From Opitutales bacterium (lineage in GTDB: Bacteria > Verrucomicrobiota > Verrucomicrobiia > Opitutales > Oceanipulchritudinaceae), in the NCBI GenBank assembly GCA_007134215.1, contig SLLG01000058.1, positions 1 through 53,629 on the forward strand: a stretch of 53,629 bases of DNA. Direction: 5' to 3'. A model generated the notes under the pieces. That model saw nothing but the letters and a program-made list of their open reading frames with translations, searched no databases and was not told the DNA's origin. A program made the position numbers and the translations under genes. Positions 1-53,629 of this stretch are shown here, piece after piece. Positions within the stretch are counted from its first letter, which is position 1. Every line of letters starts with the position of its first letter.

Positions 1-1653
1 AAAGAGCCCGCGCTCGCGGGCTTTTTGATTGGTGACGGCATCGCGCGCCATGTCGAGAAACTCGCCGCGCAAGTATTTCAGGGCGGGAACCGGGAAATAG
101 CCTTTGGGCCGGTCGATGACCTCCTTGGGGATGACGGAGCGCGCCGCCTCTTTGAGGAGGTATTTGCCGCCGTCCTTGATCTTCAGCTCGGCGGGCACGG
201 ACGCGGCGAACTCCACGACCTCGTGATCGAGGAAGGGCACGCGCGCCTCGAGACTCCACGCCATCGTGTTGTTGTCGACGCGCTTCACCGGGTCGTCGAC
301 GAGCATCACGCGCGTGTCGATGCGGAGGGCCTTGTCGATGGGCCGCGGTGCGCCGGGGGCGGCGAAATGCGCTTCGACGAACTGCCGGGCGTAGTCCTCC
401 TCCACATAGCGGGGGTCGATGAGCGCCTTGTATTCGGCAAAATCCCGGTCGAAAAAGGCCTTCGCGTAGTCGTCGACGGGGTGTTTACTCTCGAGCATGG
501 GCGGGTACCAATGGTAGCCGCCGAAGATCTCGTCGGCACCTTGCCCGCTCTGCACCACCTTGACAAACTTGGCGACCTCCTGGGAGAGCAGGTAAAAACC
601 CACGTTGTCATGGCTGACCATGGGCTCGGACATGTTTTCGATACAGTCCTGCAGGGCCGGGAGGGCGCGCGAACTGTCGATGAAGAGCTTGTGGTGCTTC
701 GTCGCGAAGCGCTGCGCCACGATATCCGAATACTGAAACTCGTCGCCCTTTTCTTCGCCCACCGTTTCGAAGCCGATGGAAAACGTCTCCACGTCCGCCG
801 ATCCGTTCTCGGCGAGGAGACCGACGATGAGGCTCGAGTCAATCCCCCCGGAGAGAAGCACGCCGACGGGCACGTCCGCGATGAGGCGCCGTTTGACCGA
901 CTTGCGCATGACCTCGAGCGTCGCCGCCTTCCAGTCGTCGAGGGTGAAATCGCTGTATTCCTCCTTCGGTTCGTAGGAAAGATCCCAGAAGGCGCGCTCG
1001 TGCCAGTGCCCGTCCGGTTCGATGGTGGCGACCGTGCCGGCGGGCAGTTTGCGCACGCCCTTGATGATTGTGTGGGGCGCGGGCACGACAGCGTGAAACG
1101 TCATGTAGTAGTGCAGCGCCACGGGATCGAGATCTGTGTCCACTGTGCCGCTCTTGAGGAGCGCGGGCAGGCGCGAGGCAAAGCGCACCCCGTCGGCGTC
1201 CTTCGCGTAGTAGAGCGGTTTGATGCCGAGGCGGTCGCGCGCCATGACGACCCGGCCGGTGTCGCGCTCGCTGAGGGCGAAGGCGAACATCCCGTTGAAC
1301 CGCTCCACGCACCGGTCGCCCCACTCATGGTAGGCCTTGAGGATGACCTCTGTGTCGCCGTTACTGAAAAAGGAGTGGCCCATGCCCTCCAGCTCCTTGC
1401 GAAGCTCGGGATAGTTGTAGATCGCGCCATTGTAGACGATGGTCAGCCCGAGCGCCGAGTCGATCATCGGCTGCTGGGCGGCTTCGCTCAGATCGATGAT
1501 TTTGAGCCGCCGGTGGCCGAAGCCGACGCGGCCGCGCACGACCATGCCGTGCGCATCGGGCCCGCGCGGCACCATGGCGTCGCACATGGCCGCCAGCACC
1601 GCAGGCCGCGCTTCCTTGTCTCCGAAACGGATTTCACCGCATATTCCGCACAT
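1..1653 (-). CDS. Asparagine-synthase-family amidotransferase, probably N-acetylglutaminylglutamine amidotransferase (C-terminus cut by window edge)
   Basis: The protein starts MCGICGEIRF, so Cys2 is the N-terminal nucleophile of a class II glutamine amidotransferase domain. It continues with the PRGPDAHG loop typical of AsnB relatives. The synthetase half has the PPi loop LSGGIDSSL near residue 270 and SGQGADEIFGGYHWYPP downstream. The GYHWYPP stretch, the CGEIRF opening and the size match, as I remember them, the subfamily that amidates N-acetylglutaminylglutamine to the osmolyte NAGGN rather than aspartate. 551 residues are visible, and about 40 more would be expected beyond the left edge. 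In other genomes this gene sits beside an ngg N-acetyltransferase/ligase gene, which would be to the left here. The frame is open to base 1, and its 5' side faces a 386-base gap before tyrS. AsnB is the alternative call. Confidence 0.85.
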   Translation of the reverse strand, partial: MCGICGEIRFGDKEARPAVLAAMCDAMVPRGPDAHGMVVRGRVGFGHRRLKIIDLSEAAQQPMIDSALGLTIVYNGAIYNYPELRKELEGMGHSFFSNGDTEVILKAYHEWGDRCVERFNGMFAFALSERDTGRVVMARDRLGIKPLYYAKDADGVRFASRLPALLKSGTVDTDLDPVALHYYMTFHAVVPAPHTIIKGVRKLPAGTVATIEPDGHWHERAFWDLSYEPKEEYSDFTLDDWKAATLEVMRKSVKRRLIADVPVGVLLSGGIDSSLIVGLLAENGSADVETFSIGFETVGEEKGDEFQYSDIVAQRFATKHHKLFIDSSRALPALQDCIENMSEPMVSHDNVGFYLLSQEVAKFVKVVQSGQGADEIFGGYHWYPPMLESKHPVDDYAKAFFDRDFAEYKALIDPRYVEEDYARQFVEAHFAAPGAPRPIDKALRIDTRVMLVDDPVKRVDNNTMAWSLEARVPFLDHEVVEFAASVPAELKIKDGGKYLLKEAARSVIPKEVIDRPKGYFPVPALKYLRGEFLDMARDAVTNQKARERGLF

Positions 1654-2039
1654 TGGATTACTTTCTTTGAGGATCGGTTTGGAAAACGGGCTGCCGCTTC
1701 CGGCGCAAATCCCTGCGCCGGAAGGCAAAACCCGCCAAAGCCTCCCAATACAAAGAACCTCCGCCCAACTGTCAAAGGTTCACTTGATTCGGGCGCGGCG
1801 CGGAGTGCGATCGCGAAAGCTGCCAATAACACGCAAATGCGACCCATATTCAAAAGAGGCCTTTCCGTTGTCGGGCAGATTCATCGCCCAACCGGAACGA
1901 CCGGTGACTTGCCGCTCCTGCCACCCCGCAGCGACGCCGCACACGCTCGCCGCTCCCTGACGCCCACACCGCTGCCAACCGGGCGCTTCCCTCTTCGCCG
2001 CGCTGCTTGGCATGCGTCCGTCCCCGGGCACCGGCGGGG
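1654..2039. other. Intergenic gap between tyrS and the amidotransferase, containing one hairpin
   Basis: No convincing gene lies here. The clearest structure is an 11-bp perfect inverted repeat, CTTCCGGCGCA at 1697-1707 and its complement at 1714-1724, with a 6-base loop. It has no adjacent T-run on either strand, so it is not a clear terminator. It could be a REP-like palindrome or part of the amidotransferase leader. The rest is GC-rich without recognisable motifs. A short minus-strand reading frame starting near 1853 has a signal-peptide-like beginning, but it runs into the amidotransferase in another frame and is not credible. Confidence 0.5.
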
Positions 2040-3215
2040 TTAGCTGATCCGGAAAAATGTGCGCTTGCCTGCTTGGATGACGACAGATTCGGGCGGTCGG
2101 CGGAGGGTCTCCATCGGATTGGCCACGCGTTCCCCGCCGATGCGCACTGAGCCTTGCTCAATGAGGCGGCGCGCTTCTTTTTTACTGGGAAAGAGTCCGG
2201 TGACGGCAAGAAGGTTGACGAGGGTCTGGGTTTCCCCCTCGGCGAGCTGGTCCCACGCAAACTCGGGCATTTCGTCGGGTAATTCATTTTTCGAGAAAAC
2301 CTTCTCGAACTGCTCCAGCTCGCGCTGTCCCGCGTCCTCGCCGTGGATGCGGGCGGTTAGGCGGCGGGCGAGGGCTTTCTTGGCGTCCATGGGGTGGATC
2401 TTCTTGAGCTTGGCGATCTCCGCCTCGTCGGAGAGGAGGAGCAGGCGGTAGTAGTCCCACATGACCTCGTCGCCGATGGACATGGTCTTGCCGAACATCT
2501 CCTTCGGCGGGTCGTTGAAGGCGATGAAGTTGTCCTGCGACTTCGACATCTTTTTCGAGCCGTCCGTGCCGACGAGGAGCGGCAGGGTGAGGACAACTTG
2601 TTCGGGTTTGCCCGCCGTTTTCTGGATCTGACGGCCGACAAGACAGTTGAAAGTCTGGTCGGTACCGCCCAATTCGACGTCCGCGTCGATCATGACTGAA
2701 TCGTAGCCCTGTACCAATGGGTAGAGGAACTCGACGATGGAAATCGGGGTGCGCGCGGCGTAGCGCTTGGCGAAGTCGTCGCGCTCCAGCATGCGGGCAA
2801 CGGTCATTTGGCGGGCAAGCTGAAGGCAGTCTTCGAAGCCCATGCCCCGGAACCACTCCGAATTGAAGCGGACTTCGGTCCTTTCGCGGTCGAGCACGAG
2901 ATATGCCTGCTCCACATAGGTCCTTGCGTTGGCCTCGATCTCCTCGCGCGTGAGGACGGGGCGCGTCGCGGACCGTCCGCTTGGATCGCCGATGAGGGTG
3001 GTGAAGTCGCCGATGATGAGCACGGCGGTGTGGCCGAGATCCTGGAACTGGCGGAGCTTGTTGAAGACGACCATGTGCCCGAAGGTCAGATCGGGCCGGG
3101 TAGGGTCGACCCCCAGCTTTACACGCAGCGGCCGGTCCGCCGCAAGCCGGTCGCGCAGTTCGTCTTCGCTGTAGATTTCGGCGGCATTTTGTTTGAGTCG
3201 GGAAAGAGCGTCCAT
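2040..3215 (-). CDS. tyrS: Tyrosyl-tRNA synthetase
   Basis: This class I aminoacyl-tRNA synthetase charges tRNA-Tyr in the cytoplasm. The 391-residue product has a Rossmann catalytic domain with VDPTRPDLTFGHM near residues 37-48 (the HIGH-equivalent), GDPSGR, the tyrosine-binding GGTDQTFN stretch, and KKMSKSQ near residue 225. A C-terminal S4-like RNA-binding domain follows (SVRIGGERVANPMETL). The KMSKS form and length fit the TyrZ-like branch rather than E. coli-type TyrS. An in-frame TTG lies 16 codons upstream, at 3263, but ATG at 3215 fits the family N-terminus better. Its 5' side faces the response-regulator block on the other strand. Confidence 0.96.
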   Translation of the reverse strand: MDALSRLKQNAAEIYSEDELRDRLAADRPLRVKLGVDPTRPDLTFGHMVVFNKLRQFQDLGHTAVLIIGDFTTLIGDPSGRSATRPVLTREEIEANARTYVEQAYLVLDRERTEVRFNSEWFRGMGFEDCLQLARQMTVARMLERDDFAKRYAARTPISIVEFLYPLVQGYDSVMIDADVELGGTDQTFNCLVGRQIQKTAGKPEQVVLTLPLLVGTDGSKKMSKSQDNFIAFNDPPKEMFGKTMSIGDEVMWDYYRLLLLSDEAEIAKLKKIHPMDAKKALARRLTARIHGEDAGQRELEQFEKVFSKNELPDEMPEFAWDQLAEGETQTLVNLLAVTGLFPSKKEARRLIEQGSVRIGGERVANPMETLRRPPESVVIQAGKRTFFRIS

Positions 3216-3495
3216 GTCCGTGGAAAAAAAGCAGAGGTTCCGCGCCCGCGCCGCCCGAGGCAAGGCTATCTTCGCCTTCGCGCTCCTGTCCGCTGCGTTG
3301 CGCTCCGTAGACGGGGCAACTGCTGCCTGGGGGGCGTGTTATGGGGGGAGAGGATCTTCAGCGGTGGATTTTTGCGGTTCAGTGCGCAAGAATAGGGTGA
3401 TTGCGGCTTGCTTAGTCGGGGGGTCAGCCCATAACTGAAAATTGGACGATGTTCACGGCTTCCGTGGGCATGGATCGCTCTTTAACGCTCAGTTC

Positions 3496-4839
3496 ATGAA
3501 CAAGCACATACTCATCGTAGACGACGAGCCGCAGTTCAACGTGCTGTTATCCGAGGTCTACCGTCAGGCGGGCTACGGGGTGACGGCCGTGGGCACGGCG
3601 ATGGAGGCGCTTGCCGCATTGCAGCGTGAGGCGGTGGACCTTGTTGTGACGGACTACCGGATGCCGGGAATGACTGGCCTTGAATTCATCCAGGAGATTC
3701 GCGCGAAGGACGCTAAACTCCCGATTATCATGGTGTCGGGCTACCTCGAGAGCAGCACGGTGCGCGAACTCATTGCCAACGGTGTGGGCGGGGTTTTCTC
3801 AAAGCCGATGAATGTGTTCTCGCTCCTGAGCAAGACGTCGGAGCTGTTGGGAGATGCTGCCGCACCGGAGGGCGCGGCGGGCAAGGGTGATGGTGTTTCC
3901 GGAACCGCGGAACCGCCGCGCGCTGAAGAACCCACTGGGAAATCGGGCCGCACCGATGGGAAGAATACCTCGCGCGCGCCGCACGCCTTTTGGCTTTTTC
4001 CGGGCAAATCCCCCCAGAGCGAGGCGTTTGTGCGCAAGGCCAAAGGTTTCACCGGTTTTTCGCGGACGTTGAGTATCGTCGGCGAGGCGGGCACCGACTT
4101 TGTCCGGCTTTGCGATGCCTTTGTGGGGGCCGACCGGCGGGAAGCGCCGCCGGTGTATTTCGGACCGGAGGACCTCAGCCGCACGGTATTGGACGGGGCC
4201 GTGCGCGGCCGGCGGGCAGAGGGTTATGCGCGTGCCACGGTGGTCGTGCGTGAGGCGGACAAGCTGACGGAGGCGCAGCGCGGCGCACTGTACGCCTGGA
4301 TGGACGGTGTCGACAAAGGCACCGCGGACTTCGAGGCGCGCTTGATTTTTCTTTTTCCCAAGCCGGTCGATACGCTCTACGATGAAGGCGCGGTGGACGA
4401 GGATTTCTATGTCTTTCTGGGCGCGAACGAATTGTCGGTTCCGCCGCTGCGGGCGGTCCGCGAGGATATCGAACTGCTCGCACAGGACCGGCTCGGGGAG
4501 ATGGTCCCCGGCGTGGTGCTGGATGATTCGGCGGTGGCCTTCCTGCGGGACCAACCGTTTGGGCGCAATGAAGAGGAGCTTGCCGAACGGCTCCGCGCCG
4601 CCGTGAAGCGCTGCGAGGGCACGCGCCTGGCGCGCGGGCACTTCGAGGCGGAAGGCCCGGAAGGTGCCGCGGGTGGGTCGGGACCCGGCGCGGGACCGCT
4701 GGAACAAGTGCTTTTGCGGCGCCGGGCGGAGGCGCTCGCGGCGGCGATGCTCCTCAGCGGCGGCGACGCGAAGCTTGCGGCGCAGTGGCTGAAGGTGAAG
4801 CCGGATGCTTTCGCGGCGGCAAACAAGGGGGATACATGA
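3496..4839 (+). CDS. Response regulator with a degenerate NtrC-type (AAA+) output region
   Basis: The 447-residue protein begins with a canonical receiver domain: VDDEP near residues 7-11, phospho-acceptor Asp53 in VVTDYRMPG, and Lys103 in SKPMN. After a low-complexity linker, residues about 165-390 follow the order of a sigma-54 activator AAA+ domain, but the key residues are gone. The Walker A counterpart reads VGEAGTDFV instead of GESGTGKE. The Walker B region reads VVVREADKL instead of FLDEIGEL, and no GAFTGA loop is seen. The later PPLRAVREDIELLAQ segment (residues 316-330) is still clearly NtrC-like. The C-terminus (about 402-442) resembles a Fis helix-turn-helix. I infer a protein that receives phosphate but cannot hydrolyse ATP. 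The stop overlaps the next start (ATGA), so the two are probably translationally coupled. An in-frame TTG upstream was rejected as the start. Confidence 0.85.
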   Translation: MNKHILIVDDEPQFNVLLSEVYRQAGYGVTAVGTAMEALAALQREAVDLVVTDYRMPGMTGLEFIQEIRAKDAKLPIIMVSGYLESSTVRELIANGVGGVFSKPMNVFSLLSKTSELLGDAAAPEGAAGKGDGVSGTAEPPRAEEPTGKSGRTDGKNTSRAPHAFWLFPGKSPQSEAFVRKAKGFTGFSRTLSIVGEAGTDFVRLCDAFVGADRREAPPVYFGPEDLSRTVLDGAVRGRRAEGYARATVVVREADKLTEAQRGALYAWMDGVDKGTADFEARLIFLFPKPVDTLYDEGAVDEDFYVFLGANELSVPPLRAVREDIELLAQDRLGEMVPGVVLDDSAVAFLRDQPFGRNEEELAERLRAAVKRCEGTRLARGHFEAEGPEGAAGGSGPGAGPLEQVLLRRRAEALAAAMLLSGGDAKLAAQWLKVKPDAFAAANKGDT

Positions 4840-6101
4840 GCTACATTCTACTTCTGGACGACGATCTGGGCTATGCCGGGCAACTCCGCTCCATGCTGGA
4901 GGCGGAGGGGTTGCCCGGAGAGGTTACGGATTCTCCGGAGACCGCCCTTGAGCGGGTGAAGAAGGATGCCGTGCGCCTTGTCGTGGCGGATTTTGAGATG
5001 CCGGAAATGAACGGCGCAGAGTTTATCGAACGTACGCGCGCCGTCCGCCCGGACCTTCCGGTGATCCTTGTCTCCGGAAAAATGGGAACGCCGGAAATGG
5101 TCCGCGTGGCCAATATCGGGGTTACGTTTGTCATGGAGAAACCCGTCGTGCGGGATGCTTTCATCGCCCAGGTAAAGCGCTTTCTGCGGCAGGGCGCGGA
5201 GACGGGAAGGGCGTCGGCGAACGGACGTGCCGGCGCCGCCGCGGCAGTGCGGCCGACGGTCGCCGCGGTGGAGTTTCCGGCGGCGGCGGCAGCGACACGT
5301 GCCGCTCTTGATGCCCTGCGCACCGCGCTGGCGAACGAAGGGCGCGCGGCCGTATCGGTCGACGAAGCCGTTTCGGTGCCGCGGTTGGCGCGGTTGGCGG
5401 CGGGATGGTTCGGCGCATCCGATTCTCCCGTGCTGCGGATTTCCGCCGACGCCGGGCCGCTCGCACGCGAAGACGCGGCGCGGAACGGAGCGGAGGTGAC
5501 GTTGCTCGCGGTGACGGTGGATTCGCCAATGCCACTGGAGGACGTCCTCGCCGTGCTGGGCGCTGCGGCGCAGGCGACGGAGCGCGTCTTGATCGTGGCG
5601 GAGACGCCGGTCGCGCGCGCGGCCGGTTGGTTTGACAAGGCGGCGGTGCTGCCGGTGACGGTCGTGCCGTTTCCTCCCGTGGAGGAACGGATCGAGGACG
5701 TTGCGGCGGCCTTCCTCGCGGTGTGGCGGGCCGCCGGGCGGAAAGATCCGTTTCCGTCGGAACTGGCGCGGGCGGTCCTCGGCTACGATTGGGCGGAGGC
5801 ACCCCGCCAGCTCGGGCGGAGCCTGCGGTTGTTCGAGGCATTGCTGCGCCGCGCGCCGGCGCGGCCGGAGTCAGAGTCCGGGGACGGCACCGATGGATAC
5901 TTCCGCGACGTCCTTCCGGCGGACTACGTGCCGGTGGACTTGAACGGGCTGTTGAAGCGTGCGCAGACCCGGTTCCTCCAGTCCCTTCTGGAGGAGACCG
6001 CTGTTATGGAGGACGCGGCGGAGCACGCAGGCATACCGGTGGCAACCCTCGAAAAGGTCGAGGATGTTTCCGAACTCGATCTTCTCTTCGGACGGAGCTG
6101 A
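4836..6101 (+). CDS. Second response regulator with a more eroded NtrC-like output region
   Basis: The 421-residue product starts MSYILLLDDD. It has a receiver domain with acidic residues DDD at 8-10, Asp52 in VVADFEMPE and Lys102 in MEKP. The remainder is Ala/Arg-rich but keeps parts of the NtrC plan: VLIVAETPVA near 251-260 (sensor I-like), a PPVEERIEDVAAAFL helix near 280-294, and LGYDWAEAPRQLGRSL near 315-330, which mirrors the usual YDWPGNVRELENVL. The C-terminal 370-410 segment resembles a Fis-type helix-turn-helix. No Walker A is recognisable. A good ribosome binding site (AAGGGGG) precedes the start inside the end of the upstream gene. The pair looks like an ancient duplication in which both copies lost ATPase function, and they may work together. 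Confidence 0.82.
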   Translation: MSYILLLDDDLGYAGQLRSMLEAEGLPGEVTDSPETALERVKKDAVRLVVADFEMPEMNGAEFIERTRAVRPDLPVILVSGKMGTPEMVRVANIGVTFVMEKPVVRDAFIAQVKRFLRQGAETGRASANGRAGAAAAVRPTVAAVEFPAAAAATRAALDALRTALANEGRAAVSVDEAVSVPRLARLAAGWFGASDSPVLRISADAGPLAREDAARNGAEVTLLAVTVDSPMPLEDVLAVLGAAAQATERVLIVAETPVARAAGWFDKAAVLPVTVVPFPPVEERIEDVAAAFLAVWRAAGRKDPFPSELARAVLGYDWAEAPRQLGRSLRLFEALLRRAPARPESESGDGTDGYFRDVLPADYVPVDLNGLLKRAQTRFLQSLLEETAVMEDAAEHAGIPVATLEKVEDVSELDLLFGRS

Positions 6102-6202
6102 GAGCGCCGCTGCCGGTTGGCGCCGTGTAAAGAATCTGTGCCGGATTCAAGTGGAGACTTGACCGTTGGGTAAGAACGACCCATGCCAAGATTGAGGTAC
6201 GC

Positions 6203-6871
6203 ATGGAGACAGAATCAGACAGGCCAGCCGGTTTCTTGATCGTAGAGGACCATTTTATGTTCCGTGAAGTCGTCGCGACCATTGTGCGCGACCGTATCGG
6301 CGCGGAGATTATCGGGGCGGAGGAATCCGGCGAACAGGCGCTGCAAATCTTCGAAGCGGAGCGCGGGCGGATCGATGTCGTGCTCCTCGACCTCGACCTG
6401 CCGGACATGGACGGGATGCAACTCGCCGAAAAGATGGTCGCGCTCGATCCGAAGAAGCGGATCCTCGCGGTGTCGTCGCAGTGTGACGACTACACCTTTT
6501 ACCGTGTTCTGCGCTCCGGGCTTTTCGGTTTCGTGGACAAGACCAAGCAGGGCCTTGAAGAGCTGGAGCACGCCATCCGGGAAGTCCTTGAGTGGCGCCC
6601 CTTTTACGCGGCCTCAGTGCACCAGGCAAACCTGAGCCAGTTGGCCGACCCCAAGGCTTTCGCGAAAATCCTCACGCAGCGCGAGCAAGAGCTGCTCCGC
6701 TATTTCGGTGTGGGCATGCGCAACGAGGAAATCGCCAAGGAGTTCGACCTCTCCGCCCAGACCGTGCAGGGGCACAGGCGCAATATCATGCAGAAGCTGA
6801 GTGTTTCCAGCACGCCGGAATTGATCCGCTACGCGCTCAAGCACGGATTCTCCCGCGTGAGCTGGATGTAG
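6203..6871 (+). CDS. LuxR/NarL-family response regulator
   Basis: This 222-residue cytoplasmic transcription regulator has an N-terminal receiver domain: IVEDH at 13-17, phospho-acceptor Asp63 in VLLDLDLPDMDG, and Lys113 in FVDKTKQ. Its C-terminal GerE-type helix-turn-helix spans about residues 157-199 and contains LTQREQELL and AQTVQGHRRNIMQKL. TTGAGGT lies just upstream of the ATG. It is 101 bases downstream of the degenerate NtrC-like pair on the same strand and convergent with the hybrid kinase, separated by 33 bases. A partnership with that kinase is plausible from position but not shown. Confidence 0.93.
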   Translation: METESDRPAGFLIVEDHFMFREVVATIVRDRIGAEIIGAEESGEQALQIFEAERGRIDVVLLDLDLPDMDGMQLAEKMVALDPKKRILAVSSQCDDYTFYRVLRSGLFGFVDKTKQGLEELEHAIREVLEWRPFYAASVHQANLSQLADPKAFAKILTQREQELLRYFGVGMRNEEIAKEFDLSAQTVQGHRRNIMQKLSVSSTPELIRYALKHGFSRVSWM

Positions 6872-6904
6872 GGCGGCGGAGGGCTTGCCGGCGGCGTCCG
6901 CCGC

Positions 6905-9900
6905 TCAGCCCGCCGTGGCGTTGAACTCGGCCTCGAGGGCGTCGCGGAGTTCTTTTTCGGCGCGGTCGTAGGCGAAGATCATCTCCCGCGCGGTATCGAG
7001 GTTTCCGTTGCGCGCCTGGGTGTGTATCTGCCGGGTAACATCCATGATCCCGTGGGCGCTGAGGATGGCAAAGTGGGAGAGCAGGCGGTGCGCGCTTTTG
7101 CGCACGCCCTCGCTGTCGTCTTTTTCCAAATACGCGCGGAGTTGACCGGATTCCTCGCCCAGGGCCGCGAGGTAGCGCGCGACGTGCTCGCGCAGGCGGT
7201 TGGGGTCGCCGCGCGAAATCATCTGCAGCCCCGAAAGGTCGAATTGCATGGGCGGCGGCGCGACGGCCTGCGCCGTCTCCGCGACGGGCGCGGGAACAGT
7301 GCGCAGGGCGTCGCGCAGCTTCGCCTCCGTGACCGGCTTGGCGAGAAAGCCGAACATCCCCGCCGCACGGCACTCGGCGAACTTCTCACGTGTGGAGTAA
7401 GCGGTCGTCGCGAAGATGCGCGCGGGTTTGCGCGGCTTGGTGGAGAGGTAGCGCTGTGTGACATCGACACCGCTCATGTCGGGCAGTTCCCAATCGAGGA
7501 AGACGAAGTCGAACTCGCGCTCGCGCAGCTTTGCGAGCGCGCCGCCGCCGTCTTCCGCGCCGTCGACGAGCATGCCGAGCTTTTCGAGCATCCCCGCCAT
7601 GACGAGGCGGTTGTAGTCCATGTCGTCGACGACGAGGGCGGCGCAGCCGGCGAAGTCGCGCAGCTCGCGCGTTTCCGGTTCTTCGAGGGAGGCTTCCTCG
7701 TCGACGAAGAGCGAGACGACAAAGGAAAAGGTCGCCCCGCCGAACTCATTGGCGGTCACGCTGATTTCGGCGCCCATGCGGTCGGCAAACTGTTTGCACA
7801 CGGCAAGCCCCAGCCCCGTGCCGCGGATCGTGCTCGTGCGGGCGTCGCGCGTGCGGTAAAATTTCTCGAAGAGGCGCGCGCGGTCCGGTTCCGGGATGCC
7901 GGGCCCCATGTCGGCGACGTGGAAGGCCACGCGGGCCCGGTCGCTGACGAGGGTTTCTAGCTCCACGCGCAGTGTGATCTCGCCGGGCACGGCGTATTTG
8001 ATGGCGTTGCCGAGGAAGTTGATGAGGATCTGGCGGATTTTGGAGGAATCGCCGAGAAGCACGAGGTCATGGACCGCGCCGAACTGCTTGGAAATTGGTT
8101 TGCCCACCCGCTCGGCTTCCCACTGGCTCACGGAATACGCTTCGTCGATGAGGCCGGAGAGGCGGAAGGGGCGGTTGTCGAGGTCGATCTGGCCGGCCTC
8201 GATCTTGGAAAAGTCGAGGACATCGCCGATCATCTGGTTGAGGTGCAGCGCGCAGGCGCGCAGCGAGTTGACCATCTCCTGCTGTTCGTCGCGCAGCGGG
8301 CTGAGTGTAAGCAATTCGCTGATACCGACGACGCCGTTCATTGGGTTGCGCAGTTCGTGGCTCATGTTGGCGATGAACTCGCTCTTCGCCGCGTTGGCCA
8401 TTTCCAGCTGGCCCGTGCGCACCTTCACGAGGTGTTCGAGCTGCTGCGTGCGGATGCGGTTCATACGCGAGCGCCACCAGTAAAACGCCCAGAACGCCCC
8501 GCCGATCAGAAAGATATACGATGTGTAGGCGTAGGCGGAGCGGTACCACGGCGGGAGTATGCGGAAGGCGTACGATGCGGCGGCGCCGCGCTCTCCGTCC
8601 GGGGCGAGCAGCCGCGCCTGAAAGGTGTAGTTGCCTTCGCGCAGGCCCGCCAGTTCCCACCCGGGCCGGTCAATGGGCTCGCGCCAGTTGTCGTCGAGGC
8701 CGTCGATGCGGATCTCGTAGCGGTAGGGCATGGGCGGCGATACCCGCGGGTATCCGAATTCAAAAGCAAGGTTGCCCTCCCGGTAGGCGAAACGCCTCGG
8801 GCGGTCCTCGTCGGGAGCGCTCAGAAGGTTTCTACCCTCGTGCACGACGCGTCGGAGAAGGACCGGCGGGGGCGGTCCGGCCGGTTCGAGCGTGTCGGTG
8901 TAGGTCATGAGCAGGCCGCCGGTTCCGCCGATCCACAGGCGGGTGATCCCGTCGTAGATGTCGACGGCGAGCTGCCGCACTAAGCCGACACTATCGAGTC
9001 CCGCGACGGCAAGCGGTGTCACCGTCCAGCCGTCCTCCGCACGTTCCCGCGGATCGAGACGCGCGAGCGTGTGCGCCCTGCCGAGCGGACCGCGCGTCTG
9101 CCCAAGGGCGGCGATAAACGACCCGTCGCGGCCCAGTGCGCTGACCGCCTGTACCTGTGTGCCGGGCGGAAGGCTCAGCGGCTGGAAGCGCCGCGCCCGC
9201 GGATCGAGCCACTTCGCCGCCGTCCCTTCGATGACAAGAATACGGTCGCCGGAGATGACGAGTTCGCGTGCGTCGCCCTGCATGGAAAGGCCGTTGCGCT
9301 CGTCGTAGACTTCGAGGAAACGCGCGGAGTGGAAGTCTCCGGAGAGTTCGAGGCGGATGAGACCGCTGCGGATCGTCCGTACCCAAATTTCCGCGCCGAA
9401 GAGGTGGAACTCCGTCAGGGGCGTCGGAGCGCGGAAAAGGTGATGGGTCTCCAGCACCTTGCCTTCGCGGATGCGGACCGCGTTCAGATCGGTCCGCGTC
9501 GAGTAGACAAACCACTCCGGATGGCCCGTCGGGCGGATGCGGGGCACGTCGTCGTAGTCGGTCACAAGCCGGGTTTCCACGCCCTCGTGATCCATCATGA
9601 AGACCCCGCTGAATCCACTGTAGACAAGCGATGTTCCCGAAAAGGTGGCGCTGAAGGCGTAACGGGAGAGGGGTGTGGACGTGAAGCGCAGGGCGTCACC
9701 TTCCGTGTGCCCCGTGTAGATCCTTCCGTCGGCGACGACAACCGGCGCTCCGTCGCGGAACACGAAGTCACCCGCCGCCGAAAATCCCTCGGGCACCCGA
9801 TGCTGGTAGGTCCACAGCCTTCCCGGTTGCCGCACCACCGCGATTCGACCCTCGCCGGCAAGCCAGAGGTCGCCGTGGCTGTCATGAAGAAACGCGGTCA

Positions 9901-10801
9901 GCGTGCGCATGGGGCGTTCCAGATCCAGGCGACTGACCTGATCGCCATTTTTATTATAGAACAGTAGACCGTGTTCTAAAGTAGGTACGACTGTTAATCC
10001 GCCGACATGGGACACTGTGCCCAGCGGTCGGGCGTCTGTCTTACCGATCAAATCATCCCGGCGGGTGGCTATCAGTCTGTCGCCGTCTAAACGGAAAACT
10101 CCTTTGTCGGTGTAGAAGTGCAGGATTTCTTCATGCTTGGACATCCACAAAATCAGAATGTCTTCCAGTTGCTCCGAGATTCGTTGTTTTGTGAGGGTAC
10201 CGTCTGTGAAGATCCAAACGCTGCCTATCGTGAACAGATACAAGGAATCATCTATCTCTTGTGAAAATAACCGTCGGCCGACATCTTCCACACTCCATGT
10301 CTCAGCGGCGAAACCATCCCATGTGATGAGACGGTCACTCGCAACAAAGGCGATCAGGTTGCCGACTTCATAGATATTCCAGATCTGGTTGAACTGGCTC
10401 GATTCCTCAGGCAATCGCTCGACTAGCGAAACAAACGATATGCTGCCGTCGGACTTGGTCTCCAAGTAACCAAAGTCGTCCAAACTCCCGACCCATACAC
10501 GGTCATTCGCATCGACAAATAGGGCGGTGATGATCTGCAAATCCAGGGAGTGCGATATCCACCCCGTCCCGTCGTAGATCTTGAGGGTGCTCCCTCCCGC
10601 GTAAATCCGGCCATGCGAGTCTTCAGCTAACGCAAAAAGAAATCCGGAGACGTCCGCCTCGGTCGTATCAAAATGTTCAATATAAGGCCTTCCGCTCAGG
10701 TAGTCCGTAAATACTTCCCGGTATGCTGCCTCCAATATAGGTATAAGTGCCCAAAATGTAAAAATCGTACCTGCGAGGCGGTATGTTGCCGCCCCAAACA
10801 T
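6905..10801 (-). CDS. Hybrid two-component sensor kinase: periplasmic propeller, Y_Y_Y, HisKA, HATPase, receiver, Hpt
   Basis: The 1298-residue protein has an N-terminal hydrophobic segment, then propeller repeats of the two-component-regulator type (for example [33 protein letters not shown]). An immunoglobulin-like Y_Y_Y domain lies near residues 640-735 and one transmembrane helix near 757-776. The cytoplasmic part has HisKA with [11 protein letters not shown] (His near 814), an HATPase with [17 protein letters not shown] and GTGLGLAV, a receiver with [20 protein letters not shown] and AKPV, and an Hpt domain with [11 protein letters not shown] (His near 1236). It therefore carries a whole phosphorelay except the final output. 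It lacks the AraC domain common in Bacteroides versions. Start codons further upstream (10876, 10990) would overlap the divergent peptide gene, so ATG at 10801 was chosen. GC content drops sharply in the N-terminal part (about 9,950-10,800). Confidence 0.94.
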
Positions 10802-10853
10802 GGGCTTTACTAAAAGTTCACAAATGAAATTCCGCACGGTAATGTGAAACGCG

Positions 10854-11168
10854 ATGAATAAAAAACTGAGAATCATTGCTTTGGGATCTATTTCAAGCCT
10901 CTTTCTTGCCTGCGGTCTTACGCAAGCGGCGGAACGCATGGATGAAAAGATCGGAACGTCGTCGGCGATCACGGGTGAGGGTGTCAACACGTCTTCAACA
11001 GGTTGCGCCCAATTGCCGTGCTACCACCGGGATTTTAATTCTACGCGGTCCGGGTCCTCAACGGGTTGCGCACAACTTCCGTGCTATCATCGCGACTTCA
11101 ACTCGACCCGTTCGGGTTCTTCGACAGGCTGTGCTCAGCTTCCCTGCTATCATCGGGATTTTAACTGA
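10854..11168 (+). CDS. Small exported-type peptide with three identical Cys/Ser/Thr-rich repeats; candidate multi-core RiPP precursor
   Basis: The 104-residue product starts [20 protein letters not shown]. This is a basic N-region and hydrophobic core like a Sec signal peptide, with a possible cleavage site near residues 25-26. A short acidic/basic linker follows (residues 27-46). Residues 47-104 are three head-to-tail copies of a 21-residue unit that begins [16 protein letters not shown] and continues STRSG. The last copy ends at Asn104, after 16 residues of the unit. Each copy has two Cys, several Ser/Thr, and the metal-capable His and Asp. The start lies 52 bases from the divergent sensor kinase, and a YcaO gene follows after two hairpins. 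I infer that the repeats are cores matured by the YcaO. No family is recognised. A repetitive secreted adhesin or metal-binding peptide is the alternative. Confidence 0.8.
10992..11165 (+). repeat. Three tandem coding repeats, 63 + 63 + 48 bp
   Basis: Units lie at 10992-11054, 11055-11117 and 11118-11165. At DNA level, units 1 and 2 differ at 16 of 63 positions. Units 1 and 3, and units 2 and 3, each differ at 11 of 48. Every one of these changes is synonymous, and the peptide repeats are identical. The duplication is therefore old enough for silent sites to diverge while the amino-acid sequence was held fixed. Confidence 0.95.
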
Positions 11169-11178
11169 TCTGCCATGC

Positions 11179-11213
11179 CTACCCGGTTGAGTTTGTCAGT
11201 TTCTCCCGGGTAG
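11179..11213 (+). other. Stem-loop just after the peptide gene
   Basis: CTACCCGG at 11179-11186 is perfectly complementary to CCGGGTAG at 11206-11213, with a 19-base loop, beginning 10 bases after the stop codon. There is no T-run behind it. It could stabilise the 3' end of the peptide mRNA or be a processing site ahead of the terminator. Confidence 0.5.
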
Positions 11214-11233
11214 ATGTATTTGTGAAATTTCAT

Positions 11234-11271
11234 AACCCGCCCGCATGGGATCATGCGGGGCGGGTTTTTTG
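11234..11271 (+). terminator. Rho-independent terminator between the peptide gene and the YcaO gene
   Basis: The arm AACCCGCC-CGCATG pairs with CATGCG-(G)-GGCGGGTT around a GGAT loop, followed directly by a run of six T. This is the strongest intrinsic terminator in the window. It implies that most transcripts stop after the peptide gene, with YcaO made from read-through or its own promoter. That is a common arrangement for abundant precursor peptides. Confidence 0.9.
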
Positions 11272-11297
11272 TTGGCGTTGAGCGAATCATAAGAGCT

Positions 11298-12320
11298 ATG
11301 GAACACTCGATGATCCTGCCCGGACACTCACCGGCGACAATGTGGGTCGATCCGCCCCGCCGCAGTGTCGGCGCCTACTGGCGCCGGTGGGCGCGGCCGG
11401 TCCGGTCCGTGCTCGCCTCGGTCAATCTCAGCCCCTTGCGCTACGCGCGCATCGGGGTGGCCGACGGCGGACCGGTGGCGTCGATTGACATCTGGCCGAT
11501 GCCGGGCGGAGACCGGCCGCTTTTCGGGGCGAGTGTGTGGCTCGACCCGTCGCTTCTTCCGCCTCCGGTAGAGAACAGTATATACAGCAATGCGGACGGC
11601 TACGGGATGGACGCTTCGCGGATGGTGGCGCGGTTCAAGGCGATTTCAGAGGCACTGGAGCGCTGGGCCTTACGGGTGAAGGGGGAGGACTCCGACCGGG
11701 ATCACTACGGCTTCGATATCGATCCCACATCGAACGGCATGTCGGCCTTTCCCGGACTGGTTTCGTGGCGTGCACGGGACCGCGCGGAGCTGGAGGCGCT
11801 GGAGCGGTTTGTGCTTTTCTCGTGGTGGGAGGGCCGTCTCGACTGCGCCGAGCGCGCGAGTCCGTGGGAAGGTGTGCGGCTGCTGGAACTGGAACACGGG
11901 CTGGGACGGTTCTCGGTGGCCGTCGTCCACCGCACCTTGCCGGAGAGCGGGCTGCGGCTCTACGGGCACGGGGCGGGGGCCACCCTCGCCGAGGCGGCGG
12001 CCGGGGCCTACGACGAAATGCTCAGCCACGGCACGGCCGTGGCGACATACGAGCACCGCGGCGGCTTCACACAGGAGAAGATCGGTGCCTTGGAAAACAC
12101 CTTCGAGCGGCGGGCCATGTTTTTCGCCACGAAAGCCGGGCAGCGGCTCTTCGACGAGCGCGTGGGCGCCGGACGCTGGGCTGCCGTGAAGCGTCCGAAA
12201 GTTGTCTTCAACGGCATCGTTCCCGGCGAGTGGAACCGTTACGCCCACGTTTGGCGGGTCACTTTCGAGCCTGTCTCCACGCAGTACCTCAACCCGAGGG
12301 TCAATTACTTTTTCTGGTGA
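11298..12320 (+). CDS. Stand-alone YcaO-domain protein, candidate peptide-backbone-modifying enzyme
   Basis: The 340-residue product shows three blocks expected of YcaO proteins. The first is SNADGYGMDASRM (97-109) leading into FKAISEALERWAL (113-125), the glycine-rich loop and ExxER helix that bind ATP/Mg. The second is RAELEALERFVLFSWWEG (162-179). The third is GHGAGATLAEAAAGAYDEML (223-242). YcaO enzymes use ATP to activate peptide amide bonds, giving azolines, thioamides or amidines. The C-terminus ends RVNYFFW and lacks the PxPxP tail of many azoline cyclodehydratases. No E1-like/ThiF partner, TfuA, dehydrogenase or dedicated transporter is encoded nearby. A frame-compatible ATG at 11253 lies inside the terminator hairpin, so ATG 11298 was chosen. 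Immediately upstream is the repeat peptide, its likely substrate. The family call is by motif only. Confidence 0.85.
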   Translation: MEHSMILPGHSPATMWVDPPRRSVGAYWRRWARPVRSVLASVNLSPLRYARIGVADGGPVASIDIWPMPGGDRPLFGASVWLDPSLLPPPVENSIYSNADGYGMDASRMVARFKAISEALERWALRVKGEDSDRDHYGFDIDPTSNGMSAFPGLVSWRARDRAELEALERFVLFSWWEGRLDCAERASPWEGVRLLELEHGLGRFSVAVVHRTLPESGLRLYGHGAGATLAEAAAGAYDEMLSHGTAVATYEHRGGFTQEKIGALENTFERRAMFFATKAGQRLFDERVGAGRWAAVKRPKVVFNGIVPGEWNRYAHVWRVTFEPVSTQYLNPRVNYFFW

Positions 12321-12334
12321 CGGGCGGTCCGTCC

Positions 12335-13912
12335 TCAGTCGTCGCTCTCGGTCGTCGTCTTCACTTCGACGACGTCGTGAGGGGCGCTTTCGCGCATGCC
12401 GGCCGGGCTGATGCGAATGAAGCGTGCCCTCGCGCGCAGTTCGGCGAGGTTGCGGGCACCGAGGTAGCCGAGACCGCTCTGCACGCCGCCGACGAGCTGG
12501 CGAAGGGTGTTGTCGAGGGTGCCGGAGACTTCCTTGAGCGCCTCGACGCCTTCGGCGGCGACCTTGTCGGTCGACTTCGCGGGCTTGTCGTGCCCGTAGC
12601 GGGCGGCGCTGCCGGAGCGCATGGCGGCAAGGCTGCCCATGCCGCGGTACTGTTTGTAGAGTTTGCCGTTGATCTCGATGATGCTGCCGGGGGCTTCGCG
12701 GCAGCCGGCGAAGAGACCGCCGCAGATCACGCCGTTGGCCAAGGTAAGCGCCTTAACGATGTCTCCGCTCTTGCTGATCCCGCCGTCGGCGAGGATGCTC
12801 ACGCCCCGCGCTTCGGCGGCTTTGGCGCAGACGTAAAGAGCGGTGAGCTGCGGGATGCCGACGCCCGCGACGATCCGTGTGGTGCAAATGGAACCGGGCC
12901 CCTGGCCGATTTTGACGGCGTCGGCCCCGCAATCGGCGAGGTAGTCGACCCCGCCCGCGCTGGTGACGTTGCCCGCGATGAGGGTGAGGTCGGGAAACTC
13001 CTTGCGCAGCATACGCACGACATCCCCGACGCCGCGGGAGAATCCGTGCGCGGTGGAGACGGCGAGCGCGTCGACGCCCTCGTCGACGAGGGCGTGGGCG
13101 TGGGCGAGGATGCGCTCTTGGTCGAGTTCGCCCGCTGCCGTGCGTGTGGCGGAGAGGGCGGCCCCGCAGAGGAGGCGGAACTGGCTGTCGCGGGCGGGTT
13201 TCACGGGTGCCTTGGCTTCTTCGCGGATGCGCTCGATGTCCGTGAGTGTGAAGAGGCCCTGGAGCTGTTCGTCTTTGTCGAGGACGATGAGCTTGTGGAT
13301 GCCCATGTGGTCCGAGAAGAACTGGTCGGCGGCGCCGATGGGGTCCTTTGCGATCTCCGTGTCGATGACTGTGTAAACTTCGTCGCGCGGAGTCATGGCC
13401 TCCGCCACCTGCACCGAGCGGTAGCGCTCGCGGACGATGCGCCCGCGGAGGAGACCGGCGAAACGGTTGTCTTCGCCGACGACAGGGAAGGTGCGGAATT
13501 TATAGCCCTTTTCCTCGACCATGGCGAGGACGTCGCCGATCAGCATGCCGGGGCGCACCGTGATGGGGTCCTGGATGAGCCCGTGAACATCGTTCTTCAC
13601 CCGGGCGACCTCCCGGATCTGATCGCGCTCGGGCATGTTGTAGTGGATGAGACCGAGGCCGCCGTTGCGTGCCATGGCCGCCGCCATCTTCGACTCGGTG
13701 ACGGTGTCCATATCCGCCGAGACGAGGGGAATGTTCAGTTGCAGTGAGGCGGACAGGCGCGTCTCCAGATTGGTGTCGCGCGGGAGGACCTCGCTGAAGC
13801 GCGTCGCGAGCGTGACGTCGTCGTAGGTCAGCCCGGCGCTCTGCGCGGGAAAGAACGCGTCGGCGTCTTTGTAGAATTCGAGATCGACCTGGTGGTTGTC
13901 GGGATGCGCCAT
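12335..13912 (-). CDS. guaB: Inosine-5'-monophosphate dehydrogenase
   Basis: This enzyme oxidises IMP to XMP with NAD+, the committed step to GMP. The 525-residue protein opens with [19 protein letters not shown], has two CBS domains inserted at about residues 100-220, and the catalytic loop GPGSICTTR with its nucleophilic Cys. The [15 protein letters not shown] phosphate-binding segment and the late KYxG-type flap region ([11 protein letters not shown]) follow. All expected elements are present, so it appears functional. An upstream TTG (13924) is less likely than ATG 13912. It lies 72 bases downstream of purA on the same strand, so the two IMP-consuming branches may be co-transcribed. Its 3' end is only 14 bases from the convergent YcaO stop. 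Confidence 0.96.
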
Positions 13913-13984
13913 TGTGAGTTTCAAAACGCTTTGCTTCCGTGGATCAAGCCCGTTCCCGCGGCGCGGAAGGGCAGCCCGCTGCCC

Positions 13985-15541
13985 TCAGGCGAGGGCGAGC
14001 AGTTCGTGCCGGGCGGGGGTGTCGCGGATGATCTGCGCCGGGTCGGGTCCCACGCCGATGTAGCGGAGGTGGGGGAGGTCGGCGCGAAGAAGCTGCTCTT
14101 CCCCGCCGAAGGCGACCTGTACGGTGGCCTTGTAGAGCGTCGCGATGTAGCGGCGTGCGGCGGCGGGCAGATCGACGAACCGGCGCACGGCGCTGATGTC
14201 CTCCGACCATCCCGGCAGTTGGAGGTAGACCGGTTGCCACGTCGTGTGCTGCGCGTTGGAGCGCGGCACGTGGTGGTGGATCGTTCCGTCGGGCGCGCGG
14301 TAGGCGACACACACGAGGAGTTCGCCGCCTTGCCAGTCACCGCCGTAGGTGAGGGCGTCGAGCTTGTTGATGCAGATATCGTTGCATCCGCCGTAGCGGA
14401 TGGCGTCGCCTTTTTCCACGGCATCGTACCAGCCGACCATGCGCTGGCGTCCGGTCGTGACGCCGAATTCGAGTTTTTTCAGCCGCTCGCCGAGGGGGTG
14501 ACCGTCGGGTATGCGGCTGACAAAGGTGTGGGTGCCGACTTTGGTGTCATAGGCCTTGCACGCGCCCACGATGTGGACCGGCTGCACGGGCATGCCCGCG
14601 CTGAGGAAAAACTCCGCCGGTAGGGTGTGCGAAGAGGTGACGTTGGGCGGAAAGCCGAAGCGCTTGTCGAGCCAGAAGGCCTGCCCGAATTCTCCGATGA
14701 CGGCCCGGCCCGCGCTCTGGGCGGCAAACAGCGCTTCGCGCACGTCGCCGATGTTTTCTGCGAGGCGGGTCCCGGCCGACCAGTAGACGTCGACGAGCGC
14801 CGCTTCATCCAGCGTGAAGGGTTCGCTGCCTTTGAACTTTTCGAAATCGAATGCATCCGCCGTGAACAGTCCGTCGTCGATCAGCGCCTGGTGCGCGCGG
14901 GTCTCCGCCCGGGTGAGCGTCTCGAAAAAGCGGTCCCAGTCCCCCGGCGACGCCTTGCAAACATACTGGATTGTGGCGCAGGCGCGGCGAAGGCGCGCTT
15001 TGAGCCTGTTTGCGAAGACTTCCTTGCCCTCGCGGAAGACGGCGTAGTGGATGGGAAAACACGCCGTCTCGTCGACGTAGGCCGGGGAAATCCCGCGGCC
15101 CGTCGAACCGCGCGCTTCTTCTCCGAGGACGTCGACGCGGTAGGTCTCCCACGCAAGGTCGAGGAGGCGGTGCCCGAGGTCGCTCACCATCGCGCGTTCG
15201 TCGATGAGGAGCCGGTCGAGCACGGAGTAGCCCCGCGATTCAATGTAGGCCGCTTCCCAGAGGAATTTGTGCGGGTCGGCCACGACGCCGCTGCCGATGG
15301 CGAGGGTGGGGACGTCGGCACAGATCACCCCGGCGGGAAAGAGGTTGAGCTTGAGGCCGCCGGAGGTGTGCCCGGAGTTCGCCCCGCCGTTGACCTTGAG
15401 AACCACGCCCACCGGTGTCGGGTCGTCCGTGGACTCGCGCAGTTCTTCAACGATCTCAGGAACGAGCCTGCCTTTGCCCTCGTCGCCCATGCTCAGGCCG
15501 ACGTCGAGGATAAGGCGGCTTTGGAAAAGTGGTGCTGCCAT
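13985..15541 (-). CDS. purA: Adenylosuccinate synthetase, divergent long form
   Basis: It joins IMP and aspartate with GTP, the first step to AMP. The catalytic GDEGKG loop is present as SMGDEGKGR near residue 20, with Asp retained. NGGANSGHT keeps the catalytic His. GSTGRGISPAY, GEFGQ and TTGRQRMVGWYD correspond to the conserved GTTxRGIGPAY, EGAQG and TTGRxRRxGWxD stretches with substitutions. At 518 residues it is longer than the usual ~430. Extra length appears near residues 180-250 and at the C-terminus. ATG 15541 was chosen because MAAPLFQSRLILDVGLSMGDEG gives the normal short N-terminus. guaB follows on the same strand. It could be a paralogue with altered substrate preference, but no second purA is visible here. 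Confidence 0.88.
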   Translation of the reverse strand: MAAPLFQSRLILDVGLSMGDEGKGRLVPEIVEELRESTDDPTPVGVVLKVNGGANSGHTSGGLKLNLFPAGVICADVPTLAIGSGVVADPHKFLWEAAYIESRGYSVLDRLLIDERAMVSDLGHRLLDLAWETYRVDVLGEEARGSTGRGISPAYVDETACFPIHYAVFREGKEVFANRLKARLRRACATIQYVCKASPGDWDRFFETLTRAETRAHQALIDDGLFTADAFDFEKFKGSEPFTLDEAALVDVYWSAGTRLAENIGDVREALFAAQSAGRAVIGEFGQAFWLDKRFGFPPNVTSSHTLPAEFFLSAGMPVQPVHIVGACKAYDTKVGTHTFVSRIPDGHPLGERLKKLEFGVTTGRQRMVGWYDAVEKGDAIRYGGCNDICINKLDALTYGGDWQGGELLVCVAYRAPDGTIHHHVPRSNAQHTTWQPVYLQLPGWSEDISAVRRFVDLPAAARRYIATLYKATVQVAFGGEEQLLRADLPHLRYIGVGPDPAQIIRDTPARHELLALA

Positions 15542-15701
15542 GTTGCTGTCGGATAAAAAACGAAAATGCGTTCCCGGCGGGGAGACGCATTTTGCTGAAT
15601 CAGCCATGCCCCGGCTGCCGTGGCAACCGAATTCGCTTCCCTTCACGGAATTGCTTGCGCTCCCGCGCTCCTTCCGGAAACTCCACCGTTTTCTCGCACG
15701 T

Positions 15702-15788
<87 letters not shown>

Positions 15789-15829
15789 TGTTTGCGAAGG
15801 CCACGGCAGTTTTCCCGTACAACCGCACG

Positions 15830-15849
15830 ACGGTCTCACGGCCGTAGCG
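15830..15849 (-). repeat. Short copy of a dispersed intergenic repeat
   Basis: Reverse-complemented, this 20-base segment reads CGCTACGGCCGTGAGACCGT. It matches the left part of the longer copies at 22254-22309 and 34765-34819. It lies in the gap between tRNA-Leu and the small gene ending at 15961. The rest of that gap (15789-15960) shows nothing else recognisable. Confidence 0.55.
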
Positions 15850-15960
15850 ACGCTCGTCAACCCGTATAATCAGTGATGTTTCATGGAAGATGAACCCGGA
15901 GTTTCCGCCGATGGGCCGGATCCGCCGCAGCCTCTACACGGAGTGGCGAAGTGAGCTTCG

Positions 15961-16200
15961 TTACGCGGTGAGAGCGGCGCGGATTTCCGCGCGCTCGTCG
16001 GCGAAGGACTTTGTCGAGGGGTCTTTTCCGGCGCGGGCGTACCAATAGCCGGCGTTGGCGTCGTCGCCCTCTTCGCGGTGGAGGTTGGCGTGGACCCATG
16101 CGGCCGGGACGTCGTCGCGGGACTGCACGAGCTTGTGGGCGGCTTCCCATTCACCGCCGTCCGCGAGATCGAGCGCTTTGAGGAGATCGGATGTATCCAT
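15961..16200 (-). CDS. Conserved small protein, 79 residues, unknown function
   Basis: The product reads MDTSDLLKALDLADGGEWEA, then AWVHANLHREEGDDANAGYW and YARAG. I remember a widely scattered family of short uncharacterised proteins with the same layout (a GEWxxAH helix, AWxHAxLHRxEGDxxNAxYWYxRA). The helical pattern resembles a single tetratricopeptide-like hairpin. There is no signal peptide or membrane segment. It lies 76 bases downstream of the OmpR-type regulator on the same strand, so it may share its transcript. Function is unknown. Confidence 0.8.
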   Translation of the reverse strand: MDTSDLLKALDLADGGEWEAAHKLVQSRDDVPAAWVHANLHREEGDDANAGYWYARAGKDPSTKSFADERAEIRAALTA

Positions 16201-16276
16201 CGGGAAGAGCGAAGCACATCCCCGGAGATATATCAAACATCCGGTGGAACGATCCGCCCGCCTGCGCGCGCCGGGG

Positions 16277-17236
16277 CTACTTCTTCTTGGCGGCTTTTTT
16301 TGCCGCTTTCCTGGACACGGGCTTATCCGCGGCCTTCTTGGCGGCCGCTTTCTTTGCGGGCGCTTTCTTCGCCGCTTTTTTGGTGGCCTTTTTCGCGGCT
16401 TTCTTGGGCGCGGCCGCCACTTCGTCCGCCGCAGGCTGCACCTTGACGGCATTCTTCGCCGCCGCCTGGCTGCGGAGGCGTTTGCCGCCGGTGTCGCTGT
16501 CGGCGCCCTCTTCGTCGATGTTATAGATATAGCCGACGCCGTGGATCGTCTTGTAGGCGGTCATAGGCAGACCGTGGTCGTCGTAGAGGCTGCGGATTTT
16601 GACGATGTATTGGTCGAGACTGCGGCTGCGCACGTCGGCGTGGATTCCCCAGACGGCGTGGATGAGGCTGCGTCGCGTGACGACGTTGTTCGCGTTCTGG
16701 TGCAGGTAGGTGAGGATACCGAGTTCCTTGCGGCCGATCTTCTCGACGGAGCCGTCGTCGAACTGCACCTCCATGCGGATGGGGTGCACGGTGGCGCCGC
16801 AGAAGCGGAAGGGGTCCTGGGTGATGGTGGCGTTTTTGGTCACGTGATAATCGAAGGCGGTCTCCGCCCGCCGGAGCACGGCGTGGATGCGCGCGATGAG
16901 TTCCGGAAAACTGAAGGGTTTGGTGATGTAATCGTCGCCGCCCATTTCCAGCCCTTTGACCTTGTAGATCTCGGAGTCGTCGGCGGTGAGAAAGATGATG
17001 GGGACGCGGATGTTGGCCTTGCGCAGGTCTTCGACGAGGGAGAAGCCCGTCTGGTCGGGCAGGTTCACGTCGAGCAGCAGCAGGTTGGCGAAATTATTGC
17101 TCAGGAAGCGGATGGCATTGTGGGCGCGGTGGTAGACCTGTGTGAGCATTCCGGAGGCTTCCAGTTGCTCGGAGATCATCTGGGCGATCTGCTTGTCGTC
17201 TTCGACGATAAGGATGAGTGGTTTCGGTTTTGCCAT
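16277..17236 (-). CDS. OmpR-family response regulator with a histone-H1-like Lys/Ala tail
   Basis: The 319-residue product has a receiver domain (VEDD at 11-14, phospho-acceptor Asp in LLLLDVNLPDQTG near residue 56, Lys in TKPFSFPEL). A winged-helix OmpR domain follows at about 130-240, ending KTIHGVGYIYNIDEE. The last ~75 residues are an unusual tail, about 40 of them almost only Lys, Ala and Pro (for example APKKAAKKATKKAAKKAPAK). This is the composition of bacterial histone-H1-like proteins and should bind DNA non-specifically. The receiver and DNA-binding domains look intact. It is divergent from the MscS gene over a 159-base gap with a palindrome. No cognate kinase is adjacent. Confidence 0.94.
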   Translation of the reverse strand: MAKPKPLILIVEDDKQIAQMISEQLEASGMLTQVYHRAHNAIRFLSNNFANLLLLDVNLPDQTGFSLVEDLRKANIRVPIIFLTADDSEIYKVKGLEMGGDDYITKPFSFPELIARIHAVLRRAETAFDYHVTKNATITQDPFRFCGATVHPIRMEVQFDDGSVEKIGRKELGILTYLHQNANNVVTRRSLIHAVWGIHADVRSRSLDQYIVKIRSLYDDHGLPMTAYKTIHGVGYIYNIDEEGADSDTGGKRLRSQAAAKNAVKVQPAADEVAAAPKKAAKKATKKAAKKAPAKKAAAKKAADKPVSRKAAKKAAKKK

Positions 17237-17264
17237 GGCTTTTTGATCTGTTGGTATTTAGCGT

Positions 17265-17338
17265 AATCTTCGCACACGCATTTGGTTTTTACAAGTCTCT
17301 TTGCATGGCAATTTACAAATGTAAACCGGTCGAAGATT
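17265..17338. promoter_or_regulatory. Palindromes in the divergent regulator/MscS promoter region
   Basis: A perfect 14-base palindrome, TTTACAAATGTAAA, lies at 17312-17325. A wider inverted pair, AATCTTCG at 17265-17272 and CGAAGATT at 17331-17338, flanks it. The gap is AT-rich compared with both genes, as expected for a promoter region. Autoregulation by the OmpR-type protein is a guess. Confidence 0.4.
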
Positions 17339-17395
17339 TACGTATCTTTCGCAGGATTTCTGCGGGGAATTGTCCGGAGGGCGGGTGAAATCCCG

Positions 17396-18685
17396 ATGTC
17401 GACGGTTCGGGAGGGCGTTAGCGGGATTGACAACGGTGCCGTGCGCGGCGTTAAGGGTGTAATGGATTGGGGTCCGGTATTGGCGCATCCGACGATGTTC
17501 GAGGGGAGTCTGATCCTCGCGGCGATCCTTGTCTTGTGGGCGTTCTGGGTATTTGTCGGGCCGCGCCTGTTCCGTCAGCGCGGGCGGGAAGACTGGCGGC
17601 GCTCGGTGACTTTCTTCGGGGTACTGGCTTTTGTTCTCGGCGCGGTCGCCGGCGTCGGATTCGCGATGGGGGAAACGCTCTGGCTTGTGGGGCGGTTCGC
17701 GTTCCTCATCGTTCTGTGGATGGTCGTGGCGCGCGTCGCCGCGCTTGTGCCGGAGCGCTACTGGGAACGGGCGCTGGCGCTGGCCCTCTACCTCGGCACG
17801 GCGCTCCTCCTTCTGCCGGAACTGCGCGAACTCCTCGACTTTTTATCGGGAATCCAGTTTCATTTCGGCGAGACGAGTTTTTCGGTAGCGGGGGTCGTCA
17901 AGGGCGTGGTCATCCTCTCCTTCGCGCTCTATGTCGGCATGGGGCTTGCGCGCTTCATCGAGGACAAGCTCGAGGGTTTGAGCGGTCTCAGTCCGTCGCT
18001 GCGCGTGCTCCTCGGCAAGATCGCGCGGATTGTGCTCATCATTGTCGCCGTCCTTGCCGGTTTCGAAGTGATCGGGGTCGATCTCACGCTCCTGAAATTT
18101 CTCGGCGGTGGTCTCGGTCTCGGTCTCGGCTTCGGCTTGCAAAAGGTGGTCTCGAACCTTGTCTGCGGGTTCATCCTCCTCGCCGACCGCTCGATCAAGC
18201 CGGGCGACGTTATCGAGGTGGAGGACAGTTACGGCTGGATCAATAACCTGCGCGCCCGGCATGTCTCCGTTCTCACCCGCGACGGCAAGGAGCACCTCAT
18301 CCCGAACGAGGACCTGATCACCCAGCGGGTCGTCAACTGGTCGTATTCCGATGAGAAAGTGCGGTTGAAGATCCCCGTGGGCGTCTCCTACAAATCGGAG
18401 GTCCATCAGGTGCGTGAGCTGCTCCTGCGCGCCGCCGCCGAGGAGAAGCGCATTCTCAAGGACCCCGCGCCGAACTGCCTGCTCCTTGCCTTTAGCGACA
18501 GTTCGGTCGACTTTGAGCTGCGCATCTGGGTCGCCGACGCCTACAACGGCATCACCAACGTGCGCAGCGCCGTGCTCTTCCGCATCTGGGATCTTTTCAA
18601 GGAGCACGGCGTGGAGATCCCGTTTCCGCAGCGCGACGTGCATCTATTCCGCGCGGACGCGATGAAGGGGGTGGACGGGGATTGA
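17396..18685 (+). CDS. MscS-family mechanosensitive ion channel
   Basis: This inner-membrane channel releases solutes on hypo-osmotic shock. About six hydrophobic segments can be seen. They include ILAAILVLWAFWVFVG near the start and the pore helix FLGGGLGLGLGFGLQKVVSN, followed by the MscS beta-domain signature LADRSIKPGDVIEVED. A soluble C-terminal alpha/beta domain follows, with IPNEDLITQRVVNWSY and VEIPFPQRDVH at the end. At 429 residues it is larger than E. coli MscS because of extra N-terminal helices. ATG 17396 and ATG 17462 (preceded by AAGGGTGT) are both possible starts. The hydrophobic part begins after both. The adjacent divergent regulator may control it. Confidence 0.92.
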   Translation: MSTVREGVSGIDNGAVRGVKGVMDWGPVLAHPTMFEGSLILAAILVLWAFWVFVGPRLFRQRGREDWRRSVTFFGVLAFVLGAVAGVGFAMGETLWLVGRFAFLIVLWMVVARVAALVPERYWERALALALYLGTALLLLPELRELLDFLSGIQFHFGETSFSVAGVVKGVVILSFALYVGMGLARFIEDKLEGLSGLSPSLRVLLGKIARIVLIIVAVLAGFEVIGVDLTLLKFLGGGLGLGLGFGLQKVVSNLVCGFILLADRSIKPGDVIEVEDSYGWINNLRARHVSVLTRDGKEHLIPNEDLITQRVVNWSYSDEKVRLKIPVGVSYKSEVHQVRELLLRAAAEEKRILKDPAPNCLLLAFSDSSVDFELRIWVADAYNGITNVRSAVLFRIWDLFKEHGVEIPFPQRDVHLFRADAMKGVDGD

Positions 18686-18856
18686 TGCCCCTTCCTCTTC
18701 CACTCGTTCTCCCTTCCGCCTGCCGGCATATATACCGCCTGCCTGTGCGGCGCGGACACGGACGTTCGCGGGATGCGCTTGCGCCGGGGCCGTTATGCTG
18801 ATTGTGTAGTGCTTTCGGTTGGCTTTCCGGTCTTGTGGACGCCGCCGTCAATCCGC

Positions 18857-19969
18857 ATGCTTCACCGCAAGATCAACTGGACGACCCTCGTGTTCGTTGC
18901 TTCCTACCACCTTCTTCTCGTTGGTCTGGCTCCGTTTGTTTTCGGGGCGCTCACGTGGACCGCGTGGTTGGGGTTTGGATTCACTTTTGTGGCGGGCGGG
19001 CTCGCTATTACGGCAGGATACCACCGCCTCTACGCGCACAGGGCGTATGACGCCCGGCCCGTATTCGAATGGGCGGTGCTGCTTGCCTCCACGCTGGCCT
19101 TCCAGTGGTCGGCTCTGGTCTGGTCGCACGACCACCGCCTGCACCACAACCACGTCGATACGGACAAGGATCCGTATTCCGTAAAGAAGGGATTCTGGCA
19201 CGCGCACATGTTGTGGCTTTTCACCTACCGGCGTGAGTTCGACACGGCGCTTGTCGCCGATCTCCTGCGCAATCCCCGCGTGGTTTTTCAGGACAGGTAT
19301 TACCTTGCGCTGGCTGTCGGGGTGAATGCCGTCGTGCTGGGGCTGGCCTGTCTCTTCATGCACCCGCTCGCCGCGCTCTGGGCGGTGGTGTTGCTGCGGA
19401 TCTTCGCTGTCCACCACTGCACGTGGTTCATCAATTCGCTCGCCCATGTATGGGGGTCGCGCACCTACGCGCGGGAGTTGAGCGCCGTCGACAACGCGGT
19501 GCTCGCGTTTCTCACCTTCGGCGAAGGCTACCACAACTACCACCATGCCTTTGCCGCCGACTACCGCAACGGTGTGCGGTGGTACCACTTTGATCCGACC
19601 AAATGGCTTGTCCGCACCGCGTCGTTCATCGGGCTTACCTCGCGCCTGCGCGTCATTCAGGATGTGCGTGTGCAGAAGGTGCTCGTCTCCAAGGACAAAG
19701 ACCTCCTGCTAAACCGCCTCGCCGCCGAGGTTGACGAGCTTTCCGTGGACCTCAGCCGGAAATTGGAGCACCTTGCCGACGTGTTCGACGCAAACGTTGC
19801 GGCGCTTTCCGGCGCTCTCGCCGAGTTCCGCGATGCCTCGAAGGAAAAGCGCGCTCTGCTGCGCATTGAAATCCGCCGCCTGCGGCGGGAGATCCGCGCC
19901 AACTGGAAAGCATGGGTGGCGCTCACGCGGTGGACCGCCCGCCGTTACGCTCCCGCCCACTGCCATTGA
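18857..19969 (+). CDS. Membrane fatty acid (acyl-CoA type) desaturase with C-terminal coiled coil
   Basis: It inserts a cis double bond in saturated acyl chains using a di-iron centre and O2 at the membrane. The three His boxes are present: HRLYAH near residues 56-61, HDHRLHHNH near 92-100 and GEGYHNYHH near 219-227. Two pairs of hydrophobic segments surround them, as in delta-9 desaturases. At 370 residues the protein has an extra, highly charged C-terminal region of about 80 residues with a helical coiled-coil pattern (LSRKLEHLADVFDANVAALS and on), not usual for the family. ATG 18857 was chosen because the family begins just before TTLVFVASYHLLL. With fabA/fabB further on, the window carries both aerobic and anaerobic routes to unsaturated lipids. 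Confidence 0.92.
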   Translation: MLHRKINWTTLVFVASYHLLLVGLAPFVFGALTWTAWLGFGFTFVAGGLAITAGYHRLYAHRAYDARPVFEWAVLLASTLAFQWSALVWSHDHRLHHNHVDTDKDPYSVKKGFWHAHMLWLFTYRREFDTALVADLLRNPRVVFQDRYYLALAVGVNAVVLGLACLFMHPLAALWAVVLLRIFAVHHCTWFINSLAHVWGSRTYARELSAVDNAVLAFLTFGEGYHNYHHAFAADYRNGVRWYHFDPTKWLVRTASFIGLTSRLRVIQDVRVQKVLVSKDKDLLLNRLAAEVDELSVDLSRKLEHLADVFDANVAALSGALAEFRDASKEKRALLRIEIRRLRREIRANWKAWVALTRWTARRYAPAHCH

Positions 19970-20125
19970 CCCGCCGCCGCGCCCTGCCGGGGATCCCATT
20001 GCCGGCACATTTGGGTTTGCGGTCGCGCCGGTCGGGCCGGATGTTGGAGGCTTTGTCAGGCTCCTGGGCGGGGCGATCCGTGGTCCGCAGCGGGCCGGGG
20101 CCGCGTCCGGAGCCGCGCCAGAACC

Positions 20126-21346
20126 ATGAAAACCGAGACATTGACCGATCCCGCGACCTTGCCCGACGCGTCCGGACACTTTGGCCCCTACGGCGGCCGA
20201 TATGTGCCGGAGACGCTCATGACGACCCTGCTTGACCTCGAAGCGGCCTACCGCGAGGCAAAAGAGGATCCGCAGTACCAGCGCGAGGTGGACTGGTTTC
20301 TGCGGCACTACGCGGGCCGGCCGACGGAGCTGTATTTCGCCGAGCAACTCACGGAGCGCCTCGGCGGTGCGAAAATTTACCTCAAGCGCGAGGACCTGCT
20401 GCACACCGGCGCGCACAAGATCAACAATGTCATTGGGCAAATCCTCCTCGCCAAGCGGCTCGGCAAGAAGAGGATCATCGCTGAGACGGGCGCGGGCCAG
20501 CACGGCGTGGCGACGGCGGCGGCCTGTGCCAAGTTCGGCCTCGAATGCGTCATCTACATGGGCGCGGTCGATATGGAGCGGCAGGCACTCAACGTCTTCC
20601 GCATGCGCTTGTGCGGTGCGGAGGTGCGTGGCGTGGAGTCGGGGCAGAAAACCCTCAAGGACGCCGTCAACGAGGCCATGCGCGACTGGGTGGCCTCGTC
20701 GCGGAATACCCACTACATCCTTGGTTCGGCCCTCGGGGCGCACCCCTTTCCCATGATGGTGCGCGACTTTCACCGCGTCATCGGGCGCGAGACGCGCGAG
20801 CAGATTCTGGAATTGGAAGGTCGGCTGCCCGACGAGATGGCGGCCTGCGTGGGCGGGGGCAGCAACGCCATTGGTTTCTTCCATGAGTTTCTCGGCGAAC
20901 CCTCCGTGCGGCTCGTCGGCGTCGAGGCGGGCGGGCGCGGGATTTCGCGAGGGGAGCACGCCGCGCGCTTTGAAGGGGGCAGGATGGGGGTCTTGCAGGG
21001 TTGCCGCACTTACATTCTGCAGAATGACGACGGCCAGATCGAGCTGACTCATTCCGTCTCCGCCGGACTCGATTATGCGGCCGTCGGGCCGGAGCACGCC
21101 TATTACCGCGACGCCGGGCGTATCGAATACGGTTACGCCTGCGACAGGGATGTTCTCGGCGCCTTCCGCCTCCTCTGCGAAACGGAGGGCATTCTGCCTG
21201 CCCTCGAGTCGACCCACGCCATTGCCTACGCCGCCAGGCGAGTGCCCGAAATGGGGCGTGACCAAATCCTCTGCCTCAACCTCTCCGGGCGCGGCGACAA
21301 AGACGTGAGCCAGGTGGCCAAGATGATGGAGGAAGCCGCGGAATGA
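20126..21346 (+). CDS. trpB: Tryptophan synthase beta chain
   Basis: This PLP enzyme condenses indole with serine to make tryptophan. The 406-residue product has the opening [14 protein letters not shown], the PLP lysine in HTGAHKINN (Lys98), the catalytic Glu in [11 protein letters not shown], the phosphate-cradling GGGSNAIG and the late [11 protein letters not shown]. This is a TrpB1-type protein that would pair with TrpA, but trpA is not in the window. The trp genes are therefore scattered. Its stop overlaps the yicC start by four bases (ATGA). Confidence 0.97.
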
Positions 21347-22221
21347 ATTCCATGACCGGATTCGGACGCGGCGAAACGACCGCCGCCGACCTTACGCTCG
21401 CCGTTGAGTTGAACGCCGTCAACCGTCGCAACCTCGAGACTTCCTTCTCCCTTCCGCGTGAATGGCAGTCGCTCGAGCGCGATATCGCCGAGATTGTGCG
21501 CGGCGGGGTGGGGCGCGGCAAGGTCCACGCCACCGTGCGGGCCGACCGGGTGTCCGGCGCGGGCGCCTTCTCATGGGACCGCGCCGGGGTGGAGGCCTTT
21601 CTCGACAAAGCCGCCGCGCTCGCGCAGGCGCGCGGCATCGCGTGGCCGCCGGACGGCACCGGTCTGGTGGAGATCATCGCGCTGCACCGCACCGATTCCG
21701 ACCTGCCGTCGGTCGACGACATCCGCGGAGCCCTCGCGCAAGCGACCCGCGCGGCCCTCGCGCAGTTGAACGAAATGCGGGCGCGCGAGGGAGCGCACCT
21801 TGCGGAAGACCTCGGCAACCGGCTCGCCCGCCTGCGTTCGCTCCTCGCCGATATCCGCGCCAACACGGCGGGAACCGTCGGGCGCTACCGCGAACTTCTC
21901 CTGCAAAGGCTCAAAGCGGCCGGGCTCGAACTCGATCTCGACGACGAGCGCGTGCTCAAGGAGATCGCTCTCTTTGCCGACCGTAGCGACACAACCGAGG
22001 AAGTCACCCGCCTCGACAGCCACCTCGCGCAGTTCGCCGAGACGCTCAAGGCCGCCGCCGAAAATGCCGTCGGGCGCAAACTGGAGTTCATCCTCCAGGA
22101 GATCAACCGCGAGTTCAATACCATCGGTGCCAAAGCCAACAACGTCGACGTGAGCCGCTTCGTCATCGAAGCGAAAAACGAAATCGAACGCATCCGCGAG
22201 CAGGTGCAGAACATCGAGTGA
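21343..22221 (+). CDS. YicC family endoribonuclease
   Basis: The protein starts [11 protein letters not shown], the near-invariant MTGFGR beginning of the YicC/YloC family. It ends with the conserved [20 protein letters not shown] and a final helix containing [19 protein letters not shown]. At 292 residues it has the normal length. Family members are metal-dependent RNA endonucleases or adaptors in RNA turnover. It is coupled to trpB by the ATGA overlap, with GGAGG inside the trpB end as its ribosome site. The pairing with trpB looks like genome economy rather than a functional link. Confidence 0.94.
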
Positions 22222-22253
22222 GCCCGCGCTCCGGCGGGCGCGGCTACGCAGCC

Positions 22254-22309
22254 CGTAGCTATGGCCGTGAGACCGTGGACTGCGGTTGGTATGCCGCCGG
22301 CACCGCTCC
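22254..22309 (+). repeat. Dispersed intergenic repeat, copy in the yicC/HAD gap
   Basis: The segment begins CGTAGCTATGGCCGTGAGAC and continues CGTGGACTGCGGTTGG, then a GCCGCCGGCACCG block. It aligns over about 55 bases with 34765-34819 with only scattered differences, and over 20 bases with the inverted copy at 15830-15849. It fills the gap between two convergent genes. Confidence 0.65.
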
Positions 22310-22924
22310 TTACCGGGGTTCCGCCAAATCGGCGAAAGAAGGGATCCGGATGGAGTCCATGCCGGCGCGGTCGGCGGCTTCAATGCCGAGGTCGGAGTCT
22401 TCGATGACGTAGCACTGCGCGGGGGCGACCCCCATGCGCTTGGCGGCGAGGAGGAAGAGGTCGGGCGCGGGCTTGGCGGTGGAGACGTCGTCGGCGGTGA
22501 CGACAATGTCGAAGAGGTGGTCGGCGTCGATGTGGCGGAGAGTCCAGAGAACGTCGTCGCGCCGTCCGCCCGAGGCGACGGATATCGGCTTGCCCGCTGC
22601 CTTGAGGTCGGCGGCGAAGGCGACGACGGGTTCAATTGGAACGATGTCCCCGCGGTGTTTTTCGAAATACTCGTTCTTTGCGGTGACGACGGCTTCGAGG
22701 TTGATTTTTTCGCCGTATTCGCGGGTCCAGTGTTCGACGGTCTGGGCAAGGGCCATACCCGCGACGGTCATGAAGCCATGCGGGTCGAGGCGGTGGCGGG
22801 CACCGCCTTCTTCAAGTCCGTGGTTCCACGCGCGGAAGTGCAGCGGCATGGAGTCGGCGAGAGTGCCGTCGCAATCGAAGATGTAGCCCGCGTAATCGCG
22901 GGAGGGTCGCTTGAAGTCGAACAT
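22310..22924 (-). CDS. HAD-family hydrolase, beta-phosphoglucomutase/phosphatase type
   Basis: The 204-residue product has the HAD nucleophile motif FDCDGTLADSMPLH near residues 15-28, a helical cap, motif II VASGG, and the late KPAPDLFLLAAKRMGV and IEDSDLGIEAADRAGM. This corresponds to subfamily IA enzymes such as beta-phosphoglucomutase and sugar or phosphoglycolate phosphatases. The substrate cannot be read from the sequence. It starts 17 bases after the prfC stop on the same strand, so it is probably co-transcribed. Upstream in-frame codons extend into prfC and do not resemble the family. Confidence 0.9.
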   Translation of the reverse strand: MFDFKRPSRDYAGYIFDCDGTLADSMPLHFRAWNHGLEEGGARHRLDPHGFMTVAGMALAQTVEHWTREYGEKINLEAVVTAKNEYFEKHRGDIVPIEPVVAFAADLKAAGKPISVASGGRRDDVLWTLRHIDADHLFDIVVTADDVSTAKPAPDLFLLAAKRMGVAPAQCYVIEDSDLGIEAADRAGMDSIRIPSFADLAEPR

Positions 22925-22941
22925 GGCGGAGAGAAAGTGGC

Positions 22942-24579
22942 TCAGACGGAGGAGGCGGCGCGCACGGCGTCGGCGGCGGCAGTGTTGAAACGGTCGCGGC
23001 GGCGTGTGGCGTGGAGTTTGAGGTCCGGGTTCTTGCGCTCGAAGTAGCTGAACTCCCACTCGCCGGGAAAGAGGAGGACGAGGTCGCCCTCGTCATCGCG
23101 CACGAGCGTGGCGCCGCCGAGGTAGATATCGGCGAGGTGGGACTCGTCGAAGGCGGGGTCGAGCCAGCGCGTGACGGTCCACGGGGCGCGCTCGACGCGG
23201 GCGGGGGCGTTGTATTCGTTTTCGAGGCGGTAGGCGACGACGTCGAACTGCAGCGCGCCGACGGCGCCGAGGAGCGGCACCTGCGAGGCCGAGTCGAGGG
23301 GATGGAAACGCTGCACGACGCGCTCCTGCAGGAGCTGGTCGAGTCCCGCGCGGAACCGCTTGTAGTTGCCCGTGTCGGGGTTGTGGAAATAGGCGAAGCA
23401 CTCCGGGGCGAAGGTAGGGATGGCGTCGTAGCGCACTTTCGGATCCTCGGTGAGGGTGTCGCCGATGCCGAAGCCGCTTTGGCCGGTGATGCCGAGGATG
23501 TCGCCCGGCCAGGCCTCGTCGCGGGTGTCGCGCTCGTTGCCGAAGAGCTGGTGTGAGAACGAGAGACGGATTTTTTTGCCGGTCTGCGCGTGGTAGACCT
23601 GCATGTCGCGCGTGAATTTGCCCGAGCAGACGCGCAGGAAAACGAGGCGGTCGCGGTGGCGGGCGTCGAGATTGGCCTGGATCTTGAAGATGAAGGCGGA
23701 GAAAAACGGTGCCTCGGGCGGGACCTCTTGGTCGTCTGCGGCCCGTGGCGCGGGGGGCGGGGCAAGGTCGAGAAAGCCGTTGAGGAGGCGCTCGATGCCG
23801 AAGTTGTTGATGGCGCTGCCGAAGTAGACGGGGGTCTGCTTCCCGGCGAGGATCGCACTCCGGTCGAAATCCGTGCCCGCGCCTTCGAGGAGTTCCAGCT
23901 CGTCGCGCACCTTGTCGAGGAGAGGCGCGGGAAGCTTTCCGGCGAAAGCGGGATCGGCGATGCCGCCGATTTCGACGGAGGCGCGGTGACGCCCGCCGGC
24001 GGTCTTCTCAAACCAGTGCACGCGGCTCTCGAGGCGGTCGAAAACGCCCCGGAAGTCCGCTCCTTCGCCCACCGGCCACGTCACCGCGAAGGGCTCGAGG
24101 CCGAGAGTTTCGTGGATTTCGTCGAGAATGGAGAGGGGTTCACGGCCGGGGCGGTCGCATTTGTTCACGAAGGTGAAGATCGGGACGTTGCGCTGGCGGC
24201 ACACCTGGAAAAGCTTGAGCGTCTGCGGCTCGATCCCCTTGGCGGCGTCGAGCACCATGACGGCGGCGTCCACCGCGGTGAGCACGCGGTAGGTGTCCTC
24301 GGAGAAATCCTGGTGGCCGGGGGTGTCGAGGAGGTTTACGGCATAGCCCCGGTATTCAAACTGCAGAACAGTGGACGAAACGGAGATCCCGCGCTGCTTT
24401 TCCAGCTCCATCCAGTCGGAGGCGGTGGCACGCTGGTTTTTGCGGTCGCGCACGCCGCCCGCGAGGTTCAGCGCCCCGCCGTAGAGGAGGAACTTCTCCG
24501 TCAGCGTGGTCTTGCCCGCGTCGGGGTGCGAAATAATGGCAAAGGTGCGGCGGCGCGCGATTTCTTTATGCGAACTCAT
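22942..24579 (-). CDS. prfC: Peptide chain release factor 3
   Basis: This translational GTPase removes RF1/RF2 from the ribosome after termination. The 545-residue product begins MSSHKEIARRRTFAIISHPD and has the P-loop HPDAGKTTLTEK, the RGIS switch I motif, DTPGHQDFSEDTYR and NKCDRPGREP. Elongation-factor-like domains follow (GDTLTEDPKVRYDAIPTFAP). Length and motifs are those of RF3 rather than EF-G. The open frame continues 50 codons upstream without family similarity, so ATG 24579 was chosen. Confidence 0.96.
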   Translation of the reverse strand: MSSHKEIARRRTFAIISHPDAGKTTLTEKFLLYGGALNLAGGVRDRKNQRATASDWMELEKQRGISVSSTVLQFEYRGYAVNLLDTPGHQDFSEDTYRVLTAVDAAVMVLDAAKGIEPQTLKLFQVCRQRNVPIFTFVNKCDRPGREPLSILDEIHETLGLEPFAVTWPVGEGADFRGVFDRLESRVHWFEKTAGGRHRASVEIGGIADPAFAGKLPAPLLDKVRDELELLEGAGTDFDRSAILAGKQTPVYFGSAINNFGIERLLNGFLDLAPPPAPRAADDQEVPPEAPFFSAFIFKIQANLDARHRDRLVFLRVCSGKFTRDMQVYHAQTGKKIRLSFSHQLFGNERDTRDEAWPGDILGITGQSGFGIGDTLTEDPKVRYDAIPTFAPECFAYFHNPDTGNYKRFRAGLDQLLQERVVQRFHPLDSASQVPLLGAVGALQFDVVAYRLENEYNAPARVERAPWTVTRWLDPAFDESHLADIYLGGATLVRDDEGDLVLLFPGEWEFSYFERKNPDLKLHATRRRDRFNTAAADAVRAASSV

Positions 24580-24898
24580 GGTTGCGGTGCGTCGGTTCCG
24601 GTCCACGGCGCGGCAACGCCTCCGCCTCCGGCCGGATGAAACCCGCATTCGTCCCACGCCCGCGCAACCGTGGCAAGCGGGAACTTCCATACCGCCTGAG
24701 CCGTCAATAATATTTATCTCCGGGAACAAATTCCGTCAAGATTTTTTAACTATGGGATAGAATTTTCGGGACAGGATTTTCGTCAGGATATTTATCTATG
24801 AATAAAAATATCCGCGTTGGCGCGGGCGGTGGAAAAACAGTGGGAGGCGGGTGCATCGTTGATTTGACAGCGGTGTGCGCGCGCCGTTGCATGGCGCG
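24580..24898. other. Intergenic region with AT-rich imperfect direct repeats
   Basis: No gene is seen. The part from about 24,700 to 24,815 is much richer in A/T than its surroundings. It contains an imperfect direct repeat of about 21 bases (24733-24754 and 24780-24800, core CGTCARGAT...CTATG). It also has an inverted pair around CTATGA, GGATATTTAT and ATAAAAATATCC, near 24786-24814. It lies upstream of both prfC and the outer-membrane gene, so it should hold their divergent promoters. Confidence 0.5.
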
Positions 24899-26113
24899 AT
24901 GATCCGTTTACCGCGAATGTTTTGGGGGCGTAGGCGTGCTTCGGTGCCGTCGGCCGTGTTGGCCGCGGTCGTTCTTCTCGGCACGTATTTGCCCATGGCA
25001 CCGGCCGTAGCCGACGAGCCGTCGCGTCCGGTGCGCTTCGAGCGTCCGCCCCCGCCGCCGCGCAAGAACGAGATCGAGATCGGCGTGCGCTACCTTCTTT
25101 CGCCGGACATCGCCGTGCGCGGTCTCGGCGAGATCCCCTTCAATGTGGTGGAGCAACCGGAGACGAATCTCCTTACGGGCGTGGAGCGCCGCTTGCAATA
25201 TGACGACGGTGTCATCCGGCAGGACTATGTGGGCCGCGAGGTGATCGGCGGTGACGGACAGCTGGAGTCGGTTCCGACGACAGACGAGTTCTCGGCGAAC
25301 TTTGGCTTTCAGGATGAAGGACAGATCCGCGACCTTGGGGAGGGCGGAACCGGCGTGGCCTTCAGCCGCTTCGCGTCGAGTCCTTCCGATCCGCAGTTCG
25401 CCCATGATGTCGGCAGCAGCGGTTCGGCGGGTTGGGAGATGCGTTACCGCCGGTTTATCGACACCTCCACGCGGTTCGCGCTGCAGGTCGGTTTCGGGTT
25501 CAACGGATTTGACTCCTCCTTCAACGAATCGATCCAGGCGGATCTGCGCGTGGCGGAGGATATTTTCCGCATCATCGGCAGCCTACCGGATTTTCCCGAT
25601 GAGGGGCAGGCTTACAGCGGCGCCCGCAACCGGGGAGAAGATTCACTCCTCATTCACTGGTCGCCGGAGGAAGGCGAATCCCGCGAGTTTGTCGTTGAAG
25701 ACGATGCGATGGTGCGGTCCTCCGTCGACTTCCGCTCCTCCATTGTCTCGCTGCGCATGGGGCCGACCTACGACATGGACCTTTTCGGGCGGATGAGCCT
25801 CAACTTCGGGGCGGGGATTGCCGCGGGCCTGTATTCGTCGAAGTTCTCGGTCTTTGAAACGATGGAGATCGAGGATGTGCTGTTCATCCCGCAGCGCGAG
25901 CGGGTCATCACGGCGGATAAAGACTTCTTCTACGCAGGCTATGTCGATGCCGGGGCTTCCTACCGCATCAACGAGCGCGTGCGCTTCTTCAGCTCAGTGC
26001 AGTACCAGGGCGCGGGGGGCGACCACACGCACCGCGGGCAGGATGAACGGACCGTGGAGGTCGATCTCGACACGCAGGTCTACGTCAACGCGGGTTTCGG
26101 CATCCGCTTCTGA
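24899..26113 (+). CDS. Predicted outer-membrane beta-barrel protein, function unknown
   Basis: The 404-residue product has an Arg-rich start and a signal peptide with hydrophobic core VLAAVVLLGTYLPM and probable cleavage after PAVADEP. The mature part alternates hydrophobic and polar residues in strand-like stretches (for example RFALQVGFGFNGF, VSLRMGPTYDMDLF, MSLNFGAGIAAGLY, FFYAGYVDAGASYRI). It ends in GFGIRF, with the C-terminal Phe that marks many outer-membrane proteins for BAM insertion. A Pro-rich stretch (PPPPPRK) follows the signal. I do not recognise a specific family. Confidence 0.75.
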   Translation: MIRLPRMFWGRRRASVPSAVLAAVVLLGTYLPMAPAVADEPSRPVRFERPPPPPRKNEIEIGVRYLLSPDIAVRGLGEIPFNVVEQPETNLLTGVERRLQYDDGVIRQDYVGREVIGGDGQLESVPTTDEFSANFGFQDEGQIRDLGEGGTGVAFSRFASSPSDPQFAHDVGSSGSAGWEMRYRRFIDTSTRFALQVGFGFNGFDSSFNESIQADLRVAEDIFRIIGSLPDFPDEGQAYSGARNRGEDSLLIHWSPEEGESREFVVEDDAMVRSSVDFRSSIVSLRMGPTYDMDLFGRMSLNFGAGIAAGLYSSKFSVFETMEIEDVLFIPQRERVITADKDFFYAGYVDAGASYRINERVRFFSSVQYQGAGGDHTHRGQDERTVEVDLDTQVYVNAGFGIRF

Positions 26114-26305
26114 ATCTTTGGTGCCCGCGGTCCTGCGGAAACGTAAGAATATCCTTGTCGGGTGCGGGCGGGTTCCGTTGCCTTGCGCTTCGCATATCAA
26201 CCCTCTCAGCGTGGACGGCAGCCGTTTGACGGTGGCACCGGCGGATTCCTCGTCCGGGGCTCGGCGGATACACGCGGAGGCGGGGCGCGACAACCGTAGA
26301 ATCCA

Positions 26306-26809
26306 ATGATCGAACGAAAATCCAGTTATGAACGGGACGAACTCCTCCTCTGCGGAGAGGGCAGGCTCTTCGAGCCCGGCCATGCACGGCTTCCGTTGCC
26401 GAATATGCTGATGTTCGACCGTATCAGCCACATCGCGGGCGAGGACGGTGCGCACGGCAAGGGGTCGGTCACGGCGGAGCTCGAGGTGCGGCCCGACCTC
26501 TGGTTTTTCCAATGCCATTTCCGCGACGACCCTGTGATGCCTGGCTGTCTTGGGCTCGATGCCTTGTGGCAGCTCGTCGGCTTCTACCTCACGTGGTCCG
26601 GCCACCTCGGCAAGGGCCGCGCCCTCGGCGTCGGGGAAGTAAAGTTTGTCGGGCAGATTCTGCCGGAGAACAAACGGGTCACCTATCAGCTCGACATCAA
26701 ACGCGTTCTCACAGGCCGCCTGAAGATGGCCATTGCAGACGGGCGTGTCCTCGCCGACGACAAGGAGATCTACACGGCATCCGGGCTGCGGGTGGGCCTC
26801 TTCACCTGA
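26306..26809 (+). CDS. fabA: 3-hydroxydecanoyl-ACP dehydratase/isomerase
   Basis: It dehydrates 3-hydroxydecanoyl-ACP and isomerises the product to cis-3-decenoyl-ACP, the entry to anaerobic unsaturated fatty acids. The 167-residue length, the catalytic His71 in [14 protein letters not shown] and Asp85 in CLGLDALWQ match E. coli FabA, as does the [16 protein letters not shown] strand. FabB follows after 52 bases, the classic FabA-FabB pair. The 192-base gap before it holds no other gene. Confidence 0.96.
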
Positions 26810-26861
26810 GCGCCCGGAGCAACCTCTGCAATTTTCCTCTTCATTTTCCTTTCTTTTTCCC

Positions 26862-28082
26862 ATGAATCCAAGACGAGTCGTTATCACCGGGGCGGGTGTC
26901 GTTTCCTGCCTTGGCAATTCCAGGGAGGCGGTCCTCGATTCGCTGCGCAACACCCGCTCGGGCATCACCCGCAATGATGAATACGTCGAGCGCGGCCTTC
27001 GCAGCCAGGTGGCAGGCAGTGTGCGCGACCGCGACGCCCTCATCCAGTCGATCGACCGGAAGCTCGCCCGTTTTATGGGCGACGCCGCCATGTGGGCCTA
27101 TGTGTCCATGCGCGAGGCAATCGAACAAAGCGGCCTGTGCGAGGAAGATATCTCGAATCCGCGCACAGGAATCATCGCGGGCAGCGGCGGCGGGTCGCCC
27201 CTCAATCAACGCGAGGGCATCGATCTTCTCCGCGAAAAAGGGATCCGGCGCGTCGGTGCCTTCCGCGTGCCGCGCATCATGTCGAGCACGGTCGCGGCCA
27301 ACCTCGCCACCGCCTACCACATCAAGGGCCTCAACTACACTGTGACGAGCGCCTGCTCCACAAGCACGCACTGCATCGGCGCGGCCTACGAGCAGATTGC
27401 ATGGGGCAAGCAGGACGTCATCTTCGCCGGCGGCGGCGAGGAGGAAACGACCGAGCTGACCCTCTTTTTCGACGCCATGGGCGCGCTCTCCAGTGCCTAC
27501 AACGACACCCCGGCGACGGCGAGCCGACCCTTCGACGCCAGCCGCGACGGTTTTGTCGCGGGCGGTGGCGGCGGCATGGTCGTTCTCGAGGAATATGAAC
27601 GCGCCAAGGCGCGCGGTGCGGACATCCTCGCCGAGATCGTGGGCTACGGGGCCAATTCCGACGGCGCCGACATGGTCGCGCCGAGCGGCGAGGGCGCGGT
27701 GCGCTGCATGCGTATGGCCGTGGAGACGGTCGACACTCCCGTCGACTACGTGAACGCGCACGGCACGAGCACGCCCGCCGGTGACATTGTCGAACTCAAA
27801 GCCCTGCGCGAAGTTTTCGGACAGGACGTGCCGCCGGTCTCCTCCACAAAGTCACTCACTGGACACAGTCTCGGCGCGACCGGCGTGCAGGAAGTCATCT
27901 ACTGCCTCCTCATGATGAATTACGGGTTTCTCGCCGCCAGCGCGCACATCGAGCAAATCGACCCGGCGGCGGAGGGCTTTCCCATCGTCCGTGAGGTGCG
28001 GGAGGCGGCTCCGCGCACGGTCCTCACCAACAATTTCGGTTTCGGCGGCACCAACGCCTCGCTCGTCCTGCGCACTGTCTGA
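26862..28082 (+). CDS. fabB: 3-oxoacyl-ACP synthase I
   Basis: This condensing enzyme elongates cis-3-decenoyl-ACP in unsaturated fatty acid synthesis. The 406-residue product has the nucleophile Cys165 in [12 protein letters not shown], the active-site His in [11 protein letters not shown], and Lys and His in [14 protein letters not shown]. The C-terminal [14 protein letters not shown] is also present. The TSACSTS context and length fit KAS I rather than KAS II, consistent with its position after fabA. Its stop overlaps the start of the next small gene (TGATG). Confidence 0.96.
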
Positions 28083-28402
28083 TGGCGACGCGCAGCTACG
28101 CCCTGCCGCTCTATTCGCTGGTCGACAAAGCCAAGGTCGATCCTCGCAGCCCGCAGCTACAGGAACTCGCCGAGCGCCTCGGCGGCTACCTCGCCGCCAA
28201 TCTCGGTATCGATACGCTCCATGCCCGCGTCGAGTTCGCGAATAACGAACCGATGCTCGTGCTCCACGGCGTGGAGACCGACGCGCTGCCACGGCTCTTC
28301 GCCCTCGCCGACGTGCAGCGCACGCAATTGCACGAATACAGCCGCGACGGCGAAGACCAGTTCACGCTCCGCCCCTTGGCCGTAAAGCCCCGGGGCGACT
28401 GA
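28082..28402 (+). CDS. Small protein coupled to fabB, unknown function
   Basis: The 106-residue product begins [20 protein letters not shown] and has no signal peptide, membrane segment or Cys. It looks like a soluble alpha/beta protein. ATG overlaps the fabB stop by one base, so translation is probably coupled, which supports it as a real gene. I do not recognise a family. The position suggests a role near fatty acid synthesis, but nothing in the sequence proves it. Confidence 0.65.
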   Translation: MATRSYALPLYSLVDKAKVDPRSPQLQELAERLGGYLAANLGIDTLHARVEFANNEPMLVLHGVETDALPRLFALADVQRTQLHEYSRDGEDQFTLRPLAVKPRGD

Positions 28403-28523
28403 GCGGCGGCGGCATTGCCGTCGCGCCGTCCCGTTTCGGGGCGAGCGTCCGCGCTGCTCCGCGCGCTTTCCGGACCTGCGCTGGAGGCACCCGCTGGAAG
28501 GTTGAGCGGTTTTCCGACCCGTC

Positions 28524-29162
28524 CTACGCCGCACCCGCGAGCGCGACGGCTTCGCGGGTGAGGCGGGCGATGGCTTTGAAGTCGCCCGCCGCGACGAGTT
28601 TGGCGTCGACGAACCAGCTGCCGCCGATGGCGGCGACGGAGGGCAGGGCGAGGTAATCGGGCGCGAGTTTGGCATTGATCCCGCCGGTGGGGACGAAGCG
28701 AACGCCGGTGTGGGCAAAGGGTCCGGCGAGGGCCTTGACCATAGCTGCGCCGCCCGCCGACTCGGCGGGGAAGAATTTGAGCAGGTCGCACCCGAGGTCG
28801 AGCGCGCGCATGACTTCGGTCGGGGTGATGACGCCGGGAAGAATCGGCAGCCCGCGTTCGAGCGCCCGTTCGATAACCGTGGCGTTGGTCCCCGGCGAGA
28901 CGGCGAAGCCCGCGCCCGCGTCGCACGCCGCTTCGAGGTTGTCGGTGTCGATGACGGTGCCCGCCCCGACGATCAGTTCGGGATACGCCGAACGCAGCTT
29001 GCGGATGGCGTCGAGGGCGCAGTCCGTGCGCAGCGTTACTTCGATGATGGGGAGCCCTCCCTCAAGGAGCGCTTCAGCGAGCGGGGCGGCGTCGTCGAGT
29101 CGCTTGATGACGGCTACGGGCACGACGCGGTGTTTCAATGCGGAGTCGATATTTGGCTTCAT
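28524..29162 (-). CDS. eda: 2-dehydro-3-deoxy-phosphogluconate (KDPG) aldolase
   Basis: It cleaves KDPG to pyruvate and glyceraldehyde-3-phosphate, the last step of uronate and Entner-Doudoroff catabolism. The 212-residue TIM barrel has Glu41 in PIIEVTLRT, the Schiff-base Lys129 in CDLLKFFPAE, the phosphate-binding PTGGIN near residue 160 and GGSWFVD. It is divergent from the XRE-cupin regulator across 74 AT-rich bases. The uronate genes lie on the other side, so one regulator probably serves both directions. No KDG kinase is seen nearby. Confidence 0.95.
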   Translation of the reverse strand: MKPNIDSALKHRVVPVAVIKRLDDAAPLAEALLEGGLPIIEVTLRTDCALDAIRKLRSAYPELIVGAGTVIDTDNLEAACDAGAGFAVSPGTNATVIERALERGLPILPGVITPTEVMRALDLGCDLLKFFPAESAGGAAMVKALAGPFAHTGVRFVPTGGINAKLAPDYLALPSVAAIGGSWFVDAKLVAAGDFKAIARLTREAVALAGAA

Positions 29163-29236
29163 AATCTTCCTTTGAGTTAAAAAATCATTGTTTTCTTATT
29201 GCAAGCGAAAGTTTTTTGTGCCCTTGTGTTATTGAA
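29163..29236. promoter_or_regulatory. Divergent promoter region of eda and the XRE-cupin regulator
   Basis: This 74-base AT-rich gap separates two divergent starts and must contain both promoters. It holds related short stretches (ATTGTTTTCTTATTG and TTGTGTTATTGAAA) that could be half-sites for the regulator. No perfect palindrome is seen. Confidence 0.4.
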
Positions 29237-29824
29237 ATGACTTTGGCCGCGCCAACAGAGACCACGACCGGGGGTCGGCTTTTCGACTTCCGCATCCTCC
29301 GCAGCCTGCGCAAAACGGCGGGGCTGACGATCGACGCGGTGTCGGCGCAGTCGGGCGTTTCGCCGGCTGTGATCTCGAAGCTGGAGCGCAACCAGACGAC
29401 GGCGGAACTGGAAACGCTCTACCGGCTCGCGCGCGTCTTCCAAATGAGCGCGACCGACATGCTCTCCCTCGCCGAAAGCCCTTTTGCGCAGCAGGCGGGG
29501 GAGCGCCTCTACGAGCGGGAAGGATTCCGCTTCCGCCACGTGCGCTACGCCAACATGGCGTGCTTTCATGTGGAGGCGCGGGCGGGCGCGCGCGTCTCGA
29601 ACCCGGAAATCCACCGCGACGACCATGAATTTTGCTGGGTGCTCGACGGGCGCGTGCGCATTTCGCTGCCGGCCGAGAGCATCGAGCTGGGCGGGGGCGA
29701 GTCGGCGCAGTTCGACGCCGTCCTCGAACACACCTACGAGGCGCTGGAAGACAGCCGCCTCATCCTTGTCCACACCCGCAAGAACCAACGATACGGAAGC
29801 AACAGAAACCATGCAGATCGATAA
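29237..29824 (+). CDS. XRE-family transcriptional regulator with cupin sensor domain
   Basis: The 195-residue product has an N-terminal helix-turn-helix at about residues 14-70 (LRKTAGLTIDAVSAQSGVSP, then AVISKLERNQTTAELETLYR). A C-terminal cupin follows at about 100-185 with HRDDHEFCWVLDGRV and a late LEHTYEAL. Such proteins sense small metabolites through the cupin and control neighbouring catabolic genes. It sits between eda and the GH88-like operon and overlaps the hydrolase gene by 14 bases, so it is probably their local regulator and autoregulated. An upstream in-frame TTG (29216) is less likely than ATG 29237. Confidence 0.92.
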   Translation: MTLAAPTETTTGGRLFDFRILRSLRKTAGLTIDAVSAQSGVSPAVISKLERNQTTAELETLYRLARVFQMSATDMLSLAESPFAQQAGERLYEREGFRFRHVRYANMACFHVEARAGARVSNPEIHRDDHEFCWVLDGRVRISLPAESIELGGGESAQFDAVLEHTYEALEDSRLILVHTRKNQRYGSNRNHADR

Positions 29825-31196
29825 CACACTCACGCTGGAAGACCTCCGCCCCGCCCTCGAGCGTTTCTGGGCGGTGTCCGGGCAGAAGATCAACGCCATC
29901 GAGGCGGAATACGACGTCTCCAAGGGCTCACCCGTTTTCACATGGGCGGGCAAATACACCACCCGCGGTTGGACGGAGTGGACGCAGGGCTTCCAGTACG
30001 GCTCCGCGCTGCTCCAGTTCGACGCCACGGGCGAGCGGGAATTCCTCGACACCGGGCGGCGCGGCACGGTGGAGAAGATGGCTTCGCATGTGAGCCACTT
30101 CGGTGTGCACGACCACGGATTCAACAACCTGTCCACCTACGGAAACCTGCTGCGCCTCATGCGCGAAGGCAAGATCGATGACAACCCGTGGGAGCGCGAA
30201 TTCCACGAACTGGCTATCAAGATCTCCGCCGCCGTGCAGGCGCGCCGCTGGACGCCGACCGCCGACGGGGGCGGCTTCATCTACTCCTTCAACGGCCCGC
30301 ACTCGCTCTTTGTCGACACCATCCGCAGTTGCCGCATCCTCGGGGTGGGGCACCGCCTCGGGCACTCCGTCATGACGGACAACGACCGCTCCGTAAGCCT
30401 CCTCGGGCGTCTCGTGCAGCACGCCTTCGCGACCGCGCGCTACAACATCTACTACGGCGAGGGACGCGACAGCTATGACGAATGGGGCCGCGCCGCGCAC
30501 GAGTGCGTCTTCAACACCAACGACGGGCAGTTCCGCTGCCCCAACGCGCAACAGGGCTTCAGCGGCTTCACGACATGGACCCGCGGCCTCGCGTGGGCGA
30601 TGGTCGGTTTCCCCGAGGAACTGGAGTTTTTCCGCACCTTGCCGGACGAAGAGCTGGAGCCGTTCGGTGGACGGGAGGCGGTCGAAGCGGTCTTTCTCAA
30701 GGCGGCCCGGGCCACCTGCGACTGGTTTATCGCCAATACCGCGTCGGACGGCATTCCGTATTGGGACGGCGGCGCGCCGGACCTGCACAAGCTCGGCGAC
30801 TACCGGGAGCGCCCGGCCGATCCCTACAACGATTTCGAGCCCGTCGACAGCTCGGCGGCGGCCATCGGCGCGCAGGGACTCCTGCGCCTCGGGCTCTACC
30901 TTGGGCGCGACACCGAGGACGGCAAGCGCTACTTCCAGGCCGGCCTCACGTCGCTCAAGGCCCTTCTCTCCGAGCCCTACCTCTCGGAGGATCCGGCGCA
31001 CCACGGCCTCACGCTGCACAGCATCTACCACCGCCCGAACGGCTGGGACTACATCCCCGAGGGGCGCAAGCAGCCGTGCGGCGAGTCGAGCATGTGGGGC
31101 GACTACCACGCGCGCGAGCTGGCCCTCACGGCATGGCGCATCCTCAAGGACGAGTCGGTCTACACGTTCTTCGCCTGCCTGCCGGGAGAGTCCTGA
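29811..31196 (+). CDS. GH88-like unsaturated glucuronyl hydrolase (cytoplasmic)
   Basis: The 461-residue product has no signal peptide. It is Trp-rich and looks like an (alpha/alpha)6 barrel: YTTRGWTEWTQGFQYGSALL near residues 49-68, HDHGFNNLSTYG near 100, VDSSAAAIGAQGLLRLGLYL near 345 and CGESSMWGDYHARELAL near 425. These features and the DHGF aspartate resemble GH88/GH105 hydrolases, which release 4,5-unsaturated uronic acid from oligosaccharides made by polysaccharide lyases. The neighbouring KDPG aldolase and isomerase/oxidoreductase genes fit this role. The exact substrate is unknown. Confidence 0.75.
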   Translation: MQIDNTLTLEDLRPALERFWAVSGQKINAIEAEYDVSKGSPVFTWAGKYTTRGWTEWTQGFQYGSALLQFDATGEREFLDTGRRGTVEKMASHVSHFGVHDHGFNNLSTYGNLLRLMREGKIDDNPWEREFHELAIKISAAVQARRWTPTADGGGFIYSFNGPHSLFVDTIRSCRILGVGHRLGHSVMTDNDRSVSLLGRLVQHAFATARYNIYYGEGRDSYDEWGRAAHECVFNTNDGQFRCPNAQQGFSGFTTWTRGLAWAMVGFPEELEFFRTLPDEELEPFGGREAVEAVFLKAARATCDWFIANTASDGIPYWDGGAPDLHKLGDYRERPADPYNDFEPVDSSAAAIGAQGLLRLGLYLGRDTEDGKRYFQAGLTSLKALLSEPYLSEDPAHHGLTLHSIYHRPNGWDYIPEGRKQPCGESSMWGDYHARELALTAWRILKDESVYTFFACLPGES

Positions 31197-32026
31197 TGAG
31201 CGCCCGCGACATCGATCTCTCGCGTGTGGCCGTCCACACGATCACGACCAAACCGTGGTCCATCGAAACGGCCGTCGAACGCTACGCGGCCAAGGGCTTC
31301 GGCGGCATCACCGTGTGGCGCGACACCCTCGAAGGACGCGAGTTGCCCGCCGTGCGCAAGCGCATCGCCGACGCCGGACTGGCTTCCGTGGCGCTCGTGC
31401 GGGGCGGCTTCTTCTGCCACGCCGATGAGGCCGCGCGCGAGAAGAGCGACGCCGACAACCGCAAAGCCATCGACGAGGCGGCGGGCATCGGCGCGTCCAT
31501 GGTTGTCCTCGTCTGTGGCGCCCTCACCACCCAGCCCCTCGAGCGCAGCCGCGAGCAGATCCGCGAAGGGATCGAACGCGCCCTGCCGCACGCCGAGAAG
31601 CAGGGCGTGAAGCTTGCCATCGAACCCCTCCACCCGATGTACGCGGACGACCGGTCGGCGGTGAACACGCTGCGTCAGGCAAACGACCTCTGCGCCTACT
31701 TCCGCTCCCCGTATGTCGGCGTGGCCGTCGATGTCTACCATCTCTGGTGGGATCCCGACCTCGAGGCCGAGGTCGCGCGCTGCGGCGAAAACGGCTGGCT
31801 CCACGCCTTCCACGTCTGCGACTGGCGCACCCCCACGCGGGATCTCCTGCTCGACCGCGGCCTCATGGGCGAGGGCTGCATCCCGGTCCGTAAAATCCGC
31901 TCATGGGTGGAAAAAGCGGGCTTCGACGGCTACAACGAGGTTGAGATCTTTTCCAAGGAAGCATGGGAAGGCGACCAGGACGAGTGGCTCGACCGCATCG
32001 CCCGCGCCTCGCTGGAGCACGTGTGA
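31196..32026 (+). CDS. Sugar phosphate isomerase/epimerase-like TIM barrel protein
   Basis: The 276-residue protein has the xylose-isomerase-like TIM barrel pattern. KLAIEPLHP carries a metal-ligand Glu, VAVDVYHLWWDP provides Asp/His, AFHVCDWR follows, and the late NEVEIFS carries a Glu. These are the usual positions of the divalent metal site in the IolE/IolI/hydroxypyruvate-isomerase superfamily. Its ATG overlaps the upstream hydrolase stop (TGATG), so the genes are coupled. It probably isomerises the sugar acid released by the hydrolase. Confidence 0.88.
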   Translation: MSARDIDLSRVAVHTITTKPWSIETAVERYAAKGFGGITVWRDTLEGRELPAVRKRIADAGLASVALVRGGFFCHADEAAREKSDADNRKAIDEAAGIGASMVVLVCGALTTQPLERSREQIREGIERALPHAEKQGVKLAIEPLHPMYADDRSAVNTLRQANDLCAYFRSPYVGVAVDVYHLWWDPDLEAEVARCGENGWLHAFHVCDWRTPTRDLLLDRGLMGEGCIPVRKIRSWVEKAGFDGYNEVEIFSKEAWEGDQDEWLDRIARASLEHV

Positions 32027-32095
32027 GGTCCGGCTGCGGCCACATCTACAACTGAATTTTCACGACAAACAAAACATTATATTCTGAATACGACT

Positions 32096-33241
32096 ATGAA
32101 AGAACACCGAGTTGGCATTATCATGAACGGCGTCACCGGACGCATGGGCAAAAACCAGCACCTTCTCCGCTCCATCCTCGCCATCCGCGAGCAGGGCGGG
32201 GTGCGCGTCGCCGAGAGCGAGACGATCATGCCCGATCCCATCCTCGTCGGGCGCAATCCCGACAAGCTCAAGGAGCTGTGCAAGCTCACCGGCCTTGAAA
32301 AGTGGTCGACCGACCTCGACAAGTGTCTCGCCGACGACAGCTACACTGTCTACTTCGACGCGCAGACGACCGGACGCCGCTCCGGCGCGGTAAAGAAGGC
32401 CGCTGCCGCGGGCAAGCACGTCTATTGCGAAAAGCCCACAGCCACCGACACCGCCACGGCCCTCTCCATCGCCGAAGCCTGTGAAAAGGCGGGCATCAAA
32501 AACGGTGTCGTGCAGGACAAGCTCTGGCTGCCCGGACTGCGCAAGCTCCAGCGCCTCAAGGAGCAGGGCTTCTTCGGCAAAATCCTCAGCGTGCGCGGGG
32601 AATTCGGCTACTGGGTCTTCGAGGGCTCCAGCGTGCCCGCGCAGCGCCCGAGCTGGAACTACCGCAAGGAAGACGACGGGGGGATCATCGTCGACATGCT
32701 CTGCCACTGGCGCTACGTCCTCGACAACCTCTTCGGCGAGGTGAAGGCCGTCAGCTGCCTCGGCGCGACGCACATTCCCGAGCGCATCGACGAGCAGGGC
32801 AAGCCCTACAAGTGCACCGCCGACGATGCCGCCTACGCTACCTTCGAGCTGGAGGGCGGAGTCATCGCGCACTTCAACAGCAGCTGGGTCACCCGTGTGC
32901 GCCGCGACGACCTCCTCACCGTGCAGGTCGACGGCACGCACGGCAGCGCTGTCGCCACTCTCCGCGGTTGCCGCGTGCAGCACTACGGCTCCACGCCCAA
33001 GCCCACCTGGAACCCCGACATTGAGCAGCCGATCAACTTCTTCGAAGGCTGGCAGGAAGTGCCCGACCAAGAGGACTACGACAACGCCTTCAAAGTGCAG
33101 TGGGAACTTTTCCTCCGCCATATCGTTCTCGACGAGCCCTTCCCGTGGACCGTCCGCGAGGGGGCCAAGGGCGTGCAACTCGCCGAACTCGGCCTCAAGA
33201 GCTGGGAGGAAAAGCGCTGGCTCGACGTCCCCGCCCTCTGA
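32096..33241 (+). CDS. Gfo/Idh/MocA-family NAD(P)-dependent oxidoreductase
   Basis: The 381-residue protein has an N-terminal Rossmann domain (VGIIMNGVTGRMG; the glycines are spaced loosely). The family EKP motif is seen as HVYCEKPTA near residue 126, and the C-terminal domain has DDGGIIVDMLCHW with the catalytic-region His. The family oxidises or reduces sugars, inositols and sugar acids. It follows the isomerase after 69 bases that hold a possible promoter (TATATT near the start), and precedes the SDR. It probably acts in the same catabolic route. Confidence 0.92.
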   Translation: MKEHRVGIIMNGVTGRMGKNQHLLRSILAIREQGGVRVAESETIMPDPILVGRNPDKLKELCKLTGLEKWSTDLDKCLADDSYTVYFDAQTTGRRSGAVKKAAAAGKHVYCEKPTATDTATALSIAEACEKAGIKNGVVQDKLWLPGLRKLQRLKEQGFFGKILSVRGEFGYWVFEGSSVPAQRPSWNYRKEDDGGIIVDMLCHWRYVLDNLFGEVKAVSCLGATHIPERIDEQGKPYKCTADDAAYATFELEGGVIAHFNSSWVTRVRRDDLLTVQVDGTHGSAVATLRGCRVQHYGSTPKPTWNPDIEQPINFFEGWQEVPDQEDYDNAFKVQWELFLRHIVLDEPFPWTVREGAKGVQLAELGLKSWEEKRWLDVPAL

Positions 33242-33392
33242 GCCAGTCAGCGTGGAAGCGGCGTCCCGCCGCTCTTTGCGCCGCCGGTCAAGCGGCAGGA
33301 TGCCGCTTCCGCTTCCGGCGGAAGTTCTCCAGTGATGTTGTCGCTGCGAGATTGTTTGTAAGCCTGAAAATCAAGAGAGAAAAAGAACCGCT

Positions 33393-34166
33393 ATGAAGAA
33401 ACCAGTCGCTTTGATCACGGGAGGCACCCGCGGCATCGGCCTCGGCATTGCCCGTGCACTTGCCAAGGATGGGTGCGACCTCGCCCTCAACGGCATGCGC
33501 CCGGAGGCGTCCGTTGCGGAAGTCCTCGCCGAATTCCGCTCGGCGGGAACCGATGTCGTCTATTGCCGCGGCAACCTCGGCGACGCCGCCGACCGCGCGT
33601 CCATGCTCGAAGCCGTGCGCGGTCACTTCGGACGGCTCAACTGGCTCGTCAACAACGCCGGCGTCGCCCCGAAGCAGCGCCTCGACCTCCTCGAAACCAC
33701 CGAGGAGAGCTTCGAACACGTCGTCGGCACCAACCTGCAGGGGGCCTTCTTTCTCAGCCAGTCCGCCGCGCGCTGGCTCGTGGAGCAGAAGAAGGAAGAC
33801 GCCGCCTTCGCGGGCGGCATCGTCAACATCTCCTCCATTTCGGCGACGGTTGTCTCCGTCAACCGCGGCGAATACTGTATCGCCAAAGCCGGCCTGAGCA
33901 TGGTCACCCAGCTCTTCGCCGCCCGCCTCGGTGAATACGGGCTTCCCGTCTACGAGATCCGTCCCGGCGTCACCCGCACCGACATGACCGCCGGCGTCAC
34001 CGAAAAATACGACAAGCTCATCGCCGACGGCCTTTGCGTCACCCCCCGCTGGGGCGAGCCCGACGACACCGGCAAGGCCGTCGCCGCCTTCGTCCGCGGC
34101 GACTTCCCTTACTCCACCGGCCAGGTCATCATGACCGACGGCGGCCTCACCATCCCGCGCCTGTAG
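33393..34166 (+). CDS. Short-chain dehydrogenase/reductase
   Basis: The 257-residue product has the classical SDR motifs: TGGTRGIG near residues 9-16, NNAG near 88-91, catalytic Ser in NISSIS, YxxxK as EYCIAKAG, and the C-terminal TGQVIMTDGG. It uses NAD(P)H on a hydroxyl/keto group. In a uronate cluster it could serve as a KduD-like 2-deoxy-D-gluconate dehydrogenase or act on a related sugar acid. It is the last gene of the island. A purine-rich stretch (AGAGAGAAAAAG) lies before the ATG. Confidence 0.93.
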   Translation: MKKPVALITGGTRGIGLGIARALAKDGCDLALNGMRPEASVAEVLAEFRSAGTDVVYCRGNLGDAADRASMLEAVRGHFGRLNWLVNNAGVAPKQRLDLLETTEESFEHVVGTNLQGAFFLSQSAARWLVEQKKEDAAFAGGIVNISSISATVVSVNRGEYCIAKAGLSMVTQLFAARLGEYGLPVYEIRPGVTRTDMTAGVTEKYDKLIADGLCVTPRWGEPDDTGKAVAAFVRGDFPYSTGQVIMTDGGLTIPRL

Positions 34167-34364
34167 GGGAGGTTCACTCCTCGGGATTTGTCCGTGTTTC
34201 GGTTGGCCGGGGTCGACGCCGCGGAACGGAGACCGTCTTGCCCGGTGGTTGTGCGTGGAGAGCGCAACTCCGCTCTGTGCGTTACCCGCATTTTCGCCCT
34301 CGCGCAAAGCGGACCATGCTTCGGTGATGACGCGCAGTTTCTGTATTTGCCGCCACAGGCGGTC

Positions 34365-34573
34365 CCCGGTCCTGCAGCGAAGGTGTTGCGCAGACTCCCG
34401 GCAAAGCCCCGACGGGGCTACGCAACACAGCGAAGGGTTGGGCGAAGAATGAGGCCTACCCCTGGAACCTCCGGCGGTTTCCCGGTCCTACACCGAAGGT
34501 GTTGCGCAGACTGCCTGCGACCACCGTCCGCCGTTGCGGAAGCCACCGTGCGCAACGCCTTCGGCGTAGGTTG
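34365..34573. repeat. Direct and inverted intergenic repeats around an ACCGAAGGTGTTGCGCAGAC-type core
   Basis: Copy 1 (34365-34396) and copy 2 (34481-34512) are 32 bases each with two mismatches, starting 116 bases apart. A diverged inverted copy (34544-34573) reads, when reversed, TACGCCGAAGGCGTTGCGCA. This is the kind of mobile intergenic repeat often mobilised by Y1/RAYT transposases. Confidence 0.7.
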
Positions 34574-34764
34574 GAATGAACGACAATATTCCAGGGTAGG
34601 CCTCGCGGCCAACGCAAGGAATTGTTGCGGAATCCCTTCGGGATAAAATGTGGGCAAAGCTCAGACTCCGCTTGCGCCGGTTGCGGTGGAGGATGTGCGT
34701 GGAGTCGGAATGCCGGCGGCGCCGTTCCCACCGTGCGCGCCGGTTCCGTCCCACGCTCTGCCGG

Positions 34765-34819
34765 CGTAGCTTCGGTCGTCAGACCGTCGACTGCGGTTGG
34801 AAAGCGGCGGCACCGTTCC
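34765..34819 (+). repeat. Dispersed intergenic repeat, copy next to the recombinase remnant
   Basis: Begins CGTAGCTTCGGTCGTCAGAC and continues CGTCGACTGCGGTTGG, then GCGGCGGCACCG. It aligns with 22254-22309 over its whole length in the same orientation. Confidence 0.65.
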
Positions 34820-34837
34820 CCTCCGGGCGATCCCCCC

Positions 34838-35075
34838 CTACGCCACCGCGTCCAACGGGCGGGCGACCTGCTCGCGCCGGTCTTCCATCACGTGCCGGTA
34901 GATCATTGTCGTCTCCACATAGCCGTGGCCGGGGAAGTTCCTGCACCGTGCGAATGTTCACACCGTCCTCCGGCAAGTCGGTGGCGGAGCTGTGCCGCAG
35001 CGCATGCGAGTTCGCCCGCTTCGGCACCTTCCGCGACAGAGCTTTGCGGCGCCGGCGTGTATTCCCAAATACCAC
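34838..35075 (-). pseudogene. Remnant of a tyrosine recombinase (integron-integrase type), frameshifted and 5' truncated
   Basis: In one frame the minus strand encodes SHALRHSSATDLPEDGVNIR and TVQEL, matching the conserved catalytic HxLRHS and the patch around DIRTVQELLGH of integron and phage integrases. The match then jumps to another frame that reads GHGYVETTMIYRHVMEDRRE and ends RPLDAVA plus stop. The second frame includes the position of the catalytic tyrosine (MIYRHV). The jump occurs in a run of four G (34931-34934, plus strand), consistent with a one-base insertion. The 5' part with the earlier catalytic Arg is missing or unrecognisable. It is a dead fragment. Confidence 0.8.
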
Positions 35076-35207
35076 AGAATGATCACCTTGTGCGACGCCT
35101 TCAAGCCCTCCGCAAGGTCGTCCTCCGCGAAGCCACCCCGGCCAGCCGGGAAATGACACGGCGACCATAACATTTCTTAGGGTAGCCAATCATTCATCTC
35201 TTCAAGC

Positions 35208-35588
35208 GTGAATCGTCTTGGAAAATACCTGAGCAGGAAGGCGGTGTATAGGTTGTTCATTTCGGAAGCAGTTGTGGAGGAGGCGAGTCGCGGAGATGCG
35301 GAGGCGGCACGGAGAAGGCTGGAAGCCATCAGCGAGTTGGAAGAGCTTTCGATTGACGAACCTGTCCTCTCCCTCACTCGGGAAATTTTTGGCACTGGTT
35401 TGATTTCTGGAAAGGCATCGGCGGATGCCTTGCATATTGCAGTTGCGGCGAGGTATGGCGTCGACGATCTTGTCACTTGGAACTGCAAGCCTATCGCCAA
35501 TGCGGAGAAAAAGAAAGAGGTGCGGAAAAGAGGGAAGCTCGAAGCGGATGGATCCGGCTCCCTCGAAACCGAAGCATCCGTGAGGTAA
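35208..35588 (+). pseudogene. N-terminally truncated PIN-domain (VapC-like) protein
   Basis: Up to 126 residues can be read from a GTG. The middle and end match a PIN-domain toxin: FISEAVVEEASRGDAEAARR, then ASADALHIAVAARYGVDDLV and TWNCKPIANA, containing two of the acidic positions. The N-terminal ~45 residues, which carry the first catalytic Asp, are absent. The sequence starts near the second helix, and the C-terminus tails off into unrelated residues. No antitoxin is adjacent. It borders the recombinase remnant, so it is probably a decaying cassette, though a functional short variant cannot be excluded. Confidence 0.6.
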
Positions 35589-35626
35589 CCGGCCGGGCTG
35601 GAGGCGGGCGGCGCCGGTCCGGGCTC

Positions 35627-36007
35627 TTACGGCTGATCCCCGGCGCATTCGGCGCAGGTGCCGTAGAAGACGGTTTCCTGTCCGGAGAGGCGGAAGCCGG
35701 GGGGCGGTTTGACGGGGATGTCGGGGATGTCGCCGGGGAGGTCGAAGACGCGCTGGCAGCGTCGGCAGATAAAGTGGGCGTGGTGTCCGGCGGCGGCGGG
35801 CTCGTAGCGCAGGGGCTGTCCGGGGTAGTCGACGCCGACGAGTTGGCCGGCTTCGCTGAGTTCGCGGATGTGGCGGTAGACGGTGCGCAGGCCGAGGCCG
35901 GGACAATCGTGCCGGGCGGCGTCGAGGATCTCGGGCGGGCTTAGGGGGCGCCCGGCTTTGCGGAGGGCGCGGACGACGGAATCACGTTGGCGTGTCCGGC
36001 GGATCAT
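35627..36007 (-). CDS. Fur-family metalloregulator
   Basis: The 126-residue product has a winged helix (LRTVYRHIRELSEAGQL near 40-56 is the recognition region) and a dimerisation domain with GHHAHFICRRC (His and CxxC) near 74-84. CAEC near the end completes the structural zinc site. It lacks the long N-terminus of classical Fur and could be Fur, PerR or Zur. The metal cannot be decided. The frame upstream of ATG 36007 runs through the terminator hairpin, so this start is preferred. No transport gene is adjacent. Confidence 0.93.
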   Translation of the reverse strand: MIRRTRQRDSVVRALRKAGRPLSPPEILDAARHDCPGLGLRTVYRHIRELSEAGQLVGVDYPGQPLRYEPAAAGHHAHFICRRCQRVFDLPGDIPDIPVKPPPGFRLSGQETVFYGTCAECAGDQP

Positions 36008-36023
36008 GGGGTTCTGGAAAAGG

Positions 36024-36058
36024 CGGCGCGGGCGGCCGGGGTTTTGCCGCCCGCGCCG
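36024..36058 (-). terminator. Intrinsic terminator of the sugar isomerase gene
   Basis: A 13-bp GC-only stem (36024-36036 with 36046-36058) encloses a 9-base loop. On the minus strand the 3' arm is followed by CCTTTTCC. It lies between the isomerase stop at 36097 and the Fur-family start at 36007, so it should end isomerase transcription. Confidence 0.7.
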
Positions 36059-36096
36059 GAACCGCCGCGCGCGCGGCGCGGCGGCGGAAAGCGGGA

Positions 36097-36867
36097 TCAG
36101 CTCACGAGGTTGTCGCGGATGTAGCGGAAGCTCTGGGCGAGGGAGTCGAAGGGGTCGCCGGGGCAGGCGTCCTGCTCGACGATGAACCACTGGCAACCGG
36201 AGGCCTCCGCGGCGGCGACGATGGCTTTGAAGTCGAGGACGCCGTTGCCGATCTCCGCGAAGGTGGGCTTGTTGTCCTCGGTCGTGCGGAAGTCCTTGAG
36301 GTGGAGGAGGGGGAGGCGGCCGGCGAGCTTGCGGCACCATGCCTCGGGGTTGCCGCCGCCGATCTGGATCCAGTAGGTGTCGGGCTCGCCCTGCAGGTAT
36401 TTCGGGTCGGTCTTGCGGTAGATGCGGTCGAGGATGACCTCGCCGCCGAGTTTTCGGAACTCGTGGTTGTGGTTGTGGTAGGCGAGGGTCTTGCCCGCCT
36501 CCGCGAGGACTTTGCCGGCGGCATTGAGTTTTTCGATGAAGGCGTCGACCGCGCTTTCGCTGCCGAAGTCGACTCCCTTGGGAAAGGGGTAGGCGGTGTG
36601 TTCGCAGCCGAGGGCGTCGAGGTTGGCGACGGCTTTCGCCGGCTCTTCAAGGATGAGGTCCGAAGACTCGTGGCTGGAGTTGATGGTCAGGCCGTGCTTG
36701 GCACAAAGCTCCGCGATTTCCTTTTCGGAGACCGGACGGGGGCCGGAAACCTGGACGGATTTGTATCCGATTTCGGCGACTTTGCGAAGGGAGGCGTCGT
36801 AGTCTCCGGCGGTTTTGATGTGGTCGCGCAAGGTGAAGAGTTGCACGGCGACTTGTTCGATTTTCAT
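36097..36867 (-). CDS. Sugar phosphate isomerase/epimerase (xylose-isomerase-like TIM barrel)
   Basis: The 256-residue protein begins MKIEQVAVQLFTLRDHIKTA. It has LAYHNHNHEF near residue 128, LPLLHLKDF near 187 and WFIVEQDAC near 230, the usual positions of metal and substrate ligands in this superfamily. The VAVQLFTLRD opening and YHNHxHEF are typical of proteins that work with Gfo/Idh/MocA oxidoreductases. No such partner is adjacent, although one lies at 32.1-33.2 kb. No signal peptide is present. A strong terminator follows. Confidence 0.92.
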   Translation of the reverse strand: MKIEQVAVQLFTLRDHIKTAGDYDASLRKVAEIGYKSVQVSGPRPVSEKEIAELCAKHGLTINSSHESSDLILEEPAKAVANLDALGCEHTAYPFPKGVDFGSESAVDAFIEKLNAAGKVLAEAGKTLAYHNHNHEFRKLGGEVILDRIYRKTDPKYLQGEPDTYWIQIGGGNPEAWCRKLAGRLPLLHLKDFRTTEDNKPTFAEIGNGVLDFKAIVAAAEASGCQWFIVEQDACPGDPFDSLAQSFRYIRDNLVS

Positions 36868-36932
36868 AGCTTCAGTTCTTTTGCTTGAGGGTTGTGTTTA
36901 TGTTTAGGTTTTGTGTTTCGATGAAAGGGGGA

Positions 36933-37511
36933 TCAGGCGGGTTTGTCCGCGCCGCGGCCGCGGTTGGCCCGCTTGAGGCGCTTGATTTTCGTTTCGAGGA
37001 GGCGGAGCTGGCGGGGTTCCATGCGGTCGATGAAGAGCACACCTTCAACGTGGTCGTATTCGTGCTGGAGCACGCGCGCGAACCATCCGCCGGCTTCGAG
37101 GGTGTGCGGCGCGCCGTCGAGATCCCGGTATTCCATGACGACGGAGGGCGCGCGCGGCACATCGCCGCGGATGCCCGGAAAGGAGAGGCAGCCTTCCTCG
37201 CCGGCGAGGGGCTGCCCGCCGCCGGTGCGCAGGCGCGGGTTGACCACGGCCATGGGCATGATGAGTTCGACGGGCGGGCGGCGGCCGTCGAGGGCGTAGT
37301 CCAGCTCTTCGTCGGGGAGCATGCCGACGTCGACGACGAAGAGGCGCAGCGGATGGCCGACTTGCTGGGCGGCGAGGCCCACGCCCTCGGCCGATTCCAT
37401 GGTTTCGACCATATTTTGAGCCAAGGCATGGAGGTCGTCGTCAAAGGTTTCGACCTCCCGGCCTTTTTCGCGGAGGATGGACTCACCGAACTGCGTGATG
37501 CGCAAGATCAT
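36933..37511 (-). CDS. def: Peptide deformylase
   Basis: It removes the N-formyl group from nascent proteins using a bound divalent metal. The 192-residue product has the three signature motifs: GVGLAAQQVG near residue 44, EEGCLSFPG near 107 with the metal-ligand Cys, and QHEYDHVEG near 148 with two ligand His and the catalytic Glu. It starts at MILRITQFGE. The open frame upstream (to 37616) is unrelated and runs into the leader of the divergent membrane gene. Confidence 0.97.
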   Translation of the reverse strand: MILRITQFGESILREKGREVETFDDDLHALAQNMVETMESAEGVGLAAQQVGHPLRLFVVDVGMLPDEELDYALDGRRPPVELIMPMAVVNPRLRTGGGQPLAGEEGCLSFPGIRGDVPRAPSVVMEYRDLDGAPHTLEAGGWFARVLQHEYDHVEGVLFIDRMEPRQLRLLETKIKRLKRANRGRGADKPA

Positions 37512-37627
37512 CGATAAGACCGGAGTTTTCCGTCGGGCTGTCTTTTCTGTCGAGCAGAAAACCGGCTGTCCGGCGCGCTCCGCTGTTGCCTCCGGGCCGG
37601 CGGCTGTGTGATTCATGGGGCGATTCC

Positions 37628-39349
37628 ATGCGGATTCGTTTTTTCATCGACGTGTTTCTTCTGCTCTGGGCGATGGTTTTGCTCGCGTGGCTGGGCATGG
37701 TGATGCCGGTGCATTTCCGGGCGGTCTCGCCGCTCGTGCTGGAAGAAGCGGGCCGCGGCACGCCGACGGCGGCGGATCTCGTGGGCGAGTTGCTCGCGGC
37801 GGGGCGGGCGGGTCCCGCCGCCCTCGCGGGTGAAAGCCTGCCGCGCGGCATGGAAGAGGCGCAGCGCCAGCGCGCCTCGCGTCTGCGCGCCGGCAATCCG
37901 GCCTATTCGATCAGCGGCGGTCCGGCCCCGTATTTCATCCAGTTTCTCGAGACGGTAAGCTACCATCCGGAGGAGAGCGCGGAGTTGATCCCGTTTATGT
38001 TGCCGCGCGGGCGCCGCGAGGCGATGGAGGGGTTTCTCGGCCATTCGAGCAACGAACTGGTGCGGGATCTTTTGCGCGTACGGGAGTTGCCGGGGTGGGA
38101 GCGCTTCCTGCCGGCGTTTTCGGAGGCGGGCCACCCGCTCGACGCGACGATCCTCTCCGCCGCGCTCCTTGAGCAGAGCGGGCGTTTTCCCGCCGCGGTC
38201 AGCCGCAGCCTGCGGGAAATGACGCGCGAATCCCTCGCGGCGGAGGCGGTCTCGCGCGACCTTGAGCGATTTCTCCTCGGCGTCTTCAGCCTCGGAAAGC
38301 GAATGTCCTTTGCGACGCTCGCCGAACTCGTGGGGCATTGCCCCGACGCCGAGACCTTTTACCGCGTGGCGGCGCTCCTCCACCAGGACGGGGAGGGCGC
38401 GCGGCTGCCGGAGTTCTACGCCGCCGCGCTGCTCACGAACGACGTGGCGGGGCTCGTGAACTACCTGCGCCGTCAGCGCGAAGACGGCTGGCGGGCCCTG
38501 CGGCTGGCGCTCGCGATGGGAACGGGGGCCGTGCATGAGCTGCTCACCTTTGAGAAGCCGCTCTACGAACCGTCGCCGCTGTTCAGCGGCTTCTCGGCGC
38601 ACATCACACGCGGAGGCGGGTTTTTCCAAGGCTTCACGCAGCGCAATCCGCGCCTTGCCTTTGCCGCGAAGCTGGCGGCGTTTTTCGGCTCGGGGTTCGC
38701 CTTGGCTGTTCTCTTCAGCCGGGTGGCGGAGTTTTCACACCGGCGGCCCGTCGCCTCCTACCGCAATCCGCTCTTTCTCGCGAGCAACGCGGCGGTCGCC
38801 TTCATCGTCGCGGTCCTGCTGTGGGTTGCGGTCGAACCGGAGTTGCTCCACTTTCAAGAAAACCGGGAAGCCGTCCTGCGCATCGACTTGGCGAGCGTCG
38901 TCGGGCCGGTTTCCCTCCCTTCACATGAATCCGAAAGCGATATGATCGACCAGGTTACCCTCATCATTCTACTGCTCTTTTTTGTCACGCAGTTGGCGAT
39001 ATTCGTCTTCTGCATGATCCGCATCCGCGAGGTGAGAAAGCAGAACGCGCACCCGGAGCTGAAGATCCGCCTTCTCGAGAACGAAGAGCATCTCTTCGAC
39101 CTCGGCCTCTACGTGGGCCTCGGCGGTACCGTCGCGGCGCTCATCCTCGTGGTCCTCAACGTCGTCGAGGCGAGCCTCATGGCGGCCTATGCCTCGACAC
39201 TTTTCGGGATCATCTTTGTTGCCCTGCTCAAAGTCATCTTTTTGCGGCCCTACCGCCGGCAACTCATCATGCTCAGCGACAACGGGCAGACCGGCCCCGC
39301 TGGCCGCGCCGAAAAGTCCGGGCGCGGCGTCGCCAACTTCATGGGCTGA
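37628..39349 (+). CDS. Large membrane protein with a MotA/TolQ/ExbB-like C-terminal helical bundle
   Basis: The 573-residue product has one N-terminal membrane helix (about residues 5-27), then a ~315-residue helical soluble domain. Further hydrophobic helices lie near 344-362 and 381-405, with three more at about 438-462, 489-514 and 515-540. The last two read LGLYVGLGGTVAALILVVLN and EASLMAAYASTLFGIIFVAL. Their glycine/threonine pattern resembles the GLLGTVxG and ALxTTxxGLxxAI helices of MotA/TolQ/ExbB proton-channel subunits. The next gene encodes a possible MotB/ExbD-like partner. I recognise no named family. The channel idea is an inference from the helix pattern. Start ATG 37628 is directly before the first helix. 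Confidence 0.75.
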   Translation: MRIRFFIDVFLLLWAMVLLAWLGMVMPVHFRAVSPLVLEEAGRGTPTAADLVGELLAAGRAGPAALAGESLPRGMEEAQRQRASRLRAGNPAYSISGGPAPYFIQFLETVSYHPEESAELIPFMLPRGRREAMEGFLGHSSNELVRDLLRVRELPGWERFLPAFSEAGHPLDATILSAALLEQSGRFPAAVSRSLREMTRESLAAEAVSRDLERFLLGVFSLGKRMSFATLAELVGHCPDAETFYRVAALLHQDGEGARLPEFYAAALLTNDVAGLVNYLRRQREDGWRALRLALAMGTGAVHELLTFEKPLYEPSPLFSGFSAHITRGGGFFQGFTQRNPRLAFAAKLAAFFGSGFALAVLFSRVAEFSHRRPVASYRNPLFLASNAAVAFIVAVLLWVAVEPELLHFQENREAVLRIDLASVVGPVSLPSHESESDMIDQVTLIILLLFFVTQLAIFVFCMIRIREVRKQNAHPELKIRLLENEEHLFDLGLYVGLGGTVAALILVVLNVVEASLMAAYASTLFGIIFVALLKVIFLRPYRRQLIMLSDNGQTGPAGRAEKSGRGVANFMG

Positions 39350-39385
39350 CCGCACGCCGCCCACCGCCAACCCCGTGAACCTGCC

Positions 39386-40810
39386 GTGAACAAGTCGCTC
39401 CTCCTCATCATCTGCGATTTCCTCCTCATCAGCATCCTCGCGCTTGTCGAATTCAAGCCGCCGGAAGCGCCCGAGGAGGTCGCCCGCGAGGAGGCCGAGG
39501 CGGAGTCCGGCCTCGAGCGGGATCTCGTGGAGGTCCTCCGCCTCTCCCTTGAGGGTGAGGCGGAGCAGCGCCGCCGCCTCGCGCAGGAATTGGAGGCCCG
39601 CCAGTCCGACCTCGAAGAGACGGCCCGCGAGCTGGACGAGCGGTCGCGCGAGCTGGACCTCACGCGGGAAGAGCGCGAGCAACTGGAGCGCGAGCGCGAG
39701 CGGCTGGCCGCCGAGCGCGAGCGCCTCGCCCGCGAAAAGGCGCAGACCGAGGCATCGCTCGCGCAGACGCGGGAGGAGCGTGAGCGGCTCGACGTCGACC
39801 TGCGCGAGCAGGAGGAGCGCGCCCGCCGCATGCAGGAGGAGTTGCAGCAAAGGCAGGGCGAGCTGGCTCAGCGCGAGGAAGCCCTCAGCGAGCTGGAGGA
39901 GATCCGCCGCGAACTGGAGCGCGACCGCGAGCGCGTCGCCACCGACCTGAGGATTTCCGAGACAGAGCGCGCCATGCTGGAGCAGAACCTCGTCGCCGCC
40001 CGCGCCGAGGTCGACCGCGCCCGCATCGAGACCGAGCGGGCGCAGGAGCGCGCCGAACGTCTCGGCGAGGGGGTGTCCCAGCTCGCCGAGCGCACGACCG
40101 CCGTGCAGGAGGAGGTCCGCCGCGCGCAGCCGCTCTCGATGAATGTCATCTACAACCGCTTTCAGAACAACCGCATCCCCCTGACCTTCAACTGGCAGAC
40201 ACCCGCGCTCTTCGGCACGCGCGACCAGTCGCAGACCGTCGAGACCGTCCTCGTGGAGGAAGGCGGGCAAATCTACGCGGTCTTCGAGGGGTCGCGTTCG
40301 CCCTTCCGCGCCGAGACGCTCGACCGCATCCAGAACATCCGCGGCACCATGCAAATCGGGGACAACCGCCTCGAAATCGTCGAAGTCAGCTTCCTGCGCG
40401 CCGACCCGCGTGTCGTTGCCATCGCTGTGCCGCGCCGCTTTGTCGAGGACACCGACATCGAGGTCATGCAACTGGCCGACGATCCCCTCCGCTTTCCCGA
40501 GGCCGTCCTCATCAACGACGAACGGGGCTACTTCGGCGAATCGCGCTTCCGCCTGCGCGCGGACTCGCAGCGCTATGTCGACATGGACACCCGGCTCGTC
40601 AGCCGCCTTTTCGGCGAATTCTCACCGCGCCGCGGCGACATCGTCTTCTCCAAGAGCGGCCAGATCCTCGGTTTCATGGTCACCAACGACATCAGTGTCA
40701 TCGTCGACGAAATCCGCCCGTGGGCCAGCCTGCGCGTCGGCGACGACTTCAGCCAAAGCGAGTTCCGCAACCTCCACAGCCGCCTCCAGCGTCTCGGCGG
40801 CGGCAATTGA
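39386..40810 (+). CDS. Single-pass membrane protein with a long coiled coil, candidate MotB/ExbD-like partner
   Basis: The 474-residue product starts (GTG) MNKSLLLIICDFLLISILAL, a short membrane helix with a buried Asp11 as in MotB, TolR and ExbD. Residues about 30-250 are an almost uninterrupted charged coiled coil rich in Glu, Arg, Leu and Gln. The C-terminal ~220 residues form a beta-rich globular domain. It contains RRGDIVFSKSGQILGFMV, which recalls the late strands of trypsin-like proteases but without a GDSGG motif, so it is probably inactive or unrelated. No OmpA-type peptidoglycan-binding domain is seen. It lies 36 bases after the putative channel subunit and is probably co-transcribed. 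Confidence 0.78.
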   Translation: MNKSLLLIICDFLLISILALVEFKPPEAPEEVAREEAEAESGLERDLVEVLRLSLEGEAEQRRRLAQELEARQSDLEETARELDERSRELDLTREEREQLERERERLAAERERLAREKAQTEASLAQTREERERLDVDLREQEERARRMQEELQQRQGELAQREEALSELEEIRRELERDRERVATDLRISETERAMLEQNLVAARAEVDRARIETERAQERAERLGEGVSQLAERTTAVQEEVRRAQPLSMNVIYNRFQNNRIPLTFNWQTPALFGTRDQSQTVETVLVEEGGQIYAVFEGSRSPFRAETLDRIQNIRGTMQIGDNRLEIVEVSFLRADPRVVAIAVPRRFVEDTDIEVMQLADDPLRFPEAVLINDERGYFGESRFRLRADSQRYVDMDTRLVSRLFGEFSPRRGDIVFSKSGQILGFMVTNDISVIVDEIRPWASLRVGDDFSQSEFRNLHSRLQRLGGGN

Positions 40811-40862
40811 GCCGGCGCTGAGGACAGACCACACTCGCCCCGCCCGCCAGCTCCGCCTGCCT

Positions 40863-40954
40863 GTCAACAAAATATTACGTTGTTTTTTATTTTCTGCCGC
40901 CGTCAACAAAATCATACGTCGTTGATTATTTTGTCGTTGATTATTTTAGACGGC
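40863..40954. repeat. AT-rich direct and inverted repeats
   Basis: Two 31-base copies starting GTCAACAAAAT lie at 40863-40893 and 40902-40932 with five differences. The end of the second is duplicated exactly as a 15-base tandem repeat, GTCGTTGATTATTTT, at 40918-40932 and 40933-40947. GCCGTC at 40899-40904 and GACGGC at 40949-40954 close an imperfect stem. The block sits in a GC-rich context before the DUF420-like gene. The rest of 40811-41098 shows nothing recognisable. Confidence 0.75.
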
Positions 40955-41098
40955 AAAATTATTCTAGGAAAATTATTTATAGACAGAAACCTTTGCTCCT
41001 GGGGCTGCTGCCGTGCTGCGGCGGGGTGCCGGGCTGTTCGCGTGCCGGGCGCGGTTGCGGCTTGCGGCGGGCAGGCGGGCGGTCATGTTCTTCCGGCC

Positions 41099-41638
41099 AT
41101 GCAACCAAAGACGGCGTTGATTTGGATCGGGTTGGTGAGCGTGCTCGCGGTGGCGGGGCTCTTCTGGCTGATTTACGGCTTTGAAGGGGTGGCGGCGGAC
41201 ACGGATGCCTTTGCCTTTCTGCCTGCCCTCAACGCCTTTCTCAACGCGGCGAGCGCGACTTTCGTGATCCTCGCCATCATCAAAATCAAAGGGGGGCAGA
41301 AGCGCACGCACGGGATGCTCATGATCGCGGCCACGGTGGCCTCCGCCCTTTTTCTCGTCGGCTACCTGCTGCACCACTCACTCCACGGTGATACCCGCTT
41401 CGTGCGCGAGGGTCTGCTCCGTCCCGTCTACTTTTTCATCCTCATCACGCATATCGTCCTCGCCGTCGTCGTCCTGCCGATGGTGCTGTCGACGCTCTAC
41501 TTTGCCGCCGCAAAGCGATGGGAGAGCCACAAGCGGCTCGCCCGCTGGACCTATCCGGTGTGGATCTACGTCTCGGTCACGGGTGTGCTCGTCTTCGTCT
41601 TCCTGCGCATGCTCAACACACCGCCGCCGGTGTTCTGA
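41099..41638 (+). CDS. DUF420-like integral membrane protein
   Basis: The 179-residue product has five hydrophobic helices. It carries AFLPALNAFLNAASATFVIL, an LLHHSLHGDTRF segment after the third helix, THIVLAVVVLPMVLST, and a late SHKRLARWTYPVWIYVSVTG. These His positions and the layout match DUF420 (CtaM-like) proteins, which are linked to haem-copper oxidase assembly in other bacteria. No oxidase genes are nearby. ATG 41099 gives the normal N-terminus. The longer open frame to 40880 covers the AT-rich repeats and is not protein-like. Confidence 0.85.
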   Translation: MQPKTALIWIGLVSVLAVAGLFWLIYGFEGVAADTDAFAFLPALNAFLNAASATFVILAIIKIKGGQKRTHGMLMIAATVASALFLVGYLLHHSLHGDTRFVREGLLRPVYFFILITHIVLAVVVLPMVLSTLYFAAAKRWESHKRLARWTYPVWIYVSVTGVLVFVFLRMLNTPPPVF

Positions 41639-41760
41639 GGCGTCCGCGGGTGGCGGGCAGTGCCGTTGGTGGAGGAAACCGCGCACAGAATGTGCGGGAC
41701 CGATACGGGCTTCCTTTTCCCGCTCTTGCGTTTCCGGGAAAGGGTTTCACGTTCCGGGGT

Positions 41761-43905
41761 GTGAAATCACGGCGGACAATCCTTGCCCTTGCGGCGTTAC
41801 TGCTTTGGCTGGCTCCGATGGGGGCGATGAAGTATCCGGAGGCGCCGCGCGGCGATGTGGTGGAAACGTTTCACGGGGTGGCGGTGGCCGACCCCTACCG
41901 CTGGATGGAGGAAACGACGAGCGAAGCGACCCAGGCGTGGCTGGACGGTCAGGAGGCGCTGTGGGACGAATATGCCGCGTCGCTCTCCGAACGCTGGGCC
42001 GTCGCCGCGCGTCTGCGCGAGCTGTGGGACTCGCCGCGCTACGGCCTGCCGCGGTGGGTCGGCGACCGCTACGTGTTTTCCATCAACAGCGGGCTCCAGC
42101 CGCACAGTGTTGTTTATCTATCCGACACCGATGAACTGGGCGGAGAGATTGTGCTCCTCGACCCGAACACCTTCTCGGAGGACGGGACGGTCTCGCTCGC
42201 GGGGCTCGGCTTTTCGCCCGACGGTCGCTACATGGGCTGGGCGGTGAGCGACGGAGGCTCCGACTGGCGCACGTGGCGGGTGCGCGATCTGGAGAGCGGT
42301 GAGGATCTTCCGACGCAGATTCGGTGGTCGAAGTTCGGCGGCCTTGCGTGGCGGGCCGACGGGACGGGTTTCTATTACCGGCGCTACGATCCGCCGGAAG
42401 CGGGGCGCGAATACGACGCGCGCAACGAGCTTGGCCGCATTCATTACCATGCCCTCGGTTCCGACCCGTCGGATGACCCCGTGGTTTACGAGCGTCCGGA
42501 CGACCCGAAACTGTTTGTCGGCGCGGGAACCGATGAAACCGGGCGCTACCTCATCGTCAGCGAGGCGAAAGGCAACCTGACAAACGGGTTGCTCTTTGCG
42601 GACCTCGACGCGCGGGAGGATTCTGGCTCTCCGCATTTGCGCACGCTCGTGCCCGACGGGCTGGCACGGTTTTGGGTCTTCGGGTTTATCGACGGGCTTG
42701 CGTATACAATTACCAACGACAAGGCGGAGCGTTATCGCATCGTCGTCATTGATCCGCAGGCGCCGGACCCGGAAAACTGGCGGGGAATTGTGCCCGAGGG
42801 CGACGGCGTGATCCAGTCGGCGACCCTCAGCGGGGGGCAGATGATCGTGCAATACCTCGAGAATGTCGTCGCCCGGCTCGCCGTCTACGACCTCGGCGGC
42901 ACACCGGTGACGGATGTCGAGCTGCCCGGTCCGGGCACGGTGTCGGGCCTGCGCGGGCGGGCCGACCGCGATGCGTTCTACTTCGCCTTCACCTCGTTCA
43001 ACTACCCCACGACCATCTTCCGGGGGAATCCGGCGACAGGAGCCGTCGAATCCATCCGGCCCGTCGGCATCGATTTCGATCCGAAGACTATAGCCGTTTC
43101 GCAGGAGTTCTACGAGAGCCGCGACGGCACGCGCGTTCCGATGTTCATCGTCCACCGCAAGGGCATCGAACGCGACGGCAACAACCCGGTCGTCTTGTAT
43201 GGATACGGTGGATTCAATGTGAGCCAGACGCCGCGGTTTTCCGTGTCCATTCTGCCGTGGCTGGAGCGCGGCGGAATCTACGCCATGCCGAACCTGCGCG
43301 GCGGCGGGGAATTCGGGCGCGAGTGGCACCAAGCGGGCACCCGTACCCGCAAGCAGAATACGTTTGACGATTTCATCGCCGCGGCGGAGTGGCTCATCGC
43401 GGAGGGCTACACCCGGCGCGGGCTCATCGGCACAAGCGGCGGAAGCAACGGAGGGCTCCTCACCGCCGCGGCCATGCTCCAGCGCCCCGACCTCTTCGGC
43501 GCGGTCGTGAGCGACGTGGGCGTGCACGACATGTTGCGCTACCACCGCTTTACCATTGGGCACCAATGGGCGACTGACTACGGTACGGTGGAGAATCCCG
43601 AAGAGTTCGCCGCGCTCCTCGCGTATTCTCCGGTCCACAATGTGCGCCAAGGCATCGGCTATCCGCCCACGCTCATAACGACAGGCGAGTTCGACGACCG
43701 CGTCGTGCCCGCGCACTCCTTCAAGTTCACCGCCGCCCTGCAATGGGCGCAGGCCGGGGACAACCCGGTCGTCCTCCGCGTGGAGCGGCGCGCGGGCCAC
43801 GGCGCGGGCCGCCCCGTGGACACCATCATCGCCAAGGAAGCGGACCGCTGGGCCTTCTTCCTGAAGCACCTTGATCCCGAACGGTCCGGCCCGGACGAGA
43901 CGTGA
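41761..43905 (+). CDS. Prolyl oligopeptidase (S9A), exported
   Basis: This serine peptidase cleaves short peptides after proline. The 714-residue protein begins (GTG) MKSRRTILALAALLLWLAPM, a signal peptide, so it acts outside the cytoplasm. It continues PRGDVVETFHGVAVADPYRW, typical of the family. A seven-bladed propeller covers about residues 75-430. The alpha/beta-hydrolase domain has the catalytic Ser in GTSGGSNGGLL near 560, Asp in TGEFDDRVVP near 645 and His in RAGHGAGRP near 680. GTG 41761 was chosen because it starts the signal peptide directly. Upstream codons belong to the neighbouring gap. Confidence 0.95.
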   Translation: MKSRRTILALAALLLWLAPMGAMKYPEAPRGDVVETFHGVAVADPYRWMEETTSEATQAWLDGQEALWDEYAASLSERWAVAARLRELWDSPRYGLPRWVGDRYVFSINSGLQPHSVVYLSDTDELGGEIVLLDPNTFSEDGTVSLAGLGFSPDGRYMGWAVSDGGSDWRTWRVRDLESGEDLPTQIRWSKFGGLAWRADGTGFYYRRYDPPEAGREYDARNELGRIHYHALGSDPSDDPVVYERPDDPKLFVGAGTDETGRYLIVSEAKGNLTNGLLFADLDAREDSGSPHLRTLVPDGLARFWVFGFIDGLAYTITNDKAERYRIVVIDPQAPDPENWRGIVPEGDGVIQSATLSGGQMIVQYLENVVARLAVYDLGGTPVTDVELPGPGTVSGLRGRADRDAFYFAFTSFNYPTTIFRGNPATGAVESIRPVGIDFDPKTIAVSQEFYESRDGTRVPMFIVHRKGIERDGNNPVVLYGYGGFNVSQTPRFSVSILPWLERGGIYAMPNLRGGGEFGREWHQAGTRTRKQNTFDDFIAAAEWLIAEGYTRRGLIGTSGGSNGGLLTAAAMLQRPDLFGAVVSDVGVHDMLRYHRFTIGHQWATDYGTVENPEEFAALLAYSPVHNVRQGIGYPPTLITTGEFDDRVVPAHSFKFTAALQWAQAGDNPVVLRVERRAGHGAGRPVDTIIAKEADRWAFFLKHLDPERSGPDET

Positions 43906-43924
43906 CGGGGCCTTTTCGGTGTCG

Positions 43925-43956
43925 TCGACTTCAAATCGGCTGAAGTCGATTTGTTT
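43925..43956 (+). terminator. Probable terminator after the prolyl oligopeptidase gene
   Basis: A perfect 9-bp stem, TCGACTTCA with TGAAGTCGA, encloses a 7-base loop and is followed by TTTGTTT. It lies 19 bases after the stop, in the gap between the two convergent genes. The T-run is interrupted, so strength is uncertain. Confidence 0.55.
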
Positions 43957-43981
43957 CGATTGAGTCAAACCAAGTGGACCC

Positions 43982-46900
43982 TCACCCGAAATACTCGACG
44001 CCCGCCCGGAAGAGGGGCTGGTCTTTGTTGCCGGGGATATTTTTGGCGACGTAGGGGCCGGTGCGTTCGGAGTGACCCATTTTGCCAAAGACGCGGCCGC
44101 AGCGGGAGGTGATGCCCTCGATGGCGAGGAGGGAACCGTTCGGGTTGTCGGGCAGGCGGTGGGCGGGGTGACCGTTCGGGTCGACGTATTGCGTGGCGAT
44201 CTGGACGTTCTCGCGCAGGGCGTCGAGGGTTTCGGGCGGAGCGGTGAAGCGTCCCTCGCCATGGGAAATCGGTATCATGTGAATTTCTCCGAGTTCGCAG
44301 CGGTTGAGCCACGGGGAGCGCTTGGAGACGACGCGGGTGCGTGCATAGCAACTGACGTGGCGTCCGATGAGGTTGTAGGTAAGGGTGGGGTCGGCGGGAT
44401 CGGGCGGGCGGATCTCGCCGTGGGGGAGGAGCCCGGTTTTGACGAGTGCCTGAAAGCCGTTGCAGATGCCGAGGATGAGGCCGTCGCGCTCGCGCAGGAG
44501 GCGGTGGACTTCGTCGCGCACGCGCGGGTTGCGGAGCACGGCGGCGATGAATTTGCCGCTGCCGGTGGGTTCGTCGCCCGCACTGAAGCCGCCCGGAAGC
44601 ATGAGGATCTGTGCGCGCGCGACTTCATCGGCAAAGGCCGCGAGGGATTCCTCGACGGCGTCGTCGGTGAGGTTGCGGAAGACGCGGGTGACGGGCGCGG
44701 CACCCGCGCGGGCAAAGGCGCTGGCGGTGTCGTATTCGGTGTTGGTGCCGGGAAAGACGGGGATGAAGACGCGCGGCTTGGCGACCTTGGCGGCGGCGCG
44801 GCAGGTGTTCTTGGGAGCGAAGAACTGCTCGGGCGGGCAGCCGCCGGGAGCGGGTACCCGCGTGGGGAAGACGCTTTCGAGGGGCGCTTCCCACGCCGCG
44901 CGGAGGGTATCGAGCGAGATGCTGTCGGTCCCTGACGCGATGACGGGCTCGGCGAGGGTTTCGCCGATGGCAACGGTTCCGGCGCGTTCGAGAGCGGCGG
45001 GGTCGCGGGCCTCGAGAACAAGGCTCCCGTAGCGCGGGCCGAAGAGGGCGGCACGGTCTTCGGCGCTATGGCCCGCCGCGAACCGGAAGCCGATGCCGTT
45101 GCCGAACGCCATTTTCGCGAGGGCCGCACCGAGACCGCCGGCGCGGATGCTCTGCGCGGCGGCGACGGCGCCGCATTCGACGGCGGCGGCTAGGGCGGCG
45201 TAGCGTTCCCGGGCGGTGGCGAGGTCGGGCAGGTGGTCCGGCCCGACGGGCACCTCGAGAAGATACACGGGGCGGCCTGGCTCTTTGAATTCCGGCGAGA
45301 GGACGTTACGCGCGTCTACCGGGGCAAGCGCGAAGGCGACGAGGGTGGGAGGCACGTCTAGGTCCTCGAAGCTGCCGGACATGGAGTCTTTGCCGCCGAT
45401 CGCCGGAATACCGAGGGCGGTCTGCGCGTGGAAGGCGCCGAGGAGGGCGGCGAGCGGCTTGCCCCAGCGGCGCGGGTCATCGCGTAGTTTTTCGAAGTAT
45501 TCCTGCAGGGTGAGGCGCACCCGGTCGGCGCGTCCGCCCGCCGCGACGATGGCGGCGGTGGCTTCGAGGACGGCGTAGACTGCGCCGTGGAAGGGGCTCC
45601 AGCGCCCGATGGCGGGATGGAATCCCCACGCCATGAGGGTGGCTGCCGGGGTGGTGCCCTCGTCCACGGGCAGGGTGGCGGCCATGGCGTCGGCGGGGGT
45701 GACGCGGTGCCTGCCGCCGAAGGGCGAGAGCACGCTGCCCGCGCCGATGCTGCTGTCGAAGCACTCCGCGAGGCCGCGCTGGGAGCAGACGTTGAGGTCG
45801 CCGAGGACCGCCGTCCACGCGTCTTCGAGGGAAGCGGCGGCGGCTCCGCCGACGAGGGCGGGAAAGTCAGGCCCGGCGGGGGCGGCGACGCGCGCGCGGG
45901 TGGTCTGCCGCACGCCATTGGAATCGAGAAACTCACGACTGATGGAGACGATGCTGTCGCCCCGCCAGATCATTTCGAGGCGTCCCGTGGCGGTCACCTC
46001 GGCGACGGCGGCGGCTTCGAGGTTTTCGCGTCCGGCGGCGGCGCGGAAGGCCTCTGCGTCGGCGGGGTCGAGAACGACGGCCATGCGCTCCTGTGATTCG
46101 GAGAGAGCGATCTCGGTGCCGTCGAGCCCATCGTATTTGAGGGGCACGGCATCGAGATCGACGCGCAGGCTGGGGGCGAGTTCGCCGATGGCAACGGAGA
46201 CGCCGCCCGCCCCGAAGTCGTTGCAGCGCTTGATGAGGCGGCTGACGGAGGGGTCGCGGAAAAGTCGCTGGAGTTTGCGCTCGGTGGGCGGATCGCCCTT
46301 TTGCACTTCGGCGCTGTTTTCGAGGGCGGAGGACGTGTGCTCCTTGGAGGAACCGGTTGCCCCGCCGATTCCGTCGCGTCCGGTGCGGCCGCCGACGAGG
46401 AGAATGACATCACCGGGGACCGGACGTTCACGGCGCACGTTGGCGGCTGGGGCCGCACCGACAACAGCCCCGATCTCCATACGTTTGGCGACGTAGCCAG
46501 GGTCGTAGACTTCGGATACAAGGCCCGTGGCGACGCCGATCTGGTTGCCGTAGCTGCTGTAGCCGTGGGCCGCCCCGCGCGTGATGACGCGCTGGGGCAA
46601 CTTTCCGGGGAGCGTTTCGGAGAGAGGCTGGCGCGGGTCGCCCGATCCGGTGACGCGCATGGCCTGGTAGACGTAGCTGCGCCCGGAGAGCGGGTCGCGG
46701 ATGCACCCGCCGAGGCACGTGGCGGCCCCGCCGAAGGGCTCGATCTCGGTGGGGTGGTTGTGCGTCTCGTTTTTGAACATCACGAGCCACGGCTCACGGC
46801 GACCGTCGATCTCGGCCTCGACGCGGATGCTCGCGGCGTTGATTTCCTCGGAGGCGTCGAGGTCGTCGAGCTGCCCGCGCGCGCGCAGCAGGCGCATTCC

Positions 46901-47743
46901 CATGAGGGCGATGTCCATGAGGCATCGCGGGCGTCCGCCGGCGCGCTCCGCGAAGACTTCGCCGCGGGCGGCGAGGTAGCTGTCCCACGCGGCGCGCGCG
47001 GGGGCGGTGAGGGGCGAGTCGGCGAATTCGACGGATTCGAGTTCGGCGAGAAACGTGGTGTGGCGGCAGTGGTCGGACCAGTAGGTATCGAGTACCTTGA
47101 TCTCGGTGAGGCTGGGGTCGCGCCGCTCGGTGTCGCGGAAATGGTCGCGGCAGAAGACGAGGTCGGCATGCCCCATGGCGAGGCCCAGCTCGCCGCGCAG
47201 GGTGTCGAGCGCGGCATCGTCCATCGTCGTGAATCCGTCGATACGACGGACGGGCGCCGGTTCGGGGGCGGTGCGCTCGAGCGTTTCGGGTATGTCGTGC
47301 GCCGCCTCGCGGGAGTCCACGGGGTTGATGAGGAAGCGGCGGATTTTCGCAAGATCGTCCTCCGTTAGTCCTCCGGAGAGGATGTGTACCCGCGCGGCTG
47401 CGACGAGGGGGCGGTGCCCCGCGACGATCTGCACGCATTGCGCGGCGGAGTCAGCCCGCTGGTCGAACTGTCCGGGCAGGTATTCGACGGCCACGGTATG
47501 GTCATGGGGGCCGGCGGCGGGCGGATCGCCGGATACGTCCTCCACGGCGGGGTCGGAAAAGACGGTGCGCACGGCGTCGGGCCAGTGCTCGTCGGGCACG
47601 CCCTCGACGTCGTAGCGCTGGAGGACGCGCACGCCCGTGAGGCGGCGCACGCCAAGGTTGTCGCGGAGTTCGGCGAGGAGGGACTCCGCCTCCTGGCGCT
47701 GGCCCGGCTTTCGTTCAACGAAGAGGCGGCGGATGTGTGTCAT
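43982..47743 (-). CDS. purL: Phosphoribosylformylglycinamidine synthase, single-chain form
   Basis: It converts FGAR to FGAM with ATP and glutamine in purine synthesis. The 1253-residue product joins the synthetase and glutaminase in one chain. It has an N-terminal PurS-like part, SDHCRHTTF near residue 225, NETHNHPTEIEPFGGAATCLGG near 325-346, and the second half with GGKDSMSGSF. The C-terminal glutaminase has PGGFSAGDEP, nucleophile Cys in GICNGFQAL near 1094 and SHGEGRF. Length is slightly below E. coli PurL. Start ATG 47743 was chosen because MTHIRRLFVERK fits the family. It follows purF after 26 bases on the same strand. Confidence 0.96.
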   Translation of the reverse strand: MTHIRRLFVERKPGQRQEAESLLAELRDNLGVRRLTGVRVLQRYDVEGVPDEHWPDAVRTVFSDPAVEDVSGDPPAAGPHDHTVAVEYLPGQFDQRADSAAQCVQIVAGHRPLVAAARVHILSGGLTEDDLAKIRRFLINPVDSREAAHDIPETLERTAPEPAPVRRIDGFTTMDDAALDTLRGELGLAMGHADLVFCRDHFRDTERRDPSLTEIKVLDTYWSDHCRHTTFLAELESVEFADSPLTAPARAAWDSYLAARGEVFAERAGGRPRCLMDIALMGMRLLRARGQLDDLDASEEINAASIRVEAEIDGRREPWLVMFKNETHNHPTEIEPFGGAATCLGGCIRDPLSGRSYVYQAMRVTGSGDPRQPLSETLPGKLPQRVITRGAAHGYSSYGNQIGVATGLVSEVYDPGYVAKRMEIGAVVGAAPAANVRRERPVPGDVILLVGGRTGRDGIGGATGSSKEHTSSALENSAEVQKGDPPTERKLQRLFRDPSVSRLIKRCNDFGAGGVSVAIGELAPSLRVDLDAVPLKYDGLDGTEIALSESQERMAVVLDPADAEAFRAAAGRENLEAAAVAEVTATGRLEMIWRGDSIVSISREFLDSNGVRQTTRARVAAPAGPDFPALVGGAAAASLEDAWTAVLGDLNVCSQRGLAECFDSSIGAGSVLSPFGGRHRVTPADAMAATLPVDEGTTPAATLMAWGFHPAIGRWSPFHGAVYAVLEATAAIVAAGGRADRVRLTLQEYFEKLRDDPRRWGKPLAALLGAFHAQTALGIPAIGGKDSMSGSFEDLDVPPTLVAFALAPVDARNVLSPEFKEPGRPVYLLEVPVGPDHLPDLATARERYAALAAAVECGAVAAAQSIRAGGLGAALAKMAFGNGIGFRFAAGHSAEDRAALFGPRYGSLVLEARDPAALERAGTVAIGETLAEPVIASGTDSISLDTLRAAWEAPLESVFPTRVPAPGGCPPEQFFAPKNTCRAAAKVAKPRVFIPVFPGTNTEYDTASAFARAGAAPVTRVFRNLTDDAVEESLAAFADEVARAQILMLPGGFSAGDEPTGSGKFIAAVLRNPRVRDEVHRLLRERDGLILGICNGFQALVKTGLLPHGEIRPPDPADPTLTYNLIGRHVSCYARTRVVSKRSPWLNRCELGEIHMIPISHGEGRFTAPPETLDALRENVQIATQYVDPNGHPAHRLPDNPNGSLLAIEGITSRCGRVFGKMGHSERTGPYVAKNIPGNKDQPLFRAGVEYFG

Positions 47744-47769
47744 CGGGCGGGAAACGGGCGGTGTGCGGC

Positions 47770-49689
47770 TCAGACGGCGTAGCTGCGTCCGGCGCGTTTT
47801 TCGAAATAGTTGATGAAGGCTTGGTTGGCGACGGCAAAGCCGCCGGGTGTCGGGTAGTTGCCCGTGAAATACCAGTCGCCGGTGTGCCCCGGCGTGCAGG
47901 CGTGCAGGGCGCCGATAGTCTGGTAGGTGACGACGAGTTCCCCCTGCCACGGGACGTCGCGCGGGCGGATCATCTCCGCGATTTGCGCGGAAATCTCCGA
48001 CGGTTTGAAGGGCGCGTAGATGTCCTTTACGCGGTTCTCCTGTTCCTCCGGGGGCTTGACGACTTCGCGGCGGCAGGCTTCGTAGGTGTCCTGCAGGCGG
48101 GCTTCGGCGCCCTTGGCTTTGAGGAGCGAGACGGCGGCCTGGAAGGCGATGAATTTGCCCAGCTCGCTCATGTCGATGCCATAGCAGTCGGGGTAGCGAA
48201 TTTGCGGGGCGGTCGATGCAATGATGATGCGCTTCGGGTTGGCACGGGAGAGGATTTTGATAATGGATTCGCGCAGCGTGGTGCCGCGCACGATGGAATC
48301 GTCGACGACGATGAGGTTGTCGGAGGGGCGGACGATGTCGTAGGTGATGTCGTAGACGTGCGAGACGAGGCGGCTGCGGTTGGCCTCCTGCGAGATGAAG
48401 GTGCGCAGCTTGATATCCTTGTGGGCGATTTTCTCGACGCGCGGCCAGTTGGCGAGGATGAGGCTGTCAATCAACTCGGCGGTGAGGCGCTGTTCCTCCT
48501 GCGCGGCGAGAATCTCCTCTTTGACAGCCTCGCGGCGGCGGCGGCGGAGTTCCTGGAGAAGGCCGTAGCTCGCGGTTTCGGCGGTGTTGGGTATAAATCC
48601 GAAGACGCTGTATTCGAGGTCGTTGTCGATGATCCTGAGGATCTGCCCGGCGAGGGCCGCGCCCATGGCTTTGCGCTCCCGGTAGATCTCCGGGTCGTTG
48701 CCGCGGGAAAAGTAGATTCGCTCAAAAGAACAGGAGCGCCGCGGGCGCGGCTCGGCGAAGGGCTCGATGCGGATGGCCCCCGTGCTCTTCATCTCAAGGA
48801 CGTGGCCCGGCGGGATTTCCGAAATGTCGTCCGTCTTGAGATCGAAGACCGTCATGAGCGGGACGCGCTCCGAGGCGATGGCAAGGAATTCGTCGTCCTC
48901 GAAGTAGTGGGCCGGACGAATGCCCGCCGGGTCGCGCAGGAAGAACAGGTCGCCGTTGCCGACAAGGCCGCCGATCGTATAGCCGCCGTCCCATTGCGCG
49001 GCGGCCGAGCGCACGATGTCGACAAGGTCCAGCCGCTCGCTGATTACGGCGGGGATTTCCTCGCCCGGCATGCCCGAGTCGCGCATCCGTCGGTAGATCT
49101 CGTCGTGCGCTTCGTCGAGGTGGAAACCGATCTCCTCGAGGATCGTCTGGGTGTCGGTGTCGAAAATGGGGTGCTGGCCGCGGCGCACGAGGAGGCGGTT
49201 CAGCTCGGCCGTGTTGGTCATGTTGAAGTTGCCGCAGACCATCAGATTGCGCGTGGGCCAGTTGCTCCGGCGGAAGTAGGGGTGGCACGAGCTGGCGTTG
49301 AAACTGCCGGAGGTCCCGTAGCGCAGGTGCCCGATAAGAATCTCGCCTCCGAAGTCGTAGTGCTCCTTCACCGTCTCAGGCAGTTCGGGGAAGACGAGAT
49401 TGCGCCGCACAAGTTTGTCGTAGCGCTTGAGCTGCTTGCGGAAGAGCCGGGCCAGCGAGTTGTCGTCGAGTTCGCGCTCGCGGAACATGAACGCCTTGCC
49501 CAGCGGCATGTTCAGCTTCACGCAGCCGATGCCCGCGCCGTCCTGCCCGCGGTTGTGCTGCTTCTCCATGAGGAGAAACATCTTGTTGAACGCATACAGG
49601 GGAGAGCCGTATTTCCGCGCGTAATAGCCGAGCGGCTGCTTCAGGCGGATCAATGCTACACCACATTCGTGGCCGATGGGATCACTCAT
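47770..49689 (-). CDS. purF: Amidophosphoribosyltransferase, long variant
   Basis: It makes phosphoribosylamine from PRPP and glutamine, the first step of purine synthesis. The product starts MSDPIGHECGVAL. Cys9 is the expected glutaminase nucleophile after removal of an eight-residue propeptide. NRGQDGAGIG and GHLRYGTSG follow in the Ntn domain. The PRPP-binding motif is IVVDDSIVRGTTLRESI near residue 450. At 639 residues it is well above the ~470-500 of Bacillus and E. coli PurF. It has insertions around residues 60-110 and 370-420 and a C-terminal extension. This resembles a long PurF type that I remember from Bacteroidota and Verrucomicrobiota. It is upstream of purL and divergent from purD. 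Confidence 0.94.
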   Translation of the reverse strand: MSDPIGHECGVALIRLKQPLGYYARKYGSPLYAFNKMFLLMEKQHNRGQDGAGIGCVKLNMPLGKAFMFRERELDDNSLARLFRKQLKRYDKLVRRNLVFPELPETVKEHYDFGGEILIGHLRYGTSGSFNASSCHPYFRRSNWPTRNLMVCGNFNMTNTAELNRLLVRRGQHPIFDTDTQTILEEIGFHLDEAHDEIYRRMRDSGMPGEEIPAVISERLDLVDIVRSAAAQWDGGYTIGGLVGNGDLFFLRDPAGIRPAHYFEDDEFLAIASERVPLMTVFDLKTDDISEIPPGHVLEMKSTGAIRIEPFAEPRPRRSCSFERIYFSRGNDPEIYRERKAMGAALAGQILRIIDNDLEYSVFGFIPNTAETASYGLLQELRRRRREAVKEEILAAQEEQRLTAELIDSLILANWPRVEKIAHKDIKLRTFISQEANRSRLVSHVYDITYDIVRPSDNLIVVDDSIVRGTTLRESIIKILSRANPKRIIIASTAPQIRYPDCYGIDMSELGKFIAFQAAVSLLKAKGAEARLQDTYEACRREVVKPPEEQENRVKDIYAPFKPSEISAQIAEMIRPRDVPWQGELVVTYQTIGALHACTPGHTGDWYFTGNYPTPGGFAVANQAFINYFEKRAGRSYAV

Positions 49690-49964
49690 CTATCCATGAA
49701 ATCGGGTTAAGCGGGGGAGCCTGCCCATCGGCTTTCGCGGAGCAACCCTTTTCCTCGGTCCCAAGGCAAAGGCTCCTGTCAATGAATATATATATATCAA
49801 TGTTTCATACGGATTATTTTATCCAGAGCTAAGAAAATTTGATTCAATAACTCTGCAGTGAAATCGGCTGTGCGGGAACGGGCGGGGGCCGCGGCGCAGC
49901 GGTGTTCCGGCACAGGGCAGCTTTCCGGCTTGCGCGGCACGACCGGAGGGGTGACGAAAGAGGT
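49690..49964. promoter_or_regulatory. Divergent purF/purD control region
   Basis: The 275-base gap contains an AT-rich stretch near 49,780-49,855 with an alternating AATATATATATATC run and several TATA-like hexamers, flanked by GC-rich leader sequence on the purD side. It should carry both promoters. No PurR-like palindrome or riboswitch fold was recognised. Confidence 0.45.
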
Positions 49965-51251
49965 ATGCAAGAGGAACCGGTCCGGATACTCATTCTTGGC
50001 GGCGGCGGGCGCGAGCACGCTCTGTATATCGCGTGCAAGGCGAGCCCCCGGTGCGGCGGCGTTGTGGTCGCGCCGGGCAACGGCGGGATTCCGGCGGAGG
50101 ACTGCCGGGAGGTCGATCTGGAGAATGTCTCGGCGGTGGTGGACTGCGCCCGCGCGGAACGCGCCGGGCTTGTTATCGTCGGTCCGGAGGCACCGCTCGC
50201 GCTGGGTGTCGCCGATGCTTTGCGGGCGGAGGGCTTCGATGTCTACGGACCGGGCGAGGTCGGCGCGCGGCTCGAGGCAAGCAAGGCGCATTGCAAAGCA
50301 TTCCTCGACCGCCAAGGCATCCCGACAGCGGCCTACGAACGGTTTATCGACGCGGACGCCGCGTTCGCCCACCTGAGGGCGGGGTCCGGCCCGGTCGTCG
50401 TGAAGGCGAGCGGGCTGGCGGCGGGCAAGGGCGTGTTTGTCTGCGCCGACCGCGCCGAAGCGGAAGCGGCTGTGCGGGAGGTGATGGTTGATCGCGTCTT
50501 CGGGGCGAGCGGGGCGGAAGTCGTCATCGAGGAGTGCCTGGAGGGGCCGGAGGTCTCGATCATGGTCATGGTGTCGAAGAGCGGGTATGTGTGTCTGCCG
50601 CCGAGCCAGGACCACAAGCGAGCGGGCGAGGGAGACACCGGACCGAACACGGGCGGGATGGGGGCGTATGCGCCGGCGGCGGTCGTCACGCCGGAGTTGA
50701 AGGACAGGATCGACCGGACCATCATAGCTCCGTCGGTCGAGGGACTTGCGCGCGAAGGAATCGACTACCGCGGCACACTCTACATCGGCCTCATGCTCAC
50801 CCGGGAGGGCCCGAAGGTGCTCGAGTTTAATGTTCGCTTCGGCGACCCCGAATGCCAGGTGCTTTTGCCCCTGTGCGCGCATGATCCGCTCGACCTCATG
50901 CTCCGTTGCGCGCGCGGCGAGACACTGCCCGCCGAGGTCGCCGCGCGCGGCGAAACGGCGGCGGTCATCGTTGTGGCCGCAAAGGGGTATCCCGGCGCCT
51001 ATGCCAAGGGCGAAGCGATCCGGCTGCCCGCTGACGTCCCTGCGAATGTGCAGATCGTCCACGCCGGCACGCGCCGGGACCAGGACGGCGCGCTTCTTTC
51101 CGCGGGCGGACGCGTCCTCGGCGTTGTGGCGCGGGGGGCGGACCTTGCGCAGGCGACAGCCGACGCCTACGCCGTGTGCGACCGCATCGACTGGCCGGGC
51201 AGGTATTTCCGCCGCGACATCGGGTGGCGGCAGCTTCAGGCGGAGAAGTGA
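49965..51251 (+). CDS. purD: Phosphoribosylamine-glycine ligase
   Basis: It joins phosphoribosylamine and glycine with ATP, the step after PurF. The 428-residue ATP-grasp protein begins with the Rossmann-like RILILGGGGREHAL, has GPEAPLALGVADALR, the ATP-grasp lysine in VVVKASGLAAGKGV, and SQDHKRAGEGDTGPNTGGMG. The C-terminal LEFNVRFGDPECQVLLPL carries the metal ligands. AGAGG precedes ATG 49965. It is divergent from purF-purL, so three consecutive-pathway genes share one control region. Confidence 0.97.
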   Translation: MQEEPVRILILGGGGREHALYIACKASPRCGGVVVAPGNGGIPAEDCREVDLENVSAVVDCARAERAGLVIVGPEAPLALGVADALRAEGFDVYGPGEVGARLEASKAHCKAFLDRQGIPTAAYERFIDADAAFAHLRAGSGPVVVKASGLAAGKGVFVCADRAEAEAAVREVMVDRVFGASGAEVVIEECLEGPEVSIMVMVSKSGYVCLPPSQDHKRAGEGDTGPNTGGMGAYAPAAVVTPELKDRIDRTIIAPSVEGLAREGIDYRGTLYIGLMLTREGPKVLEFNVRFGDPECQVLLPLCAHDPLDLMLRCARGETLPAEVAARGETAAVIVVAAKGYPGAYAKGEAIRLPADVPANVQIVHAGTRRDQDGALLSAGGRVLGVVARGADLAQATADAYAVCDRIDWPGRYFRRDIGWRQLQAEK

Positions 51252-51312
51252 GGGGCACGGGCGGCGGCCCGAATTTTCCTCGTGCCTTTACAAAGCCCGT
51301 CGTTTGCCCACG

Positions 51313-51801
51313 ATGATTGTCATGTCCCTTGAGCGCAACCGGATCGTCGTGGTCTGCACCGGCAACACCTGCCGCAGTCCCATGGCGGAGAAACTCCTTG
51401 CCCATGCCCTCGCGGCGGAAGACCCGCCATTGAACTCCATCGATGTCGTCTCCGCCGGCGTGTCCGCCTATCCGGGGGAACCCGCTTCCGGAGGGGCCGT
51501 GCGCGCGCTCGCCAAGGTGGGTCTCGACCTCACGGCGCACCGCAGCCGCTCCTTCGAGCCGTCGCTGGCGGAGAAGGCGCTGCTCATTCTGGCCATGCGC
51601 GAGAGTCACCGTGCTTACCTCAAGGAAAACCACCCGGATCTCGGAGCGCCGGTCTTGCTCTTCCGCGAGCCCATGGGCGATCCGGAAAACGCCGAGGTGT
51701 GCGATCCCTTCGGCGGTGATTTCGGACGCTATTTGGAAGCCCGCGACAGCCTCGCCGAAGCCGTGCCCGCCCTCATCCGGCACATCCGGTCGCTTGTCTG
51801 A
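51313..51801 (+). CDS. Low-molecular-weight protein-tyrosine phosphatase
   Basis: The 162-residue product has the CX5R loop VVCTGNTCRSPMAEKLL near residues 14-30 with nucleophile Cys and Arg. SAGVSAYPGEPAS and the late CDPFGGD, which carries the general-acid Asp, follow. The family includes phosphotyrosine, phospho-arginine and arsenate-reducing members. The TGNTCRSPMAE form is closest to the arginine/tyrosine phosphatase group (YwlE/YwlF-like). ATG 51313 or 51322 could be the start. It is 61 bases after purD on the same strand, with no clear functional link. Confidence 0.92.
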   Translation: MIVMSLERNRIVVVCTGNTCRSPMAEKLLAHALAAEDPPLNSIDVVSAGVSAYPGEPASGGAVRALAKVGLDLTAHRSRSFEPSLAEKALLILAMRESHRAYLKENHPDLGAPVLLFREPMGDPENAEVCDPFGGDFGRYLEARDSLAEAVPALIRHIRSLV

Positions 51802-51877
51802 GCGGTGCTTTCACGATCCGTCGCTCGGTACAGCGCAGTCTGCCCGCATTTTTGATTCCCGGTTATTTCCCTTTAAA

Positions 51878-53314
51878 ATGAGCAAACACCCCAAAATCGT
51901 TATCATCGGCGCCGGAAGTCTCTTCTTCGGGCGCAAGCTTATCTGGTCTATGAACCGGCTCGAGGGCCTCACCGACGGCCACCTCGCCCTCGTCGACACG
52001 GATCCCGGCCATCTTTCGCAGATGGAGGCGCTCGCCCGCAAGGCGCGCGAGACGTCCGGAGCAACCCACGAAATCTCGGCCACGACGGATTTCCGCGAGG
52101 CCCTGCCCGGCGCTGACTTCGTCATTCTCAGTTTTTCGCGCGACAATGCCCGCTACCGCGGGGTCGACGTGCAGATAAGCGCGAAACACGGTATCCGCAT
52201 GTGCTCGGGCGACACCATCGGTCCGGGCGGCGTGTTCCGTGCCCTGCGCGAGTTCGATGCCGTGGTCGAGGTCGTTAAGGCGGTGGAAGAACTGTGCCCG
52301 CAGGCATGGCTGGTCAACTACATCAACCCTTCCGCGGTCTTCGGGATCGCCATGGCGAAGGTCTGCCGCACGCCCTATTTCGCGCTTTGCGATAGCTTGC
52401 ACATCCCGCATCTCCAGCACCAATACATGAAGATGCTCGGTCTGGACACGGAGGCCGTCGACGACTTCCGCATGCGCATCGCGGGGGTCAACCATTTCAC
52501 ATGGCTGCTGGAGGCGACCTACCGGGGCGAGGACGTGCTGCCGCGCATCCACGAGGCAATACGCGCGCAGGGGGAGACGGAGAATCCGGAAGCCAATGCC
52601 AAATCGCTCTTCAACAAACGTATCGCGGCAAAGCTTGCGGATGTCTTCGGCGCCGTGCCCGTCTGCACCGCGCACACAAAGGAATACCTTCCCTACTTCC
52701 AGGGCTATGGTGCCCATGTCGCGGAGGAAGTCGTGCCGCCGCTCTCGCTTTTCGAGCACGAGAAGCGCATGCAGGGGACCGACTGGATGTGGCAGGACAT
52801 CGCGGACTACGTCGAGGGACGGAAGCCGATCACGGAGTTTCTCGAAAAGGGCCGTTCCGACCATGCCACCGATGTCGTGCAGACGATTTGGAACGACTCG
52901 GGCCAACACTTCTACATCAACACGCCGAACACGGGCCCCGCAGTACCGAACATGGAGGCGGGCGCCTTTCTTGAACTCGAGTGCGTCGTCGGCCGCAGGG
53001 GTCCGCGACCGGTTCCCGCGCCCCCCATGCCGCTCGGTTTGCGCGCCCTCCAGATGCGCATCCTCGAAACCCATGAACTCACCGTGGAAGGCTACCTCCA
53101 AAAAGACCGCGGTCTGCTTATCCGCGCCCTCGCGGTCGACCCCATCGTCAATTCCCTGCGCGCCGCCGAGCGGGTCTTCGAAGATCTCGCCGAAGCCCAG
53201 AAAGACGTCCTCCCGGCATGGGTCTCCGCCCCGGCTGCAAAGAAGCGGTCCGTCTCCACTACGGTTGCCGCAGACGCCGCCCTCGAACAAGGGCAGACCG
53301 CTACAGGGTGGTAA
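51878..53314 (+). CDS. Glycoside hydrolase family 4 protein (alpha-glucosidase/galactosidase/glucuronidase type)
   Basis: GH4 enzymes cleave glycosides by an NAD+- and metal-dependent redox-elimination mechanism. The 478-residue product has the nucleotide site IVIIGAGSLFFGRK near residues 6-19. ADFVILSF, NYINPSAVF, the metal-ligand Cys in ALCDSLHIPH and the metal-ligand His in AGVNHFTWLLEA follow. It lacks a signal peptide, so it acts on imported oligosaccharides. The VNHFTWL context recalls uronidase-type members (LplD/AglB-like), which would fit the uronate island, but the substrate cannot be fixed. The C-terminal ~30 residues are degenerate in composition. Confidence 0.92.
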   Translation: MSKHPKIVIIGAGSLFFGRKLIWSMNRLEGLTDGHLALVDTDPGHLSQMEALARKARETSGATHEISATTDFREALPGADFVILSFSRDNARYRGVDVQISAKHGIRMCSGDTIGPGGVFRALREFDAVVEVVKAVEELCPQAWLVNYINPSAVFGIAMAKVCRTPYFALCDSLHIPHLQHQYMKMLGLDTEAVDDFRMRIAGVNHFTWLLEATYRGEDVLPRIHEAIRAQGETENPEANAKSLFNKRIAAKLADVFGAVPVCTAHTKEYLPYFQGYGAHVAEEVVPPLSLFEHEKRMQGTDWMWQDIADYVEGRKPITEFLEKGRSDHATDVVQTIWNDSGQHFYINTPNTGPAVPNMEAGAFLELECVVGRRGPRPVPAPPMPLGLRALQMRILETHELTVEGYLQKDRGLLIRALAVDPIVNSLRAAERVFEDLAEAQKDVLPAWVSAPAAKKRSVSTTVAADAALEQGQTATGW

Positions 53315-53412
53315 TCCACCAATCCAACGGCCTCGAATGCACAGATAAAATTAAAAACTGACGCGTAAAAACGATGTAATATCCTTTTGACAAACCGGAG
53401 AAGCCGAACAAT

Positions 53413-53629
53413 ATGGACAGAATGAAAACTGAACCGGGAGGAGGCGACGGGGCTGTTTCCGTTGCGGCGGCGGAGGCTGCCGCCGGTGTCTCGCTGCGCG
53501 TGCCGCGGAAGGCGCGTCGTGTGCCGCGTGCGGTGGTGCCGGAGGGACGCGACGGGTATTACCATGTCGTCAGCCGCATCAACGGGCGGGCGTTTCTGCT
53601 GACGGACACGCGGCGGGAGACCTTCCGCG
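53413..53629 (+). CDS. Start of a REP-associated/Y1-type transposase (cut by window edge)
   Basis: From ATG 53413 (or 53422) an open frame runs to the end of the window. After an Ala/Arg-rich stretch it reads DGYYHVVSRINGRAFLLTDT and RRETFR. The YYHVxSR start is typical of IS200-like Y1 transposases of the RAYT group, which act on intergenic palindromes. The HUH motif and catalytic Tyr would lie beyond the edge. TTGACA at 53387-53392 with CAATAT 16 bases on is a possible promoter. It might mobilise the dispersed repeats seen in this window. Confidence 0.65.
   Translation, partial: MDRMKTEPGGGDGAVSVAAAEAAAGVSLRVPRKARRVPRAVVPEGRDGYYHVVSRINGRAFLLTDTRRETFR

Follow-up and report, generated by a model that had tools for sequence, protein, structure and literature searches.

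Whether a short peptide with three identical repeats is the substrate of the YcaO-family protein encoded beside it, and what such a peptide would be made for, is the question raised by a locus of an Opitutales bacterium (contig SLLG01000058.1). The window, meaning the whole stretch of 53,629 nucleotides that was analyzed, had been described from its letters alone (the sequence-only reading) as containing a minimal two-gene system consisting of this peptide and a stand-alone YcaO protein. That description is too small, because a hybrid histidine kinase and a LuxR-type regulator are conserved partners of the two genes (Table 1). The favored interpretation, with a probability of roughly 0.6, is a four-part peptide signaling cassette in which a YcaO-modified peptide signal is read by its own kinase. 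The existence of the cassette itself is virtually certain.

Table 1. Features of the cassette in the window (positions counted from the first letter of the window).
Feature	Position	Strand	Description
LuxR-type response regulator	6203..6871	+	222 aa, convergent with the kinase; Response_reg 68.4 bits, GerE 62.7 bits
Hybrid histidine kinase	6905..10801	-	Divergent from the precursor; Pfam and family position
Divergent spacer, kinase start codon to precursor start codon	10802..10853	.	Presumed regulatory, from sequence
Precursor peptide gene	10854..11168	+	104 aa: conserved leader, linker, three cores
Leader / presumed Sec signal	10854..10928	+	25 residues; family leader profile
Core unit 1	10995..11039	+	15 residues, starts at residue 48
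Core unit 2	11058..11102	+	15 residues, starts at residue 69
Core unit 3	11121..11165	+	15 residues, starts at residue 90
Terminator-like hairpin with T-run, between precursor and enzyme	11234..11270	+	-25.8 kcal/mol; kept in the sister species G002
Stand-alone YcaO-family protein	11298..12320	+	340 aa; S-E..E-R, E..E-R, and E motifs; C-terminal FFW

The repeat peptide and the YcaO-family enzyme

The three 15-residue units occupy the C-terminal part of the window peptide with a period of 21 residues. They are identical in protein, whereas any two of them differ at 10–11 of 45 nucleotides. A peptide 84% identical to that of the window is encoded by an Opitutales MAG, the sister species G002 (contig JAFIGH010000131.1); its own three units are protein-identical among themselves and 7–10 nucleotides apart per 42. 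Between the two species, dN is 0.09 and dS 1.77 in the repeat region. Within either species the units have diverged in nucleotides but not in protein, and purifying selection thus maintains them as genuine repeats, which bears out the three identical units originally noticed. Tandem Repeats Finder, run on the window, did not detect them, as is expected from the synonymous divergence between units. The window leader has a predicted cut before AERMDE. A lipoprotein reading of this leader, suggested by its FLAC motif, was discarded since that Cys is unconserved across the family.

The enzyme gene had previously been started at position 11253. This ATG falls within the terminator hairpin, and the ATG at 11298 is therefore the most likely start. 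In the window genus, the terminator may reduce the amount of enzyme relative to precursor.

Assignment of the protein to the YcaO family holds through its ATP/Mg motifs and its relatives, whereas the window sequence taken singly stays below the Pfam YcaO cut-off (18 against 25.7 bits). All 16 homologues first collected match Pfam YcaO, several of them passing its cut-off with 27.6 to 38.8 bits. Among 43 homologues, little or no variation is seen in the S-E..E-R, E..E-R, and final E motifs, of which the second and third can be aligned with their counterparts in E. coli YcaO. Against the SagD model, the window enzyme scores 20 bits, far under the cut-off of 219. The C-terminus of the subfamily is strict: most members have an FFW-like ending, and a second branch has RF[AV]A. 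An AlphaFold model of the window enzyme from a three-sequence alignment reached a pLDDT of 40, and sequence searches of the PDB returned nothing useful. In 40 genomes with this subfamily, a YcaO search mostly returns this gene alone, so the enzyme is no housekeeping copy of the usual type.

Distribution of the YcaO subfamily

The 107 loci collected for this YcaO subfamily all belong to the order Opitutales; the two named loci are Opitutales MAGs. Of 373 Opitutales genomes sampled, 40 contained the subfamily, as did 87 of 252 genomes of a single family (f14, the family of G142). Class- and phylum-wide genome draws yielded no homologue outside the order, and viral contigs held no relative.

A conserved leader and variable cores

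A leader profile built from 18 precursors and applied with a threshold of 5 bits or more identified a precursor upstream of the YcaO gene in 100 of 106 testable loci (82 of 88 outside the training set), counts that are not independent, as the loci share ancestry. The same profile found none in 134 upstream regions of other genes from the same loci, nor in 520 shuffled upstream regions. All 100 precursor sequences are distinct, and 77 of them end 60 nt or less from the enzyme. The view that the peptide is the YcaO substrate, first drawn from adjacency and repeats, is considerably strengthened by this co-occurrence within one order, and the enzyme very probably acts on the adjacent precursor.

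Two leader columns are strongly conserved (Gly in 97% and Ala in 89%), as is an LDP motif past the presumed cut, and the middle is variable. As read from their sequences, most leaders have a charged start, a hydrophobic stretch, and an A-x-A-like site. The Sec-exported appearance attributed to the window peptide is shared by most of the family, but a classical Sec signal is missing from the short leaders of family f11 and of most f21 loci (8 loci).

The tails are variations on C-x(2-4)-P-[C>T>S]. A tail Cys is present in 92 of 100 precursors, where the Cys content of the neighboring kinases would predict 21.6, and 82 of the 191 tail Cys follow a Pro. The aligned last position holds C in 80, T in 9, and S in 3 of 93 cases, a figure that the aligner may inflate. 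Many tails have two Cys 2–4 residues apart; single-Cys and Thr cores also occur. For example, cores of f21 read [WYF]P[CT]EV, Cys in some species being Thr in others, and one genus has AFCDTVCNF, AFTETVCNF, and AFSELPCQF as alternatives. Judged from established YcaO chemistry, an exchange among C, T, and S would be the pattern expected of a cyclodehydratase site.

Cores diverge strongly between close relatives and have been multiplied separately, with different core sequences, in at least six genera. Three tandem cores are found in the window genus and in G137 and two each in G994, G1061, and G962; within one genus, G159 has four and G1044 has precursors with three and with five. Conserved leaders, variable tails, and separately multiplied cores constitute the anatomy of a RiPP precursor, and its placement next to the enzyme completes the hallmark of this class. 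The earlier suggestion of a multi-core RiPP combination for which no description was found is thereby strongly supported across about 100 co-occurring loci, with modification as its presumptive element.

Eight precursors have no Cys after residue 30. Three loci (L118, L207, and L208, from G175, G963, and G962) carry another core type upstream of the same YcaO subfamily, ending in III[KR] and mostly without Cys (PIPPPDDGDIIIR, and AWEQPPGVPPCPGGGIIIK twice); these cores may be modified differently. At L165 (G1005), two unlike precursor ORFs stand in tandem, ending 265 nt and 94 nt before the YcaO start, the second having no tail Cys.

A divergent hybrid kinase and a LuxR-type regulator

The sequence-only reading had seen no E1-like/ThiF partner, TfuA, dehydrogenase, protease, or dedicated exporter nearby. 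This stands for conserved genes of these kinds, but the kinase and the regulator had been overlooked. When the ORFs of 43 loci were clustered, the YcaO protein (43 loci), the kinase (42), and the regulator (37) were the sole conserved genes; apart from apparent antisense shadow frames, the next gene family around the loci occurs in about 8 genomes. Of 103 loci whose contig extends far enough, 101 have a divergently oriented kinase homologue at this site, the exceptions being L157 and L201; a LuxR-type regulator is encoded close to the 3' end of the kinase gene in 76 of the 87 loci with room for it and elsewhere nearby in a few. A conserved sensor kinase together with a regulator points to signaling.

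The window kinase, whose start was set at 10801 from the family alignment within an open frame extending to 10990, has a propeller-type sensor (Reg_prop, Y_Y_Y), HisKA, HATPase_c, a receiver, and a weak Hpt domain. Among 38 kinases searched with Pfam, 37 combine HisKA, HATPase_c, and a receiver; Y_Y_Y was detected in 19, Reg_prop in 18, and Hpt in 10. Kinases of the Reg_prop/Y_Y_Y type have their sensor half outside the cytoplasm. In a transmembrane scan of the kinases, a motif located the HisKA box in only 21, and a preceding helix was seen in 12. At L091, L095, and L097, the cassette kinase is distributed over two frames that overlap, which may reflect a frameshift, a genuinely divided gene, or faulty assembly.

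The kinases of the cassettes match one another best. In G142 and G008, the best matches of the window kinase are the kinases adjoining the YcaO genes (440 and 343 bits, respectively), whereas the best other kinases reach 256 bits in G142, 222 in G008, and 212 in the window's own genome. In G007 and G012, which each have two different cassettes, every YcaO branch retains its own kinase branch. Divergence of the YcaO protein correlates with that of the kinase sensor half at r 0.71 and with that of the kinase half at r 0.52, values uncontrolled for species history, so that a preference for the sensor half is only suggestive. Linkage to a kinase does not by itself prove that the peptide is the ligand; nevertheless, the peptide is probably the signal of this kinase.

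Conserved genes of several other kinds were sought around the 43 clustered loci and not found: an exporter, a protease, an immunity gene, a metal-handling gene, another modifying partner, or an MNIO (DUF692) enzyme with its partner protein and, within 8 kb, an E1-like/ocin-ThiF (RRE) partner or a dehydrogenase. TfuA is absent from all 40 genomes. Thioamidation of the YcaO-TfuA type, as in thioamitides, was rejected on this ground, which leaves an azoline or an amidine as the expected product.

Other genes of the window lie outside the conserved cassette. A receiver-domain protein (4785-6101) precedes the LuxR-type regulator and has a long C-terminal part outside any Pfam family. An OmpR-like regulator (16277-17236) has an Ala/Lys-rich repeat tail (tandem repeats at 16335-16412), and a tRNA-Leu (caa) at 15702-15788 is the only tRNA detected in the window.

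Proposed mechanism

In the proposed pathway, the adjacent YcaO enzyme would recognize the precursor by its leader, which in most lineages would double as a Sec signal. The cytoplasmic enzyme, using ATP, would modify the C-terminal core. The most likely modification is cyclodehydration of the Cys (or Thr/Ser) after Pro to an azoline, and azoline formation at Pro-Cys in particular has about an even chance of being correct. General export machinery would carry the peptide over the inner membrane, after which the leader would be removed and, in the window genus, the three cores would be freed by proteolysis. Outside the cytoplasm, the modified core would be sensed by the divergently encoded hybrid kinase, which would pass the signal to the LuxR-type regulator. 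This order of modification, Sec export, trimming, and sensing is the simplest reading given an extracytoplasmic sensor, a Sec-like leader, and no linked exporter.

Alternative explanations

The nearest competitor concerns the chemistry alone: the enzyme could install an amidine (a macroamidine or a backbone amidine) in a cassette otherwise as proposed. Stand-alone YcaO proteins of Actinobacteria produce amidines (PMC8442711), a Bacteroidales YcaO produces a C-terminal backbone amidine (PMC10352776), and the Opitutales enzymes have neither an E1-like partner nor a PxPxP tail. However, amidine formation is independent of C, T, and S side chains, so that the Pro-[C/T/S] position and an exchange confined to these three residues suit an azoline better; an amidine is unlikely, while being the foremost competitor. 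The function could also differ. The product might be a YcaO-modified antimicrobial or metal-binding peptide, with the kinase and regulator merely controlling its production and signaling being secondary. Most characterized YcaO RiPPs are antibiotics, and nisin, which induces its own operon, is a model for product-controlled production. The Cys-rich C-x(2-4)-C tails could bind metal, as bufferin-type Sec-exported Cys peptides do, and bufferins respond to copper stress (PMC12452194). Against such a product stand the lack of conserved exporter, immunity, protease, and metal-handling genes in the 43 loci, the existence of single-Cys and Thr cores, and the strong variation of cores among close relatives next to a kinase that is the most constant of the partners. 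We consider an antimicrobial or metal-binding role rather improbable.

Two further explanations would separate the peptide from the enzyme. E. coli YcaO acts in methylthiolation of ribosomal protein S12, and the Opitutales enzyme might likewise have another target, the exported ligand being unmodified or only disulfide-bonded, for which the many tails with two closely spaced Cys would be suitable. The precursor, however, stands beside the enzyme in nearly all testable loci, single-Cys cores and the exchange of Cys with Thr and Ser misfit a disulfide, and the YcaO search of the 40 genomes speaks against a different target, all of which makes an unmodified ligand decidedly improbable. The repeat peptide could, finally, be a chance or decaying ORF next to an unrelated YcaO gene, as the terminator between the two window ORFs might suggest. 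This possibility is negligible: the absence of any amino acid change between the diverged units and the co-occurrence of precursor and enzyme already refute it.

Significance

Peptide quorum sensing is known mainly from Gram-positive bacteria, and we know of no established cell-cell signal in Verrucomicrobiota. If the proposal is true, the cassette supplies one, together with a minimal stand-alone YcaO that works independently of an E1-like partner and uses a signal-peptide-like leader as its recognition element. The cassette also points to candidate ligands for the very large sensor family of propeller-type hybrid kinases, and signal specificity can be tested directly with its roughly 100 natural peptide/kinase pairs, whose cores differ. 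The odds are about equal for and against these loci representing an undescribed signaling class, namely YcaO-modified, exported, often multi-core quorum-sensing pheromones that are private to propeller-type hybrid kinases in a Gram-negative order. In the full-text literature, with most subscription journals outside its scope, no report was found that links YcaO to Opitutaceae or describes either a pheromone made by a YcaO enzyme or peptide signaling in Verrucomicrobia, and the novelty of the cassette is provisional.

Comparison with known systems

Linear azol(in)e-containing peptides of the SagD/TOMM type share the YcaO fold motifs and Cys/Ser/Thr targets with the Opitutales system. In contrast to them, the latter has no E1-like/RRE partner and no dehydrogenase, and its enzyme ends in FFW rather than PxPxP. 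Actinobacteria have stand-alone YcaO proteins that come with a precursor family of their own, e.g., for streptamidine, where the precursor family is likewise tied to one YcaO clade and no E1-like domain is involved (PMC8442711). The phylum, precursor family, and gene set are different, and neither a signal-peptide leader nor a kinase is reported there. Bacteroidales YcaO clusters also place a peptide-modifying YcaO in a Gram-negative group, with signaling proteins near some precursors, but they employ radical SAM partners, GG-type leaders, and peptidase-containing exporters (PMC10352776), none of which is conserved in Opitutales.

RiPP precursors that carry a Sec signal peptide are described as rare; bufferins are an experimentally demonstrated case, for which preliminary work suggests that the signal peptide belongs to the recognition sequence (PMC12452194). 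Bufferins and other MNIO-modified RiPPs resemble the Opitutales system in having a short Cys-containing precursor, a Sec signal (presumed for most Opitutales leaders) replacing the typical leader, and a precursor gene just 5' of the modifying enzyme (PMC12452194). The enzyme here is a YcaO and not an MNIO, there is no DUF2063-type partner, and a kinase and a regulator are conserved instead.

In its set of parts, the cassette is comparable to ComQXPA of Bacillus, which likewise encodes together a peptide-modifying enzyme, a short prepeptide with a variable C-terminus, a membrane histidine kinase, and a LuxR-type regulator (PMC4008528). The modifying enzyme of that system is an isoprenyl transferase (ComQ), and the core has a Trp, whereas the Opitutales loci pair a YcaO with Cys/Thr/Ser and Pro in the core, a divergent hybrid propeller kinase, a signal-peptide-like leader, and multi-core precursors in Gram-negative hosts. 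Having neither ComQ nor a Trp core, these loci are not ComQXPA systems proper, but they follow the same parts logic.

Follow-up and report, generated by a model that had tools for sequence, protein, structure and literature searches.

In the agr and ComQXP systems, a hypervariable secreted peptide is encoded together with its processing enzyme and a membrane sensor kinase whose sensor evolves rapidly. Fungal alpha-factor precursors are secreted prepro-proteins with several near-identical pheromone copies and short linkers, and stand-alone YcaO enzymes participate in antibiotic making, bottromycin being an example. Sec leaders have been described as rare among bacterial RiPPs and as demonstrated experimentally only for bufferins (PMC12452194).

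Here we analyse a locus of an Opitutales bacterium (GCA_007134215.1, contig SLLG01000058.1, positions 1–53,629, forward strand; this whole stretch of 53,629 nucleotides is called the window below), in which a short precursor ORF sits between a divergent hybrid sensor kinase gene and a stand-alone YcaO gene. The reading that we favour, and consider fairly probable, is that the locus specifies a YcaO-modified, Sec-exported multi-core RiPP peptide signal that is read by the neighbouring propeller-sensor kinase.

The precursor and its repeat units

The precursor ORF (10854–11168, plus strand) encodes 104 aa with three 16-residue units, and its orthologue in a sister species is 84% identical. Residues 1–25 (10854–10928, plus strand) form a Sec-signal-like leader with a basic N-terminus, a hydrophobic stretch and the sequence TQA↓AE as a possible signal peptidase site; these features, including the A-x-A-like site, were judged by eye on the alignment, and export of the precursor by Sec appears probable. 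The repeat region, on the same strand, comprises core unit 1 (10992–11039), linker 1 (STRSG, 11040–11054), core unit 2 (11055–11102), linker 2 (STRSG, 11103–11117) and core unit 3 (11118–11165), which is immediately followed by the stop codon. Each linker, ASRSG at both places in the sister species, contains one basic residue, and the window core contains two Cys and one His. Finally, the gap between the precursor and the YcaO gene holds an intrinsic-terminator-like hairpin (11240–11259, plus strand), in which an 8-bp stem is followed by GCGGG and a T run (dG −25.3 kcal/mol, z −3.2). Such a hairpin would cause the precursor to be made in excess over the YcaO enzyme, as befits a substrate.

The preliminary description had reported that the units differ at many silent sites and at no residue, and a recount confirms both its figures and its coordinates. 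With the linker included, 16 of 63 bases distinguish unit 1 from unit 2; over the 48 bases of the core all three pairs (1–2, 1–3 and 2–3) differ at 11. All differences are synonymous, falling at third positions apart from one first-position change between the Leu codons TTG and CTT. Fifteen of the 16 codons vary among the window units, the second Cys (TGC) being the sole invariant one, and the 16 variable sites are all silent (P about 9e-11 if changes were random with respect to the code). Within the array pS is saturated, at 0.85–0.93, with a pN of 0–0.03 whose upper value is a path artefact of the Leu codon. Selection for silent divergence per se was considered and is weakly supported: summed over pairs, 31 codons differ, compared with an expectation of 23 for saturated sites given local codon usage (P 0.02), and under even codon usage there is no excess (P 0.58). 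The third-position G+C of the repeats (10992–11165) is 0.53, compared with 0.80 in the neighbouring genes, a difference that might hinder recombination between units.

The sister species (genome G002, an Opitutales bin; record JAFIGH010000131.1, locus L044) has a precursor of the same three-unit build, with 12 silent sites and one non-silent site, the last residue changing from N to K. At the site where the window units carry Thr, all three sister units carry Leu, encoded by CTC, CTG and CTT. These three distinct Leu codons, together with the divergent silent sites, indicate that the sister array is not a homogenised copy; gene conversion among the sister cores is thus unsupported, the silent sites between units still being highly divergent. 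Since pS within the window and sister arrays is high to saturated (0.67–0.93), at a between-species dS of 0.62 for the YcaO gene, the unit duplications probably predate the separation of the two species and were followed by parallel change. The two sister linkers (L044 8279–8293 and 8342–8356), unlike the sister cores, differ at only 1 of 15 bases; the window linkers differ at 5 of 15. Silent-only divergence, combined with a unit-wide residue switch between species, points to a multi-core precursor in which every copy has to specify the same product; its multi-core nature we regard as nearly certain.

The precursor belongs to a larger family. A short ORF of 39–104 aa lies just upstream of the YcaO gene in all 41 loci of the first set. 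Among 35 aligned precursors the leader is conserved (G21 invariant, A26 in at least 90%; family consensus MK...LG..SSLLLaaGf.rAAe.lDp) and the C-terminus is hypervariable; the window leader is homologous. Most members have a single hypervariable core at the C-terminus, usually with Cys. A Cys after residue 28 is present in 58 of the 63 precursors that were inspected, and the last core Cys lies 2–15 residues from the C-terminus; of 115 core Cys, 45 directly follow a Pro, the background being 9%. Core Cys is absent from L077, L079 (the least convincing precursor assignment), L080, L082 and L139. Peptides of 39–40 aa with weaker leaders occur at L077, L078, L080, L081 and L082, where they end in PTEV, PCEV, PTEV, PCEV and GTEIN, respectively. 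The swap between PCEV and PTEV at one site, within one sub-clade, fits a YcaO enzyme that uses Cys or Thr. At L132 and L133 two differing leader-bearing precursor genes stand in tandem ahead of one YcaO gene, the second being without core Cys.

Tandem cores of other sequences, two to five per precursor, are found at five loci apart from the window and the sister: four copies of AFCDTVCNF (L071), three of AFTETVCNF (L120), five of KSSAFSELPCQF (L119), two of RPAPDCMSLCAIA (L152) and two of ACTAACH[F/Y]S (L161). Judged from the sequences alone, they suggest several independent multi-core origins. When units were compared within these relatives, as the preliminary description had proposed, the five arrays proved nearly all silent, like the sister array; pooled over all seven arrays, silent variable sites number 64 and non-silent ones 2. 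In none of them do the units vary freely, and none contains copies of identical DNA. The constraint on the protein that had been postulated for every copy is therefore found again in the sister and in five arrays of different core sequence. That each copy yields the same mature product, also anticipated there, is the best reading: single-core relatives end in one equivalent core, and an array would release its copies as mature products. For instance, L121, from the genus of L119, ends in the single core CEFTELPCQF, which matches the L119 repeat and thereby identifies the repeat unit with the core. The L119 and L120 arrays belong to two cassettes of the same genome, G795. The kinases of these two cassettes have identical HisKA stretches and sensor segments that are 30–60% identical; possibly, the cassettes represent two parallel signal types.

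The YcaO-fold enzyme, the sensor kinase and the cassette

The gene downstream of the precursor (11298–12320, plus strand) encodes a stand-alone protein of 340 aa which, on the evidence of the Pfam family and of an AlphaFold2 model, is an enzyme of the YcaO fold. Pfam YcaO matches were obtained for 38 of 39 family members with E values up to 0.1 (best E 1.1e-9); the window protein alone reaches E 0.0013 and 18.6 bits, below the curated cut-off of 25.7. The model (pLDDT 87.5) gives Z 17.4 to McbD and about 16 to other YcaO structures (16.4 to the M. kandleri YcaO), and all 17 best Foldseek matches are YcaO proteins. A sequence-profile search of the PDB gave no match, and NCBIfam gave only a sub-threshold match to SagD. 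In the family alignment S117, E118, E121 and E169 are invariant and E166 is present in at least 90%; the Glu residues among them may correspond to the ATP/Mg-binding Glu motifs of YcaO enzymes. The stretch with E166 and E169 aligns with SNGMSA...SEVFERY of E. coli YcaO, with an hhalign probability of only 19% (E 0.0012). With its conserved leader and variable core beside such an enzyme, the ORF has the layout of a RiPP precursor, and the precursor is very probably the substrate of this YcaO protein.

On the other side of the precursor lies a divergent gene (6905–10801, minus strand) for a hybrid sensor histidine kinase, comprising an extracytoplasmic Reg_prop/Y_Y_Y propeller sensor, HisKA, HATPase, receiver and Hpt domains; the ORF is open to 10990, with a presumed start at 10801. 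Its 3′ end adjoins the gene of a LuxR-type response regulator (6203–6871, plus strand). The modelled sensor matches the BT4663 periplasmic domain (E 7e-29), the nearest solved sensor, which recognises heparin/heparan sulphate.

Cassettes of kinase, leader peptide and YcaO were found at about 100 Opitutales loci; neither the cassette nor the joint residue switch between species figures in the preliminary description. Relatives of the YcaO protein are present in 40 of 372 sampled Opitutales genomes and, within a single family, in 87 of 252; in a sample of the phylum the YcaO profile matched Opitutales genomes only. In 95 of the 96 loci with enough sequence the sensor kinase is divergent upstream, namely in 40 of 40 in the first set (L056, at a contig end, left out) and in 55 of 56 in the second (L174 is the exception; four contig ends left out). 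A LuxR-type regulator adjoins the kinase in 73 of 82 judgeable loci and is missing from that place in 9, 19 contigs being too short to judge. Only this cluster of kinase and regulator recurs in most neighbourhoods. No transporter, E1-like partner or dehydrogenase was conspicuously conserved near the cassette, and the same holds for genes of export, immunity or resistance; nor was a dedicated protease seen. The plasmids searched gave no YcaO match, and PADLOC returned no match for the peptide or the YcaO protein and only weak ones for the regulator. At L045 and L066 an in-frame stop lies within the YcaO match, which may reflect a disrupted gene or an assembly error.

These genomes encode many propeller-type sensor kinases. 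In a sensor-profile search the cassette kinase ranked first in the YcaO-positive relatives that passed the threshold, most of which had contributed to the profile; L051 (G029), outside the profile, still scored E 2e-150, and the L054/L058 sub-clade fell below the threshold. In the YcaO-negative congener G001 only a paralogue was found. The flanks of seven related non-cassette kinases, when scanned, proved to contain no leader peptide of the cassette type, L183 having almost no upstream sequence. Evolutionary distances are correlated between kinase and YcaO (r 0.91) and between sensor and YcaO (0.84), which shared species history alone could explain.

Between the window and its sister the kinase core is 95–100% identical, whereas sensor residues 161–360 are only 48–57% identical. 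The corresponding window segment (9911–10510) has a saturated pS of 0.71–0.74 against the sister, compared with about 0.35 in the kinase half. This suggests fast change or re-diversification of the segment, or its import. Over 18 close pairs the mean identity is 0.52–0.71 for the sensor and 0.84–0.92 for the kinase; however, a non-cassette paralogue behaves alike, so that fast sensor change is not specific proof. Moreover, in the close pair L168/L172 the sensors remain 0.80–0.90 identical although the cores differ strongly. Taken together, the paralogue and this pair leave a joint change of peptide and sensor suggestive only.

A proposed peptide signal and its rivals

We propose the following sequence of events. 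The peptide would be translated with its Sec-signal-like leader; the stand-alone YcaO enzyme, using ATP, would alter the core backbone, most likely at Cys (often Pro-Cys); Sec would export the precursor; and proteases would cleave at the linkers, freeing three copies of one peptide about 16 residues long. The released peptide would then bind the large propeller sensor of the divergent hybrid kinase, which would signal to the adjacent LuxR-type regulator. Since all copies would have to suit one enzyme and one receptor, their residues would stay fixed while silent sites drift until saturated, and any change of the peptide would appear in all copies together. Coding, constraint on each unit, the existence of several multi-core arrays and the conservation of the cassette are evident from the sequences, as are the YcaO and sensor folds from the models; from these we infer the site and chemistry of the modification, export by Sec, cleavage at the linkers and the role of the peptide as kinase ligand, in quorum-type or self-sensing fashion. 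That the peptide is a signal read by the kinase seems to us, on balance, probable.

Could the arrays instead be a neutral expansion of a short exported protein, with meaningless codon differences? Tandem repeats can arise by slippage, and copy number does differ between genera. Nevertheless, silent-only divergence at saturation, at 64 to 2 over seven arrays and with P about 9e-11 for the window by itself, makes this explanation barely credible, and it contradicts recent slippage or a non-coding repeat, from neither of which, according to the preliminary description, such a pattern would be expected. Alternatively, the product might be a multi-core, YcaO-modified antimicrobial acting on competitors, the kinase controlling production or sensing a cue and the repeats raising the dose. 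The family's hypervariable cores would fit this, a regulator beside a bacteriocin operon is common, and the part taken by stand-alone YcaO enzymes in antibiotic making speaks in the same direction. An antimicrobial is nonetheless unlikely, given that no exporter, immunity or resistance gene is conspicuously conserved beside the cassette and that one specific extracytoplasmic sensor family, nearly always divergent, goes beyond the needs of general regulation.

The kinase might also sense an unrelated ligand, e.g., a polysaccharide, and the peptide be part of the output with another role. The likeness of the sensor fold to the glycan-sensing BT4663 and the abundance of propeller-type kinases in these genomes agree with such a ligand, which alone leaves unexplained why this sensor family is divergent from the peptide and YcaO genes in 95 of 96 loci and, its paralogue apart, is missing from the YcaO-negative G001; we hold it to be rather improbable. 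A secreted, bufferin-like peptide whose core Cys and His bind copper or another metal, with a kinase that senses metal stress, is more doubtful still. The experimentally known Sec-leader RiPPs are copper-binding bufferins (PMC12452194), and the two Cys and one His of the window core might serve as ligands; but neither the core sequence nor the number of Cys nor the His is conserved, core Cys is missing from some members, metal binding has no need for cores that are hypervariable and yet the same throughout an array, and the enzyme is a YcaO protein and not an MNIO (DUF692). A secreted signal is the best explanation both for sensor, peptide and enzyme staying together and for the identity of the copies.

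Comparison with known systems

The literature searched, which covered few subscription journals, contains no prior description of this system: no paper treats YcaO together with Opitutaceae or with hybrid two-component systems, and none found under YcaO and Verrucomicrobia, YcaO and pheromones or Opitutales and RiPPs describes it. We give about even chances to the wider proposal of a previously undescribed cell–cell signalling system of Opitutales, in which YcaO-modified, Sec-exported pheromones, encoded as a single copy or as two to five identical ones in each precursor, are sensed by a divergent propeller-type hybrid histidine kinase, with G795 carrying two such cassettes for different peptides. 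If true, it would add peptide signalling to a phylum for which the literature searched describes none, combine a Sec leader, a multi-core precursor and a sensor kinase partner, each uncommon in bacterial RiPPs, and give propeller-type hybrid kinases a class of peptide ligands. About a hundred natural peptide/receptor pairs would become available for work on joint change in signal and receptor. The Cys/Thr exchange of the L077–L082 group is a natural experiment on which residue YcaO modifies, and the silent-site pattern provides a means to recognise multi-core precursors from sequence alone.

We liken the locus to agr, ComQXP, bottromycin and alpha-factor by way of analogy, without implying membership. 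As in YcaO RiPPs of the bottromycin type, a short precursor gene lies beside a YcaO-fold enzyme with no obvious E1-like partner, and a core Cys (or Thr) is available for backbone modification. Unlike them, the precursor has a Sec-signal-like leader, a sensor kinase takes the place of exporter and tailoring genes, the precursors are hypervariable and repeatedly multi-core, and the window YcaO protein is divergent enough to miss the Pfam cut-off. A leader of probable Sec type would be shared with bufferins and other MNIO RiPPs, which differ in their enzyme and in having a fixed metal-binding motif where the present family has hypervariable cores. The repeat-plus-linker layout recalls fungal alpha-factor, by analogy and not homology, in a bacterial and YcaO-linked setting. 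With the Bacteroides HTCS, among them the best structural match BT4663, the kinase shares the propeller plus Y_Y_Y sensor and the hybrid architecture; the HTCS ligands known are glycans, in contrast to the peptide that we propose, and the present kinase has a separate LuxR-type regulator encoded next to it. Finally, the union of variable peptide, enzyme and a sensor kinase with a fast-changing sensor in one locus resembles agr and ComQXP, from which the present locus differs in the class of its enzyme, its Gram-negative host, its Sec-signal-like leader, its propeller sensor and the proposed status of its signal role.
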